From an uncultured Caulobacterales bacterium (GTDB lineage Bacteria > Pseudomonadota > Alphaproteobacteria > Caulobacterales > Maricaulaceae), in assembly GCA_938040095.1 (NCBI GenBank), contig CALHXF010000108.1:1-35843 (forward strand): 35,843 bases of DNA, given 5' to 3'. Numbering within the stretch: the first letter of the stretch is position 1; each line of letters opens with the position of its first letter. Under the pieces are notes generated by a model. That model was given only the letters and a program-made list of their open reading frames with translations, did not search any database and was not told where the DNA came from. The position numbers were made by a program, and so were the translations under genes. Of this stretch, positions 1 to 35,843 are shown piece after piece.

Positions 1-1714
1 CTACGATCTAACAGGTGGTTCACTTACATTCGCTGTCCTTCAGGACCCTGCATTCGGCGGCCCAACGACTGCACAGTTGCTTGATCCAGCCAACGTCGTT
101 CTACGTGACGTTAATATTGGTAATAATAGCGTCGAAAACTCGGACGAAGCGTTCCGTGTTGACGCGACATATGACCTAGACGGGAAATTTGGGAATGTAT
201 TGTCCTCTGTTGATGTCGGTTATCGTTATAACACGAACTCAAGCGTGTTTGATCAAGTTTCGACAAGAATCGGCCTACGTTCAGCCGCTGATTCACCAAC
301 TGGCAATCTTTTCGCTAGCCTCTTAACACCGGGGCCAGATAACTTTGATGACGCCGATGGCCGAGATCTATTTGTTGAGAACTTTCTTCTTATCGATGCA
401 GAACAAGTCGCAGCTGATCCAGCGGGAGCATTGGCAACGTTAAACACAGCGATCGGAGCACATGGTGGCTCTAGAACTCTTGGACCATTAACCTCAAGCG
501 ACAGTGCTTTCTTCGATATTAGCGAAGATACGCACTCTCTCTATGGTCAAGCAAACTTTGAGTTTGGTATTGTCCGCGGTAATGCTGGCGTACGTTATGT
601 TGAGACTGAGGTTGCTTCGACAGGTAATACGATTGTTGGCGGTGTTGCGACACCAACGACGACAAAGGGGACCTATGACTTCCTATTGCCACGCGTCAAC
701 TTGGTCGCTGATGTCACTGAAGATGTTGTTCTTCGTGCCGCATATGGCAAAGACATCACGCGTCCTGCATTTAACAACCTGTCCACGGCTATTTCTTTTG
801 GAACAAGCCCGAACACATCCGTAAGCATTGGTAACCCAGGCTTGTCGCCACAAGAAGTTGAATCATTCGACGTTTCTGCTGATTGGTACTTTGCTCCAGC
901 GGCTGTGTTCAGTGCAGGGTATTTCCGTAAGAAACGGACAGGCCTGTTCTCCACGATCCAAGAAGATGTTGCGACCACAGCAGTCACGGATGCCAACGGC
1001 TTCAATGTCGATGTGCGTGATATTACCTCACCTTGTGAAGGCGGCGGAATCTTCAACCCGATTGCGGATATGAACGTCTTTGCACCTCTTGATGCAAATG
1101 GTAACCAGATCAGCGGTGTTGGTGTCTGTGTTCCTACAGTCCAGCAAATCAATGGTACGGGCAATGAGGTTCAGGAAGGTTTTGAATTCTCCTTCCAGTA
1201 TGATCTCTCGAACTTTGAAAACCGCCTTGGGTTCGCATCTGGATTTGGTGTGCAAGCAAACTACACGCATCAGACATTTGATAGTAGTGGGTCAGAAACC
1301 AACGGTGCGACTAGCCGTGCTCGCGACATTTTCCTTGCGTCAGGCGGCGCAACAAATGTTCAACGTGACATTACTCTGCTGAACTTGTCCGAAGACGCTT
1401 ATAACGCGACGCTTTACTATGAAAAGTACGGCATCTCGGCACGTGCTCGCTACACATGGCGTAGTGACTACCGTTCAAACGACTTTGGTAGTACAAGCAG
1501 TTTCCCATTCGGTTTCCCTGTTGTTCAGGAATCACGTGGACAGCTTAACGCCGGTATCAACTATGATGTAACTGATCAGCTGAACGTTGGTATCGAGGGT
1601 GTGAACCTCACAAAATCTGATGTTACGCAATCATGTGTAAACTCTGGTGCCGTGACATGTTTCCAAGGCCTAACTGATCGTCGTGTCATCTTTGGTGCCA
1701 GCTACACGTTCTAA
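1..1714 (+). CDS. TonB-dependent receptor, C-terminal part (5' truncated)
   Basis: The open frame runs from the window edge (first full codon at base 2) to TAA at 1714, so the N-terminal signal peptide, TonB box and plug domain lie outside. What remains is about 570 residues of beta-barrel: alternating aromatic and polar strands, the segment LLPRVNLVADVTEDVVLRA followed by a TRPAFNNLS-type motif, the LSPQEVESFDVSADWYF block, and a C-terminal phenylalanine (ASYTF) as expected for an outer-membrane protein recognised by BamA. These blocks are typical of the large TonB-dependent receptors found in Caulobacter and Xanthomonas, which import carbohydrates or other large substrates using TonB/ExbBD energy. 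Substrate cannot be told from this part. Two cysteine pairs (near 'SPCEGGG...GVCVP' and 'QSCVNSGAVTCF') probably form loop disulfides. The gene is transcribed toward a terminator at 1755-1783. Family assignment is firm; substrate is unknown. Confidence 0.9.
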   Translation, partial: YDLTGGSLTFAVLQDPAFGGPTTAQLLDPANVVLRDVNIGNNSVENSDEAFRVDATYDLDGKFGNVLSSVDVGYRYNTNSSVFDQVSTRIGLRSAADSPTGNLFASLLTPGPDNFDDADGRDLFVENFLLIDAEQVAADPAGALATLNTAIGAHGGSRTLGPLTSSDSAFFDISEDTHSLYGQANFEFGIVRGNAGVRYVETEVASTGNTIVGGVATPTTTKGTYDFLLPRVNLVADVTEDVVLRAAYGKDITRPAFNNLSTAISFGTSPNTSVSIGNPGLSPQEVESFDVSADWYFAPAAVFSAGYFRKKRTGLFSTIQEDVATTAVTDANGFNVDVRDITSPCEGGGIFNPIADMNVFAPLDANGNQISGVGVCVPTVQQINGTGNEVQEGFEFSFQYDLSNFENRLGFASGFGVQANYTHQTFDSSGSETNGATSRARDIFLASGGATNVQRDITLLNLSEDAYNATLYYEKYGISARARYTWRSDYRSNDFGSTSSFPFGFPVVQESRGQLNAGINYDVTDQLNVGIEGVNLTKSDVTQSCVNSGAVTCFQGLTDRRVIFGASYTF

Positions 1715-1754
1715 AAATACGCGCAGCTCAGGTTGCGACGTTTAACGAATTTAG

Positions 1755-1783
1755 AAACGCCTCACTTTGTGGGGCGTTTTTTT
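1755..1783 (+). terminator. Rho-independent terminator of the TonB receptor gene
   Basis: An 11-bp stem (1755-1765 with 1769-1779, one G-T wobble, three-base TTT loop) is followed directly by a T run through 1783. It lies 41 bases after the receptor stop codon on the same strand. Confidence 0.85.
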
Positions 1784-2048
1784 GTTTGATAATCATTGTT
1801 TTGGTTGGACAGAAACGAGGGGTAAATAAGATCGTCGCAATCTCACTTTAGTGAGGCGATGCCTGACCATGAGCGGCGCAAGCCTTGGCTCTAAAAGGGC
1901 AGGGGCAAAGATAACGTGATCGTTCGTTTATGACGATGCTTGACCTCGGAATAGAGGCGGAGTGGCAGCCCAACCGAGGGATGCTTTCGCAGCCAGCAAT
2001 GTCCTTCAACATGAAGGATGACGATAAGTGTCGTCTTAGGTCGAAACC
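1784..2048. other. Intergenic stretch between convergent TonB receptor and ccmI
   Basis: No coding region is supported here. It holds a compact hairpin at 1835-1859 (CTCAC/GTGAG stem with TTTA loop, extended by TCGC/GCGA across a 3-base bulge) and two small inverted repeats, 2002-2018 (TCCTTC/GAAGGA) and 2020-2035 (GACG/CGTC). The last two lie just past the ccmI stop on the minus strand and could stop ccm transcription, but neither has a T tract. The plus-strand ORF beginning at 1930 mostly overlaps ccmI antisense and is not convincing. Confidence 0.5.
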
Positions 2049-2885
2049 CTACTCAACCCATCCTGTGCGCGCGAGGATGCCCTCTGCTTGGTCGGGGAGG
2101 GCTTTACGGAGGGCGGTGATGTCGTCGCGTGCCTCCATGTCTTGTCCCAAGACCTTGCGAGAGCGCAGCAAGCGTTCCCAGCCGGCGGCGTCATTCGGTG
2201 CGTCGCGTAATCTTGCGCTTAAGGATGCCACCATGCCTTTGATCGCGTCTTGGCGGTCCTCAGGAGAGAGCGATTGCATCGCGGCGACATCCTCAGCGCT
2301 TGGCCCGCTTTGTCTTTGCGCCGCATAGGTTTTCGCGGCTTCATATTCTCTTCGAATGTCTGGCGTGTCTGTTAACTCTAAGGCGCGTTCATAGGCGCGC
2401 AGACTTGCTGTGGGTTGTCCCGACAGCATTAAGGTTCGACCGTAGAGATACCACCCTGTTGCGTCCTCTGGATTTTCCGCGAGTTGGGCTTCAAACCGTG
2501 GGAGAAGCGTGCTGAAATCTGTACCCTGCGCAGCGGCTGCGGCCTCTGGTGGTTGTTGTCTGATGAGAGGTTCGAAATTTGGTGACCCGAGTTTGGCGTA
2601 AAGGCCAAGACCCGTACCCACCAAGAGAACACTAATAAGGGCGGGCAGTGCCGCAGAGCGTCCGTCAATGCGGTGGGCGTCGGCTTTTGCGGCTTTCAGT
2701 AAACGGTTTTGGAGGATTGAGACGTCTGTTTCTGCAGGGTCTTCCTGGGCCTGTAAGGCGCGCAGTTCTTCGCAATAGGCTGTGATTTCGTCAGTTTCAG
2801 AGACATCCACATCCCGCGCCAGAAAAGGCGTGACGAGGTAAAGGCTGACCACCAAGGCCAGACTAAATCCAAGAACCCAAATCAT
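2049..2885 (-). CDS. ccmI: Cytochrome c biogenesis protein CcmI (CycH)
   Basis: This 278-residue protein begins with a membrane helix (MIWVLGFSLALVVSLYLV), then a cytoplasmic leucine-zipper-like segment rich in Glu and Gln (about 30-70), a second helix (about 80-98), and a periplasmic TPR-like region (about 130-275; 'GWYLYGRTLMLSGQ...ASLRAYERALEL'). That is the known CcmI architecture. CcmI presents apocytochrome c to the CcmF/CcmH heme-ligation complex at the periplasmic face of the inner membrane. It is the last gene of the minus-strand ccmF-G-H-I operon, and its start overlaps the end of ccmH by 4 bases, which indicates translational coupling. The periplasmic TPR part is shorter than in some species with longer CcmI. 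The family call is well supported by context. Confidence 0.9.
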   Translation of the reverse strand: MIWVLGFSLALVVSLYLVTPFLARDVDVSETDEITAYCEELRALQAQEDPAETDVSILQNRLLKAAKADAHRIDGRSAALPALISVLLVGTGLGLYAKLGSPNFEPLIRQQPPEAAAAAQGTDFSTLLPRFEAQLAENPEDATGWYLYGRTLMLSGQPTASLRAYERALELTDTPDIRREYEAAKTYAAQRQSGPSAEDVAAMQSLSPEDRQDAIKGMVASLSARLRDAPNDAAGWERLLRSRKVLGQDMEARDDITALRKALPDQAEGILARTGWVE

Positions 2886-3328
2886 GTGTCGTCTCGCATC
2901 AAATCATCCAGCAGTGCTTGGTCTTGCGGGGTTAGCGGGGCGTTTTCTTCAACGACTTGAATTTTACGTCGTGGCCACAAACCGAACCAAAGCAATCCGA
3001 AAAAAACGAGTCCGGCAGGCAAAAACCACAATACATAGGTATTGGTTTGAACAGGCGGTTTGAGCAGGACGTAATCGCCGTAATTATCGCGCATATAGGC
3101 AATAACGGCGTCATTGGATGCACCGGCCGCGACCTGTTCCCGAACCGCGAGGCGCATGTCTTCGGCGAGCTTCGCGTCCGATTCCTCGATGGATTGGTTT
3201 TGACACACAACACATCGAAGTTGCGCTCCGATTTCGCGCGCACGATATTCCTCTGGCGTTGTTTGGGCAAAGCTGGGCGTTGCCGTCAAGATGACCCAAA
3301 ACAAGGTTATAAATACAGTTCGGATCAT
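2882..3328 (-). CDS. ccmH: Cytochrome c maturation protein CcmH (CycL)
   Basis: This 148-residue protein has a signal peptide (MIRTVFITLFWVILTATPSFA), then the diagnostic RCVVCQNQSIEES motif with the CxxC pair that reduces or binds the apocytochrome c heme motif, and a C-terminal membrane helix (about 100-118, 'VLWFLPAGLVFFGLLWFGLW') followed by a short basic and acidic tail. It is the short CcmH (CcmL-type), without the TPR domain fused in E. coli; here the TPR part is the separate ccmI. Both ends overlap neighbours by 4 bases. It acts in the periplasm with CcmG and CcmF. Confidence 0.93.
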   Translation of the reverse strand: MIRTVFITLFWVILTATPSFAQTTPEEYRAREIGAQLRCVVCQNQSIEESDAKLAEDMRLAVREQVAAGASNDAVIAYMRDNYGDYVLLKPPVQTNTYVLWFLPAGLVFFGLLWFGLWPRRKIQVVEENAPLTPQDQALLDDLMRDDT

Positions 3329-3858
3329 GACGGCGCAGCTTGTAAACTCTCGACGAGTGGCGCCAATTTATCATCCCATATCTCAGGCGTTATGATGCCG
3401 ACATGTTTATATCTGATATGGCCTGCGCGATCGATTATGAATGTCTCAGGAGCGCCCGTCACGCCGAGCGGAACGATGAGTTTTGAGTGCGCGTCAAACA
3501 CAACAACATCATAAGGATTGCCGTGCCGCACGAGCCAGCGGTTCGCCCCATCGCGCGTGTCACGCCAATCAATGCCAACAAGCTGCAGGTCCGATGTGTC
3601 TTTCAACGCCATGAGCTGCGGATGTTCGACAGTGCAGGCCACGCACCACGATCCGAAAACATTCACAAGGCTAACTTTGCCTGCAAGCAATGAAGCGTCC
3701 AAGGTTTCAGTTTCGGCTAAATTTGTGAGGTCAAATTCAGGGAAGGGTTTGTCGATCAGCTCCGAAGGCAAAATGCTGGGGTCACGCGTTAAGCTGAACG
3801 CGAAGAAGCCGACCAGAACAGCGAAACCTGCCAAGGGAATTAGTCCACGCATATTCAT
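3325..3858 (-). CDS. ccmG: Thiol:disulfide interchange protein CcmG/DsbE
   Basis: This is a 177-residue membrane-anchored thioredoxin-like protein. An N-terminal helix (about 4-24) anchors it to the inner membrane. The periplasmic domain contains the active site GSWCVACTVEHPQL (CVAC) and the cis-proline region 'GVTGAPETFIIDRAG' with the GVxGxPETF signature of CcmG/DsbE. It keeps apocytochrome c cysteines reduced for heme attachment. Most CcmG proteins have WCxxC with a Pro or other residue at the third active-site position; here it is V-A. The start overlaps the ccmF stop by 4 bases (ATGA). A second in-frame ATG two codons in is an alternative start. Confidence 0.93.
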   Translation of the reverse strand: MNMRGLIPLAGFAVLVGFFAFSLTRDPSILPSELIDKPFPEFDLTNLAETETLDASLLAGKVSLVNVFGSWCVACTVEHPQLMALKDTSDLQLVGIDWRDTRDGANRWLVRHGNPYDVVVFDAHSKLIVPLGVTGAPETFIIDRAGHIRYKHVGIITPEIWDDKLAPLVESLQAAPS

Positions 3859-5825
3859 TCTGCTAGGCTCAACTCAGACTGAAATTCTGATTCAATTTCG
3901 GGTTCACGCCTGCGTTTCGGTAATCGTAGACGTCGATCGGCAAGAGAGATAAAGCCTGAGAGGGCCATGAGAATAGCGCTGAGCCAAATCCAAACCACAT
4001 ATGGATGTCGATAAGCCTGAACCACGAAACCGCCCTCGGGATCACCCTCGCCAATGCTAGCGAAAAGCGTTTGCCCCAGGGAAAGATGCAATCCAGCCTC
4101 AGTCGTCAATTGGTTGCGAACGGGGAAGAACCGACGCTCTGTCGCCAATGTTGCGATCTCTCGCGCGCCTTTGGTGACAATAATGTTTCCGCCATAATAG
4201 TCGTAATTAAACCGTTGCCCGCCAGTCACGTCTTGGAGCGTGTAAGTATAAGCGCCGAGGTTCAATGATTCACCCGGTTTCAAGGTTCCAATTTCCGTGT
4301 CGGCCCAGACGGTCATTGATGTCACCGCCGCCGTAAATATCGCCATGCCCAGATGTGCGCCAACAAAACCCCATGTCGCAGCAGGTTGCGCGCGCAGCCC
4401 TTTGCGGCTCCACTTGGCTTTGCGGCCTAACGTAATGACCGTTCCCGCAGCCAGCCATGCCGCGAGGCCAAGGGCAATTGCGCCTAGAACTGATTTCCCG
4501 AATATTGCTGTCAGGATGAAGACGACGGCGAAGGCTTTCAGAGCGATCATAATTGGACCGCGCACGCGCGTCAGGCTGTCCTCACGCCACTTGAGCATCG
4601 GGCCAATACCCATGAAGAGAATGAGTAAGCACATGATGGGAGCGAATGTCAGATTGAAATAGGGTGCCCCGACGCTGATTTTTGAGCCCTGAATGGCATC
4701 GATAAAGAGTGGATAGAATGTCCCCAAAAAGACCGTCGCTAAGGCAACAATCAGCAAGATATTATTGAGCACCAACGCGCCCTCGCGGGAGGTTGTGTTC
4801 AGGGGATTGCGGTCACGCAAACTGTGACTGCGCACCGCGTAGAGCGTTAGAGCGCCACCCGTCGCGATCCCCAAAAGCCCGAGCAAAAATACGCCGCGTT
4901 CTGGGTCGACTGCAAAGGCATGCACACTGACCAGCACGCCCGAGCGCACAACGAATGTTCCAACGAGTGACAAGGCAAAGGTCGTGATCGCCAACAAAAC
5001 GGTCCAACTGGCCATGCTGTGACGGGTCCCCAATACCATGATGGAATGGAGCAGGGCGGTCCCCGCTAACCATGGCATGAAGCTTACATTCTCGACGGGG
5101 TCCCACATCCACCAGCCGCCCCAACCCAACTCATAATAGGCCCAGAAACTCCCCAATGCGATCCCGATGGTGAGGAAGCTCCAAGCGATCAAAACCCAAG
5201 GGCGTAACCATTTCGCCCAAACGGCATCCACGCGTCCTTCGAGCAAGGCAGCGATTGCAAAACTAAAGGGGAGCGAAAACCCGACATAGCCGAGATAAAG
5301 AAAGGGCGGATGAAACGCGAGGCCAGGGTCCTGCAAAATCGGGTTCAATCCATTGCCATCCATCGGCACGGGGTTCAGCCGCTCGAACGGGTTAGAAGTG
5401 AAAAGGATGAAGGCCAAAAACCCGACACCCAACATCGCTTGGACCGCGATGGCGCGGGCTTTCAAACCTTTGGGCAATCCTTTGCCGAGGATTGGCACAA
5501 ATGCGCCATACCCCGCCATCATAACAACCCAGAGGAGGATTGACCCCTCGTGATTTCCCCAAACACCACTGATTTTATAGAGCAGGGGCTTGTCAGAATG
5601 ACTATGGCTGGCCGCCAATTTAACGGAAAAATCTGACGCTACAAATGTGATCGTTAGGCAGATAAAGGCAAACGCCAAGAGCAAGAATTGCCCCACCGCC
5701 GCACGATCCCCAAACTCCATCATGCGCGCGTTATTTTTCTGTGCACCTGCCAACGGAATGACGGATTGCAGCAGCGCCACGCAAAAGGCGAGAATCAGCG
5801 CGATATGTCCAATTTCTACAGTCAT
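3855..5825 (-). CDS. ccmF: Heme lyase subunit CcmF
   Basis: This 656-residue polytopic inner-membrane protein (about 15 helices) carries the tryptophan-rich heme-handling motif GGWWMWDPVENVSFMPW about 240 residues from the start, plus 'WGNHEGSILLW' and the large periplasmic loop before the last helix ('RRFFPVRNQLTTEAGLHL') typical of CcmF. CcmF transfers heme from CcmE to apocytochrome c. It is the first gene of the ccmF-G-H-I operon; ccmABCD and ccmE are not in the window, which is common in alphaproteobacteria. The C terminus ends in a charged cytoplasmic tail (RRLRLPKRRREPEIESEF). The operon promoter should lie in 5826-6020, but no convincing -35/-10 pair could be picked out. Confidence 0.96.
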   Translation of the reverse strand: MTVEIGHIALILAFCVALLQSVIPLAGAQKNNARMMEFGDRAAVGQFLLLAFAFICLTITFVASDFSVKLAASHSHSDKPLLYKISGVWGNHEGSILLWVVMMAGYGAFVPILGKGLPKGLKARAIAVQAMLGVGFLAFILFTSNPFERLNPVPMDGNGLNPILQDPGLAFHPPFLYLGYVGFSLPFSFAIAALLEGRVDAVWAKWLRPWVLIAWSFLTIGIALGSFWAYYELGWGGWWMWDPVENVSFMPWLAGTALLHSIMVLGTRHSMASWTVLLAITTFALSLVGTFVVRSGVLVSVHAFAVDPERGVFLLGLLGIATGGALTLYAVRSHSLRDRNPLNTTSREGALVLNNILLIVALATVFLGTFYPLFIDAIQGSKISVGAPYFNLTFAPIMCLLILFMGIGPMLKWREDSLTRVRGPIMIALKAFAVVFILTAIFGKSVLGAIALGLAAWLAAGTVITLGRKAKWSRKGLRAQPAATWGFVGAHLGMAIFTAAVTSMTVWADTEIGTLKPGESLNLGAYTYTLQDVTGGQRFNYDYYGGNIIVTKGAREIATLATERRFFPVRNQLTTEAGLHLSLGQTLFASIGEGDPEGGFVVQAYRHPYVVWIWLSAILMALSGFISLADRRLRLPKRRREPEIESEFQSELSLAE

Positions 5826-6021
5826 TCCCGATGCTGTTAACGAAAGCCATCAACCGCCTCAATGGGGCAGGGCACGGGAAGTGGGATTTGCCGCAGTTCT
5901 GGCCTTCAAACCCGATACCAAATCGCATTGCTCTTGGAACGGCTCCTTAGGTCAGCGGGTTACTTTGGGTAAGTTTAAGAGGCTAGATGTAGTCTCTCTA
6001 TTCGCAAAAGAGAACATTCCA

Positions 6022-6079
6022 TGAGTGTCTCAAATCGCCCAAAAACGGCCGCTCGATCTGAGCTAAAGTCCGACTTTAA
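6022..6079 (+). repeat. Dispersed repeat, copy A
   Basis: It begins TGAGTGTCTCAAATCGCCC and, about 40 bases on, reads GCTAAAGTCCGACTTTA. The second copy at 8280-8331 starts TGAGTGTCTTAAAATCGCTCC-like and has GCTAATGTCCGTTTTTA at the same relative place (about 35 bases on). In this copy the core TAAAGTC-C-GACTTTA is a near-perfect palindrome. Confidence 0.55.
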
Positions 6080-6091
6080 AGCGATTTTATT

Positions 6092-6130
6092 TACCCCTAC
6101 TGTACACCCCTTTGGTTGAGGGGTAGTTTT
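6092..6130 (+). terminator. Terminator-like hairpin
   Basis: TACCCCT (6092-6098) pairs with AGGGGTA (6119-6125); alternatively CCCCT at 6107-6111 pairs with AGGGG at 6119-6123 with a short loop. It is followed by GTTTTATTT. No plus-strand gene lies immediately upstream, so the transcript it would end is unknown. Confidence 0.35.
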
Positions 6131-6164
6131 ATTTGAAAATATGGAGAGTTAGTGACTTTGATAA

Positions 6165-6473
6165 CCCGAAACCAATTTCCGAAAAAATGGAAAGTCTACC
6201 ACCTTGTTACTCTTAGAAAAAATTATGCACTTTGTAGATGCGGAGATTAAGCGCTTGAAACATTTGGCCGAAAGCTCAAATCACCATTCAGACAATGAAA
6301 TCTAACTCTACCAGTTAGTCGCCGCTCATAAAAGTAGATACTTTGAGCCTTTCACATTCGATGAGACAGCGATGAATAACATTCTTAAAAACAACAACGC
6401 GTCAAAAGAGCTCACAGCGAAAACTTGGGCCTATTACAAAAAATGCAACCAAGGCTATATGCCAAGCCTGTAA
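6165..6473 (+). pseudogene. Decayed small ORF interrupted by one in-frame TAA
   Basis: One reading frame is open from 6165 to 6302, is broken by TAA at 6303-6305, and continues open to TAA at 6471-6473. Both halves read like ordinary protein sequence: the first includes MHFVDAEIKRLKHLAE from an ATG at 6225; the second includes FEPFTFDETAMNN and KTWAYYKKCNQGYM. A gene that acquired a single nonsense mutation explains this simply. The alternative is two tiny genes, 6225-6305 (26 residues) and 6372-6473 (33 residues, ATG at 6372), or chance. I do not recognise the family. Confidence 0.3.
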
Positions 6474-6541
6474 GAGGCGTGTGTGCACCAAAATATGTGT
6501 TAAGACTCTAGACGGCTCCAATTAAAAATTACGCTATTCAA

Positions 6542-6598
6542 CACCCCTCGACTGTGGGGTGGGATTGTAGTGTAGTTCTGTTTAATGGATGACTACAC
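6542..6598. promoter_or_regulatory. Dyads upstream of the LuxR-type gene
   Basis: Two inverted repeats lie 65-120 bases before the regulator's start: CACCCC/GGGGTG (6542-6547 with 6556-6561) and GTGTAGT/ACTACAC (6570-6576 with 6592-6598, spacer 15). The second could be an operator for autoregulation. It does not match the classical 20-bp lux box. Confidence 0.3.
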
Positions 6599-6662
6599 AG
6601 TTTCCATTGTATTTTCAATTTGCTTGGACTCGTGACTCCCTAATCGCTTAGAAAAGGACAAC

Positions 6663-7394
6663 ATGCAGATTAAAGATGAAGACATTCTAGAGTTTTCTGA
6701 GGCCTGCACAAACTCAAAAACTATCGAAATACTTGTCAATCAATGCTCCATACTTTTTGTAAATATGGGCTTTTCTTGGATGGGGTTTCGATATGTACCT
6801 GATGCGGGATCCTTTGAGTATAACATCATTAAAATTATACCTGGGCCAGATCAATATAGGGATTTTGCAAAGGAGGATTTGGAGAAGCACTCTTACCATA
6901 ATGACCCTTTTGAAATTTATGTTTTAAAGAGCGGAAGCGCGGAGTGGACAGGAGATTTGGTAGAGCGGGGTGATTTCCAATCAAAAGATCAGCGCGCCTT
7001 CTCCAAAATAACAACCGAGCATTCCGGGCATAGCCTTATCATTCCAATCTTTGGACCAAGGCGAAGTCGTGGGTATTTTTATATGCCCAACAAGAACCTC
7101 GATCAAAAACCCAATATTCGGGATATGGCCTATATGGAATATATGTGCACCCGTTTTTACCGACGTTATTCTGCGCTACGTGAGAAAATGAGTACCTTCT
7201 TATCTTTAACCCCGCGCGAACTTGAAGTCCTTCAGTTCATTCCCCTCGGTCTTAGCAACAGTGAAATCGGAGATATGTTGGAGATTAGTCCGCATACTGT
7301 CACGGGCCACGTGAGCCAAATATTTGTAAAACTTGACGTCTCCAGCAGATTAGGCGCAAGCCAAAGGGCGTCTACATTGGATCTCATAAATTAG
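6663..7394 (+). CDS. LuxR-family transcriptional regulator (solo, autoinducer-domain type)
   Basis: This 243-residue protein has two domains. The C-terminal LuxR helix-turn-helix (about 180-238, LTPRELEVLQFIPLGLSNSEI...SPHTVTGHVSQIFVKLDV) contains the three invariant positions E186, L190 and G196 with the exact 4- and 6-residue spacing of TraR/LuxR. The N-terminal 170 residues resemble the acyl-homoserine-lactone binding domain, with D81-P82 and W95 at the places of the conserved Asp, Pro and Trp. However, the pocket Trp and Tyr that normally precede Asp-Pro by 13 and 9 residues appear to be Phe68 and Asp72. A good ribosome site (AAGGA) precedes the ATG. No luxI-type synthase is in the window, so this is a 'solo' that may sense a foreign or different ligand. 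The gene is AT-rich compared with flanking blocks, which suggests acquisition. Confidence 0.85.
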   Translation: MQIKDEDILEFSEACTNSKTIEILVNQCSILFVNMGFSWMGFRYVPDAGSFEYNIIKIIPGPDQYRDFAKEDLEKHSYHNDPFEIYVLKSGSAEWTGDLVERGDFQSKDQRAFSKITTEHSGHSLIIPIFGPRRSRGYFYMPNKNLDQKPNIRDMAYMEYMCTRFYRRYSALREKMSTFLSLTPRELEVLQFIPLGLSNSEIGDMLEISPHTVTGHVSQIFVKLDVSSRLGASQRASTLDLIN

Positions 7395-7518
7395 ATATTT
7401 TCCAATTCATGACGACATGAAATTGAAGTCGTTTGCGTGGTTACGAATAGTGTTTAGCTGCTTAATGTCGCGCTACATTACCTATAGCCCTGCCAAATTA
7501 TTGAGCCTATGCAGTCTA

Positions 7519-7547
7519 AGCAATCCTTGTGGAAGGGTTGCTATTTC
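7519..7547 (+). terminator. Candidate terminator downstream of the LuxR-type gene
   Basis: A 10-bp stem (7519-7528 with 7533-7542, one wobble) with loop GTGG is followed by ATTTCTG. It lies about 125 bases after the regulator's stop codon; the T tract is short, so strength is uncertain. Confidence 0.45.
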
Positions 7548-7606
7548 TGTGCCTCACATAGTGAAAATTTGTATCTGCCCGATACAGGTTTTTGCGACGA
7601 GCGCAC

Positions 7607-7642
7607 ATGTACCCCCGTACGGTTTACCGTGCGGGGGTGTAT
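7607..7642. repeat. Very stable hairpin between convergent luxR- and marR-type genes
   Basis: ACCCCCGTACGG (7611-7622) pairs with CCGTGCGGGGGT (7627-7638) with a single G-T wobble and a TTTA loop, and the stem extends outward by four weaker pairs to 7607/7642. There is no T tract on either strand. It may act as a transcription barrier or RNA 3' end between the converging genes. Confidence 0.6.
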
Positions 7643-7684
7643 ATGGATTGCCTATAGATACTCCATTTGTGGTGTCGGAACATT

Positions 7685-8101
7685 TTATACTGACTCCAAA
7701 ACTGCCAATACCGTTGAAATGTCTTTAGCCGCAATATTTTTGAATATTTTAATGGCAACATCTTCGCAGGTATCGATAAGATTTTCGCGTAACTTCAGTC
7801 CCTTAGCGGAGATGTGAACAAGTTTTATCCTCGCGTCATCTGGATCCGATTCACGGGTCAAGATTTTCGCCTTGCCCATTTTTTGAATAACTTGAGAAGC
7901 TAGGCTTGGGGACATCCCTGCTGCATCGGCGATTTCAGTCTGCGTTTTCCCTATGTCTTCCCAGCTTATCCGTAAGATGTAATAATAGGACAGCGGCACG
8001 TTATATTCACCACATGCTCGGGAAAATTGAGTTTCACTGTTCCGGAAAATTTCTCGAATTTGGTGTGCTAAAGCTAAACCGACTTCTTTTTTTGAATTCA
8101 T
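7685..8101 (-). CDS. MarR-family transcriptional regulator
   Basis: This 138-residue protein has the winged helix-turn-helix of the MarR family: a helix-1 dimerisation segment (about 5-35), then DIGKTQTEIADAAGMSPSLASQVIQKMGKAKILTRESDPDDARIKLVHISAKG (in pieces: recognition helix about 60-75, wing with the D-x-R of 'DPDDARIKLV'), and a C-terminal dimerisation helix. It would be a dimeric repressor or activator responding to a small ligand. A perfect 13-bp inverted repeat sits 12-46 bases upstream of its start, consistent with autoregulation. No co-transcribed target gene lies downstream before the converging LuxR-type gene, so its regulon is probably elsewhere. The start is ATG with AGGG 8 bases upstream. 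Confidence 0.88.
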   Translation of the reverse strand: MNSKKEVGLALAHQIREIFRNSETQFSRACGEYNVPLSYYYILRISWEDIGKTQTEIADAAGMSPSLASQVIQKMGKAKILTRESDPDDARIKLVHISAKGLKLRENLIDTCEDVAIKIFKNIAAKDISTVLAVLESV

Positions 8102-8112
8102 ACTCGTGCCCT

Positions 8113-8147
8113 ATTGTTATCATCGATGTGGAGGCGATGATAACAAT
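8113..8147. promoter_or_regulatory. Perfect 13-bp inverted repeat, likely MarR operator
   Basis: ATTGTTATCATCG (8113-8125) is matched exactly by CGATGATAACAAT (8135-8147), with a 9-base spacer. It ends 11 bases before the marR-type start codon. A dimeric MarR protein binding its own promoter is the simplest reading; an mRNA hairpin next to the ribosome-binding site is the alternative. Confidence 0.65.
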
Positions 8148-8279
8148 GGAGACTGCACATAAGTCACACTGAAAGACAACCCTAGAGTCATAGGGGCAAT
8201 GCGATAGAGGGACGCAGACAAAATTTGCAAACTTAAACTGGATACACATCAAATTTATGCGGTATTCTTAGGCGAATAC

Positions 8280-8331
8280 TGAGTGTCTTAAAATCGCTCC
8301 AAGTAAGACATTGGGCTAATGTCCGTTTTTA
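8280..8331 (+). repeat. Dispersed repeat, copy B
   Basis: Partner of the copy at 6022-6079. The shared parts are the start TGAGTGTCTYAAA(A)TCGCYC and, further on, GCTAAWGTCCGNNTTTA. In both copies an ACCCC-rich stretch follows. The two copies are in the same orientation and enclose 2.2 kb with both regulators. Confidence 0.55.
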
Positions 8332-8518
8332 CGTCACCCCCTTGCGCTGGGTATGTGCGCCGTGTCGAACAACCGTTCCAATTATTGCTTTTTTTAACGA
8401 CGACTGACGTTGACGAGGGTCGAGGTGTTCCCATTTTCAAACTCAATCCCCGTTTAAAGGGTGTTAAAGCGAAACTTAGATGAAATAATTTCACACGGTC
8501 TTTCCAGAAAAATTCGTT

Positions 8519-8908
8519 CTACCCTAACAACTTCGTTGTACGGCGCATCTCTGAAATAGGTTCCCCGAACTTTTTTTGGGCACGATGCGTCCCCGCACTC
8601 AAAACCTGTGATAACTTACACGGGTTCTTTCGGACAGGGGACAGGGTAGCGCTCTCTATCTCGTCCGGAGGACGGTGGGTCTGAGCGTTGGGTGGTGAGA
8701 CATCTGGAGGTGCCGGGACTTTAGGAGTGAGAGCCGATAGGTGCAATTTTTGTTCACAAAAAATACACGAGTCAGTCCAAGTGTGCCAACTGCGGGGTTT
8801 ATGACTGGCCGCTTCTTCAAAAACCATTGCCGCGTGGCAGTTTGTTGGACTTACACCCCAATAAACACGGCCTTTGCGTAAAACATATTTATCTATTCTG
8901 GTCTCCAT
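8519..8908 (-). CDS. Hypothetical protein, doubtful
   Basis: This ORF does not overlap any other gene. From the ATG at 8908 (a GTG at 8923 is also possible) it encodes about 129 residues. The first 55 look protein-like (RIDKYVLRKGRVYWGVSP...WHTWTDSCIFCEQKLHL) and include a CxxC pair that could bind metal. The rest is Pro/Ser/Thr-rich and of low complexity (VPAPPDVSPPNAQTHRPP). No clear ribosome-binding site precedes either start. I do not recognise a family; it may be a chance ORF or a fragment. Confidence 0.3.
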   Translation of the reverse strand: METRIDKYVLRKGRVYWGVSPTNCHAAMVFEEAASHKPRSWHTWTDSCIFCEQKLHLSALTPKVPAPPDVSPPNAQTHRPPDEIESATLSPVRKNPCKLSQVLSAGTHRAQKKFGEPISEMRRTTKLLG

Positions 8909-9027
8909 CGCGGAGGTCACCACGCGGGCCGTCCCCTTTTAAGGATAAACCCAAGCTTCGGCAGCAATTCAAATTGAAACCAAAGTTTCAACGGAGGCTG
9001 TGAGCCTAACCGCGTGAAAGACACTCA

Positions 9028-9498
9028 ATGCCCCGCATCATCCATCGCTCTTCTAAACCCGACACCCGTTCCACATTTGATGAATTACGAAATCTTCGCC
9101 TCGCGCTGCAAGTGCGGGCGGAACAAGTTAAACTGCGCCGTTTGGAATGGGACACGCAAAGCCTTGCACTGCCTCATATCACGCCGATGCCAGGGGATGG
9201 TCCATTGCAAGTTCGAAAGCCCATGACCCATGGTGATTTACCCGCCCCGCATCCGCCCGTTGAACGGCCCAAATTCGAAGCGGGCACACCGCATGATTTG
9301 ATCCAAACAATGATGGATATATATCTGGATCAGCTGCGGGATGAACAGGACCGCAATCCCTATAATAAACTCGCCTCAATCTCTGCGCAGACCGCGAAAA
9401 TGAAGAAACAAGATCGCGATGATGACCGCCGCGAGAGAGTTCGTGATCGGGAGCGCGCACAAAGGGCCAAAGCCCGCGTAGTAGAGGACAAGCCGTAG
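9028..9498 (+). CDS. Hypothetical charged protein
   Basis: This 156-residue protein is not recognised. It has a possible helix at about 18-45 rich in Leu, Arg and Glu (DELRNLRLALQVRAEQVKLRR), a proline-rich middle (about 66-85), a helix with LIQTMMDIYLDQLRDEQDR, and a strongly charged, probably coiled-coil C terminus (KQDRDDDRRERVRDRERAQ). There is no signal peptide or membrane helix, so it is likely cytoplasmic. The ribosome site is weak (GAAAGA 8 bases before ATG). It converges on rplI with a strong terminator in between. Codon pattern matches the neighbouring housekeeping genes, which favours a real gene. Confidence 0.6.
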   Translation: MPRIIHRSSKPDTRSTFDELRNLRLALQVRAEQVKLRRLEWDTQSLALPHITPMPGDGPLQVRKPMTHGDLPAPHPPVERPKFEAGTPHDLIQTMMDIYLDQLRDEQDRNPYNKLASISAQTAKMKKQDRDDDRRERVRDRERAQRAKARVVEDKP

Positions 9499-9585
9499 CA
9501 TCGTGTTTCATATCTGGGCATGTTATATTCGGAGAGAGGTTTGATGCGCCGTCTGGGGTTGGTGTTATGCCGTGCCCATACCCCA

Positions 9586-9623
9586 ATAAAAAACCCCGCC
9601 TCGCGAAAGACGCGAAGCGGGGT
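9586..9623 (-). terminator. Terminator of the rpsF-rpsR-rplI operon
   Basis: A long GC-rich inverted repeat at 9593-9623 (ACCCCGC..CGCG with CGCG..GCGGGGT) has six A's plus AAT on its left side, which read as a T tract on the minus strand. It lies 40 bases past the rplI stop. Confidence 0.88.
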
Positions 9624-9663
9624 CGAATTTAGAGCCGGTGTTACCCGACCTGCTATAGGGCGA

Positions 9664-10311
9664 TTAGGCCTCTGCAGCAGGGGCCGCGTCTTCAGCAGGT
9701 GCTGCTTCAGCCGCAGGCTTGTCATCGTCAAAGCTACGACGGTCGTCGCCGTCTTCAGACATGGACACAGCATTTGCAGACCGCTCGCGGTTCGCTTCAG
9801 CAGTGTCAGCTTTTTCTTCAGCAAGAGCGATAGCAATAACGTCTTCGCCTTTGGCTTGACGTTCAGCTTCGTCTTCAGAACGAGCCACGTTGACTTGCAC
9901 GGAAACGATGACTTCAGGATGAAGCTTGACGTTTACATCATGCAGGCCAAGCGCTTTGATCGGGTTTTCCAACACGATCATGTTGCGCTTAACGCCTTTG
10001 TCTTCGAGGTGCTCAGCAACGTCGCGTGCAGAAACAGACCCGTAAAGGTTACCTGTGTCGCCAGCCTTGCGGATCAACGTTACGGAGGTTCCGTTCAGTT
10101 TTTCGCCATCAGACATAGCTTCTGTGCGGTTTTCAGCATTGCGCTGCTCAAGATACTCACGCTCAGCTTCGAAGCGGGCGAGGTTAGCTTTTGTTGCGCG
10201 AAGGGCTTTTTCTTGCGGAAGCAAGAAGTTGCGGCCAAAACCTGGTTTGACGTTAACAACGTCGCCCATGTTTCCAAGACGTTCGATACGTTCGAGTAGG
10301 ATCACTTCCAT
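9664..10311 (-). CDS. rplI: 50S ribosomal protein L9, with long acidic C-terminal extension
   Basis: Residues 1-150 match L9: the N-terminal RNA-binding domain [19 protein letters not shown] with [17 protein letters not shown], the long connecting helix (about 40-75), and the C-terminal domain ([19 protein letters not shown]...). L9 binds 23S rRNA at the base of the L1 stalk and helps keep the reading frame. At 215 residues it is about 65 longer than the usual 148-150; the extra tail is rich in Ala, Glu, Asp and Pro and ends in [13 protein letters not shown], so it is probably disordered. Third gene of the operon after rpsF and rpsR, 15 bases after rpsR. Confidence 0.95.
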
Positions 10312-10326
10312 TGTAAGTTTCCTTCC

Positions 10327-10590
10327 TTACTTAACTTCATAGGGCAGAAGGCCCAAGAAGCGTGCACGTTTGATGGCCTTGGCCAGCTGACGTTGTTTCT
10401 TATGTGTGACGGCTGTAATACGAGCCGGCGCGATTTTGCCTTTTTCAGACATGTAGCGCTGCAACATCTTTGGATCTTTATAATCGATCTTGATGCCATT
10501 GTCGCCAGAGAATGGGCAAACCTTACGACGACGGCGGAAGCCGGAGCGGGAAGGTAGGTTCTCAATTTTGATGGAGTCTTTTGCGGCCAT
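10327..10590 (-). CDS. rpsR: 30S ribosomal protein S18
   Basis: This 87-residue protein carries S18 signatures: [21 protein letters not shown], then 'ILRRYISEKGKI'-like [19 protein letters not shown] and [22 protein letters not shown]18 pairs with S6 on the 30S platform. It starts 3 bases after the rpsF stop, so the two partners are made from one message. Confidence 0.97.
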
Positions 10591-10593
10591 GAT

Positions 10594-10944
10594 CTAGTTC
10601 CGATCTCTACGCTTGCGCTCTTCGCGCTTCTTCAGGATTGGTGACGGGTCTTCATTGAACTCGTCGACACGGATGGACATATAACGAAGAATGTCTTCGC
10701 TGATGCGATGTGTACGTTCGATTTCATGGATGACGTCAGAATGTGCGTTCACTTTTAACAGTGAATAATGCGCCTTACGGTTCTTATTCATGCGGTAAGC
10801 AAGGTTACGGAGACCCCAATATTCAGCGCCTTCGACTGTGCCGCCCATATTTTCGATTTTGGTGGCTAGGTTTTGAACGAATTCTTCGACGGCGCTCGAA
10901 GATACGTCAGGTCGTGTGATCACGACATGCTCATAAAGAGACAT
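10594..10944 (-). CDS. rpsF: 30S ribosomal protein S6
   Basis: This 116-residue protein matches S6: MSLYEHVVITRPDVS, the central 'VEGAEYWGLRNLAYRMNKNRKAHYSLLKV' region (shown in part), and 'SEDILRYMSIRVDEF'. The C-terminal tail ends in the charged KKREERKRRDRN. S6 binds S18 in the small subunit. It is first in the operon and has a clear AAGGA ribosome site 8 bases before ATG. The leader (about 10945-11110) contains several hairpins that may serve autogenous control. Confidence 0.97.
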   Translation of the reverse strand: MSLYEHVVITRPDVSSSAVEEFVQNLATKIENMGGTVEGAEYWGLRNLAYRMNKNRKAHYSLLKVNAHSDVIHEIERTHRISEDILRYMSIRVDEFNEDPSPILKKREERKRRDRN

Positions 10945-11012
10945 TTAATAGTCCTTCAGACTAGGGATAACGGCAGATGCGCCCGAGAAGGTGGGGCAAT
11001 CATCTGATGGAT

Positions 11013-11039
11013 GGAGCAACTCGGATCATCCCGAACTCC
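11013..11039 (-). promoter_or_regulatory. Hairpin in the rpsF leader (possible S6:S18 autoregulation)
   Basis: In the rpsF 5' leader GGAG/CTCC (11013-11016 with 11036-11039) encloses TCGG/CCGA (11021-11024 with 11031-11034), separated by an asymmetric bulge. In many bacteria the S6:S18 complex binds a CCG-containing bulged hairpin before rpsF to repress its own synthesis. The position fits and a CCG is present, but the match to the described motif was not tested. Confidence 0.3.
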
Positions 11040-11110
11040 ACCGTTAGCCAGTGAAGAGGGCCGCATAGAGACATCGGGGTGAAATCACAAGCAGAAACTG
11101 CTGTGGATTG

Positions 11111-11152
11111 GAGGGACTGCGCGAGGCTTAAGGCCCCATGCGCGTCACCCTC
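11111..11152 (-). terminator. Compound hairpin after the coiled-coil gene
   Basis: GAGGG/CCCTC (11111-11115 with 11148-11152) encloses GCGC/GCGC (11119-11122 with 11140-11143), about 20 bases past the coiled-coil gene's stop codon on the minus strand. There is no T tract, so it may stabilise a 3' end or belong to the rpsF leader instead. Confidence 0.35.
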
Positions 11153-11170
11153 TAATCGTCGAGTTGTGAC

Positions 11171-12868
11171 TTAAGTAATGTCGTTCCGTAGGCCTAGGCG
11201 GAAGTCCATGATGCGGTCTTCGACATCTGACGTTGAAAGGTTGTCAAATTCATCAGGTTCACGCGGCTGAATGTCAGGCTGAGCCGCAGGTTCATTGGAC
11301 ATACGACGCGATTGGGACACTGAAAGCGCCGTTGCGACATCGCGGTAACGACGGTCGAAATCGGTCACATCTTGTTTGGTTTGTAGTAAGTCTGAGCTGG
11401 CTTGTTCCAACTGGAAAGCCTGTGTTTGGATGTAAGTTTCGAGGCGTTCGCGCTCGAGATCTTGAGCCGTTCTGATTTTCCGAAGTTCCTGCACGTCGCG
11501 GGCTGCGTTTTGAACAATTTCATCTTTGATTTGGAGTTGCTTGGAGAGCTGATCGACCTGCTGTTGTAAGGCCGTCATTTCATCTTCGCGGCTGATGATC
11601 GTGAATTCGGATTGGGTCTTAAAGGTTCGAATGTCCTCATGCATGCCCATCATTTCTGATTTCATAGCATTGTTCTGGGTTTGGGCTGTGGCGAGCGCTT
11701 TGCGCAATGCGTCAGCATCTTTCTCCGCTGACTCAGACTGATGACGGAAATCAGAGCAATCTTGTGCGAGGCTGTCTGCGATTTTCTTCGCTTCAATATA
11801 GGCCGAGTGCTTCCCGTCCGCGTCCCCAACAGCGTCGGCCAGGCGATCTCGAAGCACTTCATTTTCACGTCGTTCTACGTCTAAAGAGGTTTGCAAACGC
11901 TCAGAGCTCAGGGCGTTGCGATCAGAACTCTCGCGGCTCGCGGTCAGGGCGCGCTCATATTCCTGAAGGGATTTCTGTACGACCGCTAACTTGCCAACCG
12001 CGGTTTCATACACACGCGTTTTTTCTGCAAGGCGCGTTTCTTGATCTTTGAGGTCGGCCCGTAGGACTTCAATGTTCTGTCCAGTAACGTCAATTTCACG
12101 CTCTAACGTGCGGTTTCGCGCTTTAAGGCGGCGGTTTTCTGGCTCAAGCCGATTGAGCATGGAGAAGTCAACTTCTGCGCGTTCAACAAATTGAGTCAAG
12201 TTTTCGATACGCTGCTGCGCGCGACGGTAGAGTTCTTCGCCGCTTTGAATGTCGGCAGAAATGCGGGCCACGTCCAAACGCATCGCGCCAACATCTGCTC
12301 TGTCTGAACGACGCACAGGTGGCGGCGGTGGCGTGAAGTCTTCGGCGGAGCGTGTCGGTGCAGGACGCGCTGTTGCGGCAATCGGGGTTCTGACTTCCGG
12401 TTTTCTGGCTTCAGGCCTGATACGAGCTTCTACCGTTCTGTCCGAGAATGTTTCAGACGGTAACATAGCAGCAATGGGCGCCGGGGATATTGGTTCAGGC
12501 GCAGGCTCTGGGAAGGACATCTCTGGCGTGACGTCTAGGTAGGTTGAGTCTGCAGGCATATCGACTTTCAAATCGGATGCAAAAACAGCTGTATCCGTAT
12601 CGCGCAAGTCATGACCTCCAAATTCGGACGGCAGGATTTTGTTTGCTCGGAGAGATGTGTCTTCCCTAAAATCGGTCGATGTGGGCGCTGCGCGATCATC
12701 ACTGCGGGAGACAATAGGTGGGGTACCATCACTATCTGCGCGTTCGACTTTGGCGCTGACTAGGCGTTCTAGCTCATCCCATTTGGCTTGGTTTTCACTA
12801 TCAATGGCTTTGGCGCGTCGGTCTGCGCCCGTGTCTGCTTCTTGCTGTTTCTTGCGAAAAAACGCCAT
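11171..12868 (-). CDS. Large coiled-coil protein (filament-like, unknown role)
   Basis: From the ATG at 12868 the protein has 565 residues; a GTG three codons upstream is possible. It starts with a basic patch (MAFFRKKQQ), then about 180 residues of disordered Pro/Ala/Asp-rich sequence containing a PPPPP run-like FTPPPPPVRRSDR, then a nearly continuous heptad-rich coiled coil (about 195-530: LEPENRRLKARNRTLEREI, LRADLKDQETRLAEK, ALQQQVDQLSKQLQIKDEI). It ends in a conserved-looking short tail (VEDRIMDFRLGLRNDIT). There is no signal peptide or membrane helix. Architecture resembles bacterial intermediate-filament-like scaffolds such as crescentin, but I see no specific sequence signature, so this is analogy only. 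Its upstream region holds an exact CtrA consensus match and a GANTC site, suggesting cell-cycle control. Confidence 0.75.
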   Translation of the reverse strand: MAFFRKKQQEADTGADRRAKAIDSENQAKWDELERLVSAKVERADSDGTPPIVSRSDDRAAPTSTDFREDTSLRANKILPSEFGGHDLRDTDTAVFASDLKVDMPADSTYLDVTPEMSFPEPAPEPISPAPIAAMLPSETFSDRTVEARIRPEARKPEVRTPIAATARPAPTRSAEDFTPPPPPVRRSDRADVGAMRLDVARISADIQSGEELYRRAQQRIENLTQFVERAEVDFSMLNRLEPENRRLKARNRTLEREIDVTGQNIEVLRADLKDQETRLAEKTRVYETAVGKLAVVQKSLQEYERALTASRESSDRNALSSERLQTSLDVERRENEVLRDRLADAVGDADGKHSAYIEAKKIADSLAQDCSDFRHQSESAEKDADALRKALATAQTQNNAMKSEMMGMHEDIRTFKTQSEFTIISREDEMTALQQQVDQLSKQLQIKDEIVQNAARDVQELRKIRTAQDLERERLETYIQTQAFQLEQASSDLLQTKQDVTDFDRRYRDVATALSVSQSRRMSNEPAAQPDIQPREPDEFDNLSTSDVEDRIMDFRLGLRNDIT

Positions 12869-12881
12869 GCCAACCACTCTC

Positions 12882-12939
12882 GAATCAATTAACTACCCAG
12901 CTATACACAAGTAGTTAATCATAGTTAACGCGGATTTAA
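12882..12939 (-). promoter_or_regulatory. CtrA-box-like site, GANTC site and TAGTTAA repeats
   Basis: On the minus strand 12939-12924 reads TTAA-ATCCGCG-TTAAC, an exact match to the CtrA consensus TTAA-N7-TTAAC. A further TTAA at 12915-12918 lies 6 bases from it. The motif TAGTTAA occurs three times (12889-12895 inverted, 12912-12918, 12922-12928), the first two forming a 9-bp inverted repeat ATTAACTAC/GTAGTTAAT (12888-12896 with 12911-12919). A GANTC (CcrM methylation) site is at 12882-12886. The site lies 56-71 bases upstream of the coiled-coil gene start and about 130 bases from fabD, so it could serve either. Confidence 0.55.
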
Positions 12940-13009
12940 TATGAGTGATCTGGCGGGAACTTCCTGCAGAGTTTTGATTTTTTGCAAACGGATTGATCTT
13001 CAAACGTGA

Positions 13010-13037
13010 TTGACCTCGCGTTAAGAAGGCCTAGCCT
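13010..13037 (+). promoter_or_regulatory. Candidate sigma-70-type promoter of fabD
   Basis: TTGACC (13010-13015) is followed after 16 bases by TAGCCT (13032-13037), 30 bases before the chosen fabD start. The -35 is good; the -10 is only moderate. Confidence 0.35.
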
Positions 13038-13067
13038 GCATTTAAAATGGTAAAAGAAGGACGCATT

Positions 13068-14030
13068 ATGTCGTTTGCATTCATCTTCCCTGGGCAGGGA
13101 AGTCAATTTATTGGAATGGGTCAGGCCTTGGCCGAGGCCTATCCAGCGGCGAAAGCTGTTTTTGAGGAAGTCGATTCGGCGCTTGAGCAGAAATTGTCTA
13201 CCCTCATGTGGTCGGGTGAAGCTGATGAATTGACGCTAACGGCCAACACGCAACCAGCGCTCATGGCATGTTCACTTGCCGCTATGAAGGCCTTGGACGC
13301 TGAATTTGGCATCAAGGTAACAGATGCGGCTTTTGTCGCAGGACATAGCTTGGGTGAATATTCCGCACTCGCGGCCGCCGAGTCGATCTCAATAACAGAT
13401 ACAGCGAAGCTTTTGCGGATACGGGGCGAGGCCATGCAGGCTTCTGTCCCTGTTGGCGCAGGTGCAATGGCTGCGTTGCTCGGCGCGAGTGTTGAGGATG
13501 CAGAAGCTGCCTGTGCTATCGGTTCAGAGGTCGGGATCGTTCAAATCGCGAATGATAATGCCACGGGGCAAATCGTACTTTCAGGTGAAAAAGCGGCCGT
13601 TGAAGCCGCCGCTCAAGCTGCACGTGACGCAGGCGTCAAGAAAGCAATGATGCTGAATGTCTCTGCGCCGTTCCATTGTGATATGATGAAGCATGCGGCG
13701 GATGCTATGGATATAGCGTTATGCGAGGCGACGATATTGCCACCGCTCGTGCCCGTCGTGAATAATATTCAAGCCCGCCCGATTACGGACCCCGATGACT
13801 TGCGTCAGGATCTTGTTAAACAAGTGACAGGCCGTGTGCGTTGGCGGGAAAGCATTGAGTGGATGACGAGCTCATCTGATCAAGGTGGCGGGAATATTGA
13901 CACATTCGCCGAACCGGGCTGCGGTAAAGTTTTGACCGTCATGCTACGCCGGATCGTCAAGGGCTTGAACGGCAACCAACTCGATACACCAGAGGCGCTC
14001 GAAGCCTTCGCAAAACTGATTAAAGGGTAA
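13068..14030 (+). CDS. fabD: Malonyl-CoA:ACP transacylase FabD
   Basis: This 320-residue enzyme loads malonyl groups onto acyl carrier protein. It begins MSFAFIFPGQGSQFIGMG, has the nucleophile-elbow serine in GHSLGEYSAL (about Ser94), the arginine-containing 'LLRIRGEAMQ' loop, and the catalytic histidine in 'VSAPFHCDMMK'. The ATG at 13068 is chosen over one seven codons upstream because AAGGA sits 8 bases before it and the protein then begins as in the family. It heads the fatty-acid operon; fabG begins 3 bases after the stop. Cytoplasmic. Confidence 0.97.
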   Translation: MSFAFIFPGQGSQFIGMGQALAEAYPAAKAVFEEVDSALEQKLSTLMWSGEADELTLTANTQPALMACSLAAMKALDAEFGIKVTDAAFVAGHSLGEYSALAAAESISITDTAKLLRIRGEAMQASVPVGAGAMAALLGASVEDAEAACAIGSEVGIVQIANDNATGQIVLSGEKAAVEAAAQAARDAGVKKAMMLNVSAPFHCDMMKHAADAMDIALCEATILPPLVPVVNNIQARPITDPDDLRQDLVKQVTGRVRWRESIEWMTSSSDQGGGNIDTFAEPGCGKVLTVMLRRIVKGLNGNQLDTPEALEAFAKLIKG

Positions 14031-14033
14031 ATC

Positions 14034-14774
14034 ATGTTCGATTTGACTGGAAAACGCGCACTTGTGACGGGTGCTACAGGTGGCTTAGGTGGCGAAATTG
14101 CGCGTTTGCTACATAAGCAAGGCGCCCACGTCGCACTCTCAGGTACACGTGCCGAAAAATTGGAAGCGCTTGCCGCCGAGTTAGGTGATCGTGTTGCCAT
14201 CACGCCTTGCAACCTTTCGGATGGTGACGCGGTTGATGCTTTGCCTAAGCAAGCCGCTGAAGCTTTGGGTGGACCGCTAGATATATTGATCGCCAATGCA
14301 GGCATCACGCGTGACGGATTATTGATGCGCATGAAACAAGATGACTTTGACGATGTCATAAAAGTCAATCTCGAGAGCTATTTCCGCCTCACCAAAGCTT
14401 GTTTGCGTCCAATGATGAAAGCACGTTCAGGCCGCATTATCGGCATCACATCAATTGTGGGTGTCACAGGTAATCCAGGGCAGACCAATTATGCAGCGTC
14501 TAAAGCGGGTATGATCGGTTTCTCTAAATCTTTGGCACAAGAAGTAGCCTCGCGCGGCATTACCGTGAACTGCATCGCACCTGGTTTTATCCGCTCACCT
14601 ATGACGGACGCGCTAAATGATGCGCAAAAAGAGGCGACATTAACCCGAATCCCCGCTGCAAAACTCGGCGAGGGTAGCGATATTGCTGCAGGTGCGCTTT
14701 ATTTGGCGTCTGATGAAGCGGCTTATGTGACAGGTCAAACCCTTCACATTAATGGCGGTATGACTATGATTTAA
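14034..14774 (+). CDS. fabG: 3-oxoacyl-ACP reductase FabG
   Basis: This 246-residue short-chain dehydrogenase reduces 3-oxoacyl-ACP with NADPH. It shows TGATGGLGGEIARLL (cofactor glycine motif, about 13-26), the NAGITRDGLLMRM segment with NAG, Ser in 'GITSIVGVTGNPGQ', and the catalytic pair YAASK (about 152-156), followed by the FabG-typical 'VNCIAPGFIRSPMTD' and the C-terminal 'TGQTLHINGGMTMI'. Length is normal for the family. It is cotranscribed with fabD (3-base gap), while a 179-base gap separates it from acpP. Confidence 0.97.
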   Translation: MFDLTGKRALVTGATGGLGGEIARLLHKQGAHVALSGTRAEKLEALAAELGDRVAITPCNLSDGDAVDALPKQAAEALGGPLDILIANAGITRDGLLMRMKQDDFDDVIKVNLESYFRLTKACLRPMMKARSGRIIGITSIVGVTGNPGQTNYAASKAGMIGFSKSLAQEVASRGITVNCIAPGFIRSPMTDALNDAQKEATLTRIPAAKLGEGSDIAAGALYLASDEAAYVTGQTLHINGGMTMI

Positions 14775-14953
14775 TTGTCGTTTTATGCGCAGGTCCGCAT
14801 CTGTGGCCTGCGTGTTAAACCTCTAGGCACGTCACATTCCCTATGCTAGATCGCCCTCAACAGGGCATGGGGGTTGAAATCGGGGCAGATTGTCCCATCT
14901 CTTGCCGGTAACCGCCGAAAACTGATTATTCGGCAATGTCTAAAGGAATACAT
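14775..14953. promoter_or_regulatory. fabG-acpP spacer with hairpins
   Basis: The spacer holds an inverted repeat at 14788-14812 (CGCAGG/CCTGCG with extra GC pairs inside) and a short GCCCT/AGGGC hairpin at 14853-14866. These may attenuate fabDG transcription or lie in the leader of a separate, stronger acpP transcript, since acyl carrier protein is needed in excess. No clear -35/-10 pair was found. Confidence 0.3.
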
Positions 14954-15190
14954 ATGTCAGACGTACTCGAACGCGTAAAAAAGATGGTTGTTGAGCATCT
15001 TGACGCTGAAGAAGCCAAAGTAACAGATAACGCACATTTCATTGATGATTTGGGCGCAGACTCACTTGATACAGTTGAGCTTGTTATGGCCTTCGAAGAA
15101 GAATTCGAAATCGAAATCCCTGATGATGCTGCTGAGCACATTCAGACGGTTGGTGATGCTGTTAAATTTATCTCCGAAAAAGTCGGCTAG
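14954..15190 (+). CDS. acpP: Acyl carrier protein
   Basis: This 78-residue acidic protein carries the phosphopantetheine attachment motif [18 protein letters not shown] (Ser about 37) and starts [17 protein letters not shown]. It carries growing acyl chains for FabD, FabF and FabG. The ATG at 14954 is chosen over an upstream in-frame start at 14936 because AAAGGAA lies just before it and the family starts here. fabF follows after 12 bases. Confidence 0.97.
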
Positions 15191-15202
15191 GCTTAGTCTG
15201 CT

Positions 15203-16486
15203 ATGAGACGGGTTGTTGTCACAGGTTTAGGCCTTGTTTCGCCCGTTGGTTGCGGCGTGTCCGTAGCTTGGGATAATTTACTCGCTGGGAAATCTGGCGC
15301 ATCCCAAATTGAACATTTCGACGCCAGCGACCTTGCTTGTAAGGTCGCTGCTGTCATCCCTCGGGTCGATGGTCGCGCAGGCGGACATCCCGAAATGCCA
15401 GGTGTCTTTGACCCTGATGCCGTCATGAGCGCCCGCGACCGGAAACGCATTGACGATTTTATTCTTTATTCAATTGCCGCTGCTGATGAAGCGATCGCCC
15501 ATTCGGGTTGGGAAGCGCAGTCAACAGAACAAGCTGAACGCGCTGGCGTTGTTCTTGGATCTGGTATTGGCGGATTGAAAAGCACCTATGACGCATCGAT
15601 CCTCTTGAATGAGCGTGGGCCTCGCCGTCTATCGCCTTTTGTCGTGCCATCCATGTTGATCAATCTTCCTTCAGGGCAAGTTTCAATACGTCACGGACTG
15701 AAAGGTCCAAATAGTGCCGTTGCGACAGCCTGCGCGACAGGCGCACATGCTATTGGTGACGCTGCTCGCATTATCGCTTGCGGAGACGCTGACATGATGG
15801 TCGCAGGTGGGGGCGAAGCCTCTATCACGCGCCTCGGTATCGCGAGTTTCGTAGCCTGTCGTGCCATGACCACAGCTTACAATGAGACACCTGAGAAAGC
15901 CTCTCGGCCCTATGATGAAGGCCGCGATGGATTTATGATGGGCGAGGGTGCGGGTGTCGTCGTCTTAGAAGATTATGAGAGTGCGAAAGCCCGCGGCGCT
16001 AATATTCTTGCGGAGTTAGTTGGCTACGGTATGTCGGGCGACGCCTATCACATTACGAGCCCTGCGCCCGAGGGCGAGGGTGGCTACCGTGCCATGAAAA
16101 TGGCTCTCAAGAAATCAGGACTAAAGCCTTCAGACATTGGCTACGTTAACGCGCATGGCACCTCCACGCCGATGGGTGATGAGTTGGAAGTGCGCGCGGT
16201 TGAGCGTCTGTTGGGGGATCACGCAGCGGATGTTAAAATGTCCTCGACGAAATCTGCGACAGGACATTTACTGGGTGCGGCTGGGGCATTGGAAGCAATC
16301 TTTTCGATCCTAGCATTGCGCGATAAAATTGCGCCGCCGACTTTGAATTTGGAAAACCCCAATGTTGAGACCGATATTGATTTGGTGCCCTTAAAAGCAA
16401 AGTCATTCGAAGGTAAGGCCGTGCTGTCTAACTCTTTTGGATTTGGTGGAACGAACGCAGCTTTGATCTTTATTGAAGCCGAGTAA
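15203..16486 (+). CDS. fabF: 3-oxoacyl-ACP synthase II FabF
   Basis: This 427-residue condensing enzyme elongates acyl-ACP with malonyl-ACP. It begins MRRVVVTGLGLVSPVG and contains the active cysteine in VATACATGAHAIGDA (about Cys177), the histidines in NAHGTSTPMGDELE and SATGHLLGAAGALEA, and the terminal GFGGTNAALIF glycine-rich loop. The length is about 10-15 residues above the usual 412, due to an insert near residue 50 ('PRVDGRAGGHPEMPGVFDPD'). Operon order acpP-fabF is conserved; mltG starts 7 bases beyond the stop. Confidence 0.97.
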   Translation: MRRVVVTGLGLVSPVGCGVSVAWDNLLAGKSGASQIEHFDASDLACKVAAVIPRVDGRAGGHPEMPGVFDPDAVMSARDRKRIDDFILYSIAAADEAIAHSGWEAQSTEQAERAGVVLGSGIGGLKSTYDASILLNERGPRRLSPFVVPSMLINLPSGQVSIRHGLKGPNSAVATACATGAHAIGDAARIIACGDADMMVAGGGEASITRLGIASFVACRAMTTAYNETPEKASRPYDEGRDGFMMGEGAGVVVLEDYESAKARGANILAELVGYGMSGDAYHITSPAPEGEGGYRAMKMALKKSGLKPSDIGYVNAHGTSTPMGDELEVRAVERLLGDHAADVKMSSTKSATGHLLGAAGALEAIFSILALRDKIAPPTLNLENPNVETDIDLVPLKAKSFEGKAVLSNSFGFGGTNAALIFIEAE

Positions 16487-16493
16487 GTCTAGC

Positions 16494-17534
16494 GTGGCGC
16501 GTTCTGAAAAAAAATCGGATCAGCCGAAGCTTAGAAAACGCGACAAGCGAGCCTTAACGCTGATTGCCCTAACGGCCTTTGTGACATTTTTTGTCGGATT
16601 GGTCCTCGCTGGATACGCGGCAATTAATTATAAATATGAACGTTCATTAGGTGGCGCGTCTGAACAAGTGGCGTTCGTTGTTCCCCGAGGCGCTGGCTTG
16701 AGCTCTATTGCTAACCGCCTTGAAAAAGAAGCATTTATTGACAGTGCATTTATCTTTAAGGCCGTAACGAAGCTCCGCGGGAATGAAGCGAATTTCAAGG
16801 CGGGTGAGTTTTACCTGTCGAAAAATATGTCCATGTCAGCGGTCTATGAAGACCTCGCGAATGGCAAAGCTATTCTTTATCCTTTCACGGCAGCGGAAGG
16901 ATTGACGTCTTCCATGATTGTCCGAGCATTGGATGGGGCGCAGAATTTAGTCGACGATAACCCAACTATCCCAGCCGAAGGAACGCTCTTACCCGAAACA
17001 TATTTGACGCCACGTGGAATGACGCAATCGCAGCTGCTTCAGAAAATGGCGCTAGCGCAGACACAGCTCCTTGATGAGGCTTGGGAAAAACGTGACCTGA
17101 CAATTCCTGTGAAGACAAAAGCAGAGGCCCTCGTTCTGGCGTCCGTGGTTGAGAAGGAAACAGGTATCGGGATGGAACGCGGCATGGTCGCGGGCGTCTT
17201 TACCAACCGCCTGCGTAAAGGCATGAAACTCCAATCAGACCCGACAATTATCTATGGCATTACGCAAGGTGAACCTTTGGGACGACGTATCCGACGCTCA
17301 GAAATTGATCGACGCACGGATTGGAATACCTATCAGATTCCAGCTTTGCCAAAGACCCCGATTTGCAACCCGGGGGCCGACGCTATCCTTGCTGTTTTAA
17401 ATCCTTCCGAAACTGACGCGCTCTTTTTTGTCGCCGATGGAACGGGTGGTCACGCCTTTGCTAAGACATTGGCGGAGCATGAGCGCAATGTTTCGAAGTG
17501 GCGAAAGATACAGCGCGAAAGAGGGCTTCGATGA
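16494..17534 (+). CDS. mltG: Endolytic murein transglycosylase MltG
   Basis: This YceG-family protein (about 346 residues from GTG 16494; a TTG at 16473 inside fabF gives 353) has a basic cytoplasmic N terminus, one membrane helix (about 20-44, LIALTAFVTFFVGLVLAGYAA), a LysM-like domain (about 58-125, 'FVVPRGAGLSSIANRL') and the catalytic domain with ASVVEKETG, whose first Glu (about 220) is the catalytic residue, and 'LQSDPTIIYGI'. It cuts nascent peptidoglycan strands at the inner-membrane surface and sets strand length. GTG 16494 is preferred because it avoids overlap with fabF; neither start has a strong ribosome site. Confidence 0.93.
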   Translation: MARSEKKSDQPKLRKRDKRALTLIALTAFVTFFVGLVLAGYAAINYKYERSLGGASEQVAFVVPRGAGLSSIANRLEKEAFIDSAFIFKAVTKLRGNEANFKAGEFYLSKNMSMSAVYEDLANGKAILYPFTAAEGLTSSMIVRALDGAQNLVDDNPTIPAEGTLLPETYLTPRGMTQSQLLQKMALAQTQLLDEAWEKRDLTIPVKTKAEALVLASVVEKETGIGMERGMVAGVFTNRLRKGMKLQSDPTIIYGITQGEPLGRRIRRSEIDRRTDWNTYQIPALPKTPICNPGADAILAVLNPSETDALFFVADGTGGHAFAKTLAEHERNVSKWRKIQRERGLR

Positions 17535-17565
17535 CAGGCCCTATGATGACGATGAGAGAATTAGC

Positions 17566-18213
17566 ATGAGTGTGTTGAACGAGTTGAATCGAGATCGACG
17601 CGGTTTGATGGTTGTGTTGTCGTCACCAAGTGGTGCGGGCAAGACGACTCTGACGCGGCGACTTTTGGCAGATAACCCAAATATGGCTATGAGTGTGTCC
17701 GCGACAACGCGTGCGCCCAGAACGGGTGAACGTGACGGTGCCGATTATTTCTTTGTCACAAAAGAACGTTTTGCAGAGTTGGAAACCCAAGGTGAGTTTC
17801 TGGAACACGCTAAGGTTTTCGATAACTTTTACGCCACACCGCGTGGCCCCGTAGAAGAAGCTTTGACGCAGGCACAAGACGTCGTTTTCGATATTGATTG
17901 GCAAGGCGCACAACAATTGACCCAAGCGGCCGCCGATGATTTGGTCAAAATATTCATTCTACCGCCCAATATGCGGGAATTAGAACAACGTCTCCGTACG
18001 CGCGCGCAAGACAGTGAGGCTGTGATCGCCAAGCGCATGAGCAAATCTGAAAACGAAATCAGCCATTGGGCAGAATATGACTACGTAATTGTCAATGAAG
18101 ATATCGAAAGAGCCCTCGCGGAACTCCAAACCATTGTTGACGCTGAACGTATCAGACGTCGCCGACAGATGTGGTTAGGTGGCTTTGTTAAATCCTTGGT
18201 AAATGGTGGGTAA
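17566..18213 (+). CDS. gmk: Guanylate kinase
   Basis: This 215-residue enzyme converts GMP to GDP using ATP. The P-loop reads SSPSGAGKTTLTRRLL (about 17-32), followed by SVSATTRAPRTGERDGADY (GMP-binding) and 'GEFLEHAKVFDNFYATP', then 'DVVFDIDWQGAQQL' and 'RMSKSENEI'. An ORF reading from 17428 overlaps mltG; the ATG at 17566 fits the family start and leaves a 31-base gap after mltG. The fabF-mltG-gmk order is shared with many alphaproteobacteria. Confidence 0.96.
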   Translation: MSVLNELNRDRRGLMVVLSSPSGAGKTTLTRRLLADNPNMAMSVSATTRAPRTGERDGADYFFVTKERFAELETQGEFLEHAKVFDNFYATPRGPVEEALTQAQDVVFDIDWQGAQQLTQAAADDLVKIFILPPNMRELEQRLRTRAQDSEAVIAKRMSKSENEISHWAEYDYVIVNEDIERALAELQTIVDAERIRRRRQMWLGGFVKSLVNGG

Positions 18214-18259
18214 ACCTGCGGTTAATCGGAATAAAATCATTCTCCTCTAACACCCGTCC

Positions 18260-19045
18260 ATGATTGAGATTGGGTTTGCTATCATTTTGGGATTTGCGAT
18301 CACATCGACCCTCTGCGGGTTGATGGATGACGGGTCGCGCGGGGATGTGACAGCGATACGGTTGCTGGTGTGTCTGGCCGCTCTGGCCTCACTCATTGGC
18401 CTATATCATGGTGAAGTTGCCCGCGTTGATCGTGTCATTCTCGCCTTGACCCTGTCGAGTGTCTTCACCCATCTGATATGGTTCGTCTTGGGCGCGGTCG
18501 TCGCTCTAATCGCTCAGCTTATTGCTGAGGGGCATGCAAATAGTCTTTGGATTAGGCTTCACCCCCAATCTGTGCCCACACCCGAAGCGGCAATGGGGCG
18601 TCGTAGTCAAAAAAGTTCGAACCGAAAAGAACGTGTTCCGGCGACTCTGGTTGGGGCGTCTACTGAATATCTTACGTCAGATTTGGATTTACGGACGGAA
18701 ACGCTCATTCATCTTTGCTATTTCGCCTTTGAAGATCGTGGCGCGCTGATGTTGTCACAGCTTGAATCTGGCTTGCGTCTTGGAACGGGACACCGTCAAC
18801 GCGCTTTTCACAAATTGGCGGCTGGCATGCGTGGCCGTAGGAAGTTGAAACCAACCGTGCATCGCTATTGGCGCAGCGTGAACGGCTCAACTCGGATGGG
18901 GCAATCTCTATTTTCTGAGCTCTGCCGTCTGGCGCATGACACGGGAAACCGTGATAAGGCCACGGTGAAGCGTTTGTCTGATGTTGGGACCGCTTTGGGG
19001 CTCACCTCCGATGAAATGGGACGTGCAATTCGCAGCGAGCTTTAA
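18260..19045 (+). CDS. Membrane protein with possible TerB/DjlA-like C-terminal domain
   Basis: This 261-residue protein has about three N-terminal membrane helices (about 3-22, 33-50, 58-88), a basic linker (GRRSQKSSNRKERV), and a soluble C-terminal region (about 130-261). The last 45 residues (LFSELCRLAHDTG...TVKRLSDVGTALGLTSDEMGRAI) resemble the helical TerB-like module found at the N terminus of DjlA, which also sits behind membrane helices, but no J domain is present. It follows gmk by 46 bases and converges with rsmA with only 5 bases between stops and no terminator. Function not known; the TerB likeness is tentative. Confidence 0.7.
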   Translation: MIEIGFAIILGFAITSTLCGLMDDGSRGDVTAIRLLVCLAALASLIGLYHGEVARVDRVILALTLSSVFTHLIWFVLGAVVALIAQLIAEGHANSLWIRLHPQSVPTPEAAMGRRSQKSSNRKERVPATLVGASTEYLTSDLDLRTETLIHLCYFAFEDRGALMLSQLESGLRLGTGHRQRAFHKLAAGMRGRRKLKPTVHRYWRSVNGSTRMGQSLFSELCRLAHDTGNRDKATVKRLSDVGTALGLTSDEMGRAIRSEL

Positions 19046-19050
19046 GGGTC

Positions 19051-19917
19051 TTATTTAGGCGTCTGCGCGGACTTTAATGTGCTCGCGAGCGCTTGAAACG
19101 CTGAGACAGGCAATGTCTCTGGTCGGGCACGCGGGTCAATATCTGCACTCTCTAACCAGTCCTCCAGAACGAGATCATGCTGTTCCGCGAGGCTTCGTAA
19201 GCTGCGACGTAGCATTTTTCGACGTTGACCAAATGCGGATTGTGTTACGCGTCCAAGTGATTTCAAATCAGCGAAAGGCGCCTCAAGCGGTTCCAGAACG
19301 ACAACGGCGCTGTCGACTTTGGGCGGTGGCGTAAAGGCGCTTGCAGGCACTTCGAACGCGAGGCGACACGACGCGACGGATTGGCAGAGGACAGCAAGAC
19401 GTCCATAATGAGGCGTACTCGGCTGTGCGACGACGCGTTCCCCAACTTCTAATTGGAACATCAAAACGAGCTGGTCCCAGAAAATCGGCGACGCCGTAAC
19501 CCAGTCAATCAGCATCTTGGTGCCGACATTATAAGGCAAGTTAGCAACGATTTTACGGGGCGCGGCTAGTTTCTCTGCAATATTATAGCGCAAGGCATCT
19601 CCCTGCGCGATTTCTAAACGTCCCTCGGCTTTGTCGCCAATCTCGGCCAGGGCAGGAATGAAGCGTTCGTCCATTTCAATGGCGACAACCTTTTCTGCAC
19701 CACGGAGCAACAGGGCCCGCGTTAACCCTCCAGGCCCAGGGCCAATTTCTGCAACGGAATACCCCTCTAAAGGATCAGCCAAACGGGCAATTTTATCGGT
19801 CAGGTTCATGTCTAACAGAAAATGTTGACCCAGCTTTTTATTCGCGCCGAGGTCATAGGTCTTTACGGTCTGAACGAGACTGGGAAGATCGCGAATGCTG
19901 GCGATGGTTTTATCCAT
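19051..19917 (-). CDS. rsmA: 16S rRNA dimethyladenosine transferase RsmA (KsgA)
   Basis: This 288-residue SAM-dependent enzyme dimethylates two adjacent adenines near the 3' end of 16S rRNA late in 30S assembly. The N terminus has KKLGQHFLLDMNL, the SAM site is EIGPGPGGLTRALL (about 57-70), then 'VVAIEMDERFIPAL', and the catalytic NLPYNVGT (about 124-131). The C-terminal helical domain has 'VTQSAFGQRRKMLRRSL'. It is the last gene of the lptF-lptG-surA-pdxA-rsmA run, 8 bases after pdxA, which matches gene order in many proteobacteria. Confidence 0.96.
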   Translation of the reverse strand: MDKTIASIRDLPSLVQTVKTYDLGANKKLGQHFLLDMNLTDKIARLADPLEGYSVAEIGPGPGGLTRALLLRGAEKVVAIEMDERFIPALAEIGDKAEGRLEIAQGDALRYNIAEKLAAPRKIVANLPYNVGTKMLIDWVTASPIFWDQLVLMFQLEVGERVVAQPSTPHYGRLAVLCQSVASCRLAFEVPASAFTPPPKVDSAVVVLEPLEAPFADLKSLGRVTQSAFGQRRKMLRRSLRSLAEQHDLVLEDWLESADIDPRARPETLPVSAFQALASTLKSAQTPK

Positions 19918-19925
19918 GACGATTA

Positions 19926-20927
19926 TTATCCATGTCTGTGTCCTGCAATATCGCGGGCTTTGCGAATGGCGGCGATAAGGCTGTCTGGGCGGGCGATGCC
20001 GCGGCCTGCAATGTCAAAGGCTGTACCGTGATCTGGGCTGGTGCGGATGAAGGGCAAGCCGAGCGTAATATTGACGCCACCGTGAAAGTCTAATGTCTTC
20101 ACAGGGATTAAACCCTGGTCGTGATACATGGCCAATACAGCGTCATAGCCTTCTCTGGCTTCTGCATGGAACAAGGTATCAGCGGGCTGGGCATCCGTAA
20201 CGTCATGGCCTTCTGCGCGTAGAATCTCGGCGGCAGGGTTGATGATCTCAATTTCTTCGCGACCTAGCGCGCCGTCTTCGCCTGCATGCGGGTTGAGGCC
20301 AGCCAACGCCAGGCGAGGCGCAGAAATACCAAAGTCAGTGCGCAAAGCGCCTAACATGACGCGCGCGGTTCGCAGAATTGCATCAGTCGACACCTCTGCA
20401 GCTGCAGTTTTCAAGGGCATATGCACGGTTACGAGTCCAACTCGCAAGTTTTGCGCGGCGAGCATCATAACAGGGCCAGCGGCGTAAGGCGGCGTGTGCC
20501 CCTGCGAGAGGTGTCCTAGAAATTCAGTATGCCCCGGAAATCGAAATCCCGCATCATATAGGACATGTTTTGCAATTGGGTTTGTCACCACGGCGGCGCA
20601 ATCGCCCGCCAAGCAAAGCTCTACGGCTGTCTCTATACTGCCGATAATTGTTGGCGCGTGTTTGGCGTCTGGTTGTCCTGCTTGCGCAGGGATGCCGTCG
20701 AAGGGCAGAACGGGTAAGGCATCCGCAAAAAACTCCGCAGCTTGATCAATATGATCTAACACGCGATGAGGCGTGTCTGAAAAGAGAGCAGGAGGCGCGA
20801 TAACGGCAAAGGTAAATTCAGGATACGCACGCAGAGCCGTCCACGCCTTTATCGTAATCTCTGGACCAATACCTGTAGGGTCGCCCATTGTTATTGCGAA
20901 CGGTAGGCGCGAAGCTGTAGAGGTCAT
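19926..20927 (-). CDS. pdxA: 4-hydroxythreonine-4-phosphate dehydrogenase PdxA
   Basis: This approximately 333-residue enzyme of vitamin B6 synthesis oxidises 4-phosphohydroxythreonine with NAD. It starts with RLPFAITMGDPTGIGPEI and contains the metal ligands in 'GHTEFLGHLS', 'LNPHAGEDGALGREE' and 'AMYHDQGLIPVKTLDF', plus the 'TSPDHGTAFDIAG' C-terminal motif. The ATG at 20927 is chosen rather than one at 20987 because the latter would overlap surA by 38 bases and the family starts close to TMGDPTG. It partners with surA and rsmA in a conserved cluster. Confidence 0.95.
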   Translation of the reverse strand: MTSTASRLPFAITMGDPTGIGPEITIKAWTALRAYPEFTFAVIAPPALFSDTPHRVLDHIDQAAEFFADALPVLPFDGIPAQAGQPDAKHAPTIIGSIETAVELCLAGDCAAVVTNPIAKHVLYDAGFRFPGHTEFLGHLSQGHTPPYAAGPVMMLAAQNLRVGLVTVHMPLKTAAAEVSTDAILRTARVMLGALRTDFGISAPRLALAGLNPHAGEDGALGREEIEIINPAAEILRAEGHDVTDAQPADTLFHAEAREGYDAVLAMYHDQGLIPVKTLDFHGGVNITLGLPFIRTSPDHGTAFDIAGRGIARPDSLIAAIRKARDIAGHRHG

Positions 20928-20949
20928 ATTAGGCCGCAGGGCCACGTCT

Positions 20950-22203
20950 TTATCTGACAACAAGGGTCGCTTGACGACGGAGATCACGAAGTGCGCGCTT
21001 GGACGCTTGCGCCAGTTGCTGATCTAACAAACGGTCTTCGATTTGATCGCGTGTTGGAATGTCTGTGCCTGTCGTTTCGCGCTTACACACCATGATAGAT
21101 GTCGCACCATCTGGGCGGTCAATCGGGTCAGATAAGCTGCCGACGTCTGTCTTCTCTAGGGCTGCAACAATGGATTCATTCAGGTCAGAGGATTTCAGTT
21201 CGCCCATGTCGGTTGTCGTAACATCTTCAAGAGCGGCGACATCGGCTTCTACCGTATCACAGCCTGAAAGTTCACCACGTAAAGAAATGAGTCGCGCTTT
21301 GGCCACTTCTGTTTCGGCTTGGACGGTCACTTGCTTGAGCTTGTAGAGTGTGTCGGCTTCGGAAATTTTCTTATCTACGAGAGCAACAACATAGACGCCA
21401 CCAGGAACCTGAATAGGGCGAGAGACACTGCCTGGTTCCATTTGACGGATAACGCTATCAATTTCTGTGCGCAATTCACCTTCACGAACCCAGCCAACAT
21501 CTCCGCCTTTCGCAGAGGAGGCTGCGGAGGAAAATTGTTGGGCCAAGAGCGGAAACGGTGCGCCGCCTTGGACTTGCGTGATCATGGCGTTGGCACCTTC
21601 CATCGCGCCGTCCATGCCGCCAATATCTGCCGTGGCTTCGATATAGATTTCAGCAACACGGTAATTTGGTTTGGATGCATTCGCTGTGATTTGATTGAGG
21701 GTTTCATCAATCTGGGCATCGGAAATACGAATGCGTGATCCGTAGAGACCATTGACGATACGTTGCCATGCGATTTCGGAGCGCACTTGATCGCGTAAGG
21801 TGTCGATCGAGACGCCAGCTGAGGCTAAATTAGAGACAAGTTCATTCGGGTCGGCACCATTGCGGGACAAGAGTTGTCCCACGTTGCCGTTCACTTCTTC
21901 ATCTGAAATGGTTTGCTCGTATTTTTCAGCTTCTTGCATTTGCAAATGCTCATCGACCAAGTTGCGCAGCGCTTGGCGTTGCAGACGTTGCACACTGGCT
22001 TCATCTGTCTCCGCACCCGTTGTCGCCATCATGAACAGGACACGTTGGCGTAAGTCATGGATCGTCACAATGTCGGAGTTAACGACGGCGGCAATGCCAT
22101 GTGGGGCTGATTGGGCATAAGCCGGCACAGACACAAAAAGTGTCGATGCGAGCAAAGCCGTGGAAATAGCCGTCATTTTCAAAAGGCGCATAGTTACCGT
22201 CAT
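20950..22203 (-). CDS. surA: Periplasmic chaperone/peptidyl-prolyl isomerase SurA
   Basis: From ATG 22203 the protein has 417 residues: a signal peptide (MRLLKMTAISTALLASTLFVSVPAYA, cleaved after AYA; a start at 22191 is also possible), the SurA N-terminal chaperone domain (VNSDIVTIHDLRQRVLFMM...LVDEHLQMQEAEKY), and one parvulin domain (about 170-275, 'FSSAASSAKGGDVGWV' and 'VPGGVYVVALVDKK'), followed by a second region that is only weakly parvulin-like. SurA escorts outer-membrane barrel proteins, such as the TonB receptor here, across the periplasm. It begins 104 bases after lptG; a candidate promoter lies in that gap. Confidence 0.9.
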   Translation of the reverse strand: MTVTMRLLKMTAISTALLASTLFVSVPAYAQSAPHGIAAVVNSDIVTIHDLRQRVLFMMATTGAETDEASVQRLQRQALRNLVDEHLQMQEAEKYEQTISDEEVNGNVGQLLSRNGADPNELVSNLASAGVSIDTLRDQVRSEIAWQRIVNGLYGSRIRISDAQIDETLNQITANASKPNYRVAEIYIEATADIGGMDGAMEGANAMITQVQGGAPFPLLAQQFSSAASSAKGGDVGWVREGELRTEIDSVIRQMEPGSVSRPIQVPGGVYVVALVDKKISEADTLYKLKQVTVQAETEVAKARLISLRGELSGCDTVEADVAALEDVTTTDMGELKSSDLNESIVAALEKTDVGSLSDPIDRPDGATSIMVCKRETTGTDIPTRDQIEDRLLDQQLAQASKRALRDLRRQATLVVR

Positions 22204-22233
22204 TTTCTCAGTTCGAGGCGTTAGTTGCCCCAG

Positions 22234-22261
22234 TGTATAACCCAAGTATTTATAGTCGCAA
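22234..22261 (-). promoter_or_regulatory. Candidate promoter for surA
   Basis: On the minus strand TTGCGA (22261-22256) and TATACA (22239-22234) are separated by 16 bases, 31 bases before the chosen surA start. It would allow expression of surA-pdxA-rsmA apart from lptFG. Confidence 0.35.
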
Positions 22262-22307
22262 GTTTAGGACGCTGTAGCCGGTTTGAGTATTAAACTACGG
22301 TCACACT

Positions 22308-23399
22308 TCAGCCGTCCTCAATACGCGCCAAATGGCTGATCGCGAGGAACAAAACAAGCATTGGTACAGTCCAAGCCGCCAGTGCAACGGGCAGGATCGC
22401 AACTTCTCCAAAGGCTGTGATCACGCTATCGGCGAAAAACACGGCAAAGCCGAGCACAGCACCCGTCACAAGCAAGCGAAGTGTACCACCTGCACGAACG
22501 GACTGCATGGACACGCCCGCTGCGATAAATGTCATCGCGACGAGCAGAAAGGGAAGTGCGAGGAGCTTGTGCAATTGTAAGCGCAGCCCTCTTGCCGAAA
22601 AGCCAGCTTCTTCATTGGCCGCAATTTCATCCGTAATGGCCCAAAATGGTGGACTGACTCGTTGGCCAGATTGTTCCCGTAGATCTTCAATGGCGATATT
22701 TGTAGGTAATGTAATACGGTCCGTGCGTTTCGTCTCCTCACCGGGCGCGTTTTCAATGACGTCCGTCAGTGTCCAATAGCCTGGTGTCAGAAGAACGGCT
22801 GTCTTCGCATCAAATCGACGTTCAAATGACGTTGTTCCATCTTGCTCGACGGCCATTTCATAGAAGATCGCGTCGTTGAGACGTTTTTCAACAATGTCGA
22901 GACTATCCGCTTGAATGACGCGTTGCGCCGTGTCCGTGCCTTCGCGTAACCAGACTTCATTTGTCTGCGTGCTTCCGACAAGTTGTGAGGATCGTGTCTC
23001 ATATTCTCCGACCATACGGGATGCGATTGGGTTTACGACGGTTGACCACAAAACGCCGATAGTGGCTGCGACGATCACTGCGGGACGTAAAAACCGCCAC
23101 GCTGACAGACCTGCGGCGCGCATGACGGTCAGTTCCGACCGACGGTTCATGCCCGCCAATGCACCCATGACGCCAAAGAGAATCACGAAGGGAACTGTTT
23201 GTTCAATCAGCTTTGGGACTTTCAAAACCGTCAGCCCCAGCATTTGCAGCGGCGAAAGGTCAGCTTCGGTTCCAATATTACGTGACCCTTCGACATAATC
23301 GACGAGCGTAATGATTGCGGTTACGATCAAGAATGCCAAGCCGATCCCACGTAATGTGCGACCCGCAATATATCGGCTTAATGTTGCACGGGTGATCAT
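22308..23399 (-). CDS. lptG: LPS export ABC transporter permease LptG
   Basis: This approximately 363-residue inner-membrane protein has three helices, a large periplasmic beta-jellyroll domain (about 125-255) and three C-terminal helices, the YjgP/YjgQ layout. It begins MITRATLSRYIAGRTLRGIGL, has 'MGALAGMNRRSELTVMRAAGLS' (coupling helix region) and 'FVILFGVMGAL'. With LptF and LptB2 it extracts lipopolysaccharide from the inner membrane. The ATG at 23399 overlaps the lptF stop by 4 bases (ATGA), which settles the start over a longer reading from 23495. Confidence 0.94.
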   Translation of the reverse strand: MITRATLSRYIAGRTLRGIGLAFLIVTAIITLVDYVEGSRNIGTEADLSPLQMLGLTVLKVPKLIEQTVPFVILFGVMGALAGMNRRSELTVMRAAGLSAWRFLRPAVIVAATIGVLWSTVVNPIASRMVGEYETRSSQLVGSTQTNEVWLREGTDTAQRVIQADSLDIVEKRLNDAIFYEMAVEQDGTTSFERRFDAKTAVLLTPGYWTLTDVIENAPGEETKRTDRITLPTNIAIEDLREQSGQRVSPPFWAITDEIAANEEAGFSARGLRLQLHKLLALPFLLVAMTFIAAGVSMQSVRAGGTLRLLVTGAVLGFAVFFADSVITAFGEVAILPVALAAWTVPMLVLFLAISHLARIEDG

Positions 23400-24544
23400 G
23401 CTGGCTCCACATGCATATGCGCTTTTCGATACGTCTTTTCCCGTCGCTTGCGACCGAAACGAATGCGTTTGCGCATAAGAATATAACTTGCGCAAATCCC
23501 GATCACGAGGATTGGGACTAGATACTGGACAGGATTGAGGGCGGTGTCGCTCTCGGCGGATGAGGCCAGCGCGAAACCGATTAGCCTAACCGTGAAGCCT
23601 GTGACCGCGCAAATTGCGATCTTCCGCCCATTGCCCAACTTTGAATGTTGGCCCCTAAGGATAAAGGCGAGAGCAATGAGGGCCAATGCGAGGTTCCAGA
23701 GCGGAGCCGCCAAGCGGGCATGTCCTTCGGCGGCCATTTCGCGTCGCGATTTCGGCGTAATATAATCCCGTGGATCAGGGCGCAGTAGCTCATGCAGGAA
23801 TTTATCGGACGACTTCAGTCGCAGAACATTATCCAAAGCGACAACATCGGACAGATCGAGCTGATAGGTTTCGAAATCAATGACATCTAATCCGCCGCCT
23901 TCGACAGGCGTTTGAACGGCCCCGTTGAATAGAATCAGTGATGTGGAATTGGTTGAGCGTTGCAAACGACCCGTTTTTGCCGTGTGGGTCGACTTGGCTT
24001 CTGGGTCGCGACCATCGTGAATTAGGACGTCGCGCAATTCACCCTCGGGTAGAACTTCACGCGCATAGACGGTTAGATCAGGCGCAGGCGTAACAAAGCG
24101 TCCCGCTTGGACCATCTGGCTGGCGATGTCTGTTTTGACCATCAATATTTGGGATCGCATTTGACGAAACGAAAGCGGCTGTAACACCAGGTTGATAATC
24201 ATGTGCAGGATCAGCGCATAAACCCCCAGACGAATGATGGGGGTGCCCATCGACCACGGCGACACACCTGTGGCTTTCGCAACGACAAGTTCCGAATCAT
24301 TTGTCATGCGGTTCAACGCGTAAATCGCGGCCATAAACACCGCGAAAGGTAGGATGATCCCAATCAACTGTGGGAGGGCGAGAATAGTGATGTAGAAAAA
24401 CGTTGCCGCGCTCTGGCGGTTTTCAACAATAAGGTCGAGCGTCTGCAAGGATTGCGTCAATAACGCGAGGAGAGCGAGCGCAGATAGCGAGAGTACGGCA
24501 GGCGAAAGAGCTTGCGAGAAGATATAACGCTGAAGCAGTTTCAT
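23396..24544 (-). CDS. lptF: LPS export ABC transporter permease LptF
   Basis: This 382-residue protein starts MKLLQRYIFSQALSPAVLSL and has the same six-helix layout with periplasmic jellyroll as LptG. The coupling region is 'LNRMTNDSELVVAKATGVSPWS', the standard LptF signature. It is translationally coupled to lptG. The C terminus has a strongly basic cytoplasmic tail (RKRIRFGRKRREKTYRK). lptF is divergent from pepA, a conserved arrangement in alphaproteobacteria; the shared 118-base promoter gap is 24545-24662. Confidence 0.94.
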   Translation of the reverse strand: MKLLQRYIFSQALSPAVLSLSALALLALLTQSLQTLDLIVENRQSAATFFYITILALPQLIGIILPFAVFMAAIYALNRMTNDSELVVAKATGVSPWSMGTPIIRLGVYALILHMIINLVLQPLSFRQMRSQILMVKTDIASQMVQAGRFVTPAPDLTVYAREVLPEGELRDVLIHDGRDPEAKSTHTAKTGRLQRSTNSTSLILFNGAVQTPVEGGGLDVIDFETYQLDLSDVVALDNVLRLKSSDKFLHELLRPDPRDYITPKSRREMAAEGHARLAAPLWNLALALIALAFILRGQHSKLGNGRKIAICAVTGFTVRLIGFALASSAESDTALNPVQYLVPILVIGICASYILMRKRIRFGRKRREKTYRKAHMHVEPA

Positions 24545-24662
24545 GAGTGGTTGCGCCGACCTGTCCTCTGCGACGCAAAATCACGCCTATCTTGAGATTG
24601 TCCCCTTCTAATACCCTGAACCTTGCTTTACCAGAGGGCGAAACAAAGGTTGAGGCATTTTT

Positions 24663-26108
24663 ATGAACGTCAGTTTTTCCAAGTCGGGAGCCGCTAAATC
24701 AGGTTCTGCTCTCGTCATTTCAGCAAGTGGCGTAGACCATGTGTATGAGGGCGCCGTCATGACGGCCGCCGCCAAGAGCGCAGGGTTCCACGGCAAAGCG
24801 GGTGACGGTTTTGAGACTTATGTCGAATCGGGCGTGCGTGTTTTCATGCGTGGACGTGGCGACAAAGACATTTTTGACTATGAGATGGCTTCGGCTGCCG
24901 TTGCGAAGTCCCTGCGCGGAACAGGTGAGACTGATCTCACGATCCATTTGACGGGTACGGATGCCACGGCTGATGATGCGGCACGTGCAGCGCTAGGCGC
25001 GCGAATGGCGAGCTATATTTGGGACAAACATAAGTCCAAAGCGACGAAGTCAAAGAAACCGTCGCTAGGCTCAATCACCGTTGTTTGCGACAATGCAGAG
25101 GCTGCGCAAGCGGCCTATGAGAACTTCTATGGCCCCACCGGCGATGGTGTTGTTCTGGCGCGCGATCTCGTCAATGCGCCGCCCAATGAAATATACCCCG
25201 TTGCTTATGCTGAACGTATTCAGGGTCTCGCGGCACTTGGTCTCGAGGTTGAAGTCCTCGGCGAAGCTGAAATGAATAAACTCGGCATGCATGCCTTGCT
25301 AGGTGTCGGCCTTGGGTCCGAACGCGATAGCCAATTGGTCGTGATGAAATGGAATGGCGGCAAAGACGGAGACGCGCCAGCCTGTCTCGTCGGTAAAGGT
25401 GTCACATTCGATACAGGCGGTATCAGCCTCAAACCTGGCGCGAACATGTGGGACATGAAAGGCGACATGGGGGGGTCTGCTGCAGTTGTCGGCACTATGT
25501 GCGCTTTGGCGACACGTAAGGCGAAAGCCAATGTGATCGGTATTGTTGGCCTCGTCGAGAACATGCCTGATGGCAAAGCCCAACTTCCGGGAGATATCGT
25601 TGTGTCGATGTCGGGTCAGACGATTGAAGTGCAAAACACAGATGCAGAAGGCCGTTTGGTCCTTGCAGATGCGCTGCACTATGCCGTCACAAAATATAAG
25701 CCCGCCGCGATGATTGATCTTGCGACTCTCACAGGCGCGATTATTGTATCTCTTGGTGATAAATATTGCGGTCTGTTTACGCCGGATGATGATTTGGCGA
25801 AGCAGATCTCAAACGCTGGTGAAACTTCGACTGATTTGGCATGGCGTCTACCTCTGGATGACCACTATGATAAAATGCTCAACAGCCCGAATGCCGATAT
25901 GAAAAACATAGGTGGACGTGCTGCGGGTTCGATCACGGCTGCACAATTCCTCAAGCGCTTTGTTGGCAAAGATACGCCCTGGGCGCATTTGGATATCGCG
26001 GGCACAGGTATGGTCAACGGAAGCAAAGATCCCCGTCATCCGACCTTCGGGACAGGTTTCGGTGTGCGTTTGCTGAACCGTTGGATCGCGGATAACCACG
26101 AAGGCTAA
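24663..26108 (+). CDS. pepA: Leucyl aminopeptidase (M17 family)
   Basis: This 481-residue cytosolic enzyme removes N-terminal residues from peptides using two metal ions. Metal and catalytic residues are visible: K245 and D250 in GKGVTFDTGGISLKPG, K257, D268 in WDMKGDMGGSAAV, and D327/E329 with R331 in NTDAEGRLVLADAL. The N-terminal domain (1-150) is the variable M17 part, and the C-terminal 'LDIAGT' and 'GTGFGVRLL' close the catalytic domain. Some PepA proteins also bind DNA; that cannot be judged here. The next gene, holC, starts on the last base of the stop codon (TAATG), so the two are translationally coupled. Confidence 0.95.
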   Translation: MNVSFSKSGAAKSGSALVISASGVDHVYEGAVMTAAAKSAGFHGKAGDGFETYVESGVRVFMRGRGDKDIFDYEMASAAVAKSLRGTGETDLTIHLTGTDATADDAARAALGARMASYIWDKHKSKATKSKKPSLGSITVVCDNAEAAQAAYENFYGPTGDGVVLARDLVNAPPNEIYPVAYAERIQGLAALGLEVEVLGEAEMNKLGMHALLGVGLGSERDSQLVVMKWNGGKDGDAPACLVGKGVTFDTGGISLKPGANMWDMKGDMGGSAAVVGTMCALATRKAKANVIGIVGLVENMPDGKAQLPGDIVVSMSGQTIEVQNTDAEGRLVLADALHYAVTKYKPAAMIDLATLTGAIIVSLGDKYCGLFTPDDDLAKQISNAGETSTDLAWRLPLDDHYDKMLNSPNADMKNIGGRAAGSITAAQFLKRFVGKDTPWAHLDIAGTGMVNGSKDPRHPTFGTGFGVRLLNRWIADNHEG

Positions 26109-26563
26109 TGGCCGACACGACCGATTATTGGTTCTATCACTTAGAGGCCTCGACGCTGGAAGGCGTTGTGCCGGGCCTCTTAGAAAAAACCTTACAAAAA
26201 GGCTGGCGGGCGCTTGTGAAAATGCCCGCTGACAAACTGGAGCAAATGGACAATTTGCTCTGGACGTTTCGCGACGACTCCTTCCTGCCGCATGGCCGAG
26301 ATGACGAGCCGCAATCCGAGTTACAGCCTATCCTTCTGAGCGCCACATTGGACTCCGCAACAGGTTTTGACGCTGTGTTCCTAATCGACGGCGCAGAGAT
26401 CGCAGACCTCGCGGATGCCTCTCGCGCAATGGTCATGATCAATGGGCGTTCGCAAGACGATATCCAACGTGAGCGGGGGCGATGGAAACGCTTGAAAAGT
26501 GAGGGCGCAAACCTCGCCTATTACCAACAAGATGATCGCGGGCGCTGGACGAAGAAAGCTTAG
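26108..26563 (+). CDS. holC: DNA polymerase III chi subunit HolC
   Basis: This 151-residue protein has the HolC start pattern TDYWFYHLEASTLEGVVPGLLEKTLQKGWRAL (in short pieces), 'LLWTFRDDSFLPHG' and the conserved 'ILLSATLD' and 'VFLIDGAEI' strands. Chi links the clamp loader to single-stranded DNA-binding protein. It overlaps pepA by one base at TAATG, and pepA-holC is the usual order in alphaproteobacteria. The C terminus ends in Lys-Ala with 'YYQQDDRGRWTKKA', also typical. Confidence 0.93.
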   Translation: MADTTDYWFYHLEASTLEGVVPGLLEKTLQKGWRALVKMPADKLEQMDNLLWTFRDDSFLPHGRDDEPQSELQPILLSATLDSATGFDAVFLIDGAEIADLADASRAMVMINGRSQDDIQRERGRWKRLKSEGANLAYYQQDDRGRWTKKA

Positions 26564-26590
26564 GCTTGGTGTCAGGCTTGCGTCCTTTCA

Positions 26591-26611
26591 AATTATCGTT
26601 TATCGATAATT
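26591..26611. promoter_or_regulatory. Palindrome before the DUF885 gene
   Basis: AATTATCG (26591-26598) and CGATAATT (26604-26611) form a perfect 8-bp inverted repeat, with TTATCGATAA inside it as a second, 10-base palindrome. It ends 15 bases before the chosen start codon, between holC and the DUF885 gene, and could be an operator. Confidence 0.4.
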
Positions 26612-26626
26612 GAAATGGAGAACGTC

Positions 26627-28447
26627 ATGGGTTGGATTAAAAAAACGGCATTAGGAACAGTCGGCCTGGTGGGCGCGGGCCTATTTGGTGGGTATGTTTG
26701 GTTCTGGGGCGCGCCTGTAGGTGTCAATAATTACATCAATAAAGCGTCGTTGAGGATGGTCGTCGACAGCCCAGAAATGCTGACCTACATGGGGATGATT
26801 GATAACACCCCGCTTGATTTTCATTCAGATAAGCTGGGTAGTTACACCAAAGCGCAAGACGCGATTTCTTTAAAGAAGATAAAAGACGCGCGCGAAGGCA
26901 TGGACAAATACGGTCCAGACGGACTGGAGGGTCAAGAGCTCCTCTCTTGGAAAATCACGGCCTGGTTTTTCGATGATCTGATTGCCGGCGAAGAATTCGA
27001 ATATAGCGGCTACCCCATGAGCCAATTAGATGGGCCGATGGTCAGCACACCACAATTTTTGACAGATACGCATGTCATAAAAAACAAAAAAAGCGCCGAA
27101 CGTTACCTTGCTCGCGTGCAAGAATTCAGTCGGGTTATCAGCGAGATGGAAGTGCGCGTGCGTGAGTATGCGGATAACGGCGTGATCGCGCCTGACTTTG
27201 TGCTCGAAAAATCAATCATAGGTATGCGTAGCTTTATTGAGGGCGGTGCCAGCGAAAACCCGCTTGTGACTACATTGCCCGCCAGATTGGAAAAGGTCGA
27301 AGAGCTTTCCGACAGCTTCAAAGAGGAGACCCTTGCCGACGTCGAAGCGTTAGTGAAGAGCGACATTATTCCGGGTTATGAGCGTATGATTTCACTGCAT
27401 GAAGAGCTTCTGAAATCAGCGACACATGATGCTGGTATTTGGCGTATTCCAAATGGCGACAAAATTTATCAGACGGCGCTGCGGTCCAATACGACAACGG
27501 ATATGACCGCCGATGAGATTCATAATATTGGCCTCTCAGAAGTCGCGCGTATCGAAAAAGAAATGGATGCTATTCTTCAGAGTGAAGGCCTAACCGAAGG
27601 CCCGTTATCAGAGCGCGTGGCCGCGACGATGAAACGCCAAGACCAAATCTATGAGGATAGTGACGCGGGACGTGCGGCCATGATTGCAGAGCTGGAGCGT
27701 CTGAATGAAGAAGTCATGGCGAAGGCGGGCGATTATTTTGTAACTTTGCCACCGCAACCTCTCGAAATAAAACGTATCCCTGAATATTCTCAAGATGGCG
27801 CGCCGGGGGGCTATTACAATGGACCTGCATTGGACGGATCTCGTCCTGGGCAGTTTTACATCAACCTCAAGGACCCTGTTGATAATCCAAAATGGACACT
27901 TCCGACATTGCTTTACCATGAGGCTGCACCTGGGCATCATTTCCAAATTTCGCGGTCGCAAATGATCGAAGATGTTCCAATACTGCGGAAAATGAGTCCC
28001 TTCACAGCTTACACTGAAGGTTGGGCGCTCTATGCCGAGTATCTCGCGGCGAATGATATGGGCATGTATGACGACAATCCGCTTGGCGATTTAGGTCGCC
28101 TGCAGGCCGAAATGTTTCGGGCTGTACGCCTTGTCGTAGACACGGGCCTTCACCACAAACGCTGGAGTCGTGAGGAAGCCATTGAATATATGGCTGAGAA
28201 GACAGGTAACTCGGCAGGGGACGTTGAGCGCGAGATCGAACGTTACGCCGTTTGGCCGGGACAGGCGACCGCGTATAAAACGGGGCAACTCGCAATTTTA
28301 CGTCTGCGCAAACATGCGGAAGATGAGCTCGGGGATCGTTTCGTTCTGCGTGATTTCAACGAGTTGATATTGGCAAATGGCGCCATGCCGCTAGGTATTC
28401 TCGATGATGTCGTCAAAGCTTGGGTAGTTGACGAAAAACAGAAATAG
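26627..28447 (+). CDS. DUF885 family metallopeptidase-like protein
   Basis: From ATG 26627 (GGAG 7 bases upstream; another ATG at 26615 lacks a site) the protein has 606 residues. A single N-terminal helix (about 5-30, TALGTVGLVGAGLFGGYVWF) anchors or exports it. The rest is the all-helical DUF885 fold with the zinc-binding motif HEAAPGHHFQ (about 431-440) and a downstream 'TEGWALYAEYLA' that supplies the third ligand Glu. Related proteins are probable carboxypeptidase-type enzymes and one or more have been described as acting on peptides; substrate here is unknown. Ends with an active-site-distal segment 'AMPLGILDDVVKAWV'. Confidence 0.85.
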   Translation: MGWIKKTALGTVGLVGAGLFGGYVWFWGAPVGVNNYINKASLRMVVDSPEMLTYMGMIDNTPLDFHSDKLGSYTKAQDAISLKKIKDAREGMDKYGPDGLEGQELLSWKITAWFFDDLIAGEEFEYSGYPMSQLDGPMVSTPQFLTDTHVIKNKKSAERYLARVQEFSRVISEMEVRVREYADNGVIAPDFVLEKSIIGMRSFIEGGASENPLVTTLPARLEKVEELSDSFKEETLADVEALVKSDIIPGYERMISLHEELLKSATHDAGIWRIPNGDKIYQTALRSNTTTDMTADEIHNIGLSEVARIEKEMDAILQSEGLTEGPLSERVAATMKRQDQIYEDSDAGRAAMIAELERLNEEVMAKAGDYFVTLPPQPLEIKRIPEYSQDGAPGGYYNGPALDGSRPGQFYINLKDPVDNPKWTLPTLLYHEAAPGHHFQISRSQMIEDVPILRKMSPFTAYTEGWALYAEYLAANDMGMYDDNPLGDLGRLQAEMFRAVRLVVDTGLHHKRWSREEAIEYMAEKTGNSAGDVEREIERYAVWPGQATAYKTGQLAILRLRKHAEDELGDRFVLRDFNELILANGAMPLGILDDVVKAWVVDEKQK

Positions 28448-28455
28448 TTGACTCG

Positions 28456-28489
28456 TGACTGGAGGCAATGACGATCTTGTCTCCAGTCA
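28456..28489. terminator. Long hairpin between convergent DUF885 and ABC1-kinase genes
   Basis: TGACTGGAGGCAA (28456-28468) pairs with TTGTCTCCAGTCA (28477-28489), 13 pairs with one G-T wobble and an 8-base loop. It occupies the 57-base gap between two converging genes. No T tract follows on either strand, so it may be a bidirectional transcription barrier or 3'-end stabiliser. Confidence 0.5.
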
Positions 28490-28504
28490 ATAGGCTCCGT
28501 AATC

Positions 28505-29830
28505 TCAGGTCACATATGTCTTTATCGCGGCATGAATATTCACTGATGCCCTTAGGCGCGTGGCCAACATATAAATCCCACCAAATTTGCGCTGAATGAA
28601 GACCATTTCGGCAGGTGGTACATGCCAAAGATCGCGATTGCCCACCAAATCCATACCCTTATCTCGCATCTTTATAGCGATGTCATTATTTCCAAAGTCA
28701 AATGGGGCGTCATGGCTAAGGGGTTCTATGGCGAGGCGGAGAATGTCCATGATGGCGTGTTTGGTTTTGGGCGGCATGTCTTTAGGCAGCAGTCCGATGC
28801 GCTCCGCAGCATCAAAACTATCCCGCGCGTTTCCCGTCAGAGCGGTGCCCATAATCTCGCCATAGGACGCGGATAATGTGTCGCCAATATCACGGCTCGC
28901 GCCGAAATCGAGTAGGACGAGGCGTTCAGTTGCCACATTATAGCGGTAATTGGCGAAATTCGGATCGGTCTGCATGACCTTGAACTCAAACAATTCGCGC
29001 AACGTTAAATCGATCAAGAGGCTGACAATGCGGTCACGGGTTTGTTGCGATGCGCCCGCCATCTCCTCGATAGGTTTACTTTCAATATACGACATAGCCA
29101 AGATTTTATCGGTTGAGAACTCGGGGTAAAATTCTGGAACTTCGAAGTTATCATCGTCTGCCAATAGCGCGCCGAAGCGGCATAGATACTCGGCCTCGCG
29201 CGTGTAATCCGCCTCTTGGTGGAGCTGCTGTCGGCCTTCCTCAATAATGGGTTTGACGTCCAGTGTTGCGGGAACGAGGCCCGTCATGCGCAGGAGTGAG
29301 GCGACATTTTTTACGTCACTATCAATGCTCTCTCTGACGCCAGGATATTGCACTTTGATCGCAAGCGTTTCACCATTCTCTAAGTGGGCACGCTGGACTT
29401 GTCCGATCGAGGCGGCGGCGATGGGGCGGTATTCGAAGGATAGAAACTGGTCGTCCCAATCCTCACTCCATTCCGATTTCAAAACTTTGATCAGTTGCGC
29501 GCGCGGCATGTGCTGGGCGTCTGATCGCAGTTTTGCCAATATATCTGCGAGTTCTTTCGGTAGAAAATCACCGCTATCCATTGAAATCATCTGACCGATT
29601 TTCATGGCTGCGCCGCGCATATTGGAAAGCTGCCGCGTCAGTTTCAGCGCATTGGACGGCGTCAGAACAAGATCAGAAACTCGCGGCCGTTTCCCCGACG
29701 CCAACTGCTTCGCCCCATTCATTGCAATGCCGCCCGCAATATTGGCCGCCATTCCACCAAGCCCCGCCAAACGAGACAGCCGCCGAGAGGGTACCGCTCG
29801 TCCGTCTCTGTCTTTTTGGGTGTCGGTCAT
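28505..29830 (-). CDS. ABC1/UbiB-family atypical kinase, COQ8/ADCK3-like
   Basis: This 441-residue protein belongs to the UbiB atypical kinase family that supports ubiquinone synthesis. It has the KxGQ motif as KIGQ (77-80, AAMKIGQMISMDSGDFLP), the alanine-rich nucleotide loop IAAASIGQV (137-145), the ATP lysine K159 in LAIKVQYPGV, the catalytic-loop sequence MQTDPNFANY (286-295) and DFG (308-310). The MQTDPN form is characteristic of eukaryotic COQ8/ADCK3 and their alphaproteobacterial relatives, whereas E. coli UbiB has a His-Ala-Asp-rich loop and two C-terminal membrane helices that are missing here. It therefore appears to be the COQ8-type homologue. It likely acts at the inner membrane in coenzyme Q biosynthesis. 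Confidence 0.9.
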   Translation of the reverse strand: MTDTQKDRDGRAVPSRRLSRLAGLGGMAANIAGGIAMNGAKQLASGKRPRVSDLVLTPSNALKLTRQLSNMRGAAMKIGQMISMDSGDFLPKELADILAKLRSDAQHMPRAQLIKVLKSEWSEDWDDQFLSFEYRPIAAASIGQVQRAHLENGETLAIKVQYPGVRESIDSDVKNVASLLRMTGLVPATLDVKPIIEEGRQQLHQEADYTREAEYLCRFGALLADDDNFEVPEFYPEFSTDKILAMSYIESKPIEEMAGASQQTRDRIVSLLIDLTLRELFEFKVMQTDPNFANYRYNVATERLVLLDFGASRDIGDTLSASYGEIMGTALTGNARDSFDAAERIGLLPKDMPPKTKHAIMDILRLAIEPLSHDAPFDFGNNDIAIKMRDKGMDLVGNRDLWHVPPAEMVFIQRKFGGIYMLATRLRASVNIHAAIKTYVT

Positions 29831-30028
29831 GGGGCGAACTTTCGGCAGTTGAATAAGAAGCTGGCTACGATCTTACTTACATGAATACGTCTCAATTACG
29901 GTTAAAGTTGGGTGAGGGGGCGAAAATGATTTTAACGTGTTTTCAATAAACTACGTTACAAAATTGTCGTGATGACCACACCCAATTGGATGATATGAAT
30001 AAAGAGATTTGTGGTACTCTTCCCAGAC

Positions 30029-30577
30029 TTATTTCGCGTGGTAAGCCTGAGAAACAGCGAAACTATCTTCAAACCAATTCCAATGTTTCACCTGCCCATC
30101 TTGAACAGTCACTCGGACGGCCCAACTAAATTTTCCAGTCTCTGCGCCTGTGTTATTTGCGATGGCGCTCATTGTTCCAATAAAAACGGCCTGATCACCT
30201 GATGCGAAACTGTAATCGGTCGTCCAACTGGTTGTTCGCAGTCCGCCGCCGAAAGCGGGAAGGAATTCTTTCAATACAGTGTCTTTTCCTGCCCAACTGC
30301 CAATCCATGGAATGTCGCTATCTCCTTCATTGTGCCAAATAAAATCATCAGTCATCAGATTGTTTAATGTCGTCATGTCGCCAGAGCCCGCTGCCATGAG
30401 AAAAGCTTGAGCGACTTTCAGCGTTTCTTGTCCCTGTATATATTCACTAGGAAGTGCCGAGACGGCTTCATTTTTTTCGAAGGGTTGCTGGTTTTGCGGG
30501 TTGGCGGGGGCGCAGGCAACGAGTCCAGCGGAAAGGCAGAGGGCCACAAGCAGAGTTTTAGAGGTGAGGTTTTTCAT
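30029..30577 (-). CDS. SnoaL/NTF2-like lipoprotein (single domain)
   Basis: From ATG 30577 (GGAG just upstream) the protein has 182 residues. The signal peptide MKNLTSKTLLVALCLSAGLVAC ends in a good lipobox (L-V-A-C, Cys22). The domain (about 50-180) has the NTF2 layout: helices 'AQAFLMAAGSGDMTTLNNLM', then strands 'DDFIWHNEGDS', 'ADNTG'-type strands and 'VRVTVQDGQVKHWNWFEDSFAV'. Such SnoaL-like domains either bind small molecules or act as isomerases/hydratases; no catalytic assignment is possible. It lies 74 bases downstream of a related two-domain lipoprotein gene and is probably cotranscribed with it. Confidence 0.8.
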   Translation of the reverse strand: MKNLTSKTLLVALCLSAGLVACAPANPQNQQPFEKNEAVSALPSEYIQGQETLKVAQAFLMAAGSGDMTTLNNLMTDDFIWHNEGDSDIPWIGSWAGKDTVLKEFLPAFGGGLRTTSWTTDYSFASGDQAVFIGTMSAIANNTGAETGKFSWAVRVTVQDGQVKHWNWFEDSFAVSQAYHAK

Positions 30578-30651
30578 TTTTCGGTCTCCAATATTTTGAA
30601 TGAGGTGAGATGGCGCAGAAATACGCGATCTCATCAGGGGTAGGGGATTGA

Positions 30652-31518
30652 TTAGAATTTACCGTTTTGGTTTTTCCATTCTGACTTGGTTGGTATCGGT
30701 TGAATGACATCCCAATGTTCAACGATCAGTCCGTCTTCGACGCGGAAAAGGTCGTAGAATGCGACATGGTCACCTTTTCCGAATTTACCTTCACTCATTG
30801 CCAAAACGAAGTTACCTTGACCGAGGACTTGGTGAACCTTTGTGTATTCCATCACCAAACCATTCTCTGCGAAATATTTCATGGCGTCGCCGAAACCCTC
30901 CAATCCATCCGCCACGGCAGAATTATGCTGGATGTATTTTCTTGGATTGATGTAGGACGTTATTTTATCGGTTTGTCCTTGCAGGAGAACTGCATCCAGA
31001 AAGCCAGAAACCAAGGCTTTATTCGCGTCTGTCTTCTCCAAATTTGAGACCTTTGTCACGCCATCAAACTGGGTGTGCCCGCTAGGATTTGATGGCGTAA
31101 CCGCAGTTAAATTATCCCAGTGTTCGACAATCAGTCCGTTTTCAAATCTGAAAACATCGAAGCCCGCTTTTGGGCCAAAGAAATCATATTCAGTGTGTGC
31201 GACGACATACTCACCGTCTGAGAATGTGCGGTGAACTTTTGCGCTGAACCCTTGCGGGGGAACATTGCTCATTATGGCGCCAAAGCCCTCCAAGCCATCT
31301 GCGACACCAAGGTTATGTTGAACGTATTTTTCTGGATTAATATAGGCGATTGGTGCGGTGTCGCCCGTGTTAAAGCTCTCTAAAAGTTGGACGACTTTCT
31401 CACTATTGCTCGGCAACAAGCTTTCCTGAGAGGAAGTTTCGGGCAGCACATAACTGCTACATGCCGTAGAGAAAACTGTCGCCGCAGTGAGAAATAGAGT
31501 TCTGGTCAGGTTTTTCAT
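30652..31518 (-). CDS. Lipoprotein with two tandem SnoaL/NTF2-like domains
   Basis: From ATG 31518 the protein has 288 residues. The signal peptide MKNLTRTLFLTAATVFSTAC has a lipobox-like end (Cys20; Ser at -3 is unusual). Two homologous domains follow with a period near 130: motif YINPEKYVQHN..ADGLEGFG at 59-80 recurs as YINPRKYIQHN..ADGLEGFG at 189-210, and GLIVEHWD at 128-135 recurs at 263-270. The QHN-ADGLEGF pattern resembles the SnoaL-like family annotated as predicted aldol-condensation-catalysing enzymes. It is divergent from a LysR regulator and upstream of the single-domain lipoprotein. The longer ORF reaching 31698 is rejected because it overlaps the LysR gene. Confidence 0.82.
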   Translation of the reverse strand: MKNLTRTLFLTAATVFSTACSSYVLPETSSQESLLPSNSEKVVQLLESFNTGDTAPIAYINPEKYVQHNLGVADGLEGFGAIMSNVPPQGFSAKVHRTFSDGEYVVAHTEYDFFGPKAGFDVFRFENGLIVEHWDNLTAVTPSNPSGHTQFDGVTKVSNLEKTDANKALVSGFLDAVLLQGQTDKITSYINPRKYIQHNSAVADGLEGFGDAMKYFAENGLVMEYTKVHQVLGQGNFVLAMSEGKFGKGDHVAFYDLFRVEDGLIVEHWDVIQPIPTKSEWKNQNGKF

Positions 31519-31570
31519 TTTGGTTCTTTCATAAATTTGAACTCGGACTAGCCAAACGACATGATTTTTT

Positions 31571-31611
31571 ATATTCAAAATAATGAACAACACTGTTTGA
31601 TATATTGAACA
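31571..31611. promoter_or_regulatory. Candidate LysR operator in divergent promoter
   Basis: Between the lipoprotein and LysR genes, GTTTGATATATTGAAC (31595-31610) is an imperfect palindrome, and TGAACAA occurs twice (31584-31590 and 31606-31612). TTCA-N6-TGAA (31574-31587) is another dyad. This layout is typical of a LysR regulator bound between itself and a divergent target. Confidence 0.45.
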
Positions 31612-31624
31612 ATAGGCGTGCGTT

Positions 31625-32503
31625 ATGATTGAGCAAATGAAGTCGATGGCAATTTTTGCAGCGGTGGTTGAAGCACAGTCATTCCGTGGCGCAGCCAAAA
31701 AGCTCTCGTTATCGCCTTCTGTCGTGAGTTTGCATGTGAAGAAGCTAGAGCAGCAAATCGGCGTACCTTTACTTTACCGCTCGACCCGTCAGGTGACACT
31801 CACGCAAGATGGAGAGACACTCTATAACGCAGCCACTGCAATGGTGTCCTCTGCCCGTGATGGATTGGATAGCTTCGCCAATCGCGCCAATACGCATTTA
31901 ACTGACCTCAGAATTGCGATGCCCAATACGATAACGAAGAATCCAATATTCGAGAGAATCGCAAAATTTGCACGGCTTCATTCGGGGGTCCGTATCAATC
32001 TTATGTCGACGGATAAAAAACAGAATTTGATCGGTGAGGGACACGATGTTGCCGTGCGTATGGGGGTTTTTGAAAATTCGGATTTGAAATCGAAACGGAT
32101 TGGAGAAGATCGTCGAATTCTGGTGTGTTCGCCCGAGTATTTTTCGCAGCTACCTCAGGCGATGATTCCTGAGGACTTAAGTCATTCTAAGTTTATTGGT
32201 TTCTCCGTTGTGCCCGATGGTATCAGACTGGAGAGAAAAGGTATTCGAACAGATCGATTGTGGGGAGACGTGATTGCCAAGTCGAGTTCAGTTGATGCAG
32301 TGCGCTCCTTGTGCGTCTTTGGGCTAGGAATATCGGCCTTGCCCTATCACGAAGTCGCAAATGATATTGCGTCAGGTCGATTGCAGAGAGTGCTTCCTGA
32401 GTGGGAAGACATAACTGTTCTTCCGATTTATCTGGTTTGGCCTAAAAATGCTGCGATTGGTGTCGCGACAAGAGAGTTCATTGATTTCATGAGCGAAAAA
32501 TAG
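31625..32503 (+). CDS. LysR-family transcriptional regulator
   Basis: This 292-residue protein has the LysR winged helix at residues 4-63 (MKSMAIFAAVVEAQSFRGAAKKLSLSPSVVSLHVKKLE in short pieces) and a two-lobe effector domain (about 90-290). The region after the HTH includes 'PLLYRSTRQVTLTQDG', the standard LysR block, and 'VRMGVFENSDLKSKRIGE'. This subtype is similar to the CrgA/AaeR-like branch that often controls a neighbouring gene. It is divergent from the two-domain lipoprotein with a 106-base gap that holds palindromes, so it likely controls those genes. The effector is unknown. Confidence 0.92.
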   Translation: MIEQMKSMAIFAAVVEAQSFRGAAKKLSLSPSVVSLHVKKLEQQIGVPLLYRSTRQVTLTQDGETLYNAATAMVSSARDGLDSFANRANTHLTDLRIAMPNTITKNPIFERIAKFARLHSGVRINLMSTDKKQNLIGEGHDVAVRMGVFENSDLKSKRIGEDRRILVCSPEYFSQLPQAMIPEDLSHSKFIGFSVVPDGIRLERKGIRTDRLWGDVIAKSSSVDAVRSLCVFGLGISALPYHEVANDIASGRLQRVLPEWEDITVLPIYLVWPKNAAIGVATREFIDFMSEK

Positions 32504-32529
32504 CGCCCTGCTTTTATCAAAGGCCAAAA

Positions 32530-32556
32530 AAAAGCCTCGCACAGGGCGAGGCTTTT
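32530..32556. terminator. Bidirectional terminator between lysR and fadB
   Basis: AAAAGCCTCGC (32530-32540) pairs with GCGAGGCTTTT (32546-32556), 11 pairs with a 5-base loop. On the minus strand it continues into a run of nine T's, so it strongly terminates fadB; on the plus strand it has four T's and ends the LysR transcript. Confidence 0.88.
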
Positions 32557-32578
32557 GTAGTCTTGTTGTCGGCTTAAA

Positions 32579-34954
32579 CTAAGCGGCTTTTTTGCCAGCC
32601 TGTGCAGCCAAAACTTTGCTCACTGTGTCCGCCTTCAAATCATCAACGCTGGCGGCGAGGCCCATTGCGTTTGCGATTTTTACGACTTCGACTTCAAGCA
32701 TTCTGTTCAAGGCGCTACGTGAGTAGATGCGTTGTGCCGACGGTGTGCTGTCGGCGTAGAATGTTTTGCCTGATTTCGCCATATCGCGAAGGAGCTGTGG
32801 TGGCGTGAAACGTGCGCCGTGACGCTGCGCGAGCATGTCTGCTGTTGCGACATAGGCATCCACACCGATTGTATCGATGTAGGAGAGCGGTCCGCCCGTA
32901 TAGGGAGGGAAGCCCAAGCCGAAGATCGCGCCGAGGTCCGCGCTTTGCGGATCAGGCACAACGCCTTCTGCAAAAGTACGCGCCGATGGAGCGACGAGAG
33001 AGTAGAGCAAGCGCTGCATGACTTCTTCTGCGGGAGGCTGTTCTTCGAGAAGCGGGTAATGCGCCTCCATGCCTTTCCAGAGGTCAAGACGTTTACCGTT
33101 TTCATCATAGTTATAGAAACCAGCACCAAGGCGACGGCCGCCACGGTCCCATTTGGTGACCATATTTGTGATGAATTCTTCGGCGCCTGTTGGGACGTAT
33201 TTGTCGCCCATTTCTTCTTGGGTTGATGTCATGATGTCATAGCCAAGTTTCAGCGTTGTATCATCAGAGACGGCCAATGGACCGATTGGTAAACCAAGGT
33301 TTGCGGCACAATTTTCGATCAATGCCATTGAGACACCTTCGACAACCATTAGCGCCGCTTCATTGATGTATGGCGGGAAGACTTGGTTCGTGAAGAAGCC
33401 GCGAACGTCTTTGACAATGATCGGCGTCTTGCGAATTTTCTTGTTGTAGTCGAGCGCAACGGCAAGAGCGAGATCACCCGTTCCGTCATGCGGGATGATT
33501 TCCAACAATGGCATCTTGTCGACAGGTGAGAAGAAATGCATGCCGATATATTGCTCTGGACGGGACGAGTGTTTCGCCAATCCACCAATAGGTAGCGTTG
33601 ATGTATTTGTCGCGAAGACAACATCTTTGCCAATCACGGCTTCTGTCTTTTTGATGACGTCGGCTTTGACGTCGGGACGCTCAAATACAGCCTCGATGAT
33701 GAGGTCGACATCCTTGAGCATGTTGTAATCATCCGTTGGCGTGATGAGCGCGAGGAAAGCGTCGGCTTTCTCTTGCGTCATGCGGCCACGTTTGACTTTT
33801 TTGTCGAGGATTTTTTGCGAGTAAGCGATGGATTTCTGCGCTTCTTCCATATTGCGGTCGAGCGAGATGACTTGCATGCCAGCCTTGGCCGTCACATGCG
33901 CGATACCTGCGCCCATCAAGCCACAACCCAAAACGCCGACTTTTTTGATGTCTTGCTTTGGGATACCTTCTGGACGACCCGCGCCTTTGTCGGCTGCGTT
34001 CTTGTTGAGGAACAAGGTACGGATCATGTTCTTGGACGTCGCGCCCATTAGCAATTTTGTGATGTATTTGCTCTCAATGACGAGAGCCGTGTCCATCGGA
34101 ACGATAGAGCCTTCATAGAGGCAAGAGAGGATTGCTTCGACAGCGGGGTAGTTGCCCTTCGTTTTTTCCAACGCCATTGCGCCAGATGCCATGAAGAACT
34201 GAACCGATTTCGGGTTCATCGCGCCGCCACCGCCTGGAATGCGGAATCCTTTGACATCCCAAGGCGCAACGACGCCTTTTTCGATGTTCTCTTTAACCCA
34301 CGCCTTTGCCGCTGCGGCTGTTGTGCCAGCTTCAACAACATCATGGACGAGGCCTTGCGCTTTGGCTTTTTGTGGGTTCAGGTTTGACCCTTGCGTACAC
34401 ATCATGGCTGCAGGTTGCAGACCCATGAGGCGCATTGTGCGCTGTGTTCCGCCTGCACCGGGCAGGAGGCCAACGAGGACTTCTGGGAGACCGAGTTTAA
34501 TTTTTGGATTATTGGCGACAACGCGGTGATGCGAAGCCAGACAAATTTCCAGTCCACCACCAAGGGCTAGGCCTTCAATCGCGGCTGCAACAGGTTTGGC
34601 TTTTTTGCCTTCGCGTTGCATCTGGCGTGTGGTCCATCCACCATTTTCCATTTTTCGCAATGCGAGCGTTAGCTTCATGCTTTCTTTGAACGCTTCAGAC
34701 GTCAGGGTTTTGCCCGCAGCATTATTTTCGCTCATCATGTTTAGATCAGCGCCCGCAAGGAAAGCGTTGGCTTTGCCAGATGTCAGCACGAGACCCTTGA
34801 GGTCGTCATTCGTGTTGAAGTCCGTGATGAAGGTGTCGAATTCATTAATGAAATCCGGCGTCCAGACGTTCATTGTTTGGTTCGGGACGTCAATTGTCAT
34901 CGTAACGATGCCATCTGAATCCGTGTCGAGTTTGAAATTGTTATATTTAGTCAT
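32579..34954 (-). CDS. fadB: Fatty-acid oxidation multifunctional enzyme (enoyl-CoA hydratase / 3-hydroxyacyl-CoA dehydrogenase)
   Basis: This 791-residue fused enzyme hydrates enoyl-CoA and then oxidises 3-hydroxyacyl-CoA with NAD. Residues 1-190 are the crotonase domain (SGKANAFLAGADLNMM, GGGLEICLASHHRV with the catalytic Glu, LPEVLVGLLPGAGGTQR). The Rossmann domain begins near 340 (VGVLGCGLMGAGIAHVTAKAG), with NTSTLPIGGLA and the catalytic GMHFFSPVDKMPLLEI; the C-terminal helical repeats follow, with 'DRGGRRLGAGFYNY'. It is about 60-75 residues longer than E. coli FadB, with an extension after the second dehydrogenase domain. It follows fadA by 24 bases in a beta-oxidation operon. Confidence 0.94.
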   Translation of the reverse strand: MTKYNNFKLDTDSDGIVTMTIDVPNQTMNVWTPDFINEFDTFITDFNTNDDLKGLVLTSGKANAFLAGADLNMMSENNAAGKTLTSEAFKESMKLTLALRKMENGGWTTRQMQREGKKAKPVAAAIEGLALGGGLEICLASHHRVVANNPKIKLGLPEVLVGLLPGAGGTQRTMRLMGLQPAAMMCTQGSNLNPQKAKAQGLVHDVVEAGTTAAAAKAWVKENIEKGVVAPWDVKGFRIPGGGGAMNPKSVQFFMASGAMALEKTKGNYPAVEAILSCLYEGSIVPMDTALVIESKYITKLLMGATSKNMIRTLFLNKNAADKGAGRPEGIPKQDIKKVGVLGCGLMGAGIAHVTAKAGMQVISLDRNMEEAQKSIAYSQKILDKKVKRGRMTQEKADAFLALITPTDDYNMLKDVDLIIEAVFERPDVKADVIKKTEAVIGKDVVFATNTSTLPIGGLAKHSSRPEQYIGMHFFSPVDKMPLLEIIPHDGTGDLALAVALDYNKKIRKTPIIVKDVRGFFTNQVFPPYINEAALMVVEGVSMALIENCAANLGLPIGPLAVSDDTTLKLGYDIMTSTQEEMGDKYVPTGAEEFITNMVTKWDRGGRRLGAGFYNYDENGKRLDLWKGMEAHYPLLEEQPPAEEVMQRLLYSLVAPSARTFAEGVVPDPQSADLGAIFGLGFPPYTGGPLSYIDTIGVDAYVATADMLAQRHGARFTPPQLLRDMAKSGKTFYADSTPSAQRIYSRSALNRMLEVEVVKIANAMGLAASVDDLKADTVSKVLAAQAGKKAA

Positions 34955-34978
34955 GTTGTTTTTCGTGCCTTATCTATC

Positions 34979-35843
34979 TTAGACGCGTTCAATAATTGTA
35001 GCTGTGCCCATGCCGCCGCCGATGCAGAGCGTCACAAGGGACGTCTCTTTATCTGCGCGCTCAAGCTCGTCGACCATTGTGCCGAGGATCATTGCGCCTG
35101 TGGCACCAAGAGGGTGACCCATCGCAATTGCGCCGCCATTAACGTTGATGTCGCCGTGATCGATGTCGAGGGCTTGCATGAAGCGCAGAACGACAGCTGC
35201 GAAAGCTTCGTTCAGCTCATAAATGTCGATGTCATTGACGTTCATGCCAGCGCGTTTCAGCGCCTTCTGAGCGGCAAATTCTGGACCCGTCAGCATGATT
35301 GTCGGATCGGAGCCGATAGACGCCATAGAGCGGATGCGCGCGCGAGGTTTCAAACCAAGACGCTCGCCGGTCTCTTTATTGCCGATCAGGATAGCTGCCG
35401 CGCCGTCAACGATACCGGAGGAGTTACCAGCATGATGGACATGTTTGATTTTCTCAACGCCAGGATATCTCTGTTGCGCGACATTATCGAAACCGAAGTT
35501 CTCGCCCATCATTTTGAATGCTGGGTTTAGCGCGCCAAGTGACTGCATATTTGTATTTGGACGGATCGTTTCGTCATGATCCAAAATGGTCAAACCGAGA
35601 ATGTCCTTAACGGGCACGATGGATTTAGCGAAGCGGCCTTCTTTCCAAGCTTGTGACGCACGTTTGTGCGACTCAACGGAGTAGGCATCTAGGTCATCGC
35701 GAGAGAAACCATATTTCGTGGCGATCAGATCTGCCGACACGCCTTGTGGGACAAAGTAGTTCGCGATTGCGACAGCTGGGTCTGTCGCCATTGCGCCGCC
35801 ATCGCTGCCCATTGGAACGCGAGACATATGCTCGACACCGCCG
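34979..35843 (-). CDS. fadA: Acetyl-CoA acyltransferase (thiolase) FadA, N-terminus outside window
   Basis: The frame is open to the right-hand window edge (translation there reads [17 protein letters not shown]), so the first part of the gene, including the acylated cysteine, is missing. The visible residues include the thiolase signature [17 protein letters not shown] with the active His, and the second cysteine in [10 protein letters not shown] near the C terminus. Also visible are '[12 protein letters not shown]' and '[13 protein letters not shown]'. It cleaves 3-ketoacyl-CoA to acetyl-CoA and precedes fadB in the operon. An internal ATG at 35827 is not the true start. Confidence 0.93.

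Follow-up and report, generated by a model that had tools for sequence, protein, structure and literature searches.

The CtrA-binding motif of Hyphomonas neptunium, obtained by ChIP-seq, is given in passages of PMC7200025 as TTAA-N7-TTAAC. The GANTC sites of Caulobacter that are linked to activation at 40-60 min lie between the -10 and -35 elements, according to part of PMC4287350. An extended form of GANTC was proposed for GcrA activation in the same organism, and the section of PMC7987155 that covers it mentions that in Brevundimonas the extension was not seen. As for coiled-coil proteins, an extract of PMC2680258 defines an intermediate-filament-like rod by a coiled-coil rod of more than 80 residues, the lack of a known functional domain and self-assembly into filaments; rod proteins of such layout are described there as common in bacteria, and the layout does not by itself prove filaments. 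A survey found crescentin-like proteins in Caulobacteraceae and Hyphomicrobiales only, and crescentin is reported absent from the families of Caulobacterales other than Caulobacteraceae (both from an excerpt of PMC12700997). To the known CtrA regulon, the locus studied here adds a lineage-restricted coiled-coil gene as a probable member, that is, a probable direct CtrA target of unstudied function, in a branch of the Caulobacterales that has received little attention. No description of this gene or its box was found in the titles and abstract openings of the open-licence literature searched. The locus resembles the CtrA-activated promoters of Caulobacter crescentus and H. neptunium in its full intergenic TTAA-N7-TTAA(C) box at a short, near-constant distance from the gene; further boxes of this kind occur close to ftsZ, cpaB and Tad pilus genes in its genome. 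In contrast to those promoters, its target is a lineage-restricted coiled-coil gene, and the box is joined by a third TTAA half-site and a conserved GANTC.

The analysed stretch of DNA (the window) comprises 35,843 nucleotides and represents contig C108 of an assembly of 2.71 Mb that is 78.6% complete and derives from an uncultured Caulobacterales bacterium. An earlier note on this DNA had reported an exact TTAA-N7-TTAAC upstream of a coiled-coil gene, and the minus strand indeed reads TTAAATCCGCGTTAAC at 12939-12924, the sole exact match in the whole window. The same note considered a chance occurrence somewhere in the window not improbable. We agree, as 0.11 exact matches were expected and at least one was present in 10 of 100 dinucleotide shuffles. 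The lone match is thus weak evidence, and it is conservation that decides whether the box matters. The smaller elements noted around the box were all recovered: an additional TTAA at 12915-12918 (minus strand), separated by N6 from the second half-site of the box; three copies of TAGTTAA, at 12912-12918 (+), 12922-12928 (+) and 12889-12895 (-); a 9-bp inverted repeat spanning 12888-12919, with arms ATTAACTAC (12888-12896) and GTAGTTAAT (12911-12919); and a single GANTC at 12882-12886. By eye, the inverted repeat was not visible among the relatives' upstream sequences compared, and it is probably incidental. The length of the intergenic region, previously set at 170 bases, had to be corrected to 199 bases because the conserved starts are the ATG at 12868 for the coiled-coil gene and the ATG at 13068 for the divergent neighbour. 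With the former start (MAFFRKK), the coiled-coil gene occupies 11171-12868 on the minus strand and the length of 565 residues first assigned to its product holds. The neighbour at 13068-14030 on the plus strand is fabD (TIGR00128, 287.5 bits, cut-off 260.9).

The scan of orthologous promoters suggested in the earlier note was therefore decisive; the refuting outcome named there, a box not conserved in these promoters, did not occur among the clear orthologues. The coiled-coil protein was searched for in 149 genomes, the window's own included, of which 34 gave a match, several through a paralogue alone. Named contigs with a close relative of the protein belong to Litorimonas cladophorae (strain KCTC 23968, orthologue at L039), a Hellea MAG and uncultured Caulobacterales MAGs, seven loci in all. 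The orthologue counts below refer to 25 clear orthologous loci (L009-L033, the window's own included), each divergent from fabD, with loci L039-L045 left out. An exact TTAA-N7-TTAA was present within 130 nt upstream of the coiled-coil ATG in 21 of these 25 loci, while 500 shuffles of the upstream stretches yielded a mean of 0.16 and a maximum of 2 exact-box loci out of 25. In the remaining four loci, a box with a single mismatch was located at -64 to -71, so that all 25 promoters carried the box when up to one mismatch was allowed (shuffles: mean 3.3, maximum 9); taken alone, these four loci were all matched in only one of the 500 shuffles. The N7 spacing stood out as well. Other TTAA-TTAA spacers from 2 to 20 occurred in no more than 3 of the 25 loci, except for N6 (10 loci) and N17 (12 loci), whose counts were raised largely by the third half-site. 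Most of the N7 positions and the upstream flank were variable around the conserved half-sites. Within the window's genus, the base following the box was C in all 11 box-bearing loci; outside it, eight of the ten had G at this position, not C. The third TTAA half-site occurred, at the same offset as in the window, in 8 of these 11 genus loci and in none of the ten outside. A TA at offset 26-27 was invariant in the 11 genus loci and formed part of a TTAANTA in eight of them. Five distant relatives located beside fabD (genus g18; 23-28% identity to the coiled-coil protein) were kept apart from the 25-locus count; in these, neither a full box within 200 nt of the start nor a GANTC within 60 nt was found. 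Judged from the sequences compared, the box is conserved in many relatives while the surrounding DNA has changed.

This conservation, seen across the genera sampled, led us to reject the reading that the box arose by chance in AT-rich intergenic DNA. The GC content of the intergenic region (41%, versus 51% for the window) and the 10 of 100 window shuffles that contained a match speak for it, but the 21 exact boxes in 25 orthologous promoters, against a shuffle maximum of 2, reduce its probability to almost nothing. The position of the box between two divergent starts raises another question, namely whether it serves fabD, and hence fatty-acid synthesis, with the coiled-coil gene being incidental. 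The 5' end of the box was located at a median of 70 nt from the coiled-coil ATG (IQR 64-73), within 63-76 nt in 17 of the 21 exact-box loci and at 82, 90, 113 and 115 nt in the other four, whereas its distance to fabD ranged from 51 to 203 nt across loci. In addition, 27 readable fabD promoters from genomes lacking the coiled-coil gene, inspected over 450 nt upstream, contained no box outside a reading frame (28 loci were read, the mis-anchored L090 was dropped and L103 and L104 were excluded; five of the 27 belong to the same genus). The association of the box with the coiled-coil gene gave a Fisher p of 7e-11, with relatedness ignored. The near-constant distance to the coiled-coil start, together with the boxless fabD promoters of genomes without the gene, indicates that the box travels with the coiled-coil gene, and we consider ownership by fabD very improbable and rejected it. 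The genomes with and without the gene beside fabD, in which the box follows the gene, constitute a natural experiment. In the genomes without it, the divergent side of fabD was occupied by rpsF in several cases and by other arrangements elsewhere. In two genomes of the same genus that lack the coiled-coil gene (L075 in G003 and L076 in G015), a membrane protein, which we take to be of the sodium/proton-antiporter type, fills the slot beside fabD. The single box found among the 27 promoters (L076) was located inside the antiporter-like open reading frame.

The window's own genome encodes CtrA (equivalog NF045991, 423.2 bits, cut-off 350). Exact boxes were not enriched in this genome: 29 strand-wise matches were counted, versus 40 for a reversed-pattern control, and the idea of a genome-wide excess was rejected; only the placement of the boxes was special. 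With reading frames called crudely (longest first, at least 70 residues), 19 of the 24 exact-box loci were intergenic compared to 5 of the 24 control loci (Fisher p 1e-4). The box loci were derived from 25 distinct places, two of which shared one locus, and the control loci from the first 30 of the 40 control matches, reduced to 24. Genes within 300 nt of the boxes include those for FtsZ, CpaB/RcpC, TadE and TadG-like proteins, an M23 peptidase, a D-Ala-D-Ala carboxypeptidase, a DUF2336 protein and MraZ; the mraZ-proximal box was classed within a 78-residue frame. Other neighbours, i.e., an amidase, an amidohydrolase and a BLUF protein, had no evident link to the cell cycle.

Considering the conservation and the placement of the box, we regard it as highly probable that it is a genuine CtrA-binding site that forms the promoter of the coiled-coil gene. 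The box would overlap the -35 region, and the conserved TA element just downstream, represented in the window by TAACTA at 12912-12917 on the minus strand, whose last TA is the invariant one, would serve as the predicted -10 element. The spacing between the two is compatible with a box lying over the -35 of the predicted start site. Phosphorylated CtrA would then recruit RNA polymerase, with transcription starting around 12900-12904 (minus strand), and expression of the gene would be turned on at the stage of the cycle when CtrA is high. At 12915-12918, the third TTAA overlaps the predicted -10 and may allow high CtrA levels to damp the promoter. On the basis of what is known of CtrA biology, production of the coiled-coil protein is probably timed within the cell cycle.

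A GANTC site was the second conserved component of these promoters. The 50 nt next to the coiled-coil ATG contained it in 20 of the 25 loci, versus 2 of 25 for the interval from -130 to -80 (Fisher p 4e-7). In the window, it reads TGATTCG on the minus strand (12881-12887) and matches the extended GcrA-type motif TGATTCG/YGAKTCK. Measured in 18 loci, GANTC started 41-86 nt after the 5' end of the box, which places it probably just downstream of the predicted start site, unlike the Caulobacter 40-60 min promoters, where it lies between -10 and -35. The genome encodes a GcrA homologue, which scored 168.8 bits with PF07750 (cut-off 26.9) and, on the matched part, 202.4 bits with NF050816, under the cut-off of 280. 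It also encodes a methylase whose best NCBIfam match was CcrM (597.7 bits, under the cut-off of 830). Placed just downstream of the predicted start, the site could link the promoter to replication through CcrM methylation and GcrA as a further layer of control. The promoter is probably controlled by CtrA and perhaps influenced by CcrM/GcrA as well. Separately, an exact CtrA box was noted 40 nt past the stop of the CcrM-like methylase gene, preceding a DUF2853 gene (L180, contig C163 of the same genome).

Two further readings concern the way in which these elements act. CtrA might bind the box mainly as a repressor, so that the box and the half-site on the -10 keep the gene silent at high CtrA levels. 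The third TTAA over the predicted -10 would suit such an arrangement, and hemE Ps and ctrA P1 of Caulobacter provide precedents, as described in sections of PMC11264516 and PMC4287350. The third half-site, however, is missing from 3 of the 11 genus loci that have the box and from the ten outside the genus, although all of these keep the main box, and full boxes in Caulobacter whose 5' end lies near -35 follow CtrA levels, as stated in part of PMC4287350; we therefore consider repression as the main role quite unlikely. The other reading concerns the conserved GATTCG, which might be an element of translation initiation or of the untranslated region instead of a methylation site. It lies 16-22 nt upstream of the ATG in most of the genus loci that have it, and 5 of 12 genus loci have a GAGG, a possible ribosome-binding sequence, no farther than 25 nt from the ATG. 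Against this, the element is inverted (CGAATC) in G009 and five g19 loci, which suits a palindrome in double-stranded DNA better than an RNA signal, and homologues of CcrM and GcrA are present. A role in translation initiation or in the untranslated region thus appears somewhat doubtful, and we favour activation by CtrA with GANTC as a methylation site.

The protein encoded by the putative CtrA target was predicted by AlphaFold2 to form one continuous helix over residues 193-517 (325 residues; coding part 11318-12292, minus strand), flanked by a head and a tail of low confidence (mean pLDDT 68). The rod is the part of the protein with the strongest conservation. Most orthologues share a short start, e.g., MAFFRKK or MSIFKRF, and end in a C-terminal peptide that resembles EDRIMDFRLGLR; in the window protein this peptide covers residues 549-565 (VEDRIMDFRLGLRNDIT; 11174-11224, minus strand), and two of the 25 proteins compared were cut by contig ends. 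At E 0.001, the window protein gave no Pfam domain. Crescentin PF19220 was the commonest weak family match (8 of 25 members, best E 0.0013), but the window protein gave no match to it even at E 0.1, and its assignment to this family was rejected. Among solved structures, the family profile matched three at E ≤0.01 (best E 1.7e-4), of which two are coiled coils and one is a phage tail needle. The layout is similar to that of crescentin (CreS) and intermediate-filament-like rods in having a head, a long helical rod and a tail, with no catalytic domain found; it differs from crescentin in the long disordered head, the conserved C-terminal peptide and the lack of a PF19220 match in the window protein. 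With regard to the definition of such rods, what was observed is a predicted helix at 193-517 and the lack of a Pfam domain at E 0.001. A scaffold or filament role fits the predicted architecture. The product comprises a short hydrophobic-basic N-terminal stretch (MAFFRKK), a disordered head, a predicted rod of approximately 325 residues and a short conserved tail peptide. Its most likely function would be that of a membrane- or pole-associated scaffold or filament made before division. As crescentin is reported absent from this branch in the excerpt of PMC12700997, a rod protein that is probably cell-cycle-timed is a tangible candidate here for a scaffold of cell shape or polarity. The family profile matched 7 of 249 genomes of the order, all from the window's own family and two of them (G003 and G053) through the paralogue alone. 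Among the genomes searched, for which the samples of 249 and 240 genomes were draws from larger groups, the coiled-coil gene is, by profile matches, confined to part of one family of the order.

The paralogue is represented in the window's own genome by a second coiled-coil protein of 384 residues (L072, contig C172). In a profile comparison, its rod matched the window family with a probability of 99.7 and E 7.6e-26, which supports homology of the two proteins, with the reservation that coiled coils resemble each other. Apart from the matched rod, the paralogue shares with the window protein a similar short N-terminus and, in the copy of the window's own genome, an exact CtrA box and GATTCG in the promoter. 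It is shorter, lacks the long head, has a different tail and resides at a different locus. A TTAA-N7-TTAA was found within 150 nt of the chosen start in only 10 of 18 readable paralogue promoters (shuffles: mean 0.1, maximum 2); 19 loci were read, L152 was cut by a contig end and further paralogue matches, e.g., in G002, were excluded. Within the genus, six of seven paralogue promoters had the box, five with C and one with A after it, the exception being G004. Outside the genus, the box was present in 4 and absent in 7 of the 11 readable promoters. Four paralogue promoters (L135, L136, L139 and L146) had no full box but a TTAAC shortly upstream of GATTCG, as if a half-site and a methylation site were the conserved core.

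The distribution of flagellar genes was compared in 53 chosen genomes of the window's family, with G019, G033 and the five g18 genomes excluded. Flagellin was detected above the cut-off in 4 of the 25 genomes with the coiled-coil gene versus 25 of the 28 without it, and FlhA in 5 of 25 versus 25 of 28. In G018, which is listed as 100% complete, FlhA was present and flagellin was not matched. The raw Fisher p for the inverse pattern was 1.9e-8. On the FabD tree, built without G010, the coiled-coil gene underwent only 3-4 independent changes, and the starred branches yielded 3 independent pairs, a number with which a sign test cannot reach significance; the pattern is for this reason suggestive only. 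It nevertheless provides a lead on how the CtrA regulon might be rewired after loss of the swarmer stage. One may go further and envisage a family-restricted, intermediate-filament-like cytoskeleton of two paralogues, timed jointly by CtrA and CcrM/GcrA, in which the output of CtrA was redirected from the swarmer to a scaffold and which was kept mainly in flagellum-less lineages; taken as a whole, this proposal is speculative and rather unlikely. Elsewhere in the window's own genome, an exact CtrA box (L068, contig C166, 1859-1874), itself classed inside a 105-residue frame, is located 94 nt upstream of a 468-residue frame that has no Pfam match, appears rich in coiled coil by eye and is possibly a third such gene.
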